64,000 bases of DNA from Aquabacterium sp. (GCF_030652515.1 NZ_JAUSAR010000010.1:1-64000), one strand, 5' to 3'. Counted from the stretch's first letter, positions 1-64,000 are shown. Notes: generated by a model from the letters alone, not told the origin. A program made the numbers and translations.

Positions 1-1
1 C

Positions 2-484
2 GTGCGCGTCGGCGGCGACAAGTTCGACGAGCACATCATCAATTACATCCGCCGCAACTACGGCATGCTGATTGGCGAGCCCACGGCCGAAGCCATCAAG
101 AAGAGCATCGGCAGCGCTTTCCCCGGCTCCGAAGTCAAGGAAATGGAAGTCAAGGGCCGCAACCTGTCGGAAGGCGTGCCCCGCAGCTTCACCATCTCCA
201 GCAACGAAATCCTCGAGGCGCTCACCGATCCGCTCAACCAGATCGTGTCGGCCGTCAAGAACGCGCTGGAGCAGACGCCCCCTGAGTTGGGCGCCGACAT
301 CGCCGAGCGCGGCATGATGCTGACCGGTGGTGGCGCACTGTTGCGCGACCTGGACCGCCTGCTGGCCGAAGAAACCGGCCTGCCGGTGCTGGTGGCCGAA
401 GACCCGCTGACCTGCGTGGTGCGCGGTTGCGGCATGGCCCTGGAGCGCATGGACCGCCTGGGCAGCATCTTCACATCGGAATAA
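2..484 (+). CDS. mreB: Rod shape-determining protein MreB, C-terminal part (5' end outside window)
   Basis: Actin-like ATPase that forms membrane-associated filaments and positions the elongation peptidoglycan machinery. Only the last 160 or so codons are present and the reading frame is already open at the window edge, so the GTG shown in the ORF track is an internal valine codon, not the start. The visible part carries the MreB signature [10 protein letters not shown] and the adenine/phosphate-binding segment [12 protein letters not shown], and ends in the usual RMDRLGSIF-type tail. It heads the mreBCD-mrdA-rodA block, which fixes its identity. A terminator-like hairpin separates it from mreC. 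Confidence 0.97.
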
Positions 485-500
485 GCTGGTGACACGGTGA

Positions 501-530
501 GCACCGCTGGCTGGCGGTGCCTGCCTTTTT
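501..530 (+). terminator. Terminator-like attenuator between mreB and mreC
   Basis: A 7-bp stem (GCACCGC / GCGGTGC, 6-nt loop) is followed by CTGCCTTTTT, so it has the form of an intrinsic terminator inside the operon. It would let mreB be transcribed in excess over mreC and mreD. That function is inference from structure; read-through must occur unless mreC has its own promoter. Confidence 0.55.
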
Positions 531-545
531 GCGCGGGAACGCTGC

Positions 546-1556
546 ATGCCCCTGGTCACACTGGATCGTTCGCCACCGCCCTTCTTCAAGCAAGGGCCGT
601 CGGCTTTCACCCGTCTGATGTTTTTCTCGGCGCTGGCCATCTTTTTGATGGTGGCCGACACGCGCTGGAAGGTGACCCAGCCCCTGCGGGCCGTGGTGGC
701 CACCATGCTGCAGCCCGTGCAAAGCGTGCTGTTGGCACCGCAGGCCTGGTGGGCCGATGCCGGGCACTACATGTCGGGCCTGGAAGCCGCGCGCCTTGAC
801 CAGCACCAATCCCAGAAGAAGGCCGCCGCCCAGGCCGAGCGCGTGATGCGCGTCGATCAACTGGAGCGCGAGAACGCCCGCCTGCGCGAGTTGCTGGCCT
901 TGCGCCCCCGTGTCAATGTCCAGTCCCAAGCCGCCGAAGTGTTGTACGACGCGCCCGATCCCTTCACCCGCAAGGTGGTCATCGACCAGGGCAGTCGCCA
1001 TGGCGTGGTCCTGGGCTCGCCCGTGATCGATGATGCGGGTGTGCTGGGTCAGGTCACGCGCCTCTATCCCCTGACGTCCGAGGTGACGCTGGTGACCGAC
1101 AAGGATGCCGCCGTGCCGGTGGTCAACAGCCGCACCCGACAACGCGGTGTGGCCTACGGCACGCCGCAGGTCTTGGGCATGGAGCTTCGCTTCATGGCCG
1201 GCAATGCCGATGTGCAGGTGGGTGACGAGTTGCAGACCTCTGGCCTGGATGGCGTCTACCCCGCGGGCTTGCCGGTGGCCAAGGTGGCGCGCGTGGACCG
1301 CCGCGCCGATTCGGCCTTTGCGCGCATCGTGTTGACACCCAAATCCCAGCCCGACAATTCACGCCACGTGCTTTTGCTGCACCCGGTGGCCGACCAGTTG
1401 CCCGATCGACCCTCCGAGGCAGAAGCCATCGCGGCTTCCGGCTCTGCACCGGCCTCTGCTGCCAGCGCACACCACCACGCCAAGGTTGAGTCTGCGGTGC
1501 ATGCGGCCCGCAAGCCCAGCGCCGCCAATCCAGCCGCTTCGGGAGCCAAGCCATGA
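546..1556 (+). CDS. mreC: Rod shape-determining protein MreC
   Basis: Bitopic inner-membrane scaffold that joins the MreB filament to the periplasmic PBP2/RodA synthase. A short cytoplasmic N-terminus is followed by one membrane helix (LMFFSALAIFLMVAD), a coiled-coil stretch (about residues 85-120, QLERENARLRELLAL) and the double beta-barrel domain with the conserved GVVLGSPVIDDAGVLGQV region. The last 60 or so residues are an Ala/Ser/Pro-rich low-complexity tail, longer than in many MreC proteins. The stop codon overlaps the mreD start (ATGA), indicating translational coupling. Confidence 0.95.
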   Translation: MPLVTLDRSPPPFFKQGPSAFTRLMFFSALAIFLMVADTRWKVTQPLRAVVATMLQPVQSVLLAPQAWWADAGHYMSGLEAARLDQHQSQKKAAAQAERVMRVDQLERENARLRELLALRPRVNVQSQAAEVLYDAPDPFTRKVVIDQGSRHGVVLGSPVIDDAGVLGQVTRLYPLTSEVTLVTDKDAAVPVVNSRTRQRGVAYGTPQVLGMELRFMAGNADVQVGDELQTSGLDGVYPAGLPVAKVARVDRRADSAFARIVLTPKSQPDNSRHVLLLHPVADQLPDRPSEAEAIAASGSAPASAASAHHHAKVESAVHAARKPSAANPAASGAKP

Positions 1557-2068
1557 TGCCGCGCGGCAGTCCGCTGCTGATGCCGGTCAACCCGGTGTTC
1601 ATCTGGGTGAGCCTGTTGTTGGCGTTCGCTTTCAATCTGGTCCCCATGGGCCGCTCCGGGGCCGTGCCCGACCTGCTGGCCGTGGCGCTGGTGTTCTGGA
1701 ACGTCCACCAGCCGCGCCGTGTGGGTGTGGGCGTGGCCTTCGCCTTCGGCGTGTTCATGGATGTGCACCAGGGTGCCTTGCTGGGCCAGCACGCCTTGGC
1801 CTACACACTGCTGAGCTACTCGGCCATCGCGGTGCACCGGCGACTGCTGTGGTTCACGGTGGGCTCGCAGGCCGTGCAAATCCTGCCCTTGTTCATCGCG
1901 GCGCACATGGTGTCGCTGATGGTGCGCTTGATCGCGGGGGCGGGCTTCCCGGGGTGGACCTTGATGGTGGCGCCCTTGCTGGAATCCGCCTTGTGGCCAA
2001 TGGTGACCTTCCTGCTGCTGGCGCCACAGCGGCGGGCGCCCGACCGCGACAAGAACCGTCCGCTGTGA
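1553..2068 (+). CDS. mreD: Rod shape-determining protein MreD
   Basis: Small polytopic inner-membrane protein of the elongasome that works with MreC. The 171 residues are almost entirely hydrophobic, with about five membrane segments; the motif PDLLAVALVFWNVHQP near residue 40 and FAFGVFMDVHQGALLGQHAL near residue 65 match the family. The start overlaps the mreC stop by 4 nt and mrdA follows 18 nt after the stop, so the three genes are one transcription unit. Confidence 0.93.
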   Translation: MMPRGSPLLMPVNPVFIWVSLLLAFAFNLVPMGRSGAVPDLLAVALVFWNVHQPRRVGVGVAFAFGVFMDVHQGALLGQHALAYTLLSYSAIAVHRRLLWFTVGSQAVQILPLFIAAHMVSLMVRLIAGAGFPGWTLMVAPLLESALWPMVTFLLLAPQRRAPDRDKNRPL

Positions 2069-2086
2069 GCCCGGCCTGACGCTTCC

Positions 2087-4120
2087 ATGACTGAAATCAA
2101 GAACCTCGAACAGGAGCTGGGCCGCTTTCGCGTCCGCTTGTGGGCGGCGGTCGGCTTCGTCTTGTTCTGCTTTGGCCTGTTGGCTGCGCGTCTGGTGGTC
2201 TTGCAGGTCAATCGCCACGAAGAGCTGTCCACGCGGGCGGAGAGCAACCGCATCGCGGTCGTGCCCATCGTGCCCAATCGGGGCCTGATCGTGGACCGCC
2301 ATGGCGTGGTGCTGGCCAACAACTACTCGGCCTACACACTGGAGATCACGCCCTCCAAGGTCGACAACGTCGAGGCCACCATCGAGGCCTTGTCCAAGAT
2401 CGTCGAAGTGGCCCCGCGCGACCGCCGCCGTTTCAAGCGCCTGCGCGAAGAGTCCAAAAGCTTCGAGTCCATCCCCATCCGCACCCGCCTGACCGACACC
2501 GAGGTGGCCCGCTTCACCGCGCAGCGCTTTCGCTTTCCCGGCGTGGACATCCAGGCGCGCCTGTTCCGCCACTATCCCTATGGTGAGCTGGCCAGCCACG
2601 TGCTGGGCTACATCGGCCGCATCAACCAGAAAGAGAAAGAAGCCATCGAAGAATGGCCTGATGAAGAGCAGGCCAACTACCGTGGCACCGACTACATCGG
2701 CAAGCTGGGCATCGAGCAGAACTACGAGCGCGAGCTGCATGGCCTGACGGGCGTTGAAGAGGTCGAGACCAGCGCGGGTGGTCGGGCCGTGCGCCGCCTG
2801 CGTTCCAAGCCGCCCACGCCCGGCAACACGGTGCACATGTCCATCGACATCAAGCTGCAGGCCCTGATCGAGCGGCTGTATGGCAGCCGCCGTGGCGCCC
2901 TGGTGGCGATTGATCCGCGCAATGGCGAGGTGCTGGCCTTCGTCAGCAAACCCACCTTCGACCCCAATCTGTTCGTGGATGGCATCGACAGCGAGAACTG
3001 GAAAGAGCTGAACGAATCACCCGACAAGCCCTTGCTCAACCGGGCCTTGCGCGGCACCTACCCTCCCGGGTCTACCTACAAGCCCTTCATGGCCCTGGCC
3101 GCCTTGAACACCGGCAAACGCAGTGCGACCATGAGCATGTATGACAGCGGTGTCTTCATGTTCGGCGGCCACAAGTTCCGCAGCCCGGAGAACGAGCAGA
3201 CCGGCATGGTGGACATGCGCAGTGCCATTGTCCGCTCCAGCAATGTCTACTTCTATTCGCTGGCCAATGAGTTGGGCGTGGACCTGATCCACAGCCAGAT
3301 GCAACCCCTGGGGTTTGGCCGGCTGACGGGCATTGACCTCAAGGGTGAGGTGACCGGCCTGCTGCCTTCGACCGACTGGAAGCGTCGCGCCTACAAGAAG
3401 CCCGAGCAGCGCCGCTGGTACGCGGGCGAGACCATCTCGTTGGGCATCGGGCAAGGCTACAACAGCTTCACCATGTTGCAGATGGCGACGGCCTTGTCCA
3501 CCATGGTGTCCGACGGACGGCGCTATGAGCCGCGCCTGGTGCGCGAGATCGAAGACGTGCTCACCCGTGAAAAGCGCGTGGTCTCCAGCCAGGCCCTGGC
3601 GCCGCTGCCCTTCAAGCCCGAGCACACCGCCTTCATCCGCGAAGCCATGCACGGCGTGACTCAGGAGGGCACCTCGACGCGCGTGTTCATGGGCGCGACC
3701 TATGCCAGCGGTGGCAAGACCGGCACGGCCCAGGCCGTGGGCCTGAAAAAGAACGAAAAATACGTGGCCACCCGCATGGACGAGTACCAGCGTGACCATT
3801 CCTTGTACGAGGCCTTTGCGCCGGTGGACCAACCCCGCATCGCCTTGACCGTGATCGTGGAAAACGCCGGCTTCGGCGCTGCGGCGGCCGCGCCCATCGC
3901 CCGACGTGTGCTGGACTACCTGCTGCTGGGCCAGTACCCCAGCGAAGAAGACATCGAGGCCGTGCGCCAGGGCAAGGGCGTGGCACCCATTGGCGTGCCG
4001 CGCAAGGTGGACGAGGTGTCCTTGCCCCACGGCCAGGATGCCTTTGGCGGCGACGTGCCCCTGCCCACTTCAGCGTCGACCCCGGCGGCTGCCGCTTCTT
4101 CACCTGCGAGCGCGCCATGA
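2087..4120 (+). CDS. mrdA: Penicillin-binding protein 2 (elongation transpeptidase)
   Basis: Class B PBP that cross-links peptidoglycan during cell elongation, paired with the RodA glycosyltransferase. It has an N-terminal membrane anchor (about residues 22-45), a pedestal/dimerisation domain with the RGLIVDRHGVVLA signature, then the transpeptidase domain. The three catalytic motifs are intact: SxxK in PPGSTYKPF (serine near residue 329), SxN in VRSSNVYFY, and KTG in SGGKTGTAQ (near residue 544). At 677 residues it is slightly longer than the E. coli protein because of an Ala/Pro/Ser-rich C-terminal tail. The stop overlaps the rodA start (ATGA). Confidence 0.96.
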   Translation: MTEIKNLEQELGRFRVRLWAAVGFVLFCFGLLAARLVVLQVNRHEELSTRAESNRIAVVPIVPNRGLIVDRHGVVLANNYSAYTLEITPSKVDNVEATIEALSKIVEVAPRDRRRFKRLREESKSFESIPIRTRLTDTEVARFTAQRFRFPGVDIQARLFRHYPYGELASHVLGYIGRINQKEKEAIEEWPDEEQANYRGTDYIGKLGIEQNYERELHGLTGVEEVETSAGGRAVRRLRSKPPTPGNTVHMSIDIKLQALIERLYGSRRGALVAIDPRNGEVLAFVSKPTFDPNLFVDGIDSENWKELNESPDKPLLNRALRGTYPPGSTYKPFMALAALNTGKRSATMSMYDSGVFMFGGHKFRSPENEQTGMVDMRSAIVRSSNVYFYSLANELGVDLIHSQMQPLGFGRLTGIDLKGEVTGLLPSTDWKRRAYKKPEQRRWYAGETISLGIGQGYNSFTMLQMATALSTMVSDGRRYEPRLVREIEDVLTREKRVVSSQALAPLPFKPEHTAFIREAMHGVTQEGTSTRVFMGATYASGGKTGTAQAVGLKKNEKYVATRMDEYQRDHSLYEAFAPVDQPRIALTVIVENAGFGAAAAAPIARRVLDYLLLGQYPSEEDIEAVRQGKGVAPIGVPRKVDEVSLPHGQDAFGGDVPLPTSASTPAAAASSPASAP

Positions 4121-5277
4121 ACGGATCGTTTGGTCAGCCCTCTCTGTGGCAACGCGTCAAACCCATCTTCGTGGGCTTTGACCTGCCCTTGTTGCTGGCG
4201 ATCCTGTTCCTGTGCGGCCTGGGCTTGTTCACCATGTACTCGGTGGGCTACGACCATGGCACACGCTTCATCGACCAGTCGCGCAACATGGCACTGGCCT
4301 TCGTGGTGATGTTCCTGGCCGCGCAAGTGCCGCCACAGCGCCTGATGGCGCTGGCCGTGCCGCTGTACGTGGCGGGCGTCATCCTCCTGCTCATCACCGC
4401 CTTGCCGCACGTGGGCATCACCAAGAAGGGCGCCACGCGCTGGCTCAATGTGGGCATGGTCATCCAGCCCAGCGAGATCCTCAAGATCGCGATGCCGCTG
4501 ATGCTGGCCTGGTGGTTTCAGCGACGTGAGGGCCAATTGCGCGGGCTGGACTTCGCGGTGGCGGGTTTGCTGCTGGCCATCCCCGTGGGCCTGATCATGA
4601 AGCAGCCTGACCTGGGCACCTCCTTGCTGGTGCTGTCTGGCGGGATCTACGTGATCTTCTTCGCGGGCTTGAACTGGAAACTGATCCTGCCCGTGGTGGT
4701 GTTGGCGGCGGTGGGCATCACCACCCTGGTTTTGTCCGAGGAGAAGATCTGCCAGCCCGAGGTGGATTGGGTGGTGCTGCACGATTACCAGAAGAACCGC
4801 GTCTGTACCTTGCTCGATCCCACGGCCGACCCGCTGGGCAAGGGCTTTCACATCATCCAGGGCATGATCGCCATTGGCTCGGGTGGTCTCACCGGCAAGG
4901 GCTTCATGAAGGGCACCCAGACCCACCTGGAGTTCATCCCCGAGCGCACCACCGATTTCATCTTCGCCGCCTTCTCGGAGGAGCAGGGCCTGGTCGGTGT
5001 CCTGCTGCTGATGGCGGGCTTCCTGGCCCTCATCTTCCGGGGCCTGATGATCGCCGCCCAGGCACCCACGCTGTTCTCGCGCCTGCTGGCAGGCAGCCTG
5101 TCGCTCAGCTTCTTCACCTACGCCTTCGTCAACATGGGCATGGTCAGCGGCATCCTGCCCGTGGTGGGCGTGCCCTTGCCTTTCATCAGTTATGGCGGCA
5201 CGGCCATGGTCACCCTGGGGCTGGCCCTGGGCCTGCTCATGTCCATTGCCAAGAGCCGTGGCTTGATGCAGCGTTAA
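4117..5277 (+). CDS. rodA: Peptidoglycan glycosyltransferase RodA
   Basis: SEDS-family membrane glycosyltransferase that polymerises lipid II during elongation, in complex with PBP2. About ten membrane helices are visible. Family signatures include MYSVGYDHG after helix 1, GATRWLNVG, the QPDLGTSLL motif, EHTTDFIF-type sequence (here [16 protein letters not shown]) and the C-terminal [10 protein letters not shown] motif. Length (386 aa) fits the family. It is coupled to mrdA by a 4-nt overlap and ends one base before the coq7 start. Confidence 0.96.
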
Positions 5278-5278
5278 C

Positions 5279-5959
5279 ATGGCCGCCATGACCTCATCTT
5301 CCGCTTCGTCGGCCACCGTGGGCCGTGACCACTCTCCGGTCGATCACATCCTGATCGCCCTTGACTCGGCGCTGCGCACGGTGTTTGCCGAGCACAGTGC
5401 CTCGCGCCCCTGCCCTCAGCCGCAGGTGATCGACAGCACCCCATTGACCGAGGCCGAGAAGCGCCACGCGGCCGCCCTCATGCGGGTCAACCACGTGGGT
5501 GAAGTGTGCGCGCAGGCCCTTTATGCCTCGCAGGCCCTGGGCACCCGGGACCAGGCCTTGAAGGCCCAGTTCGATGCCGCGGCCAGAGAAGAAACCGACC
5601 ACCTGGCCTGGACGGAGCAGCGCCTGCGCGAACTGGGCGGCCGCACCAGCTTGCTCAACCCCCTTTGGTACGCCGGATCCTTCGGGCTGGGCCTGCTGGC
5701 CGCGCGGGCGGGCGACCAAACCAGCCTGGGTTTCGTGGTCGAGACCGAGCGCCAGGTAGAACAGCACCTGGACGGGCACCTGACGTCCCTCCCCGCGGGA
5801 GACCACCCATCACGCGCCATCGTGGCGCAGATGCGCGATGACGAGGCCGAGCACGCCCGGGCCGCGCTCAAAGCGGGTGCGGTGGAACTGCCCGCCCCGG
5901 TGCGGGGCCTCATGCGCCTGGCCGCCAAGGTCATGACGACCACCGCGCATTACCTCTGA
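5279..5959 (+). CDS. coq7: Demethoxyubiquinone hydroxylase Coq7
   Basis: Di-iron monooxygenase for the penultimate hydroxylation in ubiquinone synthesis (aerobic C6 hydroxylation of demethoxyubiquinol). Carboxylate/histidine iron ligands are visible in [36 protein letters not shown] and DDEAEHA, the paired E...ExxH pattern of the family. The protein is about 226 aa including a Ser/Thr-rich N-terminus. An alternative start is the second ATG three codons in. It starts one base after rodA and may share the mre transcript, although its pathway is unrelated. Confidence 0.94.
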
Positions 5960-5977
5960 GGCCTGGCCCGGCCTGGT

Positions 5978-6400
5978 TCAGGCCGCCACGATCTCGAAGC
6001 TGGTCGTGATCTCGGCTGTCTTGCCTAGCATGATGCTGGCCGAGCAATACTTTTCGTGCGACATCTGAATCGCCCGCTGCACGGCGGGCTCGGTCAGGTT
6101 CACGCCCGTCACCACGAAGTGCATGTGGATCTTGGTGAAAACCTTGGGGTCGGTGTCGGCCCGTTCGCTGGTGAGCTTGAGCTGGCAGCCCCGCACGTCA
6201 TGTCGGCCCCGCTTGAGGATCAAGACCACGTCATAAGCCGTGCAGCCGCCCGTGCCCGCCAGCACGGTTTCCATGGGGCGCGGCGCCAGGTTGCGCCCGC
6301 CGCCATCGGGGGCACCGTCCATCATCAGCACATGGCCGCTGCCGGTTTCTGCCAGAAAAGCCATGCCCGCCGAGGGCTGCCAGTGAATGGTGCATTCCAT
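5978..6400 (-). CDS. OsmC-family protein
   Basis: OsmC/Ohr superfamily protein; members reduce organic hydroperoxides with a cysteine pair. I start it at the ATG giving MECTIHWQPSAG, which has a GGAAG ribosome site 7 nt upstream; the ORF track extends 17 codons further into sequence unlike the family. Candidate cysteines are in TGGCTAYDVVLIL and HEKYCSASIML, matching the two OsmC positions, so peroxide detoxification is plausible. It converges with coq7 and diverges from the candidate sRNA. Whether it is OsmC itself or the YhfA-like subgroup cannot be settled here. Confidence 0.88.
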   Translation of the reverse strand: MECTIHWQPSAGMAFLAETGSGHVLMMDGAPDGGGRNLAPRPMETVLAGTGGCTAYDVVLILKRGRHDVRGCQLKLTSERADTDPKVFTKIHMHFVVTGVNLTEPAVQRAIQMSHEKYCSASIMLGKTAEITTSFEIVAA

Positions 6401-6467
6401 GTGTTTGCTTCCAGAGGTCTCAAAAGGGTTAAATCTTGCACAAAGAAACAATTTTCCGGGAAACCCC

Positions 6468-6496
6468 TTGTGTCAGATTTTGGTAAAGAATACAAT
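6468..6496 (+). promoter_or_regulatory. Sigma70-type promoter for candidate small RNA
   Basis: TTGTGT (-35) and TACAAT (-10) are separated by exactly 17 nt, close to consensus at both hexamers. It points away from the osmC-like gene and into 130 bp with no coding frame, ending in an intrinsic terminator. The predicted transcription start is near position 6503. Confidence 0.65.
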
Positions 6497-6502
6497 TTGA
6501 CG

Positions 6503-6626
6503 CATGGGTGTGGAACTTTTTACCGGTTCCGTAGTCAGACATCCAGCTTGTTTCATTTGTCTCCTCCACTCCTCCATTTTTTGGCGGATTTCAAAACCCG
6601 GAATCTTTCGATTTCGGGTTTTTTTT
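6503..6626 (+). ncRNA. Candidate trans-acting sRNA with twin CUCCUCC motifs
   Basis: No credible gene occupies this interval. The predicted transcript of about 124 nt has three parts. A 5' extended hairpin has GGGTGT pairing with ACATCC and an inner GGAAC/GTTCC stem. A probably unpaired CU-rich stretch carries CTCCTCC twice, at 6561-6567 and 6569-6575. A 13-bp terminator stem ends in eight T. Promoter, seed-like region and terminator are in the right order and spacing for an Hfq-dependent sRNA that blocks Shine-Dalgarno sequences (GGAGGAG). I do not recognise a named family; the role is inference. Confidence 0.6.
6593..6626 (+). terminator. Intrinsic terminator of the candidate sRNA
   Basis: Stem AAAACCCGGAATC / GATTTCGGGTTTT (12 of 13 positions complementary, TTTC loop) runs into TTTTTTTT. 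On the minus strand the same stem lies just past the rep stop codon but is followed by only four T, so it may also act weakly for rep. Confidence 0.8.
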
Positions 6627-6632
6627 CGCTTT

Positions 6633-8756
6633 TCAGGGGGCGAGGGGCTTGGCGCTGGCCGACTTGGCCGCCAGTTCTTCTCGCTGCCGCCGCAGTTTCT
6701 CTCGCGGGTTTTCAACGGGGCCGCCTTCGCCCAGCTTCATCTCGGCAATGAAGCGGCTGGGAATCGCCACGATCAGCTCGCGCCCCTTTTTGCGGCGCTT
6801 GAGCGTGCTGACCGCCAGGCTCAGCCGGGCGCGGGTGATGCCCACGTACATCAGGCGACGCTCTTCTTCCAGGCGGTCGGGCGTGATCTCATTTTCTTCG
6901 TTGTTGAAGGGGAGCGAGCCTTCGTTGACGCCGGCCAGCACCACGTGAGGCCATTCCAGCCCCTTCGAGGCGTGCAGGGTCGACAAGGTGACCACGTTGG
7001 GGTCGCCGCCTCGGTCGGCCAGGCTGGTGATCAGCGATATGGTCTGGGCTACCTCAATCACGCTCTTTTTCTCGGTCTCGACCGTCATGCCGCCGTCGTT
7101 CTCGATCTCACCGCCGCAGCGCTTGGCGATCCAGTCGATGAAATCCAGGACATTGGCCCAGCGGCTGGCGGCGATCTTCTCGCTTTCGGCCTCGTCGTAC
7201 AGGTGCTGCTCGTAGCCGATGTCTTTGAGCCACTCCATCAGCAGCACCTTGGCGTCTTCGCTGCCCGAGGTGGTGCGGGCGCGGTGGTCCAGGTCGTTCA
7301 CGAAACGGCCGAACTCGTGCAGCGAGCCAATCGCCCGCGCATTCAGTGAGGCCGACAGCGATTCGGCGAACAGGGCCTCGTAAAGGCTCACCTTCCACTT
7401 GCCCGCGAACTCGCCCAGCGAGCCCAGCGTCTGGTGCCCGATGCCCCGCTTGGGCGTGGTCACGGCGCGCAAGAACGCCGGGTCGTCGTCGTTGTTGACC
7501 AGCAGGCGCAACCAGGCGCACAGGTCCTTGATCTCGGCGCGGTCGAAAAAGCTCTGCCCGCCCGACACCTTGTAGGGGATGTTGGCCTTGCGCAGGGCTT
7601 TTTCAAACGCCTTGGCCTGGAAGTTGGCGCGGTACAGGATGGCGAAATCGCTCCACGGCGCGGCCACGGTGGAGCCGGTGGCGCCCGCGTGCAGGGCCAA
7701 AATGCGCCCCACCGCGCGCTCGGCCTCGTGCTCCTCGTTGTCGCACTCGACCACCTTCACCGGCTCGCCCTCGCCCAGGTCGCTCCAAAGCGTCTTTTGG
7801 TAGAGCTTGGGGTTCAGGGCGATGACGTGGTTGGCCGCCCGCAGGATGGCGCTGGTGGAGCGGTAGTTCTGCTCCAGCGGGATCACTTTGAGCTGCGGAA
7901 AATCCTGGGGCAGGCGCTTGAGGTTGTCCAGCGTGGCGCCGCGCCAGCCGTAGATGGATTGATCGTCGTCGCCCACGGCGGTGAAGATGCCGCGCTCGCC
8001 CACCAGCAGTTTGAGCAAGTCGTACTGGGTGGCGTTGGTGTCCTGGTATTCGTCGACCAGCACGTGGCGCAGGTTGCGTTGCCACTTGGCGCGCACGTGC
8101 TCGTGGTCGGCCAGCAGCTTCATCGACAGGCCGATCAGGTCGTCGAAGTCGACGGCCTGGTAGGCCATCAGGCGTTCTTCGTACAGGCGCATGACGCGGG
8201 CGCAGACGCGTTCGTCGTCGTTCTCGGCGGCGCCTTCGGCCTGGGCGCTGTTCAGGCCCTGGTTCTTCCAGCTGCTGATCATCCACTGCCAGCTCCGAGC
8301 CTGCTTGGGGTCGGTGGTGCCGCCCGCGTCGCGGATGATGCCCAGCACGTCATCGCTGTCCAGGATGGAGAACTTGGGTTTGAGGCCCAGGGCCTCGCCA
8401 TCCTCGCGCAGCAGGCGCACGCCCAGCGAGTGGAAGGTGCAGACCAGCAGTTTGCTGGCCGCCTTGCCCCCGATCAGCGCCTTGGCGCGCTCGCGCATTT
8501 CAAGCGCGGCTTTGTTGGTGAAGGTGATGGCCGCGATCTGCGAAGGCGCCAGGTCGGCACCATGCCCGGGTTGCAGCAGCCGCGCAATCTTTTGCGTGAT
8601 GACGCGGGTTTTGCCCGAACCGGCCCCGGCCAGAACCAGGCAAGGGCCATCAAGGTGCAGCACGGCGGCCATCTGGGCCGGGTTGAGGGTGGAGGCAGGG
8701 CTGGGGGAAGCGGACACAGAAACACTGATTCTCGGGGGACACAGGCCGCACAGCAT
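6633..8756 (-). CDS. rep: ATP-dependent DNA helicase, UvrD/Rep family (Rep-like)
   Basis: Superfamily 1A 3'-5' DNA helicase, probably Rep, which helps restart and clear replication forks. Motifs in order: Walker A AGAGSGKT near residue 45, the VDEYQDTN Walker B region, GDDDQSIYGWRGA, QNYRST, STLHASKGLEWPHV and VGITRAR. At 707 aa it is slightly longer than E. coli Rep (673). The N-terminus before TLNPAQMAAVLHL is poorly conserved, so a start 10-25 codons downstream is possible. Single-gene unit on the minus strand. Confidence 0.92.
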   Translation of the reverse strand: MLCGLCPPRISVSVSASPSPASTLNPAQMAAVLHLDGPCLVLAGAGSGKTRVITQKIARLLQPGHGADLAPSQIAAITFTNKAALEMRERAKALIGGKAASKLLVCTFHSLGVRLLREDGEALGLKPKFSILDSDDVLGIIRDAGGTTDPKQARSWQWMISSWKNQGLNSAQAEGAAENDDERVCARVMRLYEERLMAYQAVDFDDLIGLSMKLLADHEHVRAKWQRNLRHVLVDEYQDTNATQYDLLKLLVGERGIFTAVGDDDQSIYGWRGATLDNLKRLPQDFPQLKVIPLEQNYRSTSAILRAANHVIALNPKLYQKTLWSDLGEGEPVKVVECDNEEHEAERAVGRILALHAGATGSTVAAPWSDFAILYRANFQAKAFEKALRKANIPYKVSGGQSFFDRAEIKDLCAWLRLLVNNDDDPAFLRAVTTPKRGIGHQTLGSLGEFAGKWKVSLYEALFAESLSASLNARAIGSLHEFGRFVNDLDHRARTTSGSEDAKVLLMEWLKDIGYEQHLYDEAESEKIAASRWANVLDFIDWIAKRCGGEIENDGGMTVETEKKSVIEVAQTISLITSLADRGGDPNVVTLSTLHASKGLEWPHVVLAGVNEGSLPFNNEENEITPDRLEEERRLMYVGITRARLSLAVSTLKRRKKGRELIVAIPSRFIAEMKLGEGGPVENPREKLRRQREELAAKSASAKPLAP

Positions 8757-8836
8757 AGTGCACAGTGGGCTGAGTGTATTGACGAGTGATCTGCAGCCTC
8801 CAAGCTCTGATTCAGCCCTTGGTTTCAGCCTTGACT

Positions 8837-8853
8837 CCCCTTGAACAGGGGGT
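8837..8853. promoter_or_regulatory. CCCCT-N5-AGGGG palindrome, site A
   Basis: CCCCTTGAACAGGGGGT, an inverted repeat with a 5-nt spacer, centred about 132 bp upstream of the first PEP-CTERM gene. It is one of six related sites in the window (see findings). It has no adjoining T-run, so it is not a terminator. A TAATAT hexamer 38 nt downstream could be a -10. Confidence 0.6.
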
Positions 8854-8975
8854 CGGCAAAACCCTCTTGGTTGTCGGGCGTTGCACAGCTAATATTTACA
8901 CAGTCGGGGCCTATATCACGAAATGATTCCAGTCACCGCTTCCGACATCTTCCGCGAGGAGAGGAGCCTTTTTTT

Positions 8976-9668
8976 ATGATACAAAATCTGCGAAAAGTAG
9001 CAGTGGCGACAGGGCTGGCGGCGATGGCATTTGCTTCGGCTCATGCTGCCGTGACACCACAGTCCAGCTACACCTACGACTTCAAGACGTTTTATGACAC
9101 GTCTACAGCCTTCAATCCCTTCGACACCAAGACGCTGAGCTATTCAGTGGCCTCGATGACCATCAAGGACATCTCCGGTGGCGTTGAGATCTCGTTGACG
9201 CAGAACAGCTCGCTGTTCCCCGCCAAGACGACGGCTGGTACGTACCTGGACGGCCTCTGGCTGAACGGGGACTGGGGCACGGTCGCCACCAAGCCCGGTG
9301 TTGTCGGCAACGTGAGCGCCTCTGGCGGCGGCACGTTCCTGGGCCTGCCCACCATCTTCAGGGATGGCGGTTATGTCTACAACGGCAGCATCGGTTTTGC
9401 TGGCAACGGCATCGCCGAAGGCAAGACCTCGGTCTTCACGATCAAGGCCAGCGGCGTGTCTGCTTACGACTTTGCCAAGTCGAGCAATGTGCCCATGATC
9501 GAACTGACGAATGTCGGTGGCGCCTACAACACCTTCTTGTCGGGTGGCAAGGTGTCCTTCGTGGGCACCATTGCAGCGCAGATCCCTGAGCCAAGCACTT
9601 ACGCGCTGATGGGTCTGGGTCTGGCTGGTGTGGCCTTTGTCAGCCGCCGCGCTCGTCGCGCTGCCTGA
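8976..9668 (+). CDS. PEP-CTERM sorting domain protein
   Basis: Secreted surface protein of unknown function. The ATG at 8976 gives a clear signal peptide (MIQNLRKVAVATGLAAMAFASAHA) and has a GAGGAG ribosome site upstream; the longer frame in the ORF track is upstream non-coding DNA. The body is Gly/Ser/Thr-rich and likely beta-structured. The C-terminus has the full sorting signal: IPEPSTYAL, a membrane helix and a basic tail SRRARRAA. Family knowledge: an exosortase (XrtA-like) cuts at PEP, but no exosortase lies in this window. Site A lies upstream and a strong terminator follows. Confidence 0.92.
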   Translation: MIQNLRKVAVATGLAAMAFASAHAAVTPQSSYTYDFKTFYDTSTAFNPFDTKTLSYSVASMTIKDISGGVEISLTQNSSLFPAKTTAGTYLDGLWLNGDWGTVATKPGVVGNVSASGGGTFLGLPTIFRDGGYVYNGSIGFAGNGIAEGKTSVFTIKASGVSAYDFAKSSNVPMIELTNVGGAYNTFLSGGKVSFVGTIAAQIPEPSTYALMGLGLAGVAFVSRRARRAA

Positions 9669-9700
9669 TTGATCTGGTCCAGCGGGTTCGCCCGCTCGGC

Positions 9701-9728
9701 AAAAGCCCCGCTTCGGCGGGGCTTTTTT
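9701..9728. terminator. Intrinsic terminator after the PEP-CTERM gene
   Basis: Perfect 11-bp stem AAAAGCCCCGC / GCGGGGCTTTT with TTCG tetraloop, flanked by A- and T-runs on either side, so it can end both the plus-strand PEP-CTERM gene and the converging minus-strand pca fusion gene. Confidence 0.93.
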
Positions 9729-9762
9729 CATGGGCCTTTCACGCGTTCAAGCGGGCCTTCAG

Positions 9763-11022
9763 TCAAAGGCTGGCCACGAACTCACCTACCAGATCAGAGA
9801 ACGCCGAGGGGTTCTCGGCCGCACTGAGGTGCGCGCAACCGCTCAGGGTCACCAATTGCGATCGGGCAATGCCCCGTGCCAGCACCGAGGCCATGTCCAA
9901 GGGCGTATTCTCATCGCGCTCGCCTGCAATGACCAGCGTGGGCACGCGAATCTGGTTCAACCTAGAGGTGGTGTCGATCTCGCAGATGGCGACCGCGCAC
10001 GCGATGTAGCCTTCCGGATCGGTGGCCTCCAGCAGTCGCTGGTGGCGTGCCACGGTGGCGGCGTGCGTCTGCCGGAATGATTCGCTGAAAAAGCGCGCCA
10101 TCGTGTTGGTGCTGACCGCGCCCACGCCGTGGGACTCCACCGTGGCGATGCGCTGCCCGATGGCCGAGCGCCCGGATTCCGGGTAGGCGCTGGTGGTGTT
10201 GGACAGCACCAGTGCTTTGACCTTGTCGGGATGGCGGATGGCCAGTTCCTGGCCAATCATGCCGCCCATCGACAGGCCCACCCAGATCACGGGCTCCTGG
10301 GCCACTTCGTCGATCAGGCGGGCGGCATCGGCGGCCAGTTCGGCCAGGGTCAGCGGGTCACTGGGGATTTGCGAGCGGCCATGGCCTCGGGTATCGGGGC
10401 AGATGACGCGGCAAGTGGCCGCCAAGTCGTTGGCCACGGCGTCCCACATGCTGCTGTCCTGGCCCAGCGCGTGGCTGAGCACCACGGTGTGTGCTGCTTC
10501 ATCGCCATTGCGCGCTTCGCGCACGGTGGCGTGCAATTTGGGGCGGGTGCTGGTGAAAACCGACCTGCCCACGCCCGGGTGCCAGGCTTCGGTGGCGGGG
10601 TGGGGAGGGGGCTCGATGCCCAGCTCCTTCATGATGCCCAGGGCCCGTGCAAAACCGGTGTTGGCTGCGGGCACGCCCGCGTAGATCGAGATCTGGATCA
10701 GGGCCTCGCGCACTTCTTCCACACTCAGGGTGTGGGCGTTGCCGGGGGTCAGCGCACCCCGCAGGTGGATCTCGAACTCATCCCAGCGGCCCAGCGCGCT
10801 GGTCACGGCCAGCACGATGATGCGGCGGGTTTTCCAGTCCAGGCCCGGGCGGCCCCACACGCCGTGCCAGGCGTAATCGGTGATGAAGTGCTGGAACTCG
10901 GCGTTGAACGTGTTGGCCTTGGCCACCGATTTGTCCACCCAGGCGTCGCCCAGTGCAGCCCTGCGGTTGCGCATGCCCCGCTCAAAAGGATGGTCGAAGG
11001 GGTGTTCGAGGGCGGAGGACAT
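9763..11022 (-). CDS. Fused 4-carboxymuconolactone decarboxylase / 3-oxoadipate enol-lactonase
   Basis: Two consecutive protocatechuate-branch enzymes in one chain. Residues about 10-130 form a PcaC-type CMD domain (WGRPGLDWKTRRIIVLAV and LRGALTPGNAHTLSVEEVREAL). Residues about 150-419 are a PcaD alpha/beta hydrolase with nucleophile elbow GLSMGGMIGQ, acid in AGERDENTP and histidine in GCAHLSAAENP. Together they would convert gamma-carboxymuconolactone to 3-oxoadipate. I start at MSSALEHPFD; the upstream extension overlaps the rlpA promoter region. No other pca genes are nearby. The domain order (C then D) is opposite to the actinobacterial PcaL fusion as I recall it. Confidence 0.88.
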   Translation of the reverse strand: MSSALEHPFDHPFERGMRNRRAALGDAWVDKSVAKANTFNAEFQHFITDYAWHGVWGRPGLDWKTRRIIVLAVTSALGRWDEFEIHLRGALTPGNAHTLSVEEVREALIQISIYAGVPAANTGFARALGIMKELGIEPPPHPATEAWHPGVGRSVFTSTRPKLHATVREARNGDEAAHTVVLSHALGQDSSMWDAVANDLAATCRVICPDTRGHGRSQIPSDPLTLAELAADAARLIDEVAQEPVIWVGLSMGGMIGQELAIRHPDKVKALVLSNTTSAYPESGRSAIGQRIATVESHGVGAVSTNTMARFFSESFRQTHAATVARHQRLLEATDPEGYIACAVAICEIDTTSRLNQIRVPTLVIAGERDENTPLDMASVLARGIARSQLVTLSGCAHLSAAENPSAFSDLVGEFVASL

Positions 11023-11164
11023 GGCGGCACATTTCAAAGTTCGGTGCGTGAATTGTGCCGCGCTTGGGCCAGATTTCGCGCCTGATGAAAACCCCTCTGG
11101 TGCATTTGCCGTGCCAGCGCGGTGTGCGAGCCAGTGGTGCGGCAAGTCGTGTATGGTGCGGCCC

Positions 11165-12160
11165 ATGTCTTTTTCTGCCTTGCGCTCATCCTTCGGTCTT
11201 TCGGTCAGCCTGGTGATCGCGTCGATCCTGGCTGGGTGCGCTTCCGGGCCTGGGCCAACGACTTCCCGCTCACCCGCGGTGGGCCGGGATGGTCCGCCAG
11301 CGGTGACCCCGGCAGACCTGGTCAAGGTGCCCGATGCCGAGCCTCGTGTCGAGCCCATCCGCCAGGGCGGGCCTAACAAGCCTTATTCGGTCATGGGCCA
11401 GAGTTACGCACCCATGTCCACGGATGTCCCCTGGAAGCAGCGTGGCCTGACGTCCTGGTATGGCCAGAAATTCCATGGGCGGCGCACGGCCAGTGGCGAG
11501 CTCTTCAGCATCTACGGCATGACCGCGGCTCACCGCACCTTGCCCATCCCCAGTTATGCGCGGGTGCGCCACATCGCGTCGGGCAAGGAAGTGATCGTGC
11601 GGATCAACGACCGGGGGCCTTTTCACTCGGCCCGCGTGCTGGACCTGAGCTACGCGGCCGCCCTGAAGCTGGGCATCGTGGCCATGGGCAGTGCCGAGGT
11701 GGAGCTGGAGCGCCTGACGTTTGACGACATCCGCACCGGCGCTTGGCGGCGCGGCCTGCCAGCCATCGGCCCGGAGCCGGGCCGTGACGATCCCATCGCG
11801 ACTTTGGCGTCGGCGGGCGATTCACTGGCCGAGGCGCCCACCTTGGCCGTGGTGCCCGCCGCACCTGACAACACCGCGCCCTCGCCCGTGGCCGAAGCCT
11901 CTGGTCGTGCCTACACCCCGGCCGCCCGTGGTTTCTGGGTGCAGTTGGCCGCGCTGGGCAGGCGCGAAGGGGTCGACCAATTGCAGCAACGGGTCAGCAC
12001 CGAATTGTCTTCCCTGACGCCGCTGATGGCGGTGTTCAAGGAGGCGGCCTTGTTCCGCCTGCAGGTGGGCCCTTATGAAAGCCGCGAGCAGGCGCAAGGC
12101 GTGGCGCGTTCCGTGCGCGAGGTCCTGGCTTTGAACCCGATGGTGATCGAGCGACGTTGA
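11165..12160 (+). CDS. rlpA: RlpA-family lipoprotein (septal lytic transglycosylase) with SPOR domain
   Basis: Outer-membrane lipoprotein that cleaves denuded peptidoglycan glycans. The N-terminus is a lipoprotein signal with lipobox ILAGC. The double-psi beta-barrel follows (SWYGQKFHGRRTASGE, PIPSYARVRH, VRINDRGPF, LDLSYAAA), then a Pro/Ala-rich linker and a C-terminal SPOR domain (GFWVQLAALGRREGVDQL ... FRLQVGPYESREQA), which binds denuded glycan at division sites. Two in-frame ATGs (11153 and 11165) are possible; neither has a strong ribosome site. The stop overlaps the start of the next gene by one base. Confidence 0.92.
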   Translation: MSFSALRSSFGLSVSLVIASILAGCASGPGPTTSRSPAVGRDGPPAVTPADLVKVPDAEPRVEPIRQGGPNKPYSVMGQSYAPMSTDVPWKQRGLTSWYGQKFHGRRTASGELFSIYGMTAAHRTLPIPSYARVRHIASGKEVIVRINDRGPFHSARVLDLSYAAALKLGIVAMGSAEVELERLTFDDIRTGAWRRGLPAIGPEPGRDDPIATLASAGDSLAEAPTLAVVPAAPDNTAPSPVAEASGRAYTPAARGFWVQLAALGRREGVDQLQQRVSTELSSLTPLMAVFKEAALFRLQVGPYESREQAQGVARSVREVLALNPMVIERR

Positions 12161-13029
12161 TGCCTTACCTTGCGCTGGTGTGCAACGCGATGATCTGGGG
12201 TCTGTCCTGGTGGCCATTGCGGCAACTGCAGGCCATGGGCTTGCACCCGTTGTGGGCCACCTCGATTTTCTTCGTGCTGAGCACCGGTTTGATCATGGCC
12301 TGGCGGCCGTCGGCGCTGGCGGTGCTGCTGCGCTCGCCCGCCTTGTGGTGCCTGGCCATCGCGGCTGGCAGCACCAACGCCGCCTTCAATTGGGGCGTGA
12401 GCATTGGCGAGGTGGTTCGCGTGGTGCTGCTGTTTTACCTGATGCCGGTGTGGGCGGCGCTGCTGGCCTGGCTGACGCTGGGTGAGCGGCCGACCCCGGC
12501 GGCGGCTTGGCGGGTGGCCTTGGCGCTGCTGGGCGCCGTGCTGGTGCTCAAGCCGGCTGACGCGCCCTGGCCGGTGTTTGCGGGGCTGCCCGATGTGCTG
12601 GGCCTGGTGGGCGGATTTGGCTTCGCGGCCAACAACGTGATCCTTCGGCAGCAGGTGCACCAGGACACAGCTGCGCGCGCCCTGGCGATGTTCATGGGCG
12701 GCATCTTGCTGCCGGGTGGCCTGGCGGTGGTTTTGACCAGCCAGGGCGTCATCCCGCCCTTGCCCGCCTTCGACGCACGCTGGTTGTTCGGTGCCTTGGC
12801 CTTGGGCCTGGCCATGTTCTGCGGCAACATGGCCTTGCAATACGGCGCCTCGCGCGTGCCGGTCAACATCAGCTCGGTGGTGATGCTGACCGAAATCGTG
12901 TTCGCGGCGGGCTCGGCCGTGTGGTGGGGCGGTGAGGTGCTCACCCCCGTCGTGATGGCCGGTGGCGGGTTGATCCTGCTGGCCGCCGTGCTGGCCGCCC
13001 GCGAAGGCTCAAGCGCCCACGCGGCCTGA
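12160..13029 (+). CDS. EamA/DMT-family transporter
   Basis: Ten-helix inner-membrane permease of the drug/metabolite transporter superfamily, with two EamA repeats (about residues 3-130 and 145-285). Helix content and the glycine/proline pattern (MPVWAALLAWLTLGERPT at the end of the first repeat) are typical. Substrate unknown; members export amino acids or other small metabolites. The ATG shares its first base with the rlpA stop, so it is translationally coupled; a TTG one codon earlier is also possible. Confidence 0.87.
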   Translation: MPYLALVCNAMIWGLSWWPLRQLQAMGLHPLWATSIFFVLSTGLIMAWRPSALAVLLRSPALWCLAIAAGSTNAAFNWGVSIGEVVRVVLLFYLMPVWAALLAWLTLGERPTPAAAWRVALALLGAVLVLKPADAPWPVFAGLPDVLGLVGGFGFAANNVILRQQVHQDTAARALAMFMGGILLPGGLAVVLTSQGVIPPLPAFDARWLFGALALGLAMFCGNMALQYGASRVPVNISSVVMLTEIVFAAGSAVWWGGEVLTPVVMAGGGLILLAAVLAAREGSSAHAA

Positions 13030-13036
13030 CAGCGCC

Positions 13037-14143
13037 TCAGCCGCGCTGGCGGCGCGAGTGCTCGTGCACCGTGTCCACCAGCACCGACACGTGCTCGGGC
13101 GGCGTGAACTGGCTGATGCCGTGTCCCAGGTTGAAGATGTGGCCGTGGCCAGCACTCGGCACGCCAAAACTGTCCAGCGTTTTGATGACTTCGGCCTGGA
13201 TTTGCTCAGGCTTGGCGAACAGCACGTTGGGGTCGAGGTTGCCCTGCAAGGCCACCCGGTCGCCCACGCGGGCTCTGGCCTGGGCCAGGTTCACGGTCCA
13301 GTCCAGGCCGATGACATCACTGCCTGCGTCGGCGATCTGGTCGATCCACAGGCCGCCGCCTTTGGTGAACACGATGTGCGGGATGCGGAAGCCGTCGTGC
13401 TCTTTCTTCAGTTGCGACAGCACGCGCTTGGTGTAGGCCAGGCTGAACTCCTGGAAGGCGCCATCGGCCAGCACGCCGCCCCACGAGTCGAACACCATCA
13501 CGGCCTGGGCGCCCGCTTCGATCTGGGTGTTGAGGTACAGGGCGACCGCGTCGGCGTTGATGGCCAGGATGCGGTGCATCAGGTCGGGGCGCTGGTACAT
13601 CAGGGTCTTGACCAGGCGGTAGTCGTCCGAGCCGCCACCTTCGACCATGTAGCAAGCCAGCGTCCAGGGGCTGCCCGAGAAACCGATCAGGGGCACGCGG
13701 CCCACACCGTTTTCGTCTGACAGGGCCTTGCGGATGGTGCGCACGGCGTCGAACACGTAGCGCAGCTTGTCCATGTCGGGCACGGCCAGCTTGGCCACGG
13801 CGGCTTCGTCGCGCACCACGTTGGCAAACTTGGGGCCTTCGCCGGCGGCAAAGCTCAGGCCCAGGCCCATGGCGTCGGGCACGGTGAGGATGTCGCTGAA
13901 CAGGATGGCGGCGTCCAGGTCGTAACGGGCCAGGGGTTGCAGCGTGACCTCGCACGCGGCCTCCGGATTGGTGGCCAGGCCCATGAAGCTGCCAGCCTTG
14001 TCGCGCGTGGCGCGGTACTCGGGCAAATACCGGCCCGCCTGTCGCATCAGCCACACGGGGGTGGCGTCGGTGGGCTGGCGCAGGCACGCCCGCAGGAAGC
14101 GGTCATTGGCCAGGGGAGGGAGCTTGGGCTTGGCGGATGTCAT
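13037..14143 (-). CDS. hemE: Uroporphyrinogen decarboxylase
   Basis: Cytosolic haem-pathway enzyme that decarboxylates uroporphyrinogen III to coproporphyrinogen III. The N-terminal signature [16 protein letters not shown], the [15 protein letters not shown] segment, [19 protein letters not shown] and GHGIxxxTPPEHV (here [14 protein letters not shown]) are all present. Length (368 aa) is usual. It converges with the EamA gene seven bases away, and its 5' end faces the acyltransferase locus. Confidence 0.97.
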
Positions 14144-14260
14144 GGCGGCATTGTAGGCAGTGCCTTCGCCGGGCGGATGTCACATACGCGCGTTAAATGG
14201 GCGTTGGCCTCAGCATTTGTCATAAGGGCGCTGCGAGCCGCCCTCTGGCACGATCTTGGC

Positions 14261-15712
14261 ATGGTCCAAGCAGTTGACGCGATCACCCATGCCCTGAACC
14301 GCACCGAGCACGGCTACGCCGCCATCGATGGTGCGGCCGGGTCCATGGCCCAGCCTTACATGATTCGCCTGAACGCGCCCGTCGCCGAGGCGGATGTGCG
14401 CCGTGCGATGCGGTCCCTGGTCAGCCACCATCCCCGCCTGCGGGGTGTGGTGGCGCCGGGGTTGTATTTTTGCCGTTTGCGCATCCTGCCGGATGACGAA
14501 CTGGTGGACCAGTTGTTCAGCGTTGCCTACCGCGTCGAAGCGCACATCAATGCGCAAGACGCTGCCGCGCTGGAGGCCTACCAGAATCAGATGCTCAACG
14601 AGGTCATGCCGCTGGAGCGCGGCCTGAACGTGCGCATGCGTTTCATGCCGCATGCCTCGCAGCCCGTGATCCTTTTCTGCCTTCACCACCTGTTCGGCGA
14701 TGGGCGCACCTGCATGCAACTGGTGGGCGATCTGCTCAAGCTGCTCAATGGCCAGGCCATCGAGGTGCAGCCGTTGGAAACGCCCTCCATGTTGGGTGCG
14801 GTGGCGCCGGCCCATTGGTGGCAATGGCCGCGGCAAATCTGGCGCTCGCGTCAGCACAAGGTGAACGAGGCTAAGCGCCAGGCAGGCTTGCACATCCAGC
14901 AATTGCCGATGCGGACCACGACGCACTTCTCCGTCAACGCCATGCGCCAGCACCGGGTCAGCGTGGGCTCTGCGGTTTTGCGCCAGGCCGCGCGCAAGCT
15001 GGGGGTGTCGCTCAACACTTTCATGGTGTCGGCCGTGGCCCAGAGTTTCCTGGACCAGGCGCCGGATGATCCTCAGGCCGCCGCCGTGATCCGCATCTCG
15101 GTCGATTTGCGCCGCCACTACCCCGAGTCGCGCCAGTTTGGTCCGCTGTGGGGCAACCACGTGGGCGCCTTCCTGGTCACCGAAGACGATCCGCGCAAGT
15201 CCCTGCCCGACCGGGTGCGCTCGGTGGGCGCGCACGTCAAGGAGGGGCTGGACCGATTTGCGCGCCGCGAGATGTTCTGGGCCTACCTCTTGGAAGAGGC
15301 CATGCCCTTGCTGGGCCGAACCTTGATCGGGCATGTGGCTCACCAGCTCAAGCGCCAGAACAAACTCCCCAAGATCAGTTGCCACTGCACCAGCCTCGGC
15401 GATGTCAGCGGCATCAATCCACCGGGCGCGGCCATCAGGGTCATCGAGTTCCAGCCCATCGTGACCAGCGTGGCCCTGTTGATGGTGATGGTGGAGCTCG
15501 ACGGGGTGTTCTACCTGCCCACCTCGTGGCAGCGTAGCGACAACACGGTGCAAGAGATCGACGCCTGTCTGGCTCGACTGGACCGCACGTTCGAGAGGTT
15601 GGTGCGCGAGGCGGGCATCGATCCCGCTGGGCAGGCGGCCAGCGGCGCGGTGCAGCGCGATGATCCATCGCCGAGCAGGCCGTTGGTGACATGTGATTCG
15701 TTGAACGCCTGA
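14261..15712 (+). CDS. Condensation-domain-like acyltransferase (first of tandem pair)
   Basis: Member of the chloramphenicol acetyltransferase/NRPS-condensation/PapA fold group, standing alone without carrier or adenylation domains. The catalytic motif HHxxxDG is intact as HHLFGDG (about residues 142-148). A second conserved block, WGNHVGAFLV near residue 305, sits where these enzymes have their structural DFGWG-like motif. The N-terminus begins NRTEHGYAAID, shared with the next gene. The start at 14261 is chosen by alignment to the paralogue; a small inverted repeat (AGGGCG/CGCCCT) lies 17 nt before it. Substrates unknown; ester or amide formation from acyl-CoA or acyl-carrier is the family reaction. 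Confidence 0.72.
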   Translation: MVQAVDAITHALNRTEHGYAAIDGAAGSMAQPYMIRLNAPVAEADVRRAMRSLVSHHPRLRGVVAPGLYFCRLRILPDDELVDQLFSVAYRVEAHINAQDAAALEAYQNQMLNEVMPLERGLNVRMRFMPHASQPVILFCLHHLFGDGRTCMQLVGDLLKLLNGQAIEVQPLETPSMLGAVAPAHWWQWPRQIWRSRQHKVNEAKRQAGLHIQQLPMRTTTHFSVNAMRQHRVSVGSAVLRQAARKLGVSLNTFMVSAVAQSFLDQAPDDPQAAAVIRISVDLRRHYPESRQFGPLWGNHVGAFLVTEDDPRKSLPDRVRSVGAHVKEGLDRFARREMFWAYLLEEAMPLLGRTLIGHVAHQLKRQNKLPKISCHCTSLGDVSGINPPGAAIRVIEFQPIVTSVALLMVMVELDGVFYLPTSWQRSDNTVQEIDACLARLDRTFERLVREAGIDPAGQAASGAVQRDDPSPSRPLVTCDSLNA

Positions 15713-15752
15713 TCACCTGTTCGCGGGGGTGGCATCTGGCCGATGTCGGGCC

Positions 15753-17129
15753 ATGATGCGTTTCATGGTCGCCATCACCCACGACATCGTCCCTTTCAAT
15801 CGCACCGAGCATGCCTATGCCGCCCTTGAAGGCCTGGCGGGGACCATGATCCAATGCTACCTGTTGAGGTTGAGTGCGCCGGTGGACACCTCACTGGTCA
15901 AGCGCGTGCTGCGCCAGCTGGTCACGCTTTACCCCAAGCTGCGCGCCGTCATCGAGCCGGGGCTGCACCGCTACCACTTCCGCATCCTGCCGGATGACCT
16001 GGTGGTGGATCAGTTGTTCGAACTGGCCTTCGAAGTGCAAGCGCACATCGAGGTGGATGACCCGGCCGCGCAACTGGCCTGGCATCGCCAATGCCTGCAC
16101 CACGTGGTGCCGCTGGAAAAAGGCATCGGGCTGCGCATGTGGTTTGTGCCGCACGCCCAGCGTCCCGTGCTGATGTTCGGTGTGCCGCACATCTTTGCCG
16201 ATGGGATGACGATGATCCACCTGGTCAAGCAGTTCATCCAGGGGATCAACGGCCTGCCGATGGAGGCCATGCCCATCGAGGCGCCCTCCATGGTGGGCGC
16301 CATCGCTCCCACGCATTGGTGGCAGTGGCCCGCCAAGGTATGGCGTTCGCGGCAACACAAGGTGGCCGAGCACCGGTTGCTGGCCAGCGTCAATGTGCAG
16401 CAACTGCCCCGCCAACCCAGGCCGAACCACGGCACCTCCGGCCTGAGCCAAGGCAGTCTGCCCGTGCCCGCGGCGGATTTGCGCAAAGCAGCTCGCCAAT
16501 TGGGCGTGACCCTCAACACCTTCCTGACGGCGGCCATTGCCCAGACCTTTCTGGAGCAGTCGCCCGATGACCCCAAGGCCGCGGCGGTGATCCGCACCTC
16601 GGTGGACATGCGGCGCTACTACCCCAAGTCGGCAGGACACGGGCCCATGTGGGGCAACCACGTGGGCGCCTTCCTGGTGATCGAGCAGGGGCCGGGCAAG
16701 TCCTTGCAAGAGAGGGTCAAGTCCATCGATGCCAGCATCAAGGAAGGTCAGTCACGCTTTGCCCGCCGTGAGATGTGCTGGACCTATCTGGTCGAAGAGC
16801 TGATGCCGTTGATGGGCCGCACCCTGATCGGCCACGTGGGCGTGACGTTGCGCCGGGCGGACCGCTTCCCCCAGATCAGTGCCCACGCCACCAGCCTGGG
16901 CGATGTCTGTGCCTACTTCAACCCCAAGGATGCGGCGATCCAGGTCGCTCAGTTCTCGGCAGCCGTCAACAGCATCTCGCCGATCATGGGCTTGATCGAG
17001 GCCCACAACGAACTGCTCTGCGCCATGATCTGGCAGGAGTCAGAGACGTCGGCCGATGACGTGGCGGCGTTTCGCCAGCGCCTGGGCGCCACGCTGGCGC
17101 GGATGGTCCAGGAAGCAGCGGGCGGCTGA
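15753..17129 (+). CDS. Condensation-domain-like acyltransferase (second of tandem pair)
   Basis: Full-length paralogue of the preceding gene, sharing NRTEHxYAA, the RILPDD and DQLFxxA segments, HWWQWPxxxWRSRQHKV, LGVxLNTF and GPxWGNHVGAFLV. Its catalytic motif reads PHIFADG: the second histidine and the DG are kept but the first histidine is proline. Since only the second histidine is catalytic in the family, activity is likely retained. Start ambiguous among ATGs at 15753, 15756 and 15765. The pair presumably arose by tandem duplication with divergence of substrate, which is inference. Confidence 0.7.
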   Translation: MMRFMVAITHDIVPFNRTEHAYAALEGLAGTMIQCYLLRLSAPVDTSLVKRVLRQLVTLYPKLRAVIEPGLHRYHFRILPDDLVVDQLFELAFEVQAHIEVDDPAAQLAWHRQCLHHVVPLEKGIGLRMWFVPHAQRPVLMFGVPHIFADGMTMIHLVKQFIQGINGLPMEAMPIEAPSMVGAIAPTHWWQWPAKVWRSRQHKVAEHRLLASVNVQQLPRQPRPNHGTSGLSQGSLPVPAADLRKAARQLGVTLNTFLTAAIAQTFLEQSPDDPKAAAVIRTSVDMRRYYPKSAGHGPMWGNHVGAFLVIEQGPGKSLQERVKSIDASIKEGQSRFARREMCWTYLVEELMPLMGRTLIGHVGVTLRRADRFPQISAHATSLGDVCAYFNPKDAAIQVAQFSAAVNSISPIMGLIEAHNELLCAMIWQESETSADDVAAFRQRLGATLARMVQEAAGG

Positions 17130-17140
17130 GGCGCCGCCCG
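17119..17140. terminator. GC-rich hairpin between convergent genes
   Basis: CGGGCGGC / GCCGCCCG, 8-bp perfect stem with a 6-nt loop, spanning the stop codon of the second acyltransferase and lying just before the end of the converging GNAT gene. It has no T-run, so termination is only a possibility; it may protect 3' ends. Confidence 0.4.
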
Positions 17141-17146
17141 ACGGTC

Positions 17147-18244
17147 TCAAAGGCGGCCGAGCTCCACGTACAGCGGGCGGTTGTCGATGCCTGGGCGCGG
17201 ATCCTCGCCATAGCTCAGCCAGAAGTGGCTGGAGAACAGCTTCTGGCGCTTGTAGCCGCGTGGCACGTTTTCCAGCGGGTCGCCGTTGGTGATCGCAATC
17301 GCCAGGGCGTCGTACTTCTGGCCCTGGTGGGCCATGATCCAGTCGATCAGGCCCTGCAGCACCGCCGGGTCGTCTTTGGCGACCAGGATGTTGTACAGCG
17401 ACAGGTAGTTCAGCGCGCCGCCGATGGCGGGCAGCTTGAAGCCACCGGTCAGGCCCACGTACAGGTTGTACAGCGGGCGCAGCACCTTGACGATGGGCTT
17501 GAAGCCCACGATGCGCGTCTGCTTGTAGGCCTTCTGGTTCCAGCCGGCCAGGAAGCCGATGATCTCGCCATTGCGCGTGGCCAGGGCAAAGTCGCCGATC
17601 GACAGTCCCGCGTAGTAAGGGTCACCAGCGTGCAGCTTGGTGAAGTCGTACACCGGGTAGCCATTGCGGCGCGGCGCTTCGCGGTCGAAGAACACCTGCA
17701 TGGCGGGCACGTCGGCGGCCGTGGCCGCGCGGATCTGCACGCCAGCGGGGATGCGCGGCGTGATCTTGCGCGTGAAGATGAAGCTGGTCTCGATCGCGTG
17801 GCTGATCCAGTAACGGAACAGCACGCCATCGGCCGAGTTGGCGGCGGCGTCCAGCGGGGCCGTGTTCTCTTTCAGCACGATGCCTTGCAGCAGGTCCTCG
17901 TTGGATCGGAACTTCTTTTGCTCCACGAACAGGTTCGAAGCAATGCCGCGGCGGCGGTAGAACGGGTCCACGCGGGTGTCGCCCGAGTAGTACACGCGGC
18001 GCTTTTGACCACTGATGAACAGCTCGCGGCCCGAGATCACGGTCAGGCCCGCCAACACCTCGGGGCGCTCATCGTCATCGGCCACAGTCAGCACGAACTC
18101 GTCACCGATCACCTTGGCGCCAACAAAGAAGTCCGGCGCGCGCTGGAAGCACATCTGCGCCACGCCCGGCATCGTGATCTTGGTGATCAGGTCCTGCATC
18201 TTGGCGTTGTCGGCGGGTGTGCCCAGTCTTACGGTGATGGCCAT
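17147..18244 (-). CDS. GNAT-fold acyltransferase, long form
   Basis: 365-residue protein with a GNAT domain in the first half: acyl-CoA phosphate-binding motif YRRRGIASNLF near residue 95, preceded by beta-strands (VYYSGDTRVDP). The second half (from about residue 170, VQIRAATAADVPAMQVFFD) begins like a second GNAT domain, so this may be a tandem-GNAT protein with one degenerate copy. It is the last gene of the minus-strand operon with the GH3 enzyme. Substrate unknown; N-acylation of an amine, possibly the GH3 product or its amino acid, is a guess from context. Confidence 0.68.
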   Translation of the reverse strand: MAITVRLGTPADNAKMQDLITKITMPGVAQMCFQRAPDFFVGAKVIGDEFVLTVADDDERPEVLAGLTVISGRELFISGQKRRVYYSGDTRVDPFYRRRGIASNLFVEQKKFRSNEDLLQGIVLKENTAPLDAAANSADGVLFRYWISHAIETSFIFTRKITPRIPAGVQIRAATAADVPAMQVFFDREAPRRNGYPVYDFTKLHAGDPYYAGLSIGDFALATRNGEIIGFLAGWNQKAYKQTRIVGFKPIVKVLRPLYNLYVGLTGGFKLPAIGGALNYLSLYNILVAKDDPAVLQGLIDWIMAHQGQKYDALAIAITNGDPLENVPRGYKRQKLFSSHFWLSYGEDPRPGIDNRPLYVELGRL

Positions 18245-18295
18245 GGTCGGTGAAAGTGGTTGTTCGTGTGGAGGCGATTCTGAAGCAATCGAGGG

Positions 18296-19930
18296 TCAGG
18301 CGGCGACGGCGTCCAGCACATCGCGCAGCACGGCCGGTACTTCCCCACGCCAGTGGCGCAAAGGTTCGATCTTGATGTTGCCCTCGATCATGCCGCGCAG
18401 GCGGCACTGGTCCAGGTAGATCTCGCGCATGTGGGGCAGGGCGATGCACGCAGCGGGTTGCAACTGGCCCAGCTCGCGGGCCAGCTTGTAGTGGAAGTTG
18501 CCCAACAAGGCCTTCTCCAACTGGGCCGACAGCGCCTGCTGCAAAGTTGTGCGGTTCACCTCGGGGGCGCATTCCACCAGCAGCACATAGCCGGGGGATT
18601 GGTGGGTGCTGTGGTCCAGCGCCAGCAAGGTCACGGGCAAGGCGTTGTCCAGCGGCAGGCTGTCCTGCACCTGCTGTGCGGTGGTGGCGCTGATCTTTTC
18701 GCCCACCAGGTCCACGCCATCATTGCGGCCCAGGAAGGTGAAGCAAGGCACCTGGCCCAGGTGGCCATCCACGCGGATCACGTCGCTCATCTTGTAGCGC
18801 GCAAAGCCGCTGCCGGTGGTCATGATCGGGATCACGTCCTGGCCTTCGCGCAACTGCCAGGGCGCCAACACCCGGCCATCCTGTGCATCCTGGAACTCGT
18901 AGAAGTGGCTCAGGTAGGACAGCGGATAACGGCCTTGAAACGGGAAGGTCACCACGCCTTCGGTGGCCCACAAGCCCTTGCCCTGGAAGTTGGCGTGCGG
19001 CATCAGCGACTTGAGCTTCTGTGCCCAAGGCGCCGCAGCGGCTGTGTCCCAAGCGCTCAGCACGGCCAGCTGAGGCCACAGCTTGGCGAAGAACTCGGCG
19101 TTCATCGCGCCATTCCACTCGCGCAGTAATTGCGCGGCGCGTGGCGATTGAGGGCAGGGCAGCCCGGCCATGTGCGAGGTGCGACTACCCCAGTGGCCGC
19201 GCGACAAGGCTTCGGCCAGCTCTTCGCGCCAGCGGCCCATCTGCTCCAGCAGGCCCAGGCCAAACGTGGGGCTCCACACCGAGATGAAGCCCAGCGCCTC
19301 GTCGGCCACCAGGTAAGCCAGCGTGGCGAACAGCGAATCGTCCGACGTTTCGGCCAGTGCGATCTCTTGCGGTGCTGCCTGCGTCAGGTACGCCAGCAGG
19401 CGCTTGCCCCAGGACAACATCTTCATGTCGTCGTTGATGTCACCGGCGGTCTGGCCGCGCATGTCGGTCGGAATCCACGACAGCGACCAATAGTGCGTGC
19501 CATTGGCCTGCCCGGGGAACTGGCGGTACAGATCACCCACCCACGCCGTGATCACCTGGTCCAGCTCGTCCAGGAACATCTTGGTGTACGGGATCCACTT
19601 CACCGCCGAGGTCGAGCCACTGGTGGGCTGGTAGCGCATCACCGGCGAATCGATCAGCAGGTTCTGTTTGCGCTCGCGCTGCTGCAGCAGCAACTCCGCG
19701 TAGTCGCTGTAGGCAGTGACGGGTTGCTGGCGCGCGAACTCTTCCCACGACCAATCCGCGCGGATGCCTCGGCGTTGTCCTTCGGGGGAATTGGAGGCAG
19801 CGGACAACCAACGCGACAACCTGGCGCGCTGGATCGATTCCAGTTCGCCAAGATGCCGTTCAAAACGGCGCCGGCCCGGGGCGACCAGCAGTTTGAGAAG
19901 GTGGTGTCCTAGGGTATGACTGGCCCCCAT
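18296..19930 (-). CDS. GH3-family acyl-acid amido synthetase
   Basis: Member of the ANL adenylating superfamily related to plant GH3 enzymes, which adenylate a carboxylic acid and transfer it to an amino acid. Motifs: phosphate-binding loop TSGSTSAVKWIPYTK near residue 103 (plant SSGTSxGxxK), ATEG followed by FYEF near the middle, and RYKMSDVIRVDG (plant YRYRVGDVLxVxGF), then FTFLGRNDGVDLVGEK. At 544 aa it is the usual size. The start lies one base after the stop of the upstream GNAT-like gene, so the two are translationally linked. The acyl substrate cannot be read from the sequence; auxin or jasmonate activity should not be assumed. Confidence 0.85.
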   Translation of the reverse strand: MGASHTLGHHLLKLLVAPGRRRFERHLGELESIQRARLSRWLSAASNSPEGQRRGIRADWSWEEFARQQPVTAYSDYAELLLQQRERKQNLLIDSPVMRYQPTSGSTSAVKWIPYTKMFLDELDQVITAWVGDLYRQFPGQANGTHYWSLSWIPTDMRGQTAGDINDDMKMLSWGKRLLAYLTQAAPQEIALAETSDDSLFATLAYLVADEALGFISVWSPTFGLGLLEQMGRWREELAEALSRGHWGSRTSHMAGLPCPQSPRAAQLLREWNGAMNAEFFAKLWPQLAVLSAWDTAAAAPWAQKLKSLMPHANFQGKGLWATEGVVTFPFQGRYPLSYLSHFYEFQDAQDGRVLAPWQLREGQDVIPIMTTGSGFARYKMSDVIRVDGHLGQVPCFTFLGRNDGVDLVGEKISATTAQQVQDSLPLDNALPVTLLALDHSTHQSPGYVLLVECAPEVNRTTLQQALSAQLEKALLGNFHYKLARELGQLQPAACIALPHMREIYLDQCRLRGMIEGNIKIEPLRHWRGEVPAVLRDVLDAVAA

Positions 19931-19931
19931 G

Positions 19932-20804
19932 TCAGGAGGCCTTGGTCCGCTCGATCGCCTCGTCGGCGTCCGCGTCCAGCCATGCCTGCTTGTTGTCCAC
20001 GCTCGACGTCACTTGACGCTTGGCCAGCTCCAGGCCTTCCGGGCGGTGGGTGCCCAGGATGTGCTTCTTGATCCACTTCCAGGGCACGTCCACGATCGAG
20101 CGGAACAGGCTCTCGTAATCGCAGGCGGCCAGGCAAGGCACCTCGGTGCCACGGCGCCAGCTGGGGTTCACCTTCTCGAAGAAGGCAATGTGCGGATTGG
20201 CCGCGACCAGCTCGGGTGTGATGGTGGCCACGTCGCCCTTCAGCCGCACGTAGGTTTCGCCGAAGTCCAGCAGCATCTTCTCGCGGTCAAACGCGTCGGG
20301 GAACAACTGCTGGCAATACGCCTCGGTGACGCGGCGGTACTGGTCGTCCTTGCCGTTCACGTTGGGGTAGTAGTTGTAGAAGTTGTTGGTCATCAACAGG
20401 TACGTCTTGTACCCCTTGGAGATCAGGAACCAGTAGAAGGGCACGAAGGGACGCTTCAGACGCTCGATGATCAAGCGGCGGTAGAAGGTGTTGGCCAGGG
20501 CATTGTTGCCCCAGTAAGCCTGCTCGATGATGGTGTCGCCACTGAAGATGCCGCGCACGCGTTTGCCATCAACTTTCAAGTCGAAAAACGTCTGCGTCGA
20601 GAAGCCCACGATCTGGTCGTCCACGGCCCGGGTCACCAGGATCACGCCGGACTTTTTCGACAGGTCCGTCAGGAAGACGTCCAGCGAGGTGTTCTCGTAG
20701 TACTTCGCGTACAGGTCATACATCTGCTTGATGTTGGTGACCGTCACTGAGCTGATGGGCCTGAAGAAGGTGCTCACCTTCTCTTTTTTGATTGTTGCGG
20801 ACAT
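19932..20804 (-). CDS. GNAT-like protein, first gene of the GH3 operon
   Basis: 290-residue protein. The ATG at 20804 (MSATIKKEKV) has a GGAG ribosome site; the longer track frame is leader sequence. Features resembling a GNAT fold are strands VILVTRAVDDQIVGFSTQTF and the region GDTIIEQAYWGNNALANTFYRRL, in the position of the CoA-binding loop but lacking the classic QxxGxG/A. It shares the STFFRPISS... opening with no family I know. It is immediately followed by GH3. Likely function: acyltransferase or acyl-chain binding partner. Low certainty on activity. Confidence 0.55.
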   Translation of the reverse strand: MSATIKKEKVSTFFRPISSVTVTNIKQMYDLYAKYYENTSLDVFLTDLSKKSGVILVTRAVDDQIVGFSTQTFFDLKVDGKRVRGIFSGDTIIEQAYWGNNALANTFYRRLIIERLKRPFVPFYWFLISKGYKTYLLMTNNFYNYYPNVNGKDDQYRRVTEAYCQQLFPDAFDREKMLLDFGETYVRLKGDVATITPELVAANPHIAFFEKVNPSWRRGTEVPCLAACDYESLFRSIVDVPWKWIKKHILGTHRPEGLELAKRQVTSSVDNKQAWLDADADEAIERTKAS

Positions 20805-20850
20805 AAAAATCACTCCACCGGGGCGCCCAGGGCCAAGACAACAGACCCCC

Positions 20851-20870
20851 GTTCCCCTCTCACAGGGAAC
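20851..20870. promoter_or_regulatory. Inverted repeat in the leader of the GH3 operon
   Basis: GTTCCC / GGGAAC with an 8-nt loop, 47 nt upstream of the start codon of the first operon gene. It could be an operator or a leader hairpin. No T-run. Confidence 0.3.
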
Positions 20871-20968
20871 CGCGCGGGCCGGCTGGGAAACAAAATGTTG
20901 CAATTACTTGCCTGTTGATCAGGATGCCGCTCTTGTCCAAAATCCAGCATGGGGCTTGCCCGAGGAGA

Positions 20969-20985
20969 CCCCTCAATCAGGGGGT
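20969..20985. promoter_or_regulatory. CCCCT-N5-AGGGG palindrome, site B
   Basis: CCCCTCAATCAGGGGGT lies in the divergent region between the GNAT/GH3 operon (start 20804, minus) and the GNAT gene at 21012 (plus). The layout matches sites A and C exactly (5-nt spacer). For the plus-strand gene a TATACA -10-like hexamer is only 7 nt past the site, so there a bound protein would more likely repress. For the minus-strand operon it lies about 170 bp upstream of the start codon. Confidence 0.6.
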
Positions 20986-21011
20986 GTGCCGATATACACT
21001 GACCATCACAC

Positions 21012-21527
21012 ATGAACGCCCACACCCCTTCGATTTCCTTGTGCGCGGCGCAGTGGCCGCAAGATTGGGAGCAGGCCGCGGCCATCCTGGCCGAGTACGG
21101 CGAATCGTTGGGGGTGGACCTGTCTTTCCAGTCTTTCGACCGAGAACTGGTCGATCCCGCCGGCGCATATGCGGGGGGCGAAGAAGTCTTCCTGCTGGCG
21201 ACGGTGGATGACGCGATCGCCGGGTGTTGCGCACTGCGCTCCTTGCTGGATGCCAGCGAGGCGAATGCCTGCGAGATGAAGCGTTTGTATGTGCGCCCCG
21301 CCTTCCGAGGCTTTGGCTTGGGGCGCATGCTGGTCGAAACCTTGATGCAGCGTGCCCGTGAATCAGGTTTCGGCACCATGTTCGTGGACACCCTCAGTGA
21401 CATGGAGGCGGCCCGCGAGCTGTACACCAGCCTGGGCTTCGTGCCCACCGAGCCCTATTACTTCAATCCACTGCCCGGGGCGCACTACTTTCGGGCGGAT
21501 CTGGACGGCGCCGTCAGTCGCTACTGA
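21012..21527 (+). CDS. GNAT-family N-acetyltransferase
   Basis: 171-residue single-domain GNAT acetyltransferase using acetyl-CoA. The core is clear: MKRLYVRPAFRGFGLGRML (RxxGxG/A loop, about residues 94-112), then DTLSDMEAARELYTSLGFVP, the usual C-terminal strand and helix with tyrosine. Substrate unknown. It stands between the GH3 operon and the ATP synthase operon and shares its upstream region, including site B, with the GH3 operon, so it may belong to the same pathway. Confidence 0.85.
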   Translation: MNAHTPSISLCAAQWPQDWEQAAAILAEYGESLGVDLSFQSFDRELVDPAGAYAGGEEVFLLATVDDAIAGCCALRSLLDASEANACEMKRLYVRPAFRGFGLGRMLVETLMQRARESGFGTMFVDTLSDMEAARELYTSLGFVPTEPYYFNPLPGAHYFRADLDGAVSRY

Positions 21528-21572
21528 GCCTGTGGTGCCTGTGCAGTGGTGACCCGCGCTTGAGGGGTTCTT

Positions 21573-21622
21573 GTCTTATGTATGACGTAAGACTGGATTC
21601 GACATAAGTAAGCACGTATAAT
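21573..21622 (+). promoter_or_regulatory. Promoter region of the atp operon with overlapping dyads
   Basis: A perfect TATAAT (21617-21622) lies 20 nt before the atpI start. The -35 at 17-nt spacing (TGGATT) is poor. Just upstream are GTCTTATG/CGTAAGAC (one mismatch, 5-nt gap) and, overlapping it, CTTATGT/ACATAAG. The dyads cover the -35 region, so a regulator may act here. Confidence 0.5.
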
Positions 21623-21642
21623 CTTTAGGTTTTGTCGACACC

Positions 21643-22176
21643 ATGAAGCCGTCAGCAATGCCCGCAGCCTTGGATGGCACCCGGAAAATCGATCGAGCCC
21701 TTGATGACTCGGTTGATGAGCTGGATCCTCCCGTCAGGCTGTGGAGTCGCGACGAAGTCGAGGCCCTGAGGCTTAAGCAGCCTGTGGTGTCCTTGTGGCG
21801 CGTGGTGGCCATTCAGGCCCTGGCTGGCATGTTGCTCGCTTTGGTGTCCTGGTTCCTGGGTGGGCACCGCAGCAATGTGGTGTGGTCGGTGCTTTATGGT
21901 GCAGCCTGCGTGGTGGTGCCTGGTGCGCTGTTCGCACATGGGATGAGTCGGCAGGTGTTTGCAAGCAATGCCGGTGTGGCCGTTTTCGGCTTCATGCTGT
22001 GGGAATTTGTGAAGATTGGAGTGGCAGTCATCATGTTGGTGGCTGCCATCAAAGTGGTGCCGCAATTGAGTTTGCCTGCCTTTCTGGTGGCGCTGGTGGT
22101 GTGCATCAAGCTGAATTGGCTGACCTTGTTCATGCAGGGTCGGGTGAAGAAAAACGTCGCGAGCGACAACCGCTAA
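21643..22176 (+). CDS. atpI: ATP synthase accessory protein AtpI
   Basis: Small polytopic membrane protein (177 aa) that aids c-ring assembly of the F1Fo ATP synthase. A charged N-terminal region of about 50 residues precedes four hydrophobic segments, with the conserved GAACVVVPGALFA, FMLWEFVKIGVAV and LNWLTLFMQGRVKK parts typical of betaproteobacterial AtpI. First gene of the atp operon, 12 nt before atpB. Confidence 0.88.
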   Translation: MKPSAMPAALDGTRKIDRALDDSVDELDPPVRLWSRDEVEALRLKQPVVSLWRVVAIQALAGMLLALVSWFLGGHRSNVVWSVLYGAACVVVPGALFAHGMSRQVFASNAGVAVFGFMLWEFVKIGVAVIMLVAAIKVVPQLSLPAFLVALVVCIKLNWLTLFMQGRVKKNVASDNR

Positions 22177-22188
22177 CTGAGATCAACG

Positions 22189-23392
<1,204 letters not shown>

Positions 23393-23403
23393 GTCACCCC
23401 GAA

Positions 23404-23421
23404 CCTTTCACGACTGAAAGG
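23404..23421 (+). other. Intercistronic hairpin between atpE and atpF
   Basis: CCTTTCA / TGAAAGG, 7-bp perfect stem with CGAC loop, directly after the atpE stop and just before the GTG start of atpF. No T-run. It could stabilise the 3' end of an atpE-containing mRNA fragment and dampen atpF translation, which would suit the c:b stoichiometry. Confidence 0.5.
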
Positions 23422-23429
23422 CTCGCGCC

Positions 23430-23900
23430 GTGAATATCAACGCAACACTCTTCCTCCAGGCCATCGTCTTTGCGATCCTGGTGTGGTTTACCACGCGCTA
23501 CATTTGGCCTCCTCTGACCAAGGCCCTGGATGAGCGTGCTCGCAAGATCGCTGACGGTCTGGCTGCGGCCGACAAGGCCAAGTCCGAATTGGCCGTGACC
23601 AACAAGCGCGTCGAAGAGCAGCTCGCCCAGACCCGGGAAGAAAGCACCAAGCGCATTGCTGACGCTGAAAAGCGTGCCCTGGCCATCGTCGAGGACGCCA
23701 AAAAGCGTGCCGCCGACGAAGGCGCCAAGATCATCGCTGCTGCCCAGGCTGAGGCCGAGCAGCAAGTGGTCCGGGCCCGCGAGTCGCTGCGTGAGCAAGT
23801 GGCCACACTGGCGGTCAAGGGCGCTGAGCAGATCCTGCAAAGAGAAGTCAACGCTGGCGTTCACGCCGAGCTGTTGAACCGTCTCCAGACGGAGCTCTGA
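23430..23900 (+). CDS. atpF: ATP synthase Fo subunit b
   Basis: Peripheral-stalk subunit: one N-terminal membrane helix ([21 protein letters not shown]) followed by a long, charged, alanine-rich coiled coil ([24 protein letters not shown]...). 156 aa, usual size. The start codon is GTG with the atpE-atpF hairpin immediately upstream, a likely cause of weaker translation than atpE. Confidence 0.96.
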
Positions 23901-23902
23901 GC

Positions 23903-24436
23903 ATGGCTGAGCTGGCAACCATCGCGCGCCCCTATGCCGAAGCCCTCTTCAAGGTCGCCCAACAGGGTGACTTGAAGAGCTGGTCTGGGCAGGTGGAGGC
24001 GCTGGCCAACGTCGCGGCTGATCGTCAGCTGCGCGCGTTTGCCGACAACCCCAAGACCCTGCCCGCGCAGGTGTTCGATGTGTTGACGGCCGCTGCCAAC
24101 CAGCCGCTCGATCCCAACATGCAGAATTTCCTGCGTGTGGTGATCGACAACGGTCGGCTGGCCGCGTTGCCTGAAATCATCGGGCAGTTTCACGCCTTGG
24201 TGAACGCCAGTACCGGTGTGTCCGATGCCAAGATCTTCAGCGCTTACCCGCTGGATCAGGCTCAGCTCACCAACGTGGTCAGCGCGCTCGAAAAGCGCTT
24301 TGGCCGCAAGCTGGTCGCCACCGTGGAAATCGAGCCCGCCCTGATCGGTGGCATCCGTGTGGTCGTCGGTGACGAAGCCCTGGACACCTCGGTCAAAGCC
24401 CGACTGGAACGCATGAAGGCCGCCTTAACAGCCTGA
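23903..24436 (+). CDS. atpH: ATP synthase F1 subunit delta
   Basis: Peripheral-stalk subunit that ties subunit b to the top of the F1 alpha3beta3 head. N-terminal helical-bundle signature [15 protein letters not shown] and the C-terminal segment [36 protein letters not shown] identify the family. 177 aa. Only 2 nt separate it from atpF. Confidence 0.96.
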
Positions 24437-24489
24437 TTGACGCTACTTGCGCCGCATCGACACAACTGGATCGACCTTATCCGTCGGGT

Positions 24490-24513
24490 TGTCTCAGGTG
24501 TGCACTTGAGACA
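24490..24513 (+). other. Intercistronic hairpin between atpH and atpA
   Basis: TGTCTCAGGTG pairs with CACTTGAGACA over 11 positions (one G-U) around a 2-nt apex, 24 nt before the atpA start. No T-run, so it is more likely an mRNA processing or stabilising element than a terminator. Confidence 0.5.
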
Positions 24514-24537
24514 GATTGACCCAACTGGGAGCTAAGC

Positions 24538-26091
24538 ATGCAATTGAATCCCGCCGAAATTTCTGAACTGATCAAAAGCCGCATCGAGGGCCTGAGTGCA
24601 TCTGCGGACCTCCACAACCAAGGCACCGTGCTGTCGGTGACCGACGGCATCGTCCGCGTCCATGGCTTGTCCAATGCGATGCAGGGCGAAATGCTGGAGT
24701 TCCCCTCCACCGCCAACGGCACCCCGACCTTCGGTCTGGCCCTGAATCTTGAGCGTGACTCTGTCGGCGCCGTGATCCTGGGCGAGTACGAACACATCTC
24801 CGAAGGCGATACCGTGAAGTGCACGGGCCGCATTCTGGAAGTGCCAGTCGGCCCCGAGTTGATTGGCCGTGTGGTCAACGCCCTCGGTCAGCCGATCGAC
24901 GGCAAGGGCCCGATCAACGCCAAGATCAGCTCGCCCATCGAGAAGATCGCCCCAGGCGTGATCGCCCGCGAATCGGTGTCGCAGCCTCTGCAAACCGGCC
25001 TGAAGTCCATCGACTCGATGGTGCCCGTGGGCCGTGGTCAGCGCGAGCTGATCATTGGTGACCGCCAGACCGGCAAGACGGCCGTCGCGATCGACGCCAT
25101 CATCAGCCAGAAGGGCCAAGGCGTCACTTGTATCTATGTCGCCATCGGCCAGAAGGCCTCGTCGATCAAGAACGTGGTGCGCTCGCTGGAAAACGCTGGC
25201 GCGATGGAATACACCATCGTGGTGGCCGCTTCGGCTTCTGAATCGGCCGCCATGCAGTTCGTGTCGCCCTACTCGGGTTGCGCGATGGGCGAGTACTTCC
25301 GCGACCGTGGCGAAGACGCCCTGATCGTGTATGACGACCTGTCCAAGCAAGCCGTGGCTTACCGCCAAGTGTCGCTGCTGCTGCGCCGTCCTCCAGGCCG
25401 CGAAGCTTTCCCTGGCGACGTGTTCTACATCCACTCGCGCCTGCTGGAGCGTGCAGCCCGCGTGAACGCCGACTACGTCGAAGCCTTCACCAAGGGTGAA
25501 GTCAAGGGCAAGACGGGTTCGCTGACGGCACTGCCCATCATCGAAACGCAAGCCGGTGACGTGTCGGCCTTCGTGCCCACCAACGTGATCTCGATCACCG
25601 ACGGCCAGATCTTCCTGGAAACCAGCCTGTTCAACGCCGGCATCCGCCCCGCCATCAACGCCGGTATCTCGGTGTCGCGCGTCGGTGGTGCTGCCCAGAC
25701 CAAGCTGATCAAGAACCTGTCCGGCGGTATCCGCACCGACTTGGCCCAGTACCGTGAACTGGCTGCGTTCGCGCAGTTCGCTTCCGACCTGGACGAAGCC
25801 ACCCGCAAGCAGCTGGACCGTGGTGCCCGCGTGACCGAGCTGCTCAAGCAGGCTCAGTACTCGCCGCTGCCGATCTCGCTGATGGGCGCCACCCTGTTCG
25901 CCGTGAACAAGGGTTACATGGACAACGTCGACGTCAAGAAGATCCTGGCCTTTGAATCTGGTTTGCACCAGTTCCTCAAGACCAGCCACGCTGCCCTGTT
26001 GGCCAAACTCGAACAGACCAAGGCGCTCGACAAGGACGCTGAAGCCGAGCTTCAGTCGGCCATCGTGGCGTTCAAGAAGTCGTTCGCCTGA
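24538..26091 (+). CDS. atpA: ATP synthase F1 subunit alpha
   Basis: Non-catalytic nucleotide-binding subunit of the F1 head. Walker A GDRQTGKT near residue 170, Walker [12 protein letters not shown], and the family signature near [17 protein letters not shown] with the arginine that completes the catalytic site at the alpha-beta interface. 517 aa with the N-terminal beta-barrel and C-terminal helical bundle. Expected position in the operon. Confidence 0.98.
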
Positions 26092-26104
26092 TCAGGAGCA
26101 CGTC

Positions 26105-26971
26105 ATGGCGGCAGGCAAGGAAATACGCGGCAAGATCAAGAGCGTAGAGAACACCAAGAAGATCACCAAGGCCATGGAAATGGTCGCGGCTTCGAAGATG
26201 CGCAAGGCGCAGGAACGCATGCGCTCCGCCCGCCCTTACGCTGAAAAGGTGCGCAACATCGCGGCTCATCTGTCCAAGGCCAACCCCGAGTACATCCATC
26301 CCTTCCAGATCGCCAATCCGGGCGCCAAGAAGGTTGGACTGATCGTGGTGACCACGGACAAAGGCCTGTGCGGTGGTCTCAACACCAACGTGCTGCGTGG
26401 TGTGACGACGACGCTGAAAGAACTCGACGCGCAAGGCAAGTCTGCCGAGATCGTGGCGATCGGCAACAAGGGCTTCGGCTTTGCCAACCGCATCGGTGCC
26501 AAGGTGGTGGCGCACGTGACCCAATTGGGTGACACGCCTCACCTTGAAAAGCTGATCGGCCCCGTCAAGGTGTTGCTCGACGCGTACGCGGCGGGCGAGC
26601 TGGCCTCGGTGCAGATCTGCTACACCCGTTTCATCAACACGATGAAGCAAGAAGCGTTGGTCGAGCAGTTGCTGCCTTTGAAGGCCGAGACACTGGCTTC
26701 CGAGCCAGCCCATCAGTGGGACTACATTTACGAGCCCGACGCCAAGTCGGTGATCGATGACCTGCTGGTGCGCTACGTTGAAGCACTGATCTTCCAGGCT
26801 GTGGCCGAGAACATGGCGTCCGAGCAATCGGCGCGCATGGTGGCCATGAAGTCCGCAACCGACAACGCTGGTTCTGTGATCGCTGAGCTCAAGCTCATCT
26901 ACAACAAGACCCGCCAGGCGGCGATCACCAAAGAATTGTCCGAAATCGTGGCCGGTGCGGCTGCGGTCTGA
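26105..26971 (+). CDS. atpG: ATP synthase F1 subunit gamma
   Basis: Central rotor shaft. I start at the ATG giving [36 protein letters not shown], the canonical N-terminal helix; the track frame begins inside atpA. The C-terminal helix ends [31 protein letters not shown]. 288 aa. Conserved DKGLCGGLN segment present. Confidence 0.97.
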
Positions 26972-26982
26972 CCCAGATTTAA

Positions 26983-28413
<1,431 letters not shown>

Positions 28414-28487
28414 GCCGGCGAGGGGGCAACCCCTTGTCCGCTTGTTGATGATCCCCGATCCGATTCACTCCTTCGAGAAAGCCCGTT

Positions 28488-28907
28488 ATGTCCAACACCA
28501 TTCACGTTGACGTTGTTTCGGCGGAAGAGTCCATCTTCTCCGGCGAAGCCACGTTGGTGTCGCTGCCCGGTGAGTCCGGCGAGCTTGGCATCCTGCCCCG
28601 TCACACGCCTTTGATCACCCGCATCAAGGCTGGCGCCGTGCGCATCCAGCGCGCCGACAACAACGAAGAAGAGTTCGTCTTTGTGGCTGGCGGCATCCTG
28701 GAAGTGCAGCCTGGCACCGTGACGGTGTTGGCCGACACGGCCATCCGCGGCAAGGACCTCGACGAGTCCAAGGCCAACGAAGCCAAGCGCCTGGCGCAGG
28801 AAGCCGTTCAGAACGCCAAGGGCGACCTGGACCTGGCCAAGGCCCAGAGCGAACTGCAGATCATGGTGGCCCAGTTGGCGGCCCTCCAGCGCTTGCGCAA
28901 GAAGTGA
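28488..28907 (+). CDS. atpC: ATP synthase F1 subunit epsilon
   Basis: Rotor subunit that also inhibits ATP hydrolysis. N-terminal beta-sandwich ([39 protein letters not shown]) and the two C-terminal helices ([10 protein letters not shown]... [10 protein letters not shown]) are present, so the inhibitory helix hairpin is intact. Last gene of the operon, followed by an intrinsic terminator. Confidence 0.97.
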
Positions 28908-28927
28908 TCTGAACAGCCTCCTTCTTC

Positions 28928-28955
28928 AAAAGCCCGCCACTGCGCGGGCTTTTTT
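28928..28955. terminator. Intrinsic terminator of the atp operon
   Basis: AAAAGCCCGC / GCGGGCTTTT with a 6-nt loop and a T-run of six on the plus strand. It lies in the gap before the converging araC-type gene and, with the A-run on the other side, may work in both directions. Confidence 0.92.
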
Positions 28956-30058
28956 CATGGTGGCGTGTGTTGGCCACGGGCCTGGCCCGCGCTGGCTTCG
29001 CGCACCGCCATGGGCGTCATGCCGGTCCATCGGCGCACGGCACGGTGGAAGGAGCTGGTCTCGGCGTAACCGGCCTCGGCGGCGATCCGTGCCAGTGGCA
29101 GGTCGGTCAGGCGCAGTTGCATCAAGGCGCGCTCTTTGCGGGCTTCTTCCACCAGGCCTTTGAAGGTCAGTCCCTGAGCCGCCAGCTGGCGCTGCACATG
29201 CCTGGCCGGACCCGGGCTGAGGCCGCTGTCGTGCAACCCTGTGCAGACGAGTTCCAGTGTGGGGCTCTCGCCGCGGTCCAGCGCCAGCAAGATGGCCTGC
29301 TGAACCCAGGCCTTCAAGGCGTCCACATCCTGGGTTCGGGCCTGCCACTGCCTTCGCGCCATGGCGCTCATGAGGTCGTGGATGGGCGGGTCGGCGTTCG
29401 GGTTGGCCCAGCCCAGCCAGTCGGCGGGCATCAACTCCCGGCATTGGGGTGCGCGGAAGTTCACGGGGCCGCCAATGAAGTCCTGGAAGGGGCGGACGTT
29501 CGCGGGGGGCGCGCAGGGCAGTTCAACCAGCGCGGGCACCAGGTCGCGGCCGGACACCCAGCGTGCAAAGCCCAGGCGCGAGGCGGTGAAGAAGGACCAG
29601 AAATGGTAGTCGTCGGGCAAGGGCCCCAGGGCCTCGTGGCGAGCTTCCAGGTGGGCTCCAACCACGCTGAAGTGGCCGCGCAACTCGGTGCAGAGCAGGC
29701 TTTGCAATTGTTCGAACAAGGCCAGGCCATCACCCCCCACGGTGCAGCTCATGAGGGCGTAGCCCAGTGAGCCGAGGTGGGTGGGGCGCACCAGGCTGGC
29801 CACGTGCAGGCCGATGTGCTCATCGCCCAGCCGCTGAGACGCCTTGGCCAGGGCCTGGCTCAAACGCCATGCGGGCACACGCCGCCCCTCGTCCTGGGCT
29901 GGCGAGCTGGGCAGGGCCAGGATGTCGAGGATGGCTTGGGCATCGTGGCCTTGCGCCTGCAGGTAGTCGGCCACCACGCGCACAAAGGAGGCACTGAAGC
30001 CGGAACCGGTGGAGGCGCCGGGTGGCATCAAGGGGGGTGGGAAAACGGCGGTACTCAT
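28955..30058 (-). CDS. AraC-family transcriptional regulator
   Basis: 367 aa. The first two-thirds resembles the arabinose-binding-like ligand domain found in OruR/ArgR-type and quorum-related AraC regulators (FVRVVADYLQAQGHDAQAILDI, LGSLGYALMSCTVGGDGLALF). The C-terminal helix-turn-helix pair is clear: LPLARIAAEAGYAETSSFHRAVRRWTGMTPMAVRE. Divergent from the MpaB/Lcp-like gene, which it probably controls. Ligand unknown. Confidence 0.88.
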   Translation of the reverse strand: MSTAVFPPPLMPPGASTGSGFSASFVRVVADYLQAQGHDAQAILDILALPSSPAQDEGRRVPAWRLSQALAKASQRLGDEHIGLHVASLVRPTHLGSLGYALMSCTVGGDGLALFEQLQSLLCTELRGHFSVVGAHLEARHEALGPLPDDYHFWSFFTASRLGFARWVSGRDLVPALVELPCAPPANVRPFQDFIGGPVNFRAPQCRELMPADWLGWANPNADPPIHDLMSAMARRQWQARTQDVDALKAWVQQAILLALDRGESPTLELVCTGLHDSGLSPGPARHVQRQLAAQGLTFKGLVEEARKERALMQLRLTDLPLARIAAEAGYAETSSFHRAVRRWTGMTPMAVREASAGQARGQHTPP

Positions 30059-30183
30059 GAGTGACAGATGGTAACGGGGTCGTGGTGGCTTGTGCGGTCA
30101 CTGTGGTGGTGTCTGCTGTCAATGACGGCCTGGCCTTGCCGCATCAACATCCAGAGACCGTTCCATGCCCGAAGGCCCACTCG

Positions 30184-31422
30184 ATGATGATGTCTCCGCA
30201 ATCCCTGGCCGCCTCGCCCATGCAGCCCCCGCCTCCCAGTCGCCATGGTGCCGACCTGGCGGTCAGCCGCCGCATGGCCGCGCGTTTGAAGATGACCATT
30301 TCCGGGCCGTGCGAGCCGAGTGAGGCGGAATGGGCCGCCATGGGCTCGGCCTTGTGGCGCGGCGACCCCTTGGCCGATGACGTGGCCCGGTGGCTGCATG
30401 AGGAGGGCATGAACGAGGGGCGCGGCCAGTTGCAGCGCGCCATGGCGCAAGGTGTGGTCGATGGCGACGGCACGCCGCCCGCCTTGCGGCGCCTGATCGA
30501 GCATGTTCAGTCCGTGCCGGATTGGGTGGACCCGGTGTTGATGGCGCGGGGCGCGCGGTTCCTGCAAAGCACCGGTTTGCACGGCATGCGTGTTCTGCGC
30601 GACGCGGGCCTGATGGCCGGCTACCAGGCCTCGGCCATCAACCAGACCCTGGTGCAGACCGGGGCCTTGAGCCGGGGCGCGCAAAAGCGGGTGTCCGAGA
30701 CCACGTCGTGGTGGCTCGACTGCACCGCCGATGGCGGGCTGGTGCCCCATGGCCCAGGCTGGAGGGCCACGATGCATGTGCGCGTGATGCACGCGCTGGT
30801 GCGCCAGAATGTGCGCCAGCGCCCCACCTGGGATGCCGCGGCTTTGGGCCTGCCCATCAACCAGCTTGACCTGCAGGCCACCTACCTGGCGTTCAGCGTG
30901 GTGCAGTTGCTGGCCTTGCGCACCACGGGCTTCGTGGTGACGAAGTCGGACGCGCGTGCCGTCATGCACTTGTGGCGCTACATCGGCTGGCTGATGGGGG
31001 TGGACGAGGCATGGCTCTGTGATGACGAAATGCAGGGGCGTGTTCACCTCTACCGCAACCTGATCAGCCAGGCACCTCCCGATGCCAGCAGCGTGGCCTT
31101 GGGCCGGGCCTTGATGGACGAGCCACTGCAACGGCACTATGCCTGGGGACATGCCTGGCGGGGGCATTTCGACAAGGCGCGCCACCTCAGCCTGGTCCGT
31201 TGGTTCGTGGGCCGCGAGGGCATGGGGCACCTGGGCTTGCCCTCGGCCTTGCCCTGGTACCCGCTGCTGACTTTCCTGCCTTTGTTGATCGCATCGGGCC
31301 TGCCGCGCCTGCTGCCTGGATCGCTGGGGGAGCGGGCCGCCCGCATCCGGCGAACGCAGTCGGCCTACTGGCGCCAGGAAATGGGGGGTGGCAAGCCGCG
31401 GGAGCATTGCCCTAGACTGTAG
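30184..31422 (+). CDS. DUF2236 / MpaB-Lcp rubber oxygenase-like protein
   Basis: Oxygenase-type domain found in latex clearing protein (Lcp) and fungal MpaB, which use one b-type haem. The core shows RVSETTSWW followed about 40 residues later by RVMHALVR, the arginine/threonine and haem-histidine blocks of the family, and later LDLQATYLAF and MHLWRYIGWLMG. No signal peptide is evident, unlike secreted Lcp, so a substrate other than polymeric rubber is likely. The start is uncertain: the track GTG at 30061 overlaps the divergent araC promoter, so I prefer the ATG run at 30184. A hydrophobic C-terminal stretch (YPLLTFLPLLIASGLP) may touch the membrane. Confidence 0.75.
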   Translation: MMMSPQSLAASPMQPPPPSRHGADLAVSRRMAARLKMTISGPCEPSEAEWAAMGSALWRGDPLADDVARWLHEEGMNEGRGQLQRAMAQGVVDGDGTPPALRRLIEHVQSVPDWVDPVLMARGARFLQSTGLHGMRVLRDAGLMAGYQASAINQTLVQTGALSRGAQKRVSETTSWWLDCTADGGLVPHGPGWRATMHVRVMHALVRQNVRQRPTWDAAALGLPINQLDLQATYLAFSVVQLLALRTTGFVVTKSDARAVMHLWRYIGWLMGVDEAWLCDDEMQGRVHLYRNLISQAPPDASSVALGRALMDEPLQRHYAWGHAWRGHFDKARHLSLVRWFVGREGMGHLGLPSALPWYPLLTFLPLLIASGLPRLLPGSLGERAARIRRTQSAYWRQEMGGGKPREHCPRL

Positions 31423-31445
31423 GGCTATCCCACGGAGACCCGACG

Positions 31446-33041
31446 ATGTCCACCGCGCGCCCCGCCGCCAAGCCCAGTGTCAAGAAGACCGCCCCGAAGA
31501 AGAAAGCTACTGCGCCTTTGAGCGTTCAGGACTACCTTCAAAAAATCCTGACCAGCCGGGTGTACGACGTGGCCATTGAAAGCCCGCTGGACGAGGCGCG
31601 AGACCTGTCGCGGCGCCTGGGCCACCACGTGTTCCTCAAGCGCGAAGACAAGCAGCCGGTGTTCAGCTTCAAGCTGCGCGGCGCCTACAACAAGATGGCC
31701 AAGCTCAGCCCCAAGGCATTGGCCAAGGGCGTGATCTGTGCCTCGGCCGGGAATCACGCGCAGGGCGTGGCCATGGGCGCCCGGCGCCTGGGTTGCCAGG
31801 CGATCATCGTGATGCCTGTGACCACGCCGCAGGTCAAGATCGACGCGGTGGCCCGCTTTGGCGGCGACAACGTCCAGATCGTGCTGCATGGCGAGAGCTA
31901 CTCCGACGCCGCCCTGCACGCCAAGGCGCTGGAGCAGAAAAAGGGCCTGACCTTCGTCCACCCCTTCGACGACCCGGACGTGATCGCTGGGCAAGGTACG
32001 GTGGCCATGGAGATCCTGCGCCAGCATTCCGGCCCCATCGACGCGGTGTTCGTGGCCATTGGCGGTGGCGGTCTGATCAGCGGCGTGGCCGCCTACATCA
32101 AGGCCGTGCGCCCGGAGATCAAGGTGATCGGCGTGCAGACCAATGATTCCGACGCGATGGCGCGCTCGGTCAAATCCGGCAAGCGCATCACCCTGGCCGA
32201 CGTGGGCCTGTTCGCCGATGGCACGGCTGTCAAGCTGGTGGGCGAAGAAACCCTGCGCCTGACCCGCGAGCTGGTCGACGAGTTCGTGGTGGTGACCACC
32301 GACGAGGTCTGCGCCGCCATCAAGGACATCTACCAGGACACGCGCTCCATCGTTGAGCCATCAGGTGCGATGGGCGTGGCGGGGCTGAAGCAGTATGCGG
32401 CGCGCCATGGCGGCCAGGGCCGCACTTACGTCGCCATCAATTGCGGCGCCAACATGAACTTCGACCGCCTGCGCTTTGTGGCCGAGCGGGCCGAGGTGGG
32501 CGAGCAGCGCGAAGCCTTGCTGGCGGTCACCATCCCTGAAGAGCGCGGTTCGTTCAAGCGCTTTTGCGAGCTGATCGGACCGCGCAGCGTCACCGAGTTC
32601 AACTACCGCATCTCGGATGAACAAGAGGCGCATGTCTTCCTGGGCGTCAGTGTCAAAGGCAAAGGCGAATCAGGCCGCCTGGCGCAGGAGTTCGAATCGC
32701 AAGGGTTTGCCGCGGTGGATTTGACCCAGGACGAGCTGGCCAAGACGCACATTCGCCATATGGTGGGGGGGCGCTCCGGCTTGGCCGAAGGCGAGCGCCT
32801 GTTCCGTTTCGAGTTTCCGGAGCGGCCGGGTGCCTTGATGAAGTTCCTGACCAGCTTGCCGCCGGGCTGGAACATCAGCCTGTTCCATTACCGCAACCAG
32901 GGCGCCGATTTTGGCCGGATCCTGGTGGGCTTGCAGGTGCCCAAGCAGGACACCAAGGCCATCAAGCCTTTGCTGGATGCGCTGGGTCACGTCTACGTGG
33001 ACGAGACGCGCAACCCGGTGTACCGCTTGTTCTTGCGCTGA
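31446..33041 (+). CDS. ilvA: Threonine ammonia-lyase, biosynthetic
   Basis: PLP-dependent enzyme that deaminates threonine to 2-oxobutanoate, the first committed step to isoleucine. PLP lysine lies in SFKLRGAYNKM, glycine-rich loop is AIGGGGLISG, and the SAGNHAQGVA motif is intact. The C-terminal third holds two ACT-like regulatory domains (from ERGSFKRFCELIG and RLFRFEFPERPGALMKFL), so feedback inhibition by isoleucine is expected. A Lys/Ala-rich N-terminal extension of about 25 residues is unusual. Ribosome site CGGAG upstream. Confidence 0.96.
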   Translation: MSTARPAAKPSVKKTAPKKKATAPLSVQDYLQKILTSRVYDVAIESPLDEARDLSRRLGHHVFLKREDKQPVFSFKLRGAYNKMAKLSPKALAKGVICASAGNHAQGVAMGARRLGCQAIIVMPVTTPQVKIDAVARFGGDNVQIVLHGESYSDAALHAKALEQKKGLTFVHPFDDPDVIAGQGTVAMEILRQHSGPIDAVFVAIGGGGLISGVAAYIKAVRPEIKVIGVQTNDSDAMARSVKSGKRITLADVGLFADGTAVKLVGEETLRLTRELVDEFVVVTTDEVCAAIKDIYQDTRSIVEPSGAMGVAGLKQYAARHGGQGRTYVAINCGANMNFDRLRFVAERAEVGEQREALLAVTIPEERGSFKRFCELIGPRSVTEFNYRISDEQEAHVFLGVSVKGKGESGRLAQEFESQGFAAVDLTQDELAKTHIRHMVGGRSGLAEGERLFRFEFPERPGALMKFLTSLPPGWNISLFHYRNQGADFGRILVGLQVPKQDTKAIKPLLDALGHVYVDETRNPVYRLFLR

Positions 33042-33045
33042 AAAA

Positions 33046-33645
33046 TCAGAGCGGGCGGTTGCCGCCCGGGCCAATCGGCTGAGGCATGCCTTCAGGCGTG
33101 CCGGCCATGCCCGAGTTGATGTCAGGCCTGGCGCCGGGCATCTGCTGGGGTGGTGGCGGCTCGGTGCTGAAGCCCGTGGGCGGCGGCAAGGAGCCAGTGG
33201 CGGCGGCTGGCAGCAAGGGCAGGTCCAGCCTGACGGCGGCAGGCCCGGCAGCAGGCCCGATCTCGGCGCCCCGCTGGTTGACGCTCAGCAGAACCATGTC
33301 GCCATCGACCGAGGCACCAGCACGCACGGCGCGGGCGGGTTTGCCGTCAACCGACAACAAGGCCAATCCGCCCTTGTCGCCTTCGTGGCGCGGGGCCACC
33401 ACACCCAGCAACTTGATGCGTTCCGCCAACATGGACGCGGCAGTGGGGTCGGGTTGCCCGGGGTCGGCGGCCGCGGCAGGGCCGGTCAGCAATTTGCGCA
33501 TGTCGCCACGGGCGGCGTTGTCCAGGGACACAGCGGTGGCGTTGGACGGGACGGCCGTGGGTTGTGCCAGCCAGCGAAGGCCCCAATAGGCCAGGCTGGC
33601 CGCGACGGCGGCCCAAATGAGGAGGGCGAGGATGCGAGATGCCAT
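33046..33645 (-). CDS. gspC: Type II secretion protein GspC-like
   Basis: 199 aa from the ATG giving MASRILALLIWAAVAASLAYWGLRWL, a single membrane anchor. The periplasmic part contains a homology-region-like segment (IKLLGVVAPRHEGDKGGLALLSVDGKPARAVRAGASVDG), the part of GspC that contacts secretin GspD. The C-terminus is Pro/Gly-rich and no PDZ domain is present, so it is a short GspC. It lies divergent from gspG and converges with ilvA. Family identity rests on the HR segment and the location. Confidence 0.8.
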   Translation of the reverse strand: MASRILALLIWAAVAASLAYWGLRWLAQPTAVPSNATAVSLDNAARGDMRKLLTGPAAAADPGQPDPTAASMLAERIKLLGVVAPRHEGDKGGLALLSVDGKPARAVRAGASVDGDMVLLSVNQRGAEIGPAAGPAAVRLDLPLLPAAATGSLPPPTGFSTEPPPPQQMPGARPDINSGMAGTPEGMPQPIGPGGNRPL

Positions 33646-33829
33646 ATTCCGGCCATTATCATCCTTGTTGATCAGTCCGAGGCGTGAAAACAGGGCCCAA
33701 GACCTCGGGTTGATCCCGCATAAGATGCCCCTCAAGCTCGGGCATGCTTGCGACCTCGTCCGCGCTGGGGAACCTCTCCGGCGTTCTGGGCTCTTATCTC
33801 TCAGTCAAGTCACCACACGGATTCTGCGC

Positions 33830-34291
33830 ATGAAGATGTTCGCCCGACCCACTCAGCACCACCTCCGGGGCGCGGCCCGGGCCCTGTCGCGGGGCTTCAC
33901 CCTGATCGAACTGATGGTCGTGCTGGTGATCATCGGCCTGCTGGCCGCCCTGATCGTGCCCAATGTGCTGGAGCGCGCCGACGATGCCCGCGTCACGGCG
34001 GCCAAAACCGACGTGAGCAACCTCATGCAGGCCCTCAAGCTGTACCGCCTGGACAACCAGCGCTATCCAACAGGCGAGCAAGGTTTGCAGGCGCTGGTGA
34101 CCAGGCCCACGGCTTCGCCTGTTCCGGCCAACTGGAAGCCTTACCTCGAAAAGCTGCCCAACGACCCCTGGGGCGCCAACTATCAATATGTCAACCCCGG
34201 CGTGAAGGGCACGGTTGACGTTTTCAGTTTTGGCGCCGACGGCCAAAGCGGTGGTGAAGGCAAGGATGCCGACATCGGATCCTGGCAGTAA
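33830..34291 (+). CDS. gspG: Type II secretion major pseudopilin GspG
   Basis: Main subunit of the T2SS pseudopilus. Prepilin leader ends in RG, with cleavage before FTLIELMVVLVIIGLLAALIVPNVL and the essential Glu at position 5 of the mature protein. The C-terminal half has the calcium-binding region (LRLD-type NQRYPTGEQGLQAL, NDPWGANYQYVNPG, DVFSFGADGQSGGEG). Start taken at MKMFARP. First plus-strand gene of the secretion operon. Confidence 0.97.
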   Translation: MKMFARPTQHHLRGAARALSRGFTLIELMVVLVIIGLLAALIVPNVLERADDARVTAAKTDVSNLMQALKLYRLDNQRYPTGEQGLQALVTRPTASPVPANWKPYLEKLPNDPWGANYQYVNPGVKGTVDVFSFGADGQSGGEGKDADIGSWQ

Positions 34292-34802
34292 GTTGCCATC
34301 CCAGCCCCAATCGGCGCGCGGCTTCACGCTGCTCGAACTCATGGTCGTGGTCGCGTTGATCGCGATCACCACGGCCGTCGTCTCTTTCGCCGTCCCCGAT
34401 CCCTCTTCCACCCGCCTGGAGCGCGAGGCTGCCCGCTTGACCGCCATCCTGGAGTCGGCGCGAGTGCAGGCGCGTGCCGGGGCCATGACCATCCGCTGGG
34501 TGCCCGAGCCCAATGGCAGGGGCGATGACTACCAGTTCATCGGTTTGCCCGAGGCCTTCATGCCCCCCCTGAAATGGGATGCGCGCGAGATCAAGGCCGA
34601 GGTGGTGAACGGCGGCATCGGCATCGGCATGAAGAAAAGCATCGTCCTGGGGCCGGAGCCCGTGATTGGCGCTCAAAGCATCATCTTGCGTCTGGAAGAT
34701 CGGCAGATCATCATTGGCACCGATGGGCTCAATCCTTTTGACGTGATCACGGGCGCGCCCGGCGAAGCCGACCAGGACGGGGGTGATCGTGCGCCAGCAT
34801 GA
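34266..34802 (+). CDS. gspH: Type II secretion minor pseudopilin GspH
   Basis: Minor pseudopilin with leader ending ARG and mature start FTLLELMVVVALIAITTAVVSF. Weak similarity beyond the helix is normal for GspH. The ATG at 34266 overlaps gspG by 26 nt; a TTG just after the gspG stop would give a shorter leader and is a fair alternative. 178 aa. Confidence 0.88.
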   Translation: MPTSDPGSKLPSQPQSARGFTLLELMVVVALIAITTAVVSFAVPDPSSTRLEREAARLTAILESARVQARAGAMTIRWVPEPNGRGDDYQFIGLPEAFMPPLKWDAREIKAEVVNGGIGIGMKKSIVLGPEPVIGAQSIILRLEDRQIIIGTDGLNPFDVITGAPGEADQDGGDRAPA

Positions 34803-35169
34803 TGAGCAGCGGTCCATGGTCGGCATGACGCTGATCGAAGTGCTGGTGGCTCTGGCGATCGTGGCGATCACCCTGTCGGCTGGCATCAAGGCCGCAGGCG
34901 GTTTGACCTTGAATGCCCAGCGGGTGGCTGACCTGACCGTGGCGCAGTGGTGTGTTGAAAACCAGTTGTTCGAATTGAAGAGGAACGCCACCTTTCCGGA
35001 CGTGGGTGACAGCGAATTCAAGTGCCAGCAACTGGGTCGTGCGTTCACCGGCAAGCAGGCGGTGCGGCCCACCGTCAATGCCAACAATTTCAGGCGCATC
35101 GAGGTGCAGGTGCTGGACGAGGAGGGGCAGTCGGTGGTCAAGGTGATCACCGTGCTGCCCAGGCCATGA
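34783..35169 (+). CDS. gspI: Type II secretion minor pseudopilin GspI
   Basis: Minor pseudopilin: leader SMVG, mature start MTLIEVLVALAIVAITLSAGIKA, then AQWCVENQLFELKR, a conserved GspI block near mature residue 40. 128 aa. The GTG start overlaps gspH by 20 nt; GTG two codons later is an alternative. It would join GspJ and GspK in the pseudopilus tip. Confidence 0.9.
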   Translation: MIVRQHDEQRSMVGMTLIEVLVALAIVAITLSAGIKAAGGLTLNAQRVADLTVAQWCVENQLFELKRNATFPDVGDSEFKCQQLGRAFTGKQAVRPTVNANNFRRIEVQVLDEEGQSVVKVITVLPRP

Positions 35170-35795
35170 AGCGCCCTCTCTCCAACGTGGGCTTCACGCT
35201 CATCGAAGTGCTGGTGGCCTTGGTGATCCTGTCGGTCATGGCGGCCACGGCCTTCAAGGGCATGGACAGCATCAGCCGGGCCCGCGAAGTGGCGGAGGGC
35301 AAGCTCAAGCGCACCCTGCGTTTGCAATCGGTGATGACCCAGTGGGACGCCGACATGGCCTCGGTGATCGACATCCCGACCTTGAAAACCGGCGCCATCC
35401 AGGGGCAAAGGTCGTTCTTGTTCAATGGCAGTTACCTGCGCTTGACCCGGCAGGCGCCAGGTGGCGTGCAGGTGGTGGCTTGGAGCTTGCGCGATGGGCG
35501 TTGGGAGCGTTGGGCTGGCCCGCCCGTCACCACGGTGGGCGAGCTGGAGGCCCAGTGGACGCAGGCCGATCAGTTGAAAGGCACCGAGCCGGGCACCTTG
35601 ATCATGCTGAAAGGTGCTTTGCAGTGGCAGATGAGCTTTTACATTGGTGTGAGCGGGGGTACTCTCAGTCAGAGTAACCCGCAGTCCACAGGAAACAACC
35701 AGCTGCCCGTGGCGGTGCGTTCAATCCTGACCTTGGGGCCTGCCAGCGGCTTCGAGGGCGTGGCCACGCGCGATACTTTTCTGGCCGCTCATTGA
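35166..35795 (+). CDS. gspJ: Type II secretion minor pseudopilin GspJ
   Basis: Leader MKRPLSNVG, mature start FTLIEVLVALVILSVMAATAFKGMDSI. Later blocks WDADMASVIDIPT and WSLRDGRWERW fit GspJ. ATG overlaps the gspI stop by 4 nt. 209 aa. The track start lies inside gspI and is rejected. Confidence 0.92.
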   Translation: MKRPLSNVGFTLIEVLVALVILSVMAATAFKGMDSISRAREVAEGKLKRTLRLQSVMTQWDADMASVIDIPTLKTGAIQGQRSFLFNGSYLRLTRQAPGGVQVVAWSLRDGRWERWAGPPVTTVGELEAQWTQADQLKGTEPGTLIMLKGALQWQMSFYIGVSGGTLSQSNPQSTGNNQLPVAVRSILTLGPASGFEGVATRDTFLAAH

Positions 35796-35804
35796 GGCGA
35801 TGAC

Positions 35805-36869
35805 ATGAAGCACTCCCAACCTTCCAGGCTGCTGCTGCGACAACGCGGCGCGGCCTTGTTGATGGCCATGGTCATCGTGACCGTGGTGGCCACCATCGCT
35901 TCGTCGATGGTGTGGCAGCAATGGCGGGCGGTGCAGGTGGAATCGGCCGAGCGTGGTCGCCAACAATCCGAGTGGTTGCTGGTGGGCGCCCTCGATTTCG
36001 CGCGCCTGATATTGAAGGACGACGGGCAACGCATGCAGACGGGGGGGCAGCCGGAGCCGACCCATTTGGCGCAGAACTGGGCCCGGGATATGAAGGAAGT
36101 GCGCCTGTCCACCTTCCTGGCGGTGGACAAGGACAACACCGACGATGCGCCTGATGCATTCTTGTCGGTAAAGGCGGTGGACGTGAATGCCCGCTACAAC
36201 CTGCGCAATTTGTTGCTGATCAGCCCCAACCCTGGTCTGGTGGATGTGGATCCGCAGCAGGTCAAGGTGCTGCGCGACTTGTTCACCAGCATCAATTTGC
36301 CGCCCGATTTGGCGCCGCAGATCGCCGAAGCCCTGAGAAAAGCGACCTTGGCCGCCATGGACACGACGCAATCCTTCGCGGCCCTGGGCGGGGAGTCTGG
36401 CCGGGCGGCCGCGCCGTTGATGCCCCAGCGGCTGGATCAATTGACCTGGCTGCTGCCCAGGCTGGGCGCCGACACGGTGGAGCGCATGCGCCCCTACGTG
36501 GCTTTGTTGCCTTACCCCAACGTGCCGCAGGGGGGCATCACACACATCAATGTCAACACCGCGCCCAAGGAAGTCATCGCGGCGGTGTGGGGCATTGACA
36601 CGGCCACGGCCGAGAAAATTGTGAGGGCTCGGCAAAGCCACTATTTTGAAGATGATGAGGATGCCAAAAAGCAGGTGCCCGCCACAGTGCCCTTTCCTAC
36701 GGATGCGATCAAAGTGACCTCGGAGTATTTCGAGGTGACCAGCATACTTAGGCTTGAAGATCAGATCATGAAGAACCGGCATTTGGTCAGGCGACAAGGC
36801 CAGAACAAGCAGGTCGACGTGATTGTGATGAATCAGGAGCGCTTTTCGGGCGTTGATCCTGGCAACTGA
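35805..36869 (+). CDS. gspK: Type II secretion minor pseudopilin GspK
   Basis: Tip subunit of the pseudopilus. Leader RQRGAALLMAMVIVTVVATIASSMVWQQW lacks the position-5 glutamate, as is usual for GspK. The large alpha-helical insert is present (YLTDWVDxD-like part not obvious), and NVNTAPKEVIAAVWGIDTATAEKIVRAR is the conserved helix-hairpin segment. 354 aa. Confidence 0.93.
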   Translation: MKHSQPSRLLLRQRGAALLMAMVIVTVVATIASSMVWQQWRAVQVESAERGRQQSEWLLVGALDFARLILKDDGQRMQTGGQPEPTHLAQNWARDMKEVRLSTFLAVDKDNTDDAPDAFLSVKAVDVNARYNLRNLLLISPNPGLVDVDPQQVKVLRDLFTSINLPPDLAPQIAEALRKATLAAMDTTQSFAALGGESGRAAAPLMPQRLDQLTWLLPRLGADTVERMRPYVALLPYPNVPQGGITHINVNTAPKEVIAAVWGIDTATAEKIVRARQSHYFEDDEDAKKQVPATVPFPTDAIKVTSEYFEVTSILRLEDQIMKNRHLVRRQGQNKQVDVIVMNQERFSGVDPGN

Positions 36870-36975
36870 CAAGACAGTATCTATCCTTAAACGTGCCTTA
36901 TTTCGCGCCTCCTACAATGCCAAGGCATCTACCCTTGATGTGTGGTTCCCTTTTCGACCCCTTTGACTGCTGGGC

Positions 36976-38241
36976 ATGAGCATCCTCATCCTTCAACTAC
37001 CAGCGCGTTCGCGCCTGAATGCCGACTTGGCCGTGGCGGAGCCGACCTCGTCGGCGGCCCAGGCGACCAAGGAGTACGCGTACGTGCTCAGCGCCGATGG
37101 GCAGACCGTGACCCGGCAGGGGCGATGTGCCTTGTCCATGGTGCCGCGCGCCGACACGGTGGTCGCGGTGTTGGCGCCAACCGACATCAGCTGGCACCGC
37201 CTGACGGTGCCCAAGGCCCCCGCCGCGCGCCTGCGCGCCGCCCTGGCCAGCATGCTGGAAGAGGCCATGCTGACCGATCCCGAAGACATGCACCTGGCCC
37301 TGGCCCCTGCGGCCAAGGCCGGTCAGCCCGCCTGGATCGCCGCCTGCGACCTGACCTGGCTGACCAGCCAGTTGATGCTGCTGGAGAAAGCCAAGCTGCG
37401 CGTGGACCGCGTGGCTCCCGCCGTGTGGCCCGATGAGCCCGCCACCGGTTATTTCCATGAAGTCCATGAAGCTGGCAGTGGCGCCGCCCCTGATCGGGGC
37501 CTGGAAATCGTCCTGACCTGGTCCACCCTGGACGGCGTGGCCAGCTGGCCCTTGACGGGTGGCTTGTCGCGCGCCCTGGTGCCCGAAGCCTTGCCGCCGC
37601 AAACCCGTTTTTTTGCCACGCCGCAAGTGGCCTCTCCGGCCGAACGCTGGCTGGGCCAGGCCGTGACCGTGCAAACGCAGTCCGAGCATTTGCTGCAAGC
37701 CAACCGCTCGCTTTGGAACCTGTTGCAATTTGACCTCACCCCCAACAGCAAAGGCTTCAACGCGGTGTCTGACCGCTGGCGCCAGTTCCTGAGCCCGCAA
37801 TGGCGCCCGGTGCGGGTGGGCATGGCGGCTTTGGTGGTGGCCCAGGTGCTGGGTTTGAACCTGTGGGCCTGGCAGCAGGAGCGCCAGCTCAAGCTCAAGA
37901 AGGCCGAGATGACCAGCATCCTGAAGCAGGCCCATCCGCAGGTTCAGGTGATCCTGGATCCGGCCGTGCAGATGCAGCGCGAAACCGAAGCCTTGCGCGC
38001 GGTGGCGGGCCAGCCTGGTGACAACGACCTGGAAGGATTGATGTCCCTGGTGGCCAGCGCCTGGCCCAACGACACGCCTTCCGCCAACCTGCAATACGAC
38101 GGCACGAGCCTGACCCTGGCGCCGCCACCGGCCTGGGGCCCTTCGGACATCGACCAGTTCCGCAGCAAGCTGTCGGCCACGGGCGCCCAGGTGGAGGTGG
38201 CCGAAGGCCGCCTGACCGTGCGCCGTGGCTCGCGCAGTTGA
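36976..38241 (+). CDS. gspL: Type II secretion protein GspL
   Basis: Inner-membrane protein that recruits the ATPase GspE. Actin-like cytoplasmic domain of about 250 residues, a single membrane helix (VGMAALVVAQVLGLNLWAW near residue 280) and a short periplasmic ferredoxin-like domain. 421 aa. A 106-bp gap precedes it with a TACAAT hexamer near 36913, so an internal promoter is possible but not shown. Confidence 0.88.
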   Translation: MSILILQLPARSRLNADLAVAEPTSSAAQATKEYAYVLSADGQTVTRQGRCALSMVPRADTVVAVLAPTDISWHRLTVPKAPAARLRAALASMLEEAMLTDPEDMHLALAPAAKAGQPAWIAACDLTWLTSQLMLLEKAKLRVDRVAPAVWPDEPATGYFHEVHEAGSGAAPDRGLEIVLTWSTLDGVASWPLTGGLSRALVPEALPPQTRFFATPQVASPAERWLGQAVTVQTQSEHLLQANRSLWNLLQFDLTPNSKGFNAVSDRWRQFLSPQWRPVRVGMAALVVAQVLGLNLWAWQQERQLKLKKAEMTSILKQAHPQVQVILDPAVQMQRETEALRAVAGQPGDNDLEGLMSLVASAWPNDTPSANLQYDGTSLTLAPPPAWGPSDIDQFRSKLSATGAQVEVAEGRLTVRRGSRS

Positions 38242-38265
38242 GCCGATCGCCATTGACACCGACCT

Positions 38266-38790
38266 ATGAGCACTGAATCAGAAGCCACCTCCTTCAACGT
38301 CCTGCGTCAGCAGTGGCTGGCGCGCTGGACCGCGATGGCCCCGCGTGAGCGCCAGATGGCGCAGGTGGCCGCGGCCCTGGTGTTGCTGACCGTGCTGGTG
38401 CTGGTCTTCATCCGCCCGGCCTTGAAAAGCATGCAGCAAACGCCCGCGCAATTGCGCGAGATCAGCACCCAGGTGGGTCGCATGCGCGCCATGGCGGACG
38501 AGGCTCAAGTTCTGCGGCAGCAACCGCCCGTGCCCCCCGTCCAGGCTGAAGCCGCCCTGAAGGCGGCCACGGAACGGCTGGGCGCGGCAGCCAGGATGAG
38601 CATCCAGGGTGACCGGGCCACGGTCGAGTTCACCAAGGTGCTGGGGGCATCGTTGGCCGATTGGCTGGCGGAGGTCCGCGTGGCCGCCCGTGCGCGGCCT
38701 CTGGAGGCCAACCTGGCGCAGTCGGAGCCTGGTCATTATTCGGGCACCGTGGTGCTGGGCCTGGCCCCTGGGCAGGCGGCGCCTCGCTGA
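38266..38790 (+). CDS. gspM: Type II secretion protein GspM
   Basis: Small bitopic inner-membrane partner of GspL: cytoplasmic N-terminus, membrane helix (VAAALVLLTVLVLVFIRPAL), periplasmic coiled coil and ferredoxin-like domain. 174 aa, with QQWLARWTAMAPRERQMA just before the helix as in the family. Identity rests on position and topology as well. Confidence 0.88.
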   Translation: MSTESEATSFNVLRQQWLARWTAMAPRERQMAQVAAALVLLTVLVLVFIRPALKSMQQTPAQLREISTQVGRMRAMADEAQVLRQQPPVPPVQAEAALKAATERLGAAARMSIQGDRATVEFTKVLGASLADWLAEVRVAARARPLEANLAQSEPGHYSGTVVLGLAPGQAAPR

Positions 38791-38807
38791 GCAGGAAACT
38801 ACCTGGC

Positions 38808-39728
38808 ATGTCGATCCTCTCCAACCTGAAATCCCCCGCCGGCTGGTGGTCTGGCGGCATGGCCGCGACCACCCGCTGGATGGAGTCCACGCTGGAGGTG
38901 GCGCGCTGGGAAAACATGCGCAAGGCCGGGCGGCGCTGGGGTTGGTGGGGTGCGGTGTTGGGCGCCTTGCTGGGCTTCATTTTGTACGCCCCGGCCAGTT
39001 GGCTGGCCCAAGGGTTGGTGGTCATGAGCGATGGCCGCTTGTTGTTGGCCGAATCTCAAGGTACCGTGTGGAATGGCGATGCCGTGGTGGTGCTGACCGG
39101 CGGGCCCGGCAGCCGTGATGCCCGGGCTTTGCCGGGTCGTTTGAACTGGAAGCTGCGCCCGCGCTGGATGGGTTTGAGCCTGACCGTGCAGCAAGACTGT
39201 TGCGTGCCCACACCGGTGGTGATCCAGGTGCAGCCAGGTTTTGGGCGGGTGCGGGTGGCCGTGTTCAGCCAATCCAGCCCCTCGGGGCCCTTGGCGTCTG
39301 CGGGGCCGATCGGTCATTGGCCCGCGGCCTGGTTGACCGGCTTGGGCACCCCCTGGAACACTTTGCAACTGGGCGGTGTGGTTCGCATGAGCAGCAACGC
39401 GCTGGTGGTCGAATGGGTTCAGGGGCGCATGCGTTTCGAGGGCCAGGCGCAGGTCGATTTCACCGACGTTTCTTCCAGCGTCACCACCCTGGATCGGCTG
39501 GGGTCTTACAGGGTTGATTTGCTGGGCGACCCGCAAGGCAGTGTGAATTTGTCGCTCGTGACTTTGGACGGTGCCTTGCAGTTGTCCGGGCAGGGGCAAA
39601 TGGGTTTGAATGGTTTGCGCTTCCGGGGTGAAGCGCGGGCCAATGAAAGCGAGCGCGGCGCGCTCGACAGTTTCTTGAACATCATCGGTCGTCGCATGGG
39701 CGACCGTTCCGTAATTTCGATCGGATAA
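38808..39728 (+). CDS. gspN: Type II secretion protein GspN
   Basis: Accessory inner-membrane protein of many betaproteobacterial T2SS operons. One membrane helix (GWWGAVLGALLGFILYAPASWLA) precedes a beta-rich periplasmic region with ESQGTVWNGDA and PGRLNWKLRP, typical GspN motifs. 306 aa from the ATG with AGGAAA upstream. Role not fully understood. Confidence 0.87.
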   Translation: MSILSNLKSPAGWWSGGMAATTRWMESTLEVARWENMRKAGRRWGWWGAVLGALLGFILYAPASWLAQGLVVMSDGRLLLAESQGTVWNGDAVVVLTGGPGSRDARALPGRLNWKLRPRWMGLSLTVQQDCCVPTPVVIQVQPGFGRVRVAVFSQSSPSGPLASAGPIGHWPAAWLTGLGTPWNTLQLGGVVRMSSNALVVEWVQGRMRFEGQAQVDFTDVSSSVTTLDRLGSYRVDLLGDPQGSVNLSLVTLDGALQLSGQGQMGLNGLRFRGEARANESERGALDSFLNIIGRRMGDRSVISIG

Positions 39729-39731
39729 GTC

Positions 39732-41981
39732 ATGACGACCCATCCTCTGTTGTCTCGTCCCCGCGCGGTTGCGCTGGCCACGGCTTTGGCCTTCACCTTT
39801 GGCCCGGCTTGCTTGATGCCATCGGCGCTGGCAGGTGCGGCCCACGCAGCGCCGGTCAAAAAGGGCGGGCCCACCGTCACGCTCAACTTCGTCAACGCCG
39901 AGATTGAAGGCGTGGCGCGGGCCATGGCGGCCATCGTGGACCAGCAGATCCTGGTTGATCCGCGCGTCAAGGGCACCATCACGCTTTACAGCGAGCAACC
40001 GCTGACACCGCGCGAGGCCTACCTGAACTTCCTGGCGGCCTTGCGCGGCCAGGGCTTTGCGATGGTGGAAGTGGCCGGTCTGCTCAAGGTGGTGCCGGAA
40101 GCCGACGCCAAGCTGCAAACGGGCACGGTCGAAGTGGGCAGTGTCAAACGCTCGGGTGACCAGATCCTGACGCAGATCTTTCGCCTGCAGTACGAGAACG
40201 TGAACAGCATGGTGACCGTGCTGCGGCCACTGATCAGCCCCAACAACACGATCAATGCCAACCCGGGCACCAACACCCTGGTGATCACCGATTACGCGGA
40301 CAACCTCAAGCGCATTGGCCAGATGATCGCGGCGATGGACGTGCCGTCCTCGACGGACATGGAAGCCATGCCTTTGCAGTACGCCATCGCGGCCGACCTG
40401 GCGCCGATGGTCCAGCGCATGGCCGATGGCGGTGGCGGCCCCACCATCCCCGGCGTGGTGGGCGGGCAGTCCACCATGGTCATGGCCGACCCGCGCACCA
40501 ACACTTTGATGGTCCGTGCCCCCAACGCCGCGCGACTGGCCCTGGTGCGCAACCTGATCCAGCGCCTGGACCGACCTGGAACGGCCGGGCTGGGCGGCAG
40601 TGGCATCCACGTCATCTACCTGAAGAACGCTGATGCCGTGAAGCTGGCGCAGGTGCTGCGGGCCTCCTTCCCGGGGGCTGGCGGTTCGTCGGGCGGTGGC
40701 GCCTCGTCCAGCAGTGGCAGCTCGGCCGGTGCATCGCCCACCACGCCTGCGGCCAACAACCAAAGCAGTGCCAGCGGCACGTCCTCCACCCAGTCCACCA
40801 CGCCAGTGGCCGGGTCGGCCCAGCCCTCCACGGGCGGATTCATCCAGGCTGATCCCAGCACCAATTCGCTGATCATCACGGCGACCGATGCGCTTTACAG
40901 GCAGCTTCGCGCTGTCATTGATCAGTTGGATGGGCGCCGTGCTCAGATCTACATTGAATCGATGATCGTCAAGGTCGATGTGGAAAAGGCCGCGCAGATG
41001 GGCGTCAATTGGGCAGGCGGGACCAAAGTGGGCGGGGGCGACAACACCCTGCTGGGGGCAGGCACCAGCCTGGGTACTCAGACACTGTCTTCCGTGGTGA
41101 GTGGCGCGACCAAAAGCCTGATCTTGCCGTCCGGTTTCACCGTGGGTCTGGCCCGCGCGATCGGCAATGGGCAGTACAGCCTGGGCGCTTTGGCCACATT
41201 TTTGGAGACCAATGCCGGGGCCAATATTCTGTCCACGCCCAACATGGTGGCACTGGACAACGAGGAAGCCAAGATCGTGGTGGGCGAGAACGTGCCTTTC
41301 GTGACGGGTTCCTATTCGAACGCTCAAACCACCTCCAGCGGCACGGTGAATCCTTTCCAGACGGTTGACCGCAAGGACGTCGGTTTGACTTTGCGCGTGC
41401 GGCCCCAAGTGGGCGAAGGTGGCACGGTGCGCATGACGGTGTTCCAGGAAGACTCCAGCGTCAAAGCGGGCGCTGACACCGGCACGGGCCCGACCACCAC
41501 CAAGAGCTCCATCGAAACCACCGTGGTGATTGACGATGGCCAGGTACTGGTGTTGGGTGGGTTGTTGAAAGATGACTACCAAGACAACAACAGCCAGGTG
41601 CCTTTGCTGGGAGACATTCCCTACATTGGCAACTTGTTCAAGAGCCAGTCGCGTACGCGCAAGAAAACCAATCTGATGGTGTTCCTGAGGCCCATCGTGA
41701 TGCGCACCCAGGATGCTGCCAACGCCTTCACCCTGGACCGCTACGACTACATGCGTAACAAGCAGATCGAGAGCACGCCGCCTCACAGCACCTTGTTGCC
41801 CATCAACGAAGTGCCAGTGCTCGACCCGCTCAAGCTGTCCAACAACCTCAGCATGCCTTCGGTGAGGCAGCCGCTGGACGACCCCAATGCGCCTGCACCC
41901 ACGGTGGTGATGCCCGCCGACTCCGGCTTTGCGCCCAAGCTCACGCCGGTCAAGCCTGCTGCCAGCGGCGTGGAGAACTGA
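39732..41981 (+). CDS. gspD: Type II secretion secretin GspD
   Basis: Outer-membrane secretin channel. Signal peptide to about residue 40, N0-N3 ring domains (VTLNFVNAEIEGVARAMAAIV; NTLVITDYADNLKRI; NTLMVRAPNAARLALVRNLI), a long Ser/Gly/Thr-rich insert near residues 320-375, and the C-domain with VPLLGDIPYIGNLFKS. 749 aa. The low-complexity insert lies in the N3 region. The C-terminal tail is Pro-rich. No pilotin gene is visible nearby. Confidence 0.97.
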   Translation: MTTHPLLSRPRAVALATALAFTFGPACLMPSALAGAAHAAPVKKGGPTVTLNFVNAEIEGVARAMAAIVDQQILVDPRVKGTITLYSEQPLTPREAYLNFLAALRGQGFAMVEVAGLLKVVPEADAKLQTGTVEVGSVKRSGDQILTQIFRLQYENVNSMVTVLRPLISPNNTINANPGTNTLVITDYADNLKRIGQMIAAMDVPSSTDMEAMPLQYAIAADLAPMVQRMADGGGGPTIPGVVGGQSTMVMADPRTNTLMVRAPNAARLALVRNLIQRLDRPGTAGLGGSGIHVIYLKNADAVKLAQVLRASFPGAGGSSGGGASSSSGSSAGASPTTPAANNQSSASGTSSTQSTTPVAGSAQPSTGGFIQADPSTNSLIITATDALYRQLRAVIDQLDGRRAQIYIESMIVKVDVEKAAQMGVNWAGGTKVGGGDNTLLGAGTSLGTQTLSSVVSGATKSLILPSGFTVGLARAIGNGQYSLGALATFLETNAGANILSTPNMVALDNEEAKIVVGENVPFVTGSYSNAQTTSSGTVNPFQTVDRKDVGLTLRVRPQVGEGGTVRMTVFQEDSSVKAGADTGTGPTTTKSSIETTVVIDDGQVLVLGGLLKDDYQDNNSQVPLLGDIPYIGNLFKSQSRTRKKTNLMVFLRPIVMRTQDAANAFTLDRYDYMRNKQIESTPPHSTLLPINEVPVLDPLKLSNNLSMPSVRQPLDDPNAPAPTVVMPADSGFAPKLTPVKPAASGVEN

Positions 41982-41984
41982 GCC

Positions 41985-43409
41985 ATGGCCGTTCGCCATC
42001 CCTTGCCTTATGCCTTCGCCAAGGCGCACAGCCTGCTGCTGGAAAGCGATGGCGATCGGGCCACCTTGTGGGCCAGCGAGCAGGTGTCGCGTTCGGCCTT
42101 GTCCGAGGTGATGCGCCTGTTCGTGATCGACACGCTGGAGCGCGAACCGGCTGAATCGCTGGGCCAGCGCATTGCCGCCGCTTACGCGGGTGGCGAGGGC
42201 AGTGCCGCCGCCGTGGTGGGCGAGGTGGAAAACGCCGTTGACCTGTCGCGCATGATGCAGGATCTGCCGGCGGTTGAAGACTTGCTGGAAGCCTCGAACG
42301 ATGCGCCCATCATCCGCATGCTCAACGCCTTGCTGACGCAAGCGGCCAAGGATGGCGCCTCCGACATCCACATTGAACCGTATGAACGCTCATCGGCCGT
42401 GCGCTTCCGCGTGGACGGCACGCTGCGCGAAGTGGTGCAGCCCAACAAGGCTCTGCACGCCGCCCTGATCTCGCGCCTGAAGATCATGGCCGAGCTGGAC
42501 ATCTCCGAAAAGCGCATGCCGCAAGACGGTCGCATCTCGCTGCGCATCGGCGGCCGCGCGGTGGACGTGCGGGTCTCGACCTTGCCCTCGGCCCATGGCG
42601 AGCGCGCCGTGCTCCGGCTGCTGGACAAGGGCGACGCCAACAAGTTCACGCTGGAATCATTGGGCATGAGCGGCGAGTCGCTGGACCGCTTCAAGCGCCT
42701 GCTGCGCCAGCCGCACGGCATCGTGCTGGTCACGGGCCCCACCGGCTCGGGTAAAACGACCACGCTGTACGCAGGCCTGAGCACACTCGATGCCACCACC
42801 ACCAATGTGTTGACGGTGGAAGACCCGGTTGAATATGAATTGCATGGCATCGGCCAGACGCAGGTCAATGCCCGGATCGATCTGACCTTTGCCAAGGCCC
42901 TGCGCGCCATCCTGCGGCAGGATCCTGATGTGATCATGATCGGCGAAATCCGAGATTTTGAGACCGCGCAGATCGCCGTGCAGGCCTCGCTGACCGGTCA
43001 CTTGGTGTTGGCCACCTTGCACACCAACGACGCCGCCAGTGCCGTCACGCGTTTGACCGACATGGGCATCGAGCCTTTCCTGCTCAGCTCCAGCTTGCTG
43101 GGTGTGATGGCGCAGCGCCTGGTGCGCAAGCTGTGCGTGCACTGCAAGCGCGAAGACGAATACCACCGCTGGCACCCCGTGGGGTGCGCCGCCTGCGGCA
43201 TGACCGGCTACAAGGGCCGCACCGGCGTGTACGAATTGCTGGTGGCCGACGACAACATCCGCGCCTTGATCCATGCCCAGGCCTCCGAGGCTCAGTTGTT
43301 CGAGGCTGCGGCCAAGAACGGCATGAAGGTCATGCGCGAAGACGGCGACCGCCTGGTGGCAGAAGGCGTCACCTCGCTGGAAGAAGTGTTGCGCGTCACG
43401 CGCGAATAA
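41985..43409 (+). CDS. gspE: Type II secretion ATPase GspE
   Basis: Cytoplasmic secretion ATPase. Walker [11 protein letters not shown], Asp box and Walker B ([19 protein letters not shown]), His box ([15 protein letters not shown]). A four-cysteine element LCVHC...CAAC is kept, although its loop is shorter than in classic GspE. 474 aa, a bit short because the N-terminal domain is compact. Four bases after gspD. Confidence 0.97.
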
Positions 43410-43427
43410 GGCCGAAGAGACCGCACC

Positions 43428-44645
43428 ATGCCCGCCTTCCGTTTTGAAGCCTTGGAGACAAGTGGCAAGACCGTCACCGGTCTGGTCGACGCAGACAATC
43501 CCAAGACCGCGCGCGCGCAATTGCGCTCGCAGCAGTTGGTGCCGCTGAAGATCGAGCCGGTGCAGGTCACCGAGGCGCAAGGCCAGCAGCAAAGCATGTT
43601 CACGCGGCGGGCCTTCAACTCGACCACGCTGGCGATCTGGACGCGCCAGTTGTCGGGCCTGGTGTCGGCGGGCTTGCCGCTGGAGCGGGCGCTCACGGCC
43701 TTGGCCGATGAGGCCGAAGACCCTACCCAGCGCGAACTGGTGGCGCACCTGCGCTCCGAGGTCAATGCGGGTTCGCCTTTCGCGCGCGCCTTGTCCGGCT
43801 CGCCCAAGGAATTTGACGAGGTCTACCGTGGCGTGGTGGCGGCGGGCGAGCAAAGTGGCCAGTTGGGCACCGTGCTTGAAAAGCTGGCCGATGACCTGGA
43901 AGAGCAGGGCGCCCTCAAGTCCAAGCTGATTGGTGCCACGCTGTACCCGGCGGTGGTGTCGGTGTTCGCCATCGTGGTGGTGGTGGCCTTGCTGGTGTTC
44001 GTGGTGCCTCAGGTGGCGCAGGTGTTCAGCAGCAGCAAGCGGGCCTTGCCCATCCTCACTCGCGTCATGTTGGGCCTGAGTGCCTTCATGCGTGAATGGG
44101 GCTGGCTGCTGATCTTGTTGATGATCGGGGGCTTCACGTCCCTGGTGTTCGCCTTGCGCGGTGAGGCCTTCCGCCGCAAGTTCGATGCTTTCACGCTGGG
44201 CGTGCCCGTGATCGGGCGCTTGATCCGTGGCTACAACGCCGCGCGCTTTGCCGGCACCTTGGCCATGTTGGCCGGATCAGGTGTGCCCATCCTGAAAGCC
44301 TTGCAGGCCGCGGCCGAAACCTTGTCCAACCGCGCGATGCGTGCCGATGCCATGGAAGCCCTGGTGCAGGTGCGTGAAGGTGCGCCGTTGGCCTCGGCCC
44401 TGGCCGCCAAGAAGCGATTCCCTGGCTTGCTGTCGATGTTTGCCCGCCTGGGTGAGCAGACCGGTCAGTTGCCGATCATGCTGCAACGCGCGGCCAAGCA
44501 GCTCAGCACTGAAGTGCAGCGCAAGGCCCTGGCCATTGCCACGGTGCTCGAGCCCTTGCTGATCGTTTTCATGGGCCTGATGGTGATGCTCATCGTCATG
44601 TCCGTGATGATGCCAATCATGCAGATGAACACCTGGGTGAAGTAA
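43428..44645 (+). CDS. gspF: Type II secretion inner-membrane platform protein GspF
   Basis: Polytopic core of the T2SS platform. Two GspF domains with the paired QLSGLVSAGLPLERAL and LAGSGVPILKALQAAAETL motifs, and three membrane helices (VVSVFAIVVVVALLVFVVP; GWLLILLMIGGFTSLVFAL; LIVFMGLMVMLIVMSVMMPI). 405 aa. Last secretion gene of the run; site C follows 23 nt after its stop. Confidence 0.97.
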   Translation: MPAFRFEALETSGKTVTGLVDADNPKTARAQLRSQQLVPLKIEPVQVTEAQGQQQSMFTRRAFNSTTLAIWTRQLSGLVSAGLPLERALTALADEAEDPTQRELVAHLRSEVNAGSPFARALSGSPKEFDEVYRGVVAAGEQSGQLGTVLEKLADDLEEQGALKSKLIGATLYPAVVSVFAIVVVVALLVFVVPQVAQVFSSSKRALPILTRVMLGLSAFMREWGWLLILLMIGGFTSLVFALRGEAFRRKFDAFTLGVPVIGRLIRGYNAARFAGTLAMLAGSGVPILKALQAAAETLSNRAMRADAMEALVQVREGAPLASALAAKKRFPGLLSMFARLGEQTGQLPIMLQRAAKQLSTEVQRKALAIATVLEPLLIVFMGLMVMLIVMSVMMPIMQMNTWVK

Positions 44646-44667
44646 GCACGATAAAGGCGGAGTGAAT

Positions 44668-44684
44668 CCCCTTGATCAGGGGCT
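44668..44684. promoter_or_regulatory. CCCCT-N5-AGGGG palindrome, site C
   Basis: CCCCTTGATCAGGGGCT, centred 68 bp before the AAA ATPase start and just after gspF. A CATGAT hexamer begins 24 nt past the site, where a -10 would be if a protein bound here replaced the -35 contact. Not followed by a T-run, so not a gspF terminator. Confidence 0.55.
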
Positions 44685-44742
44685 CGCGACCGGGTGCGTT
44701 TGTTGCATGATGTCTCAGCGTCTTCGTTGTCGGAGGTTGAGC

Positions 44743-45750
44743 ATGAACACTGGTTGTGAACTGGTCACGGTGCAAAAAGAGGGCGCCCGCCCACGCATCC
44801 CCATCGCGCACATGCGGCACGTCTATCGGCTTGAAGAAGTCGAAAAGAAGCTCGGCAAGCTGCCGCCCCGCGAACACGAATCCTTGCGCGCCACCTACGA
44901 GCGCATGCTGGAGATGGGGCCCGACCGCTTTCAGGTCAAGCCCTCCGGCCTGCCCGCCATGGATTACCTCTACGACGATCTGCCCAATTTCCACGAAGCG
45001 CTGGATGACCTGCGGCGCCAACTGGCCTTGTGCGCCGACAGCCGCGATGCGCTGGAGATCACGCCCATGCTGCTGTTGGGCCCACCGGGGGTGGGCAAGA
45101 CCCACTTTGCGCGCGAAGTCTCGCAATTGCTGGGCACCGGCATGGGCTTCGTGTCCATGAGTTCGCTCACCGCCGGTTGGGTGCTGTCGGGCTCGTCCAG
45201 CCAGTGGAAGGGCGCGCGGCCTGGCAAGGTGTTTGAAACCCTGGTTGAAGGCCAGTACGCCAACCCCGTCATGGTGATCGACGAGATCGACAAGACCGGC
45301 GGCGAACACGCCTACGACCCGCTGGGCTCGCTGTACAGCCTGCTGGAGCACGACACCGCCGGTAACTTCACCGACGAGTTCGCCGAGGTGCCCATCGATG
45401 CCAGCCAGGTGATCTGGGTGGCCACCGCCAACGAGGCGCGCGGCATCCCCGATCCCATTCTGAACCGCATGAATGTGTTCGAGATCGAGATGCCCAGCGA
45501 GGAAGCTGCGCGCAAGATCGCGTCCAAGCTGTACCGCAGCATCCGCGCCGACCACGATTGGGGTCAGCGTTTTGATCCCGACCTGAATGAGGCGGTGCTG
45601 GCCAGCCTGAGCCATCTGGCGCCGCGTGACATGCGCCGGGCCTTGATGACGGCTTTTGGCAATGCCAAGCTGGATGGCCGACACAGCCTTGAAACGCGCG
45701 ACCTGCCCGATGCCCAAGGTCGCCGCACGCCGATGGGTTTCACGCAATGA
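44743..45750 (+). CDS. AAA-family ATPase, Lon-like module
   Basis: 335-residue single AAA+ module resembling the ATPase part of Lon, without protease or substrate-binding domains. Walker A LGPPGVGKTHFA, Walker B VMVIDEIDK, sensor 1 VIWVATAN, and arginine-finger region PDPILNRM are intact, so it should hydrolyse ATP. An N-terminal domain of about 95 residues (HMRHVYRLEEVEKKLGKLPP) is not recognised. ATG taken at 44743 with a GGAGG site 7 nt before. It may remodel an unknown partner. Site C lies upstream. Confidence 0.8.
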   Translation: MNTGCELVTVQKEGARPRIPIAHMRHVYRLEEVEKKLGKLPPREHESLRATYERMLEMGPDRFQVKPSGLPAMDYLYDDLPNFHEALDDLRRQLALCADSRDALEITPMLLLGPPGVGKTHFAREVSQLLGTGMGFVSMSSLTAGWVLSGSSSQWKGARPGKVFETLVEGQYANPVMVIDEIDKTGGEHAYDPLGSLYSLLEHDTAGNFTDEFAEVPIDASQVIWVATANEARGIPDPILNRMNVFEIEMPSEEAARKIASKLYRSIRADHDWGQRFDPDLNEAVLASLSHLAPRDMRRALMTAFGNAKLDGRHSLETRDLPDAQGRRTPMGFTQ

Positions 45751-45832
45751 CGGGGCACTGACGACAAGCTGACGACACGCCGCTCGGCGATACTGGCCCC
45801 TTCAATTCCAATGATTGCAAGGGTGCATCCAG

Positions 45833-46765
45833 ATGGCCGTCAGTTTGTCAGGGCAGTTGGTGGTGGCGATTTCATCGCGCGCGTTGTTCGATTTCGAGCA
45901 AGAGAACCTGCTGTTCGATCAGGGCGCGGGCGACCGGGCCTACATGAAGCACCAGCTCAAGCGCCTGGACGAGCCCGCCAAGCCGGGCGTGGCCTTCTCG
46001 CTGGTGCGCAAGCTGCTGGCTTTCAACTCGCCCGATCAGCAGCGGGTGGAGGTGGTCATCCTGTCGCGCAACGACCCGGTGTCCGGCATGCGCGTGTTCC
46101 GCTCGGCGCGGCACTATGGCTTGCCGATCCAGCGTGGTGTGTTCACGCGGGGCGAATCGCCTTACCGCTACTTGCGGCCTTTGAGGGCGCACCTGTTCTT
46201 GTCGGCCAACGAGGCCGATGTGCGCTCGGCCCTGTTGGAAGGCGTGCCCGCCGCGCGCGTGTTGCCCCATTCGGCCCACGCTGGCGAGGCCCACCCGCGC
46301 GAAGTGCGCATTGCCTTTGACGGCGACGCGGTGTTGTTCTCGGACGAGGCCGAGCAGGTTTATCAAAGCTCGGGCCTGGACGCGTTTCAACTGCACGAGC
46401 AGGAGCGCGCCGCCAAGCCTTTGCCAGCCGGGCCCTTCAAGCCACTTTTGCAAGCCTTGCATGATTTGCAGCAACGCGGTCAGGCTTTGGGGGAAGAGGG
46501 CGGCATGCGCATCCGCACGGCCTTGGTCACCGCCCGCAGCGCCCCGGCCCACGAGCGCGCCATCCGCACGCTGATGGATTGGGACATCGAGGTGGACGAG
46601 GCCATGTTCCTGGGCGGCTTGCCCAAGGGCGAGTTCCTGCGCGAGTTCGAGCCCGATTTCTTCTTTGACGACCAGACCGGTCACGTCGATGGGGCGGCGC
46701 CCCATGTGCCGGCCGGGCATGTGATGAGTGGCGTGTCCAACGCCATCATCGAAACGCTGGGGTGA
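45833..46765 (+). CDS. 5'-nucleotidase, cytosolic NT5C1A-like family
   Basis: 310-residue protein of the 5'-nucleotidase family PF06189. Typical blocks are AISSRALFDFEQENLLFD at the N-terminus (with the nucleophile-region acidic residues), VILSRNDPVSGMRVFRSA, LFLSANEADVRSALLEG, IAFDGDAVLFSDEAEQVY (HAD-like DGD) and TALVTARSAPAHERAIRTL. Family reaction: dephosphorylation of nucleoside 5'-monophosphates (AMP). ATG at 45833 follows an upstream TTG that the track uses. Ends one base before the converging MOSC gene. Confidence 0.85.
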   Translation: MAVSLSGQLVVAISSRALFDFEQENLLFDQGAGDRAYMKHQLKRLDEPAKPGVAFSLVRKLLAFNSPDQQRVEVVILSRNDPVSGMRVFRSARHYGLPIQRGVFTRGESPYRYLRPLRAHLFLSANEADVRSALLEGVPAARVLPHSAHAGEAHPREVRIAFDGDAVLFSDEAEQVYQSSGLDAFQLHEQERAAKPLPAGPFKPLLQALHDLQQRGQALGEEGGMRIRTALVTARSAPAHERAIRTLMDWDIEVDEAMFLGGLPKGEFLREFEPDFFFDDQTGHVDGAAPHVPAGHVMSGVSNAIIETLG

Positions 46766-47371
46766 TCAGGACTTGCGTCGCATGTCGGACTTGAACAGCT
46801 CGGCGATGCTGACCTCGCGCTGGCCGGGGATCAACTCGTAGCTTTCACCCGCCGCGATGGTGCCGGGCACCCGCACCGCCAGGTAAAAGCCGCAGTAGCC
46901 CGATTGCGCCATCATCTTGACCGCCTGGTTGAAGCCCATCACGGCAGCGAACTTGAAGCACGGGTGGCGCGGCTCGCTGATGGCCAGCGTGCAGTCCGGG
47001 AACTTCAGCAGATCGCCAATGTAGGCATCGCTTTCCAGCAGCCCGGTGATGGTCAGGTTCTCGCCCAGCATGCCGTGCGGCAGGGCCTCGTCCCACGCCT
47101 GCGACTTGGCCTGCGAGCGCACGGTTTGCCAGAAAGGGTAGTGCTCGTGGGGGTAGGCATAGACCGCCTTGGACAGGCCGCCGTGCACCGTGGGATCGGC
47201 CTGCTCATCCTGCTGCAGCCCCAGCGGCCTGACCTCGATGCGTTCGGGCGATTGCAATGAGCTGACCGATCGCTTGCCAATCGCTGTGAGCACGGGCTTG
47301 TGGTCGATGACGAGGGTTTGGGCCAGCGCGGTGTTGACGGACAACACGCGGCGATCAACAACAGCAGACAT
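46766..47371 (-). CDS. MOSC-domain protein, YiiM-like
   Basis: 201 aa, MOSC fold related to the molybdenum-cofactor sulfurase C-terminus. Motifs: GLQQDEQADPTVHGGLSKAVYAYP (YiiM-like), GMLGENLTI, and the conserved cysteine in RHPCFKF. Related E. coli YiiM reduces N-hydroxylated bases with a Moco-type cofactor. It lies 53 nt downstream of modC on the same strand, so it is probably the last gene of the molybdate/tungstate operon. Confidence 0.85.
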   Translation of the reverse strand: MSAVVDRRVLSVNTALAQTLVIDHKPVLTAIGKRSVSSLQSPERIEVRPLGLQQDEQADPTVHGGLSKAVYAYPHEHYPFWQTVRSQAKSQAWDEALPHGMLGENLTITGLLESDAYIGDLLKFPDCTLAISEPRHPCFKFAAVMGFNQAVKMMAQSGYCGFYLAVRVPGTIAAGESYELIPGQREVSIAELFKSDMRRKS

Positions 47372-47424
47372 GGACGGCTCCTGAATGGCGGCAAGGTGGT
47401 GGAAGCTGCTGAAGCATATCAACT

Positions 47425-48582
47425 TCAACGCCAGGAAGAGACCGCCACCGACATGGCCTTGAAGCTGGCCACGCAAGGTTGGCCAGGCGCCAGGTCCATC
47501 TGCTGGATGGCGCGCCGGGTGAGCAGGGCCCAGATCTGCACGCCGGCCTGGATGGAGAAATCACCGGTCTCGCGCACGTGGTCCAGCTCGACGCCCACGG
47601 CGCCGTAAGAGCCATTCTCGCCCGCCAGCATGACCTGCGTGATGCGGCCGCGCAGCTGGTTGCTGGCGCTGCTGCCCTCCAGCAGGTCGCGGTGCAGGCT
47701 GATGTCGCGGGCGCGGATCTTCAGGCGCACCTTGCGGCCGACCGCGTGCAGCACGGCGGGGGCGGTCACGCGTTGGCCGGCCACGTCGACCTCGCTGAGC
47801 AGCCATTCGATGTCGTGGCGCTTGACCTCGCCCTCGATCACGCTGCCCGCATTCACCCCCTCCAGGAAGGTGGACAAGGACACGTCCGACAGGATCTGGG
47901 TGACGGTGCCGCCACTGGTCATGCGCCCCTCGTGCAGCACGATCACGTCGTCGGCCATGCGGATCACTTCAGTCATGCGCGGGCTGACCAGCACCACCGG
48001 CAGCTTGGAGCGCGTGGGGACCTGGGCCAGCAAGTCGAGCAAGGGCGGCTGGTCGTGCTCGGGCACGCCGCTCAAGGGGTCGTCCAGCAAGATGGCCCGG
48101 GGGGCGGACAGCAAGGCGCGGCCCAGTGCCACTTTGAAGCGCTGCGATGGCGTCAGGCGCGCAGGCCGGGCTTTGAACAGCGAGCGCAGGTCCAGCCACT
48201 GGGTCACGGCATCAAAGGTGGGGCCGTTCACGGGTTTGGGCGCGCGCGCCAGGCCATATTCCAGGTTGCCCTGCACGCTCAGGTGCGGGAACAGGTGCGC
48301 GTGGCCGTCCAGCCAGGCCAGTCGGCGAAGGTGAGGCGGCAGGTTCACGCCCGCCGTCGAATCGTAGATGGTCTGGTGGCCCAGGGCGACCCGCCCGCCC
48401 AGCGAAGGGTGAAGCCCGGCCGTGGCCTTGAGCAAGGCCGACTTGCCGCCCCCCGCGCGCCCCACAATGGCGCACACGCGCCCCGGCAGCACGCGGAACT
48501 GGGCCTGGATGTCCAGCCCGGGTTGCTGCAGGCGCAACTCCACACTCAGGGGCAAAGGCAAGATTTTGGTCGGTTTGTTCAT
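47425..48582 (-). CDS. modC: Molybdate/tungstate ABC transporter ATP-binding protein with degenerate motifs
   Basis: 385 aa: ABC domain (about residues 1-235) followed by a MOP/TOBE oxyanion-binding part (RDISLHRDLLEGSSASNQLRGRITQV). Walker A is fine (GRAGGGKS, residues 41-48). Three other catalytic elements deviate: the signature LSGG is LTPSQ (143-147), the Walker B glutamate is Asp (LLDDP, 167-168), and the switch histidine is proline (VLVSPRMTEV, P201). These changes usually slow or abolish ATP hydrolysis. Start overlaps modB by 4 nt. No separate second ATPase is visible. Confidence 0.85.
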   Translation of the reverse strand: MNKPTKILPLPLSVELRLQQPGLDIQAQFRVLPGRVCAIVGRAGGGKSALLKATAGLHPSLGGRVALGHQTIYDSTAGVNLPPHLRRLAWLDGHAHLFPHLSVQGNLEYGLARAPKPVNGPTFDAVTQWLDLRSLFKARPARLTPSQRFKVALGRALLSAPRAILLDDPLSGVPEHDQPPLLDLLAQVPTRSKLPVVLVSPRMTEVIRMADDVIVLHEGRMTSGGTVTQILSDVSLSTFLEGVNAGSVIEGEVKRHDIEWLLSEVDVAGQRVTAPAVLHAVGRKVRLKIRARDISLHRDLLEGSSASNQLRGRITQVMLAGENGSYGAVGVELDHVRETGDFSIQAGVQIWALLTRRAIQQMDLAPGQPCVASFKAMSVAVSSWR

Positions 48583-49304
48583 GGGGGCGAACCCCGTTGC
48601 CGGAGGGCGGCCCAGCGGCCCTGCCAATGGCGGCGTCCGGCCTCGCTCAGCAACACCGCCACGAAAGCGACGCCCACCGAAACCAGGGCCAGGCGCGTCG
48701 CGGCACCCAGGTTGTCTGGCGAGCGCAAGGCCTGCATCAGGGCCAGGGGCACGCTGTGCTCGGGGTGCCCGACGCGGGCGCTGGGCTGCAAGGCGGAGGC
48801 GAGCACCAAGGTGGCGCCCGTTTCGCCCCAGGCCGCTGCCAGGCCCAGGGCCATGGCCGACAGCACGGCGGGCAATGCCAGTGGCAAGGTGATGCTCCAC
48901 CAGGCGCTCCAGGGCGAGGCGCCCAAGGTCTGGGCCAGTGGCGCCATCATCGGGTCGATGGCCTCGAAGGCCGGGCGCAGCACGCGCACCATCAGGGGCA
49001 CGGTGACCAGGCTGGCGGCCAACACCGCGCCGCTGGGGAAGAAGCTCAAGGTCCAGCCGGTCAGGTTGCCGATCCAGTGGCCGACCAGGCCCTCGTTGCT
49101 CAGTCCCATCAGCAAGGCGAAGCCCACCACCGCCGGTGGCAGGGCCATGGGCAGCAGCACCACCGTGTTCAACAACCAGTGGCCATGCCACCGGGCCTTG
49201 GCCATCACCGAGGCCAGCCCCACCGCCAGCGGTGTGCTGATCAACAGCGTGAGCAGGGCTATCTGCGCACTCAGCCAGATGGCGTCAAGCTCCCAGGCAC
49301 TCAT
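48579..49304 (-). CDS. modB: Molybdate/tungstate ABC transporter permease ModB
   Basis: 241-residue inner-membrane permease with five or six helices and the BPD-transport signature EAA motif (AQTLGASPWSAWWSITLPLALPAVLSAMALGLAAAWGETGATL), including the GETGAT end typical of ModB. It starts 4 nt after the binding protein gene and its stop overlaps modC (ATGA). Confidence 0.92.
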   Translation of the reverse strand: MSAWELDAIWLSAQIALLTLLISTPLAVGLASVMAKARWHGHWLLNTVVLLPMALPPAVVGFALLMGLSNEGLVGHWIGNLTGWTLSFFPSGAVLAASLVTVPLMVRVLRPAFEAIDPMMAPLAQTLGASPWSAWWSITLPLALPAVLSAMALGLAAAWGETGATLVLASALQPSARVGHPEHSVPLALMQALRSPDNLGAATRLALVSVGVAFVAVLLSEAGRRHWQGRWAALRQRGSPP

Positions 49305-49308
49305 GGCC

Positions 49309-50088
49309 TCAGCCCTGTGGTTTCTGCCACACCGATCCAGAGGCCGTCACGGCCTGTTTCCCCAGCGGGCCTTGCAGCCATTTCACCAACAGCTTGCCAG
49401 CGGGGTGGGGGGTTTTGAACGAGCGGGCGACCTGGCAGGTCAGCCACAGGCGGGGATCCTGGTCGACCAGGACTTTGCGGGCTTGGCGTTCAGCGCGGGA
49501 CATTTTTTGCCAATCTGCCATGGTCAACCATTGATAAGGTGGCAGCGAAGTGCCAGCCGACGCACTGCTGGCGGCCCGGGCGGGCAAATGCTGGGCACCC
49601 AGGGTGCTGGTCAAGGTGTCGCTCAGGCCAGCCAAGGCTGAATCCTTGGGTGCTGGCAGCCAGCGGCAGGCACCCGCCGCCTGGCCGGCCAGGATCTGAT
49701 GCAAGGCGCGGACCACGTCATGCTCACCGCGCACGCCCGCCGGGTCGGACGCAGGCCCCACCAGCAAGACCTGGGTGCGCGCCAGCGTGTGGCGATCGTG
49801 GATCAGGCCTTGTTGCTCCAGGCGGTCGGCCAAGGGGTGGCTCAGGAACAGGCCGATGGGCAGCTCGCCCGATTCCAGCTGCCGCAAGATGGTGCCCGAG
49901 GGTTCGCGCACCCAATTGGCCGCCAGGCCCAGGTCTCGGCCCATGGCGGCTTTCCAGCGCCCAGCCAGGCCGGTGTCTTGCAGCAGGCCATCGACCCCCA
50001 GGCGCACCGGCTCGGCGCTTTGGGCCCACGTTGATCCAGGCAGGCTCAGCCCGCCGACGATCCATCCCATCCAATCCCGTCGATTCAT
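49309..50088 (-). CDS. Periplasmic substrate-binding protein, TupA-like (tungstate/molybdate)
   Basis: 259 aa with a short signal peptide (MNRRDWMGWIVGGLSLPGSTWAQ; the RR pair suggests possible Tat export). The central part HTLARTQVLLVGPASDPAGV matches the TupA pattern RRxVMxNDFVIVGPxxDPAG, so tungstate is at least as likely as molybdate. The family's TTST oxyanion-binding loop is not obvious at the N-terminus (it reads GVDGLLQDTGLAG), so the anion site may be changed. First gene of the operon. Specificity uncertain. Confidence 0.72.
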   Translation of the reverse strand: MNRRDWMGWIVGGLSLPGSTWAQSAEPVRLGVDGLLQDTGLAGRWKAAMGRDLGLAANWVREPSGTILRQLESGELPIGLFLSHPLADRLEQQGLIHDRHTLARTQVLLVGPASDPAGVRGEHDVVRALHQILAGQAAGACRWLPAPKDSALAGLSDTLTSTLGAQHLPARAASSASAGTSLPPYQWLTMADWQKMSRAERQARKVLVDQDPRLWLTCQVARSFKTPHPAGKLLVKWLQGPLGKQAVTASGSVWQKPQG

Positions 50089-50197
50089 CGTTCCACCTTA
50101 TCAAGGGCACGGCCTATTGTCGCGTAGTGGAATCCAGGGCTTGCCGACAAGCTGGCGCGGTGTTTGCTGTGTGACAGAGTTGGCACCCTGGCGGGAA

Positions 50198-50214
50198 CCC
50201 CTCGGAAAGGGGGG
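50198..50214. promoter_or_regulatory. CCCCT-N5-AGGGG palindrome, site F
   Basis: CCCCTCGGAAAGGGGGG, arms as in the other sites with a 5-nt spacer. It is 117 bp before the binding-protein gene (minus) and 186 bp before pckG (plus), so either could be the target. The spacer differs from the others in lacking the TGAAC/TGATC-type core, making it the least certain exact-arm site. Confidence 0.45.
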
Positions 50215-50293
50215 GAACTCAAACGAGAAGGGGTGGACTAAACTACGAGGTTTCGCTGTTTGGCAATTTTGCCCGGCGAGCCCGTTGCCATTT

Positions 50294-50318
50294 CCTGCCG
50301 GGAGTGTCAGCCGGCAGG
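50294..50318. promoter_or_regulatory. Perfect inverted repeat in the pckG leader
   Basis: CCTGCCGG / CCGGCAGG, 8-bp arms with a 9-nt gap, ending 72 nt before the pckG ATG. It could be an operator or an mRNA hairpin. No T-run follows. Confidence 0.45.
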
Positions 50319-50390
50319 GTGTCGAGAGCGCGGCCCGCAAGCTGCCGCCGCGCTGTCGAGACCCTGTTTTTTACTTTTGGAGCCATCGTC

Positions 50391-52259
50391 ATGAACCAAA
50401 CCGTCTCGCAGGGGGTGCCTTTGAACGCCCCCGCTTACGTCAAGAATGCCAAGCTGATCGCCTGGGTGGCCGAGATCGCCGCCCTGACGCAAGCCAAGGA
50501 CATCTACTGGTGCGATGGCACTGAAGAAGAATACAACCGCTTCTGCAACCAGTTGGTTGCCGCTGGCAGCTTCAAGAAGCTGAACCCCGAACTGCGCCCC
50601 AACAGCTACCTGGCCGTGACCGACCCGTCCGACGTGGCCCGCGTGGAAGACCGCACCTTCATTTGCTCCGACCGCAAGGAAGACGCCGGCCCCACCAACA
50701 ACTGGTGCGAGCCCTTGGAGATGCGTGCCAAGCTGCAAACTGGCGAAGGCGCCTTGTTCAAGGGCTGCATGAAGGGCCGCACCATGTACGTGGTGCCTTT
50801 CAGCATGGGCCCCTTGGGTTCGCCCATCGCCCACATCGGTGTCGAGCTGTCTGACAGTGCCTATGTGGCCGTCAACATGAAGCTCATGACCCGCATGGGC
50901 AAGGGCGTGATCGACGTGCTGGGCGCCGATGGCGAGTTCGTGCCTTGCGTGCACACCGTGGGCGCCCCGCTGGAAGCCGGTCAAAAAGACAGCGTCTGGC
51001 CTTGCAACCCCACCGTCAAGTACATCGTCCACTACCCCGCCACGCGCGAAATCTGGTCCTATGGCTCCGGCTACGGCGGCAATGCCTTGCTGGGCAAGAA
51101 GTGCTTCGCCCTGCGCATCGCCTCCACCATGGGCCGCGACCAAGGCTGGCTGGCCGAGCACATGCTGCTCCTGGGCGTGACCGACCCGCAAGGCAAGAAG
51201 TCGCACATCGCGGCGGCTTTCCCCAGCGCCTGCGGCAAGACCAACTTCTCGATGCTGATCCCGCCTGAGGGCTACAAGGGCTGGAAAGTCACCACCATCG
51301 GCGACGACATCGCCTGGATCAAGCCCGGAGCCGACGGCCGCCTGTACGCCATCAACCCCGAGGCCGGTTACTTCGGCGTGGCGCCTGGCACCAACGACCT
51401 GACCAACCACAACTGCATGCAGTCGGTCCTGCGTGACACGATCTTCACCAACGTGGCCCTGACCGACGACGGCGATGTGTGGTGGGAAGGCATGACCGAC
51501 ACGCCCCCAGCGCACCTGATCGACTGGCAAGGCAAGGATTGGACGCCCCAGATTGCCAAGGAAACTGGCGCGAAGGCCGCGCACCCCAACGCCCGCTTCA
51601 CCGTGGCCGCGACCAACAATCCGGCACTTGACCCTGAGTGGGACAACCCCGCTGGCGTGGCCATCGACGCCTTCATCTTTGGCGGCCGCCGCTCCACCAC
51701 CGTGCCCCTGGTGACCGAGGCCCGTGACTGGACCGAAGGTGTCTACATGGCTGCGACCATGGGTTCCGAAACCACCGCCGCCGCTTTTGGCGCGCAAGGC
51801 GTGGTTCGCCGCGACCCCTTCGCCATGCTGCCCTTCATGGGCTACAACATGAGCGATTACTTCCAGCACTGGCTGGACGTGGGCGCCAAGTTGCAAAACG
51901 CTGGTCACAAGACGCCGCCTGTGTATTGCGTGAACTGGTTCCGCAAGGGCGCTGACGGCAAGTTCGTCTGGCCTGGCTATGGCGAGAACATGCGCGTTCT
52001 GGAATGGATCCTGGGCCGCATCGCAGGTACCGCCAAGGGCGTGGACAACGCTTTCGGCCTGAGCCCCACCTACGAAGACATCAACTGGACGGGCCTGAAC
52101 TTCACCAAGGAACAGTTCCAGTCGGTGATCGGCATCGACACGGCGGCCTGGACGCAAGAGCTGAAGCTGCACGACGAATTGTTCCAGCAACTGTCGTATC
52201 ACCTGCCGGCCGAGATGCCCGCCACCAAGGCCAAAATCGAGCAGCGCCTGGCCGCTTGA
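50391..52259 (+). CDS. pckG: Phosphoenolpyruvate carboxykinase (GTP)
   Basis: Converts oxaloacetate plus GTP to PEP plus CO2, the gluconeogenic exit from the TCA cycle. Motifs of the GTP type: [10 protein letters not shown]..., [25 protein letters not shown] (P-loop with the hyper-reactive cysteine), GDDIAWIK (metal site) and the FIFGGRR segment. 622 aa, the normal size; the ATP-type enzyme is shorter and different. The ATG at 50391 replaces the earlier track start, which lies in the leader. Cytosolic. Confidence 0.97.
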
Positions 52260-52273
52260 TTTTTCTTGATGTG

Positions 52274-52300
52274 CAAGAGGGGCCCGTTGGGGCCCTTTTC
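52274..52300 (+). terminator. Intrinsic terminator after pckG
   Basis: Stem AGGGGCCC / GGGCCCTTTT with GTTG loop, followed by a T-rich tail (TTTTCTATTT). Placed 15-40 nt past the pckG stop. Confidence 0.85.
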
Positions 52301-52349
52301 TATTTAAAAAATCTGCAATATTTACTTGCCTAACTCATTTGTAACTCAA

Positions 52350-52390
52350 AACCCTTAGGGTTGTTACTTCTTTTCCCTAGAACAGGGGGT
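52350..52390. promoter_or_regulatory. Variant CCCCT-N5-AGGGG palindrome, site E, with neighbouring AACCCT-N-AGGGTT
   Basis: TCCCTAGAACAGGGGGT at 52374-52390 has one changed arm base. 25 bp upstream is a second dyad, AACCCTTAGGGTT. A TATAAA hexamer starts at 52413, and the sequence where its -35 should be (TATGAC) is unlike TTGACA. Site E would therefore overlap the -35 position, as expected for a class II activator. The target is the PEP-CTERM gene at 52484. Confidence 0.55.
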
Positions 52391-52483
52391 ATGACCGCCT
52401 GGTGTCGTGGCATATAAAAGAGCAGTCGCGGTCCTGAAGTATTTTGGGTCAGCGATCCGTTTGATAACTATTGGAGGTTGCTT

Positions 52484-52963
52484 ATGAAATTGAAAATGTT
52501 GGTAGCTGCTGCTTCCCTCGTGGTGGCCGGTTCGGCAATGGCTGGTGCGCCAGCTTTGCCCGGTGGCGATCTGGGTGCCTTGACACCCACGCCAGCTTTG
52601 TTCCTGGCGCAAGGCGCTTCGTTCAATGGCGGCACGATCGCTGATCTGTTCACCTTCACGGTGGGCGGCAACAGCGACGTGATCGGCTCGATCGGTGGCT
52701 ACGGCGCCACCTTCAGCTCCGTCCTGATCGATGGTGTGGCCACTTCGTTGACGTCGACCACGACGGGCTACGGGTTCAGCTTCACCGGTCTGTCGGCTGG
52801 TTCGCACACCCTGAAGGTTGAAGGCGCTTACACGGGCCTGTACACCTACATCGGCAGTGCTTACGCCACGCCTTCGGCCGTGCCTGAGCCAGAGTCCCTG
52901 GCCCTGATCTTCGCAGGTCTGGGTGTGGTGGGTCTGGTGGCTCGTCGCCGTCAAGCAGTCTGA
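52484..52963 (+). CDS. Small PEP-CTERM sorting domain protein
   Basis: 159-residue secreted protein. Signal peptide MKLKMLVAAASLVVAGSAMAG; a Gly/Thr/Ser-rich beta-type body with a DLFTFTVGG segment reminiscent of FxDxF-type PEP-CTERM proteins; sorting tail VPEPESLALIFAGLGVVGLVARRRQAV. The ATG has TTGGAGG 6 nt upstream, better than the TTG used in the track. Expected to be anchored or released by an exosortase and perhaps tied to exopolysaccharide. Function unknown. Confidence 0.92.
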   Translation: MKLKMLVAAASLVVAGSAMAGAPALPGGDLGALTPTPALFLAQGASFNGGTIADLFTFTVGGNSDVIGSIGGYGATFSSVLIDGVATSLTSTTTGYGFSFTGLSAGSHTLKVEGAYTGLYTYIGSAYATPSAVPEPESLALIFAGLGVVGLVARRRQAV

Positions 52964-52980
52964 TTTTTGTCAGACCAAGA

Positions 52981-53007
52981 AAAAGCGCCCCTTGGGGCGC
53001 TTTTTTG
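52981..53007. terminator. Intrinsic terminator between convergent genes
   Basis: AAAAAGCGCCCC / GGGGCGCTTTTTT, 11-12-bp perfect stem with a two-base apex, A- and T-flanked, so likely bidirectional. It ends the PEP-CTERM gene and lies just past the stop of the convergent esterase gene. Confidence 0.93.
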
Positions 53008-53028
53008 ATGGCCTCTGGCCAAAGTTGA

Positions 53029-54291
53029 TCAGGGGATCAAAGGCGCCAGCCAGTCGGCGAACATGTCGCTCAGCAAGACGCGCTGGGTGGTCGGCTTGGT
53101 TTCATAGGCGCGCATGACCGGGCCCTTGCCATCCAGCAGGTTGTCCACGAACACGCCCACCGAGTTCAGCTTCTTCTCGACAATGCTGGTGCCACCGAAG
53201 GTGACGATGGTGGTGCAGTGCGAACCATTGATGTCACGCTTGTTGGGGATGTAGTAACCCACGTTGGTCGGTGTCATCTGGGCGATCCAGGGTTCGATTT
53301 CCTGGCGCCACTTCACGTTCAGCATTTTCAGGCGGTCGGCGTCGGTGGCGGCGTTGGCGATCTCGGGGTAGAACTTCTGGTACGAGAAGGCCGAGAAGTT
53401 GGTGTCCTCCTGGAACATCGTGTAGCCGATGCGGTCATTGGGGAAGATCTTGCCCAGGCCGGCGGTGATCGAGCCCATGTTGTTCGCATCGCCCGCGCCA
53501 GGGTATTTGGTGATCAGCTGGGTGACCAGGCCGTCAGCGCCGTCCAGGCCCCAGACTTCGCGGATCTTGTTGTGCAGCAGCACGGACGGGGCCTGCTCGG
53601 GCGTGGCAGTGCGGGGCACGTTGAACAGCGGGCCGGAGTCAGCCGCCAGGGCCATCTTCTTGGGCTTGAGCGTGGTGCGGAAGGCCGCGTAGTTGGCCGT
53701 GGAGCCCACGCCACCGGCCGAGAAGCCAGTCAGCAGCAGGTGGTCGGGCTGGGGCATGTTCTTGGCCATCCAGTTCGCCACGGCTTGCGCGTTGATGGCG
53801 CCGCGGTGGAAATACGTCATGGGGTTGGCCGGGTCGGTGTTGTTGTACACGTTGACCTTGTTGCCGGTGTGCACGTCGCCGGTGCAATACGTCAGGTAGA
53901 CGATGTTCCAGCTTTGGGTCTGCACGGCTTGCAGCGGGTGGATGCGGGCGGTGAAGGGGGTCACCAGGCCGAGGTGGGCCTGGCGGTTCCAGTCACTCAT
54001 GTAGTTCTCAGGGATGCCATCGGGGTTGACGGCGTTGAGCAGCGAGCCGCCCTTGCACGCGGCCTGGTCCCAGCAGGCGCCGCCGCCTTCGAACATCACG
54101 ACGGCTTTGCTGTTGAAAGGTGTGCGGTTGACGAAGAAGCGATAGGGCGTGCCATTGCCGCAAGTGGCGCCGCTGGAGGCGGGCAACTCGACCATCTCCC
54201 ATTTGAAGTAGGCGGCGTGGGCGGCCAGGCTGGTCAGCAGGGTGACGCCAACGGCCTTTGCCGTGGCCACCATCAGTGATTTCAAATTCAT
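53029..54291 (-). CDS. Secreted pectinacetylesterase (PAE/Notum)-family hydrolase
   Basis: 420 aa from the ATG giving MNLKSLMVATAKAVGVTLLTSLAAHA, a signal peptide. Alpha/beta hydrolase motifs: VVMFEGGGACWD (oxyanion region), IVYLTYCTGDVHTG, nucleophile elbow TGFSAGGVGST, and a late HCTTIVTF histidine. The family removes acyl esters from polysaccharides or proteins; the true substrate is unknown. As an exported enzyme it is a good candidate cargo for the T2SS in this window. Site D lies upstream. Confidence 0.85.
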   Translation of the reverse strand: MNLKSLMVATAKAVGVTLLTSLAAHAAYFKWEMVELPASSGATCGNGTPYRFFVNRTPFNSKAVVMFEGGGACWDQAACKGGSLLNAVNPDGIPENYMSDWNRQAHLGLVTPFTARIHPLQAVQTQSWNIVYLTYCTGDVHTGNKVNVYNNTDPANPMTYFHRGAINAQAVANWMAKNMPQPDHLLLTGFSAGGVGSTANYAAFRTTLKPKKMALAADSGPLFNVPRTATPEQAPSVLLHNKIREVWGLDGADGLVTQLITKYPGAGDANNMGSITAGLGKIFPNDRIGYTMFQEDTNFSAFSYQKFYPEIANAATDADRLKMLNVKWRQEIEPWIAQMTPTNVGYYIPNKRDINGSHCTTIVTFGGTSIVEKKLNSVGVFVDNLLDGKGPVMRAYETKPTTQRVLLSDMFADWLAPLIP

Positions 54292-54388
54292 GTCAACGCT
54301 CCATGGGTGAAAGGTGTCTTCCAATGACATGGAGTTTGAAACACGGTGTTTTTTCAAGGCCCTGGGCATTCCCCTGAGAGTTTGGCTT

Positions 54389-54406
54389 CCCCCTGAAATC
54401 AGGGGG
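54389..54406. promoter_or_regulatory. CCCCCT-N6-AGGGGG palindrome, site D
   Basis: CCCCCTGAAATCAGGGGG, with 6-bp arms but a 6-nt spacer instead of 5, centred 106 bp before the esterase start (minus strand). A half-site CCCCTGAGAG lies 19 bp away on the gene side. A separate small dyad AAACACGGTGTTT is at 54339-54351. Confidence 0.55.
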
Positions 54407-54476
54407 CGCCAACTGTCAATCGCCTGACGGTTGCGCCGTTTAACGCTGCGGGTTGACCCTTGAGCGCTTCATTCCG

Positions 54477-55388
54477 TCAGGCCAGCCATTCGATGCCGGG
54501 CAGCTTGGCACACTGCTGGCGCATGATCAGGGCCATGTCCTGCATGTAGGGCTGGGTGGCGAGGGCTTTGGGGCAGATGGCGTGCAGTTCGCTCCACAGG
54601 CCTTTGGGGCCGATGGGCACGGCTTTGACGTAGTCGTGCTCCAGGTAGCTTTGCAGGCCCCAGCTGGGCAGGGCGGCGATGCCTCGGCGGCTGGCCACCA
54701 GTTGCACGATGGCCACCGTGAGTTCGGCGGTGCGGCGCGCGGGTTCGATGCCCGCGGGCTTGAGGACTTCGCGGATCAGGTCGATGCGCTGCTCGGGCAC
54801 GGGGTAGGTGATGAGGGTTTCGCCCTCGAAATCCTGGGCCACGAGGTGGCGTTTGTTCCGCAGGCGGTGCTCGTTGGCGACCACGGCCAGGATCTCGAAG
54901 CGGAACAGCGGTTCAACCGACCAGGGGCGCTGGGCTTTGGGTTTGGAGCCGATGACCAGGTCGGCGCGGCCTTCTTTGAGCAAGGCCAGCGGGTCGGCGT
55001 GGAAGCCGGCCACCAGGTCAACTTCGACCTCGGGCCAGCGCTGGCGGAACTCGTGCATCACGGGCATCAGCCAGTCGAAGCAGGTGTGGCATTCAAGCAC
55101 GATGCGCAGCTCGCCACCGGCACCGCCTTTGAGGCGCTGCAGATCGCGCTCAGCGGCGCCGATGTCGGCCAACACGGTGCGGGCCAGGGCGAGCAGGCGT
55201 TCGCCTGCGGGGGTGAAGCGCAGGCCTTGGCGGGTGCGCTCGAACAGGGCCTGGCCGTGGTGGTTTTCCAGCGCGCGGATCTGGTGCGACAGGGCCGATT
55301 GACTGAGGTGCACCCGCTCGGCGGCGGTGGCCAGTTTGCCGGTGTCGGCGATGGCAACCAGGGACTTGAGGTGGCGGACTTCGATCAT
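54477..55388 (-). CDS. metR: LysR-family regulator, MetR-like
   Basis: 303 aa, N-terminal winged helix (HLKSLVAIADTGKLATAAERVHLSQSALSHQIRALE) and a periplasmic-binding-protein-like effector domain. The segment LRIVLECHTCFDWLMPVMHEF matches MetR (homocysteine-responsive activator of methionine genes) rather than general LysR proteins. Start overlaps the stop of the RlmN/Cfr-like gene (ATGA), so it is co-translated with it. No met gene is next to it. Confidence 0.85.
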   Translation of the reverse strand: MIEVRHLKSLVAIADTGKLATAAERVHLSQSALSHQIRALENHHGQALFERTRQGLRFTPAGERLLALARTVLADIGAAERDLQRLKGGAGGELRIVLECHTCFDWLMPVMHEFRQRWPEVEVDLVAGFHADPLALLKEGRADLVIGSKPKAQRPWSVEPLFRFEILAVVANEHRLRNKRHLVAQDFEGETLITYPVPEQRIDLIREVLKPAGIEPARRTAELTVAIVQLVASRRGIAALPSWGLQSYLEHDYVKAVPIGPKGLWSELHAICPKALATQPYMQDMALIMRQQCAKLPGIEWLA

Positions 55389-56434
55389 CGGATCGCGTCA
55401 GGCCGCACGATGCGCACGGGCTGGGGTTTGATCACCACGGCGGCATCGCGGGCGCGCAACTGGCCACAACCGGCGTCCACATCTTGCCCGGCCGATTGGC
55501 GCAGCTTGGTCAGGATGCCGCGCCGGTGCAGGTTGCGCGCGATCTCGGCGGCGCGCTCCCACGATGGGCGCTTGAAGTCGAGTTCATCGACCGTGTTGTA
55601 CGGGATCATGTTCATCAGCGCGTATTTGCCCTTGAGCAGGCGCACGATGCCGTCCATCTCTTCCTCGTTGTCGTTGAGGCCGTCGATCAGGGTCCACTGG
55701 TACTGGATGGGGTAGCCGGTGGCGCGGGCATAGCGCTCGCCTTGCTCGACCAGATCAGCTGGATCGATGCGGGGCGCGCGGGGCAGCAGTTGCGCGCGCA
55801 ACTCGGGCTTGGTGGAGTGCAGCGACAAGGCCAGGGCGGGTTTGACTGTGCCCAGAGGCAGGCGCTCGAAGGCGCGCGGGTCGCCCACGGTCGAGAACAC
55901 CAGATTCTTGTGGCCGATGCCGCCGCAGGTGCCCAGCAGTTCGATGGCTTCGAGCACGTTGTCGAGGTTGTGCGAAGGCTCGCCCATGCCCATGAACACG
56001 ACCTTGGTGACGCGGCGGCGGGCGCGGGCCAGGGCCACCTGGGCGACGATCTCGGCGCTGCCCAACTGGCGCAGCAGGCCGTCCTTGCCGGTCATGCAGA
56101 ACACGCAGCCGACGGCGCAACCCACTTGGGATGACACGCACAGGCCATCGCGGGGCAGCAGCACGCTCTCGACCGTCTGGCCATCTTGCAGGCCGATCAA
56201 CAGGCGGGACGAACCGTCGTCGCCGGGGTGTTCAGAGCGCACCTGAGCCAGGGTGTTCAGGTCAGCCAACAAAGCGGGCAGGGCGTTGCGCACGTCCAGC
56301 GGCAAGAAGTCTTCCGGGCGGCGCTTGCCGCTGTCCATGGGCAGCGCCTGCGACCACAGCCGCAAGATTTTGTCTTCGTGGCAGGGCTTGGCGCCGTGGG
56401 CGCGCAAACGCTGGCGGATGTCGTCAATGCGCAT
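55385..56434 (-). CDS. Radical SAM RNA methyltransferase, RlmN/Cfr family
   Basis: 349 aa. Radical SAM cluster motif CAVGCVFC, family blocks SSQVGCAVGC, VVFMGMGEPSHNLDNV, STVGDPRAFERL and LSLHSTKPELRAQLLP, and a C-terminal cysteine in DVDAGCGQL corresponding to the methyl-carrying cysteine. Family chemistry: methylation of adenine C2 or C8 in rRNA (and tRNA for RlmN). It looks like a side branch, not the housekeeping RlmN that usually sits near ndk. It overlaps metR downstream and araC upstream. Confidence 0.87.
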   Translation of the reverse strand: MRIDDIRQRLRAHGAKPCHEDKILRLWSQALPMDSGKRRPEDFLPLDVRNALPALLADLNTLAQVRSEHPGDDGSSRLLIGLQDGQTVESVLLPRDGLCVSSQVGCAVGCVFCMTGKDGLLRQLGSAEIVAQVALARARRRVTKVVFMGMGEPSHNLDNVLEAIELLGTCGGIGHKNLVFSTVGDPRAFERLPLGTVKPALALSLHSTKPELRAQLLPRAPRIDPADLVEQGERYARATGYPIQYQWTLIDGLNDNEEEMDGIVRLLKGKYALMNMIPYNTVDELDFKRPSWERAAEIARNLHRRGILTKLRQSAGQDVDAGCGQLRARDAAVVIKPQPVRIVRPDAIR

Positions 56435-57497
56435 GGGGTGGCAGTGTAGGCGCTGCGGCCTGGCGCCAGGTGCTCGGCGATGAGCCCGTCCAGCGCTTGA
56501 AGGCGCGGGTGAAGGCGCTGACCTCGGAGAACCCCAGCAGGAAGGAGATTTCGCCCACCGAGTATTGGGCGGCGGCCAGGTAATCCAGCGCGAGCTGGTG
56601 GCGCGTCTGGTTGAGCACGTCGCGGTAGCTGGTGTCCAGCTCGGCCAGGCGGCGCTGCAGGGTGCGCAGGGTCATGGCCAGGCGGCGGGCGACGTCGTCC
56701 TGGCGGGGCTCGCCACTGGGCAGCATCTCTTTCAGCACGGCGGCCAGTTGCTGGGGCAGGCCGCGATCAGGCCAGTGCGAGCGGTAGCGGTCCATGGCCT
56801 CTTCGCTGGCCTTGACGACTGCCAGGTTGGCGAAGGACAGGGGCTTGTGCAGCGTGGCGTGGTCAACCACCAGGGCGTTGTCCTCACAACCGTAGAGGGG
56901 CGTGCAGCGGAAGACTTTTTCGAACTTGGCGTGGTCTTTGGGGCGCTGGCGTTGCAGGCGCAATTCGAGCGGGACGAAGTCGCGGCCATAGAGCATGCGT
57001 GAGCCGCGCACCAGGGTGAGCATGGCGTAGTCGAAGATGCTCCAGACGGTGGCCGCGTTGGCGGTGCCCAGCAGGGCCTGGTCACCCGTGATGGTGAGGC
57101 GCCCAGCGCCCTCGTCCAGGTGAAAGCGCACGTCGGCGGCATCAGTCACCACGTGGGCGTAGCGCGCCAGGCGCAGGTACATCTGGGCCAGGTTCTCGGA
57201 GGCCATCAGGGCGTAGCCCAGGGCGGTGAAGTTCAGGGGCAGGAACTGCAGAGCCACGTCCACGCCCAGCAGCTCTTCGCCTGTGGCCTGCAGGGCTTTT
57301 TGCCAGAAGGCCAGGCCCAGGTGGGCGGGGTAGCGCGCCATGGGGTCGCTCAGGGTGGACAGGTCCAAGCCCACTTCGCGCAGCAGGGCGTCGGCGTCCA
57401 CGCCGCGCTTGTCCACGGCGCTTTTGGCGGCCAGCAGCCAGCTGCGCAGGGCAGAGGCGTCGGAGGCGGGCAAGGCGGAAGGCGGCTGGGAACTCAT
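56424..57497 (-). CDS. AraC-family transcriptional regulator
   Basis: 357 aa starting at MSSQPPSALPA; the longer track frame lies in the divergent promoter. The ligand domain resembles the OruR/arabinose-binding type (FWQKALQATGEELLGVDVALQFLPLNF...), and the C-terminus has the HTH pair (YSVGEISFLLGFSEVSAFTRAFKRWTGSSPSTWR). It diverges from two acyl-CoA dehydrogenase genes, its likely targets, and its 3' end overlaps the RNA methyltransferase start by 11 bp. Confidence 0.88.
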   Translation of the reverse strand: MSSQPPSALPASDASALRSWLLAAKSAVDKRGVDADALLREVGLDLSTLSDPMARYPAHLGLAFWQKALQATGEELLGVDVALQFLPLNFTALGYALMASENLAQMYLRLARYAHVVTDAADVRFHLDEGAGRLTITGDQALLGTANAATVWSIFDYAMLTLVRGSRMLYGRDFVPLELRLQRQRPKDHAKFEKVFRCTPLYGCEDNALVVDHATLHKPLSFANLAVVKASEEAMDRYRSHWPDRGLPQQLAAVLKEMLPSGEPRQDDVARRLAMTLRTLQRRLAELDTSYRDVLNQTRHQLALDYLAAAQYSVGEISFLLGFSEVSAFTRAFKRWTGSSPSTWRQAAAPTLPPHAH

Positions 57498-57607
57498 GGC
57501 GACAGGGTGGGCGAGGCAGGTCAGGTCAAGTCGATTGGCGCAAAGGGGCAAGTATCGGCGACAGGCGGGGCGCAAGATCATGAGATCTCTCATTTCACGA
57601 CCTCGAC

Positions 57608-58918
57608 ATGACATCGCTCACACGAATTGGACTGCGCACCCTCAGCCGCATGGCGGGCTCGACCAAGCTGGATTCGCTGGGCCTGCGCAAGCCGACCGAA
57701 CAGGTGCTGTACCAGGGCACGAAGATGGGTTTCAAGGCCGTGACGGCCGCCAACCGGGCGTTCAAGTCGGTGAAGAACCTGGGTTCGCCGCAGCGCTTGC
57801 CCAAGCGCGGTGCCGGCGACCTGTTCGACCTGGCACCCACCGAAGACCAGCAGATGCTGCGCGAAGCGGCGCGCACCTTTGCCATGGAGCAGTTGCGCGA
57901 GGCTGCGGGCAAGGCCGACATGGCCTACGCCGCGCCGCCTGAGCTGCTGGCGCAATGCGCCGAGCTGGGCATCACCTCGCTGGGCATCCCCGAGGCGCTG
58001 GGCGGCATGGGCACCGAACGCTCGGCCGTGACGAACGTGCTGATCGCCGAAGCCATGGCCGAAGGCGACATGGGCCTGGCCTTTGCCGCGCTGGCGCCCT
58101 CGGCCGTGAGCACGGCGCTGGTGCTGTGGGGCAATGCCGATCAGCAGGCCGACTACCTGGGCGCTTTCACTGGCGAGAACGTGCCTGCGGCGGCCCTGGC
58201 CATCCAGGAGCCCACGCCCTTGTTCGACCCCTTCGAGCTGAAGACCCGCGCCGTGGCGCAAAGCGGTGGTGGCTATGTGATCAACGGCCTGAAGTCGATG
58301 GTGCCGCTGGCGGCCCAAGCAGAGCTGTTCATCGTGGCCGCGCACATCGAGGGCCAGGGCCCGGCGCTGTTCGTGATCGAGTCGTCCACCAAGGGCTTGT
58401 CGGTTGAAGAGGACCGCGCGATGGGGCTGCGCGCCGCGGGGACGGCGCGCTTGAAGTTGGAAGCGGTGGCGGTGCCTGCCAAGGCCTTGCTGGCCGATGG
58501 CGCTGCCGAGGTCTACCGCGAATGCATCCAGTTGTCGCGCCTGGCATGGTGTGCGCTGGGCACGGGCTGCGCGCAAGGCGTGCTCGATTTCATCGTGCCT
58601 TACGTGAACGAGCGCCACGCTTTCGGCGAGCCGATCAGCCACCGCCAGTCGGTCGCTTTTGCCGTGTCCAACATGTCGATCGAGCTGAACGCGATGCGCT
58701 TGCTGACCTGGCGCGCTGCCAGCCTGGTCGATGCGGATGTGGATTTCTTCGAGGCCGCCGCCTTGGCGCGCCGCCTGTGCACCGACAAGGGCATGCAGAT
58801 TGGCAGCGATGGCGTGCAGTTGCTGGGCGGGCATGGTTTCGTCACCGAGTACCCCGTGGAGCGTTGGTACCGAGACCTGCGCGCGGTGGGTGTGATGGAG
58901 GGCGGGCTGCTGATTTGA
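57608..58918 (+). CDS. Acyl-CoA dehydrogenase family protein (first of pair)
   Basis: 436 aa FAD-dependent enzyme that oxidises an acyl-CoA to the 2-enoyl-CoA. An N-terminal extension of about 75 residues precedes the ACAD domain (PTEDQQMLREAARTFAMEQLRE). FAD/substrate-binding segments are EPTPLFDPFELKT and NERHAFGEPISHRQSVAF; QLLGGHGFVTEYPVERWYRDLRA is the conserved C-terminal helix. The presumed catalytic glutamate is in VMEGGLLI, at the very end of the chain, so the usual C-terminal helix is missing. It may function with the next enzyme. Confidence 0.85.
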   Translation: MTSLTRIGLRTLSRMAGSTKLDSLGLRKPTEQVLYQGTKMGFKAVTAANRAFKSVKNLGSPQRLPKRGAGDLFDLAPTEDQQMLREAARTFAMEQLREAAGKADMAYAAPPELLAQCAELGITSLGIPEALGGMGTERSAVTNVLIAEAMAEGDMGLAFAALAPSAVSTALVLWGNADQQADYLGAFTGENVPAAALAIQEPTPLFDPFELKTRAVAQSGGGYVINGLKSMVPLAAQAELFIVAAHIEGQGPALFVIESSTKGLSVEEDRAMGLRAAGTARLKLEAVAVPAKALLADGAAEVYRECIQLSRLAWCALGTGCAQGVLDFIVPYVNERHAFGEPISHRQSVAFAVSNMSIELNAMRLLTWRAASLVDADVDFFEAAALARRLCTDKGMQIGSDGVQLLGGHGFVTEYPVERWYRDLRAVGVMEGGLLI

Positions 58919-58929
58919 CCCACCGCCTA

Positions 58930-58982
58930 CGCGCTTCGCGCGCCCCCTCAAGGGGGCAACACCAGCGGCCCGGCAAAGCCGG
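58930..58982. repeat. Hairpin-rich intergenic repeat (REP-like)
   Basis: Three dyads in a row: CGCGCTTCGCGCG, GCCCCCTCAAGGGGGC and CCGGCAAAGCCGG, in the gap between the two acyl-CoA dehydrogenase genes. I recognise the overall string as a type scattered in Comamonadaceae genomes. Only one copy is seen here. Its middle dyad has a 2-nt centre and differs from the CCCCT-N5-AGGGG sites. Confidence 0.55.
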
Positions 58983-59031
58983 ATCCACGGTGTTCGCTGG
59001 ATGAGACTGGCTTACTGATGAGATTCACGCA

Positions 59032-60246
59032 ATGATCAACCTCGAAATCCCCCGCAAGTTCAAACCCCTGGTGCGCCAGGCCCACGAGACCGCCGCCGAA
59101 GTGCTGCGCCCCATCTCACGCAAGTACGACCGCGCCGAGCACAGCCGCCCGGTTGAGTTGGACATGATGGCCGCCGTGATTGACGGCATGAACGAAGGCA
59201 ACAGCGATGTGGGCGGCACGGGCGCCACCGGCGTGCGCCGTGACGCCAACGATGCGAACCAAGGCAACCGCAACGGCACCAACATCTCCACCTGCCTGTC
59301 CATCATGGAACTGTGCTGGGGTGATGTCGGCATGCTGCTGTCGATGCCGCGCCAAGGCCTGGGCAATGCCGCCATCGCGTCGGTGGCCAATGATGAGCAG
59401 CTCAAGCGCTTCAAGGGTCGCTGGGCCGCGATGGCCATCACCGAGCCGGGCTGCGGCTCCGACTCGGCCGCCATCAAGACCAGCGCGAAGCTCGACGGCG
59501 ACCACTACGTGCTCAATGGCGAAAAGATCTACGTGACCGCAGGCGACCGTGCCGACCTGGTGGTGGTGTGGGCCACGCTGGACAAGAGCTTGGGCCGCGC
59601 CGCGATCAAATCCTTCGTGGTCGAAAAAGGCACGCCCGGCTTCGAGCTGGTGCGCCTGGAGCACAAGCTGGGCATCCGCGCCTCCGACACCGCGCACTTC
59701 ATGATCACCAACTGCCGCGTGCCCAAGGAGAACCTGCTGGGCGACCCTGAAGTGAACCCTGAGAAGAGCTTTGCTGGCGTGATGCAGACTTTCGACAACA
59801 CGCGTCCGCTGGTGGCTTCGATGGCCGTGGGCCTGACGCGCGCCTGCATCGAAGAGATGGGCCAGATCCTGAAGGACTGCGGCTTGACGGTTGATTACAG
59901 TCGTCCGCTGCATCGGCAGGCTTCGGCCGTGGCCGATTTTGTGCGCATGCAGGCTGACTATGAGGCGGCGCGTTTGCTGACCTTGCAAGCCGCCTGGATG
60001 GCCGACAACGGGCGGCCGAATTCGCTGGAGGCTTCGCTGGCCAAGGCGAAGGCGGGGCGCACTTGTGTGGATGTGGCGCTGAAGTGCGTGGAACTGGCGG
60101 GCTCGATTGGGTATACGGAGACGTCGCTGCTGGAGAAGTGGTCGCGTGATGCCAAGATCCTCGACATCTTCGAAGGCACGCAGCAGATCCAGTTGCTGAT
60201 CATTGCGCGAAGGTTGTTGGGGAAGAGTTCGGCGGAGTTGAAGTAG
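59032..60246 (+). CDS. Acyl-CoA dehydrogenase (second of pair)
   Basis: 404 aa. Complete ACAD fold with AITEPGCGSDSAAIKT (FAD), AGDRADLVVVWATLD, VELAGSIGYTETSLLEKWSRDAKILDIFEGTQQIQLLIIARRLL; the catalytic glutamate is in FEGTQQ. Family reaction is flavin-dependent alpha,beta-dehydrogenation, passing electrons to ETF. About 110 nt from the previous gene and the same strand, under likely control of the divergent AraC regulator. Confidence 0.9.
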   Translation: MINLEIPRKFKPLVRQAHETAAEVLRPISRKYDRAEHSRPVELDMMAAVIDGMNEGNSDVGGTGATGVRRDANDANQGNRNGTNISTCLSIMELCWGDVGMLLSMPRQGLGNAAIASVANDEQLKRFKGRWAAMAITEPGCGSDSAAIKTSAKLDGDHYVLNGEKIYVTAGDRADLVVVWATLDKSLGRAAIKSFVVEKGTPGFELVRLEHKLGIRASDTAHFMITNCRVPKENLLGDPEVNPEKSFAGVMQTFDNTRPLVASMAVGLTRACIEEMGQILKDCGLTVDYSRPLHRQASAVADFVRMQADYEAARLLTLQAAWMADNGRPNSLEASLAKAKAGRTCVDVALKCVELAGSIGYTETSLLEKWSRDAKILDIFEGTQQIQLLIIARRLLGKSSAELK

Positions 60247-60312
60247 GGGGCAACCTTGTGTCGGCTTCAGGCTGGTGCGCGAGTCGATGCTGCCTGAGAT
60301 CCAGCACGGCGC

Positions 60313-60341
60313 TTGAAGATGTAGTGCGGATGCACTACAAT
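60313..60341 (+). promoter_or_regulatory. Promoter and embedded operator of the ParDE-type operon
   Basis: TTGAAG (60313-60318) and TACAAT (60336-60341) are 17 nt apart. The spacer and the -10 contain a perfect palindrome TGTAGTGC-GGAT-GCACTACA (60320-60339). A repressor bound here would block the promoter, as expected for antitoxin autoregulation. The start codon is only 7 nt past the -10, so the mRNA may be leaderless or nearly so. Confidence 0.75.
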
Positions 60342-60347
60342 GGGGCC

Positions 60348-60620
60348 ATGAAAACCGCCGTCATCCCCCAAATCCGTGTCGAACCTGAGTTGCGCGCTGA
60401 TCTTGATTCGGTGCTTCTGCCTGGCGAGACGCTGACTGACTTTGTCGAGGCATCGGTGCGTCGCGCCGTCGAATTTCGTCGCGTACAAACGGACTTCGCC
60501 GCGCGGTGCGAAGCATCATTGGCAGCGTACGAGCGCACCGGTGTTTCCATCCCGTCGGATGTTGTCTTGTCCAAGCTTGAGGCGAAGGTCGCAGCAAGGG
60601 TGAAGCAGCTTCGCAAATGA
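60348..60620 (+). CDS. ParD-like antitoxin (ribbon-helix-helix)
   Basis: 90 aa; the track frame is too long at the 5' end. The N-terminus TAVIPQIRVEPELRADLDSVLLPGETLTDFVEASVRRAVEFRR is an RHH DNA-binding motif, and the C-terminal part would wrap the toxin. Overlaps the toxin gene by 4 nt (ATGA). It should repress its own promoter via the palindrome upstream. Confidence 0.85.
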   Translation: MKTAVIPQIRVEPELRADLDSVLLPGETLTDFVEASVRRAVEFRRVQTDFAARCEASLAAYERTGVSIPSDVVLSKLEAKVAARVKQLRK

Positions 60621-60931
60621 CGTTCAGAGTCGAGTTCACGCCTGAGGCCGAGGCCGATCTGGATCGCCTTTTCGACATCATGCTGGATCGCGCCGAGACT
60701 GCCCTAGAAGCCATGCGTGCCTACGAGGCTGTCGAGGCCATTCGCACCGCTGCCAACAGTCATCTCGCGACCACGCCCTACAGCTATCGCAAGGTCGGTC
60801 AACGCCCAACATTGCGTGAACTCATCATCCCGTTCGGCTCCACTGGGTACGTCCTTCGCTTCGATATACGCACCCCTGAGTTGGTCCTCGTTATCGGCGC
60901 GCGCCACCAGCGCGAGGAGGATTTCCACTGA
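60617..60931 (+). CDS. ParE/RelE-family toxin
   Basis: 104 aa. Blocks FTPEAEADLDRLFDIMLDRAET, ANSHLATTPYSYRKVG, LRELIIPFGSTGYVLRFDI and ELVLVIGARHQREEDFH are typical of ParE-type toxins. ParE members poison DNA gyrase, while RelE members cut mRNA; the long N-terminal helix hairpin favours ParE. Whole and apparently functional. Confidence 0.88.
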   Translation: MTFRVEFTPEAEADLDRLFDIMLDRAETALEAMRAYEAVEAIRTAANSHLATTPYSYRKVGQRPTLRELIIPFGSTGYVLRFDIRTPELVLVIGARHQREEDFH

Positions 60932-61018
60932 CAGCGGCTCGCTGAACTGCGACAAGGGAAGGCCCGCAACCGCTGCATCGGAGCCGCCCGTGCTCGATAC
61001 TGCCCACACCAGTCACGG

Positions 61019-61630
61019 TCAGTCCTTGCCCTTGACCTTCGGCTTGAATATATGAACGGTCTCACCCCGGCCGAGCATCTCCACGAGTTGGGCTATTCGC
61101 CTCGCACGCGTCTCGGCTTTCACGGCCGTTTGAATGCGCCACAAGACCGCATAGCGATTTGTCGCGTTGATCGTCGAGAAGAACGCTTTGGCCGTCGGTG
61201 CAGCGTCGAGCGCCGCGATCAGGTCTTCAGGGACCACGGCCGTGCGGGCACCGTCGTACGCCCGAGCCCATCGGCCGTCGGCCTGTGCGGCCTCGACCTG
61301 CACGAGGCCCGGTGCCTGCATTCGGCCCGCCTGGATGAGCGCCGCGACCTTGTCGACATTGATTTTCGACCAGACGCTGCGGGCGCGCCTGGGCGTGAAT
61401 CGTTGGAGGAAATATTGCTCGTCCAAGCCCTTCTTCTGACCATCGATCCAACCCCAGCAGAGCGCGATCTCCACCGCTTCAAGGTAGGTGACGCTGGCAT
61501 CAATGGCACCGCGCTTGGCGATCTTGAGCCACAGGCCTGCGGACGTGGCGTGGTGCTGTCTCAACCAGGTTTCGAACGCCTTGGCGTTCTTGAACACGGT
61601 CGGGGTGTCAGCAGGCTGGTCGATGGACAT
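61019..61630 (-). CDS. YdeI/OmpD-associated family protein
   Basis: 203 aa from MSIDQPADTPTVFKNAKAFETWLRQHH. Family blocks: SAGLWLKIAKRG, TYLEAVEIALCWGWIDGQKKGLDEQYFLQRFTPRRARSVWSKIN, the YdeI-type core, and a C-terminal helical tail. Molecular function unknown; members are linked to bacteriocin or antimicrobial-peptide tolerance. Converges with the toxin gene. Confidence 0.85.
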   Translation of the reverse strand: MSIDQPADTPTVFKNAKAFETWLRQHHATSAGLWLKIAKRGAIDASVTYLEAVEIALCWGWIDGQKKGLDEQYFLQRFTPRRARSVWSKINVDKVAALIQAGRMQAPGLVQVEAAQADGRWARAYDGARTAVVPEDLIAALDAAPTAKAFFSTINATNRYAVLWRIQTAVKAETRARRIAQLVEMLGRGETVHIFKPKVKGKD

Positions 61631-61721
61631 GCGCGAAGTATGCTTGCCTTGCAACCGCGCTGATCTTCTCCCCACCCCTGCCCCTAAAATGGCGCCCCGA
61701 TCCCAGCAGTACCCGCCCCCG

Positions 61722-62552
61722 ATGAACATCACCGTCCAAGAAGAACTGCGCGCCTACATCGACCCGCTGACCCCCGACGAACACGACGCGCTGGAGCGCA
61801 GCATCCTGGCCGAAGGCTGCCGTGATGCGCTGGTACTGTGGGGCGATGTGCTGGTCGATGGCCACAACCGCCACGGCATCTGCCAGAAGCACGGCATCCC
61901 CTTCAACACGGTGCAGAACGCCAGCTTCAAATCGATGGACGACGTGCACCTGTGGATGATCGACCAGCACCTGGGTCGGCGCAGCGTGTCTGACTTTCAA
62001 CGCGGCGTTCTGGCCTTGCGCAAGAAGGACATCATGAGTGCCCGATTGCAGGCCAGCAAGGCGGCCGCGCCGTCGCCAGAGGCATCGGCTGCGGATGCGT
62101 CAGCCAGTGACGCTGCGCCATCCGCCTCGACCCCGCCCTGGGACGTTGACCCCTTGCCCACCCGAGAATCCATCGCCAAGGCCGCGCGCATCAGCAGCAG
62201 CACGGTCAGCCAGATCGAGAAGATCCAGAAGGAAGCCACGCCCGAACTGGTCGCGGCCGTGAAGGCGGGCGACATCTCCATCAACGCCGCGGCGGCGGTG
62301 GCCTCGCTGTCGGTGGACGAGCAAGTGGCGGCCGTGGCGGGCGGCAAGAAGGAGCTGCGCCAGGCGGCCCGGCAGGTGCGCGAAGCCAAGGCCCAAGCAC
62401 GCGCCGCGAACGCGCCTGCCGATGCTTCGGCCCCTGAGGGCGATGACTCAGAGTCCCCCGACGCCGTGATCGCCCGCTTGAAGAAAACCGTGGCCGAGCT
62501 CAGCACCGAGAACGCCATGCTCAAGGCCCGGATTGCCGAGCTGATGGCGTGA
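61722..62552 (+). CDS. ParB-like nuclease/CTPase-domain protein
   Basis: 276 aa. N-terminal ParB-like domain: PLTPDEHDALERSILAEGCRDALVLWGDVLVDGHNRHGICQKHGI (the LVDGHNR segment is the ParB CTP-binding box region). A helix-turn-helix-like part appears at RESIAKAARISSSTVSQIEKIQ, then an Ala-rich region and a coiled-coil C-terminus (IARLKKTVAELSTENAMLKARI). Not next to parA or an origin, so a regulator or plasmid-derived partition relative rather than chromosomal ParB. ATG at 61722; 61689 is an alternative. Confidence 0.75.
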   Translation: MNITVQEELRAYIDPLTPDEHDALERSILAEGCRDALVLWGDVLVDGHNRHGICQKHGIPFNTVQNASFKSMDDVHLWMIDQHLGRRSVSDFQRGVLALRKKDIMSARLQASKAAAPSPEASAADASASDAAPSASTPPWDVDPLPTRESIAKAARISSSTVSQIEKIQKEATPELVAAVKAGDISINAAAAVASLSVDEQVAAVAGGKKELRQAARQVREAKAQARAANAPADASAPEGDDSESPDAVIARLKKTVAELSTENAMLKARIAELMA

Positions 62553-62568
62553 TGCGCGATCACCAGCC

Positions 62569-62880
62569 ATGCCCTTGCCCTTGCCCTTGAACTACCTGAT
62601 CTTCGACCACAGCGAGGACACCGAGGGCATCGGCACTTTCGAGGCCATGGCGTCGGTCACGGCCGACCACCTGGCGGCGGTCCATGCCGAAGTGGCATCA
62701 GTGCTGGCCTGGGCCTTCGCCACCTTCACCGACGCGCATGGCCCCTTGGACCAAGGCTTCGACTGGGACCATGACCTCCTGGTGCAGCAGGAGTCCACCA
62801 CGCTGCACACGGTGACCTTGCTGCTCAGCGGCGGCACGGCCTTTTGCCGGGCCTTCGCCGAGCGCTTTCCGGCCGATTAG
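62569..62880 (+). CDS. Hypothetical protein
   Basis: 103 aa, not recognised. It begins MPLPLPLNYLIFDHSEDTEGIG and has mixed alpha/beta character with the aromatic, acidic stretch DQGFDWDHDLLVQQE and no membrane segment or signal peptide. Short spacing (16 nt) after the ParB-like gene and 33 nt before the DUF1488 gene suggests a shared transcript. Confidence 0.65.
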   Translation: MPLPLPLNYLIFDHSEDTEGIGTFEAMASVTADHLAAVHAEVASVLAWAFATFTDAHGPLDQGFDWDHDLLVQQESTTLHTVTLLLSGGTAFCRAFAERFPAD

Positions 62881-62913
62881 GCGGATACTCGGACTTCACC
62901 CTTTGGAGTCCCC

Positions 62914-63183
62914 ATGTCGCAGATCCCTTTTTTCCACGAAGCGACCGGGGCCGTCAGGTTCTGGGTCATGGTGAACGATGCCCTGGTGGGCGCCAGCGTC
63001 AGCCGCGAAGCCCTGCATTACCGCTTCCGCCCCGATGGTCGTGGTGAAGACCCTCTGGAAACCTACAAAAGCCACTCCGCAGAGATTGACGAGGTGGTGC
63101 GGCGCCGGGTGGCACAAGGCTCGATCGAGCCCGTCATGCTGCGCGAGTTCGACCTGCGGCCGGTGGTGGCGCCCAAGGTGTAG
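62914..63183 (+). CDS. DUF1488-like small protein
   Basis: 89 aa. It resembles DUF1488 proteins: MSQIPFFHEATGAVRFWVMVNDALVGASVSREALHYRF and a C-terminal helix (EIDEVVRRRVAQGSIEPVMLREFDL). Function unknown; often small soluble proteins. Complete. Confidence 0.65.
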   Translation: MSQIPFFHEATGAVRFWVMVNDALVGASVSREALHYRFRPDGRGEDPLETYKSHSAEIDEVVRRRVAQGSIEPVMLREFDLRPVVAPKV

Positions 63184-63236
63184 CCGCTAGGATGCTGGAT
63201 TCGCCGGAGCTTTCGGCCACTTCATCTTCCAGCGCC

Positions 63237-64000
63237 ATGCCTTCAACCGTCCAGCCGGTCCTCCTGATCGCCAACCGTGGCGAGATCGCCATCCGCATCG
63301 CCCGCGCCGCGCATGAACTGGGCTGGCGCACCGTGGGCCTGGTGGCCGAAGACGACCAGGCTGCCCAGCATGCGTTTCACGTGGATGCGCTGCAAGTCTT
63401 GCCCGGCAAAGGCGTGCCGGCCTACCTGAACATCGACCACGTGGTCGCGGCCGCGCAGGCCGAAGGCTGCACGCACGTTCACCCCGGTTATGGCCTGCTG
63501 AGCGAGAACGCCGACTTCGCCCGCGCCTGTGCGGTGGCCGGCCTGGTCTTCGTGGGTCCCGCGCCCGAGGTGCTCGACCTGCTGGGCGACAAGGCGCAAG
63601 CCCGTGCCTTGGCGCGACGCTGCGGCGTGCCGGTCACCGAGGGCATCGACCGTGCCGTCACGGTGCACGAGGCCCAAGACTTTTTCGCGAGGCTGGGCCA
63701 GGGCGGCGCCATGATGATCAAGGCGCTGGCCGGTGGTGGTGGCCGTGGCATGCGCGTGGTCGAGGCCGAGGCCGACATCGCCACCAGCCACGAGCGTTGC
63801 CAGTCCGAAGCCCTGGCCGCGTTTGGCCGCGGCGATGTGTATGTGGAACAGTTGGTGCGCCGCGCGCGCCACATCGAGGTGCAGGTGTTGGGCGATGGCA
63901 GTGGCGCCGTCAGCCACGCCTGGGAGCGCGACTGCACCGTGCAGCGCAACCACCAGAAGCTGGTCGAGATCGCGCCCGCGCCTGATCTGGACCCGGCCTT
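63237..64000 (+). CDS. Biotin carboxylase-type ATP-grasp protein, N-terminal part (3' end outside window)
   Basis: The frame stays open to the window edge and is absent from the ORF track. The chain reads PVLLIANRGEIAIRIARAA (biotin carboxylase N-domain), HPGYGLLSENADFARAC, then the ATP-grasp part KALAGGGGRGMRVV and EQLVRRARHIEVQVLGDG, ERDCTVQRNHQKLVE. It may be the biotin carboxylase of acetyl-, propionyl- or another acyl-CoA carboxylase; the family member cannot be told from the N-terminus. An upstream in-frame ATG at 63192 would add 15 residues. Confidence 0.85.
   Translation, partial: MPSTVQPVLLIANRGEIAIRIARAAHELGWRTVGLVAEDDQAAQHAFHVDALQVLPGKGVPAYLNIDHVVAAAQAEGCTHVHPGYGLLSENADFARACAVAGLVFVGPAPEVLDLLGDKAQARALARRCGVPVTEGIDRAVTVHEAQDFFARLGQGGAMMIKALAGGGGRGMRVVEAEADIATSHERCQSEALAAFGRGDVYVEQLVRRARHIEVQVLGDGSGAVSHAWERDCTVQRNHQKLVEIAPAPDLDPA

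Follow-up and report, generated by a model that had tools for sequence, protein, structure and literature searches.

A compact group of acyltransferase genes assembled around a GH3 amido synthetase raises the question of whether these genes form an undescribed, carrier-protein-free biosynthetic unit, and if so, which of them belong to it and what product they might make. The window analyzed, a stretch of 64,000 nucleotides, corresponds to contig C56 of a genome from the Burkholderiales, most closely related to Aquabacterium. The first-pass annotation proposed that two condensation-like acyltransferases and three GNAT-type proteins could act together around GH3, and named GH3 with the condensation pair as the combination to look for in other genomes.

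Layout of the six genes

The six-gene stretch is bounded by a URO-D (hemE) gene at 13037–14143 and by atp genes that begin at ~21643 as read from the sequence. All six genes claimed initially are present, as follows.

14261–15712, plus strand: C1, condensation/PapA-like acyltransferase with the motif HHLFGDG; accessory, with a genus-level association
15753–17129, plus strand: C2, condensation/PapA-like acyltransferase with the motif PHIFADG; tandem copy of C1, accessory
17147–18244, minus strand: GNATb, 365 aa, tandem-GNAT fold in the model; third gene of the trio
18296–19930, minus strand: GH3 acyl-acid amido synthetase of 544 aa that keeps all three nucleotide-binding motifs
19932–20804, minus strand: GNATa, 290 aa, GNAT fold in the model; first gene of the trio
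21012–21527, plus strand: GNATc (small GNAT), ordinary single-domain GNAT acetyltransferase; probably outside the unit

The minus-strand operon is transcribed in the order GNATa, GH3, GNATb. The GNATa stop codon occupies 19932–19934 and the GH3 ATG occupies 19928–19930, so that the gap between the two genes is one base, in agreement with the spacing originally read. No sigma-70 promoter was detected upstream of GNATa, and the window's trio has no exporter gene as a neighbor. The initial remark that no acyl carrier protein is visible holds for the whole contig, on which no carrier-protein domain was found; 40 PP-binding matches lie on other contigs of the same genome. Contamination of this genome is 9% by the tool's estimate, but independent genomes show the same synteny at the locus.

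Conservation and distribution of the GNATa-GH3-GNATb trio

A GH3 scan yielded 44 loci, in 40 of which the three genes could be placed. The order and strand of the trio are identical in all 40, which derive from Aquabacterium, other Burkholderiales, and Alcanivorax and relatives, and the spacing between GNATa and GH3 ranges from −4 to +10 bases, barring one outlier of start choice. Such constancy of order indicates an arrangement far beyond chance. GH3 from Alcanivorax and relatives is 52–57% identical. Among 369 evenly sampled Gammaproteobacteria genomes (in the GTDB sense), one per species, trio-type GH3 occurs in nine; GNATa is present in exactly those nine and GNATb in eight of them, the contig of the ninth ending before GNATb. 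Within the genus Aquabacterium, GH3 is found in 39 of 42 genomes, including all 31 good ones. The trio also occurs in Acinetobacter baumannii and on a plasmid of Citrobacter (Enterobacteriaceae). Carriage on E. coli plasmids was dismissed, as none of 5,426 E. coli genomes closely matched the Citrobacter cluster. Failure of the genes to co-occur in other genomes had been set beforehand as the refuting outcome; the trio recurs across Beta- and Gammaproteobacteria.

The phylogenetic tree places the trio GH3s in a single clade (support 100/99), apart from GH3s that have no partners. The Aquabacterium GH3 is nested inside a group (100/100) otherwise composed of Alcanivoracaceae and relatives, which suggests that transfer between orders took place. 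The distant GH3s L084–L088 and L091–L094 were rejected as members of the same system because neither GNATa nor GNATb lies nearby, and those of them put in the tree (L084–L087 and L091–L094) fall outside the trio clade. GNATa is not exclusive to the pathway, since the window's genome also has stand-alone GNATa paralogs and the sole GNATa recovered from genome G448 lies away from GH3, beside radical-SAM genes. In genome G315, GNATa is on a contig separate from GH3.

The distribution of C1 and C2 is far narrower. These two proteins share 50% identity, and their family occurs in one of the 369 sampled genomes, that of the window itself, where there are three copies. A C1/C2-type copy lies between GNATb and hemE in most Aquabacterium loci and is missing beside the Aquabacterium trios L030, L031, L033, and L036; in the window both genes are on the strand opposite to the trio. 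The designation of C1 and C2 as condensation-like proved correct as to class but weak in degree, as the two proteins score 25.2 and 21.8 bits against the Pfam Condensation profile and do not reach its gathering cut-off of 30.6. Of the 19 family members, 14 match Condensation at E<0.001 (best 3.6e-10), and C1 and C2 also match the PapA_C profile. The HHxxxDG site is intact in C1, whereas in C2 the first His is replaced; the second His, Asp, and Gly are invariant across the 19 members. C1 and C2 thus resemble PapA/NRPS condensation-type acyltransferases in these matches and in keeping H-x3-DG, but differ in being stand-alone, sub-threshold proteins with no carrier protein nearby. The condensation-fold protein found in the Alcanivorax operon is distinct from these but also has an H-x3-DG motif, and its profile matches that of C1/C2 at 85% probability and E 6e-6; a condensation-class role therefore stays plausible. 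The conserved unit is the GNATa-GH3-GNATb trio and not the proposed pair of GH3 and condensation proteins, C1 and C2 being nearly genus-restricted and accessory. The small GNAT at 21012–21527 was likewise set aside as a member of the unit: it adjoins the trio only in L010, L011, L012, L019, and (42%) L034, is restricted to the nearest relatives, and is probably incidental.

Predicted enzymes and their genomic settings

The identification of GH3 is borne out by all three Pfam GH3 domains (PF03321/PF23571/PF23572), whose scores of 121.2, 48.1, and 27.5 bits exceed the curated cut-off of 23.6. The nucleotide-binding motifs TSGSTSAVK, QGKGLWATE, and GSGFARYKMSD, judged against those given for OlsH and plant GH3, are all kept and are conserved in 21 aligned members. 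Motif 1 has serine at the place of OlsH S115, the loss of which abolished activity in OlsH (PMC12493201); only the two most distant members depart from this, with TGGS at that position. The GH3 profile matches plant GH3 structures at E 4e-24. On these sequence features GH3 is predicted to be an ATP-dependent acyl-amine ligase. Bacterial GH3 enzymes are common.

The gene at 19932–20804, first described as GNAT-like, has a GNAT fold in its model but no Pfam or NCBIfam family match. Its AlphaFold2 model has a pLDDT of 81, and the best 50 of 166 PDB matches (E<=0.001) are mostly GNAT enzymes, aminoglycoside acetyltransferases being the best; no LuxI or FeeM structure is among these best 50. The FSGDT and LISKG motifs of GNATa are invariant. 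GNATb, previously called a GNAT, is modeled as a tandem GNAT with a pLDDT of 92.5 and has no Pfam family above cut-off. Its best matches are tandem-GNAT enzymes and N-myristoyltransferases (the latter with TM up to 0.61), and glucosamine N-acetyltransferase and mycothiol synthase are also among the nearest folds. Fold matches for these proteins are at 8–18% identity, a level that does not fix substrates. Outside Aquabacterium the acetyl-CoA loop of GNATb looks degenerate, and its catalysis is therefore considered putative.

Three recurrent settings surround the trio, containing exporter, Rieske, or radical-SAM genes. In many Aquabacterium loci GNATb is followed by HlyD, ABC ATPase, and ABC-2 permease genes. 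In Alcanivorax the trio is adjoined by the condensation-fold protein, a membrane-fusion protein (MFP), and an RND pump, and most loci also have a neighboring, divergent AraC-type regulator. In A. baumannii the adjoining exporter is EmrAB/TolC-like: HlyD and MFS genes precede GNATa, and an outer-membrane efflux gene (OEP) lies between GH3 and GNATb; an EmrAB pair of this species, not necessarily the pair beside the trio, has reportedly been studied for colistin. The Rieske setting comprises a Rieske oxygenase, a 220-aa membrane protein, the trio, an RnfD/FG-GAP/UnbV fusion, a desaturase, and a SnoaL-like protein. In the radical-SAM setting two B12-binding radical-SAM proteins lie between GH3 and GNATb, and the Citrobacter plasmid adds to this arrangement further radical-SAM genes, a PAP2 phosphatase, and a desaturase.

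The occurrence of three unrelated exporter types beside related trios makes an exported product likely in the branch of Aquabacterium, Alcanivorax, and Acinetobacter, and the desaturases near other trios point to lipid chemistry. For the window species export is deduced from its relatives, as no exporter gene flanks its trio. Export is the strongest functional clue, yet it is not visible in the window. The adjoining exporters could carry other cargo. A role in anti-phage defence was dropped, there being no meaningful PADLOC match.

Proposed function and alternatives

The precedent for a GH3-centered acylation in bacteria is OlsH, an N-acyl-ornithine synthase described in 2025, which uses ATP to couple free fatty acids with ornithine and involves neither ACP nor CoA (PMC12493201); it is the only bacterial GH3 of known function found in the open full-text literature. 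The OlsH/OlsI system of Singulisphaera acidiphila (PMC12493201) resembles the trio in its bacterial GH3 family and three nucleotide-binding motifs, in the carrier-free, ATP-dependent N-acylation proposed, and in the availability of a second acyltransferase. Unlike that system, the trio has as partners two GNAT-fold proteins (with condensation-fold acyltransferases in Aquabacterium), includes neither an OlsI-type alpha/beta-hydrolase nor an OlsG methyltransferase, and adjoins exporters in relatives. The alpha/beta-hydrolase O-acyltransferase OlsI has no counterpart in the operon, in which GNATa, GH3, GNATb, and exporter genes are the only conserved genes. The plant enzymes JAR1, GH3.12, GH3.5, and GH3.6 are homologous and share the motifs, but the similarity is distant, lies mostly in the nucleotide-binding regions, and predicts no hormone substrate for the window GH3. 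N-acyl amino acid synthases of the FeeM type are comparable in that GNAT-like enzymes have been proposed for lipoamino-acid surfactants (PMC6669457). These synthases, however, use acyl-ACP and act alone, whereas the conserved center of the trio is an ATP-dependent GH3.

Starting from what was observed directly, namely gene content, conserved order, co-occurrence, intact GH3 motifs, predicted folds, and adjacent exporters, we infer the following reaction, substrates, step order, product, and export from the window species. GH3 would adenylate an acid, most likely a fatty acid, with ATP and then hand the acyl group to an amine acceptor, for which an amino acid or some other polar amine is most likely. 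The part of GNATa and GNATb would be to provide the amine, or to acylate it or the product further, and in Aquabacterium C1 and C2 may add a second acyl group, comparable to the action of OlsI after OlsH in planctomycetes. The exported product would act as a surface lipid, surfactant, or signal. That the trio is a carrier-free acid-amine amide module, its product exported in the branch of Aquabacterium, Alcanivorax, and Acinetobacter, is given a probability of about 0.55. The exporters and desaturases together with the OlsH precedent favor an N-acyl amino-type lipid, and the retention of the trio across distant bacteria, usually beside exporter or lipid-modifying genes, indicates that the product is probably a fatty-acid-amine molecule that is often secreted. 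The GH3 substrate could be a non-fatty acid.

If secretion is set aside, the trio and C1/C2 might instead make a membrane amino lipid of the acyloxyacyl type already known, based on ornithine, glycine, or lysine, with GH3 N-acylating the amino acid and C1/C2 adding a second fatty acid. OlsH provides a precedent, condensation-like acyltransferases adjoin the trio in most Aquabacterium loci, and presence in every good genome of the genus is easier to reconcile with a structural lipid than with a rare secondary metabolite. Such a product is nevertheless judged rather unlikely: the genes conserved with the trio include no OlsI-like one, the OlsH/OlsI scheme gives GNATa and GNATb no role, and the trios of relatives have exporters beside them. 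A PF13444 (OlsB-type) gene elsewhere in the genome may already cover ornithine lipids, making ornithine lipid itself the less likely.

The aromatic and hormone acids used by plant GH3 enzymes, the aminoglycoside acetyltransferases that best match the GNATa model, and the divergent AraC-type regulator in most Alcanivorax loci would suit a small, non-lipid exported signal or defensive amide formed from an aromatic or short-chain acid and an amine, with the GNATs acetylating for self-protection. The probability of this is low, as fatty-acid desaturases recur near the trios of relatives, the identity of the fold matches leaves substrates unfixed, and a genus-wide core gene would be unusual for a defense metabolite. 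Conjugation by GH3 in plants inactivates acids, and hydrocarbon degraders are among the hosts, so that the trio might degrade, detoxify, or store an environmental acid in the manner of auxin conjugates, the pumps disposing of the conjugate. Genes recurring beside the trio are for lipid tailoring and export, with no catabolic genes seen to recur there, and two further conserved enzymes would be left unexplained; this explanation is highly improbable.

The carrier-free amide module favored here agrees with the initial view of a GH3-centered acyl-conjugating unit that looks undescribed, given the recurrence of the trio and a contig without carrier domains. Neither a description of the trio nor a bacterial GH3 paired with GNAT partners was found in the open full-text literature, in which subscription journals are mostly uncovered. 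According to a 2019 review, no biosynthesis had yet been described for the lipoamino-acid surfactants of marine bacteria, among which are proline lipids from Alcanivorax dieselolei (PMC6669457). The proline-lipid biosurfactant of A. dieselolei (PMC6669457) is a lipoamino acid from a genus that shares the trio, and it may be hypothesized that the trio makes the Alcanivorax lipoamino-acid surfactants. More broadly, and only tentatively, the trio could be a widespread, undescribed route by which Proteobacteria make N-acyl amino lipids for secretion or for the cell surface, coupled to one of three exporters or to Rieske/desaturase or B12-radical-SAM tailoring, and including those surfactants.

A fixed three-gene module with two uncharacterized GNAT-fold partners and recurrent exporters offers a path, open to direct testing, toward a new class of amide lipids. 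As the trio is found across Aquabacterium and also in oil-degrading Alcanivorax, A. baumannii, and a Citrobacter plasmid, the product could matter for oil degradation, for surfaces, and for opportunistic pathogens.

Clusters in Acinetobacter, Citrobacter and the Rieske-type loci

The conserved GNATa-GH3-GNATb unit occurs in the following settings, the last row giving a protein of the Rieske oxygenase-type clusters:

L127, NZ_CP104448.1, 3108231-3133763: HlyD-MFS-GNATa-GH3-outer-membrane efflux-GNATb, Acinetobacter baumannii
L128, NZ_CP134684.1, 40147-65637: GNATa-GH3-radical-SAM x2-GNATb-radical-SAM x2-PAP2 phosphatase, Citrobacter portucalensis plasmid
L078, 5315-8071: fusion protein of 919 aa with RnfD/NqrB-type membrane, FG-GAP repeat and UnbV/ASPIC domains

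The A. baumannii cluster lies ∼9 kb from adeS, and the records carrying clusters of this type are filed as plasmids, yet are of chromosome size. The Citrobacter cluster, which is accompanied by a desaturase gene and a fifth radical-SAM gene, resides on a plasmid typed as mobilizable; its gene set is an unexplained pathway of lipid-like type. In the Rieske-type clusters the fusion gene follows GNATb.

GNATa apart from GH3, and a separate gene pair of the window

L114, 7558-8352: stand-alone GNATa paralog, window's own genome
L115, 468-1322: stand-alone GNATa paralog, window's own genome
L117, 7156-13269: GNATa, two B12-type radical-SAM genes, AurF-like oxygenase and desaturase, without GH3
Window, 28958-31419: AraC-type regulator divergent from an MPAB/Lcp (rubber-oxygenase-like) gene

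The genes flanking the L114 paralog read as glutaminyl- and tryptophanyl-tRNA synthetase. Contigs C99, at its end, and C216, at its start, appear to be near-duplicates of each other (loci L116 and L115), which fits the estimate that a close relative contributes 9% contamination. L117 is a second kind of locus, and because it holds GNATa without GH3, GNATa may serve a related pathway lacking an adjacent GH3.
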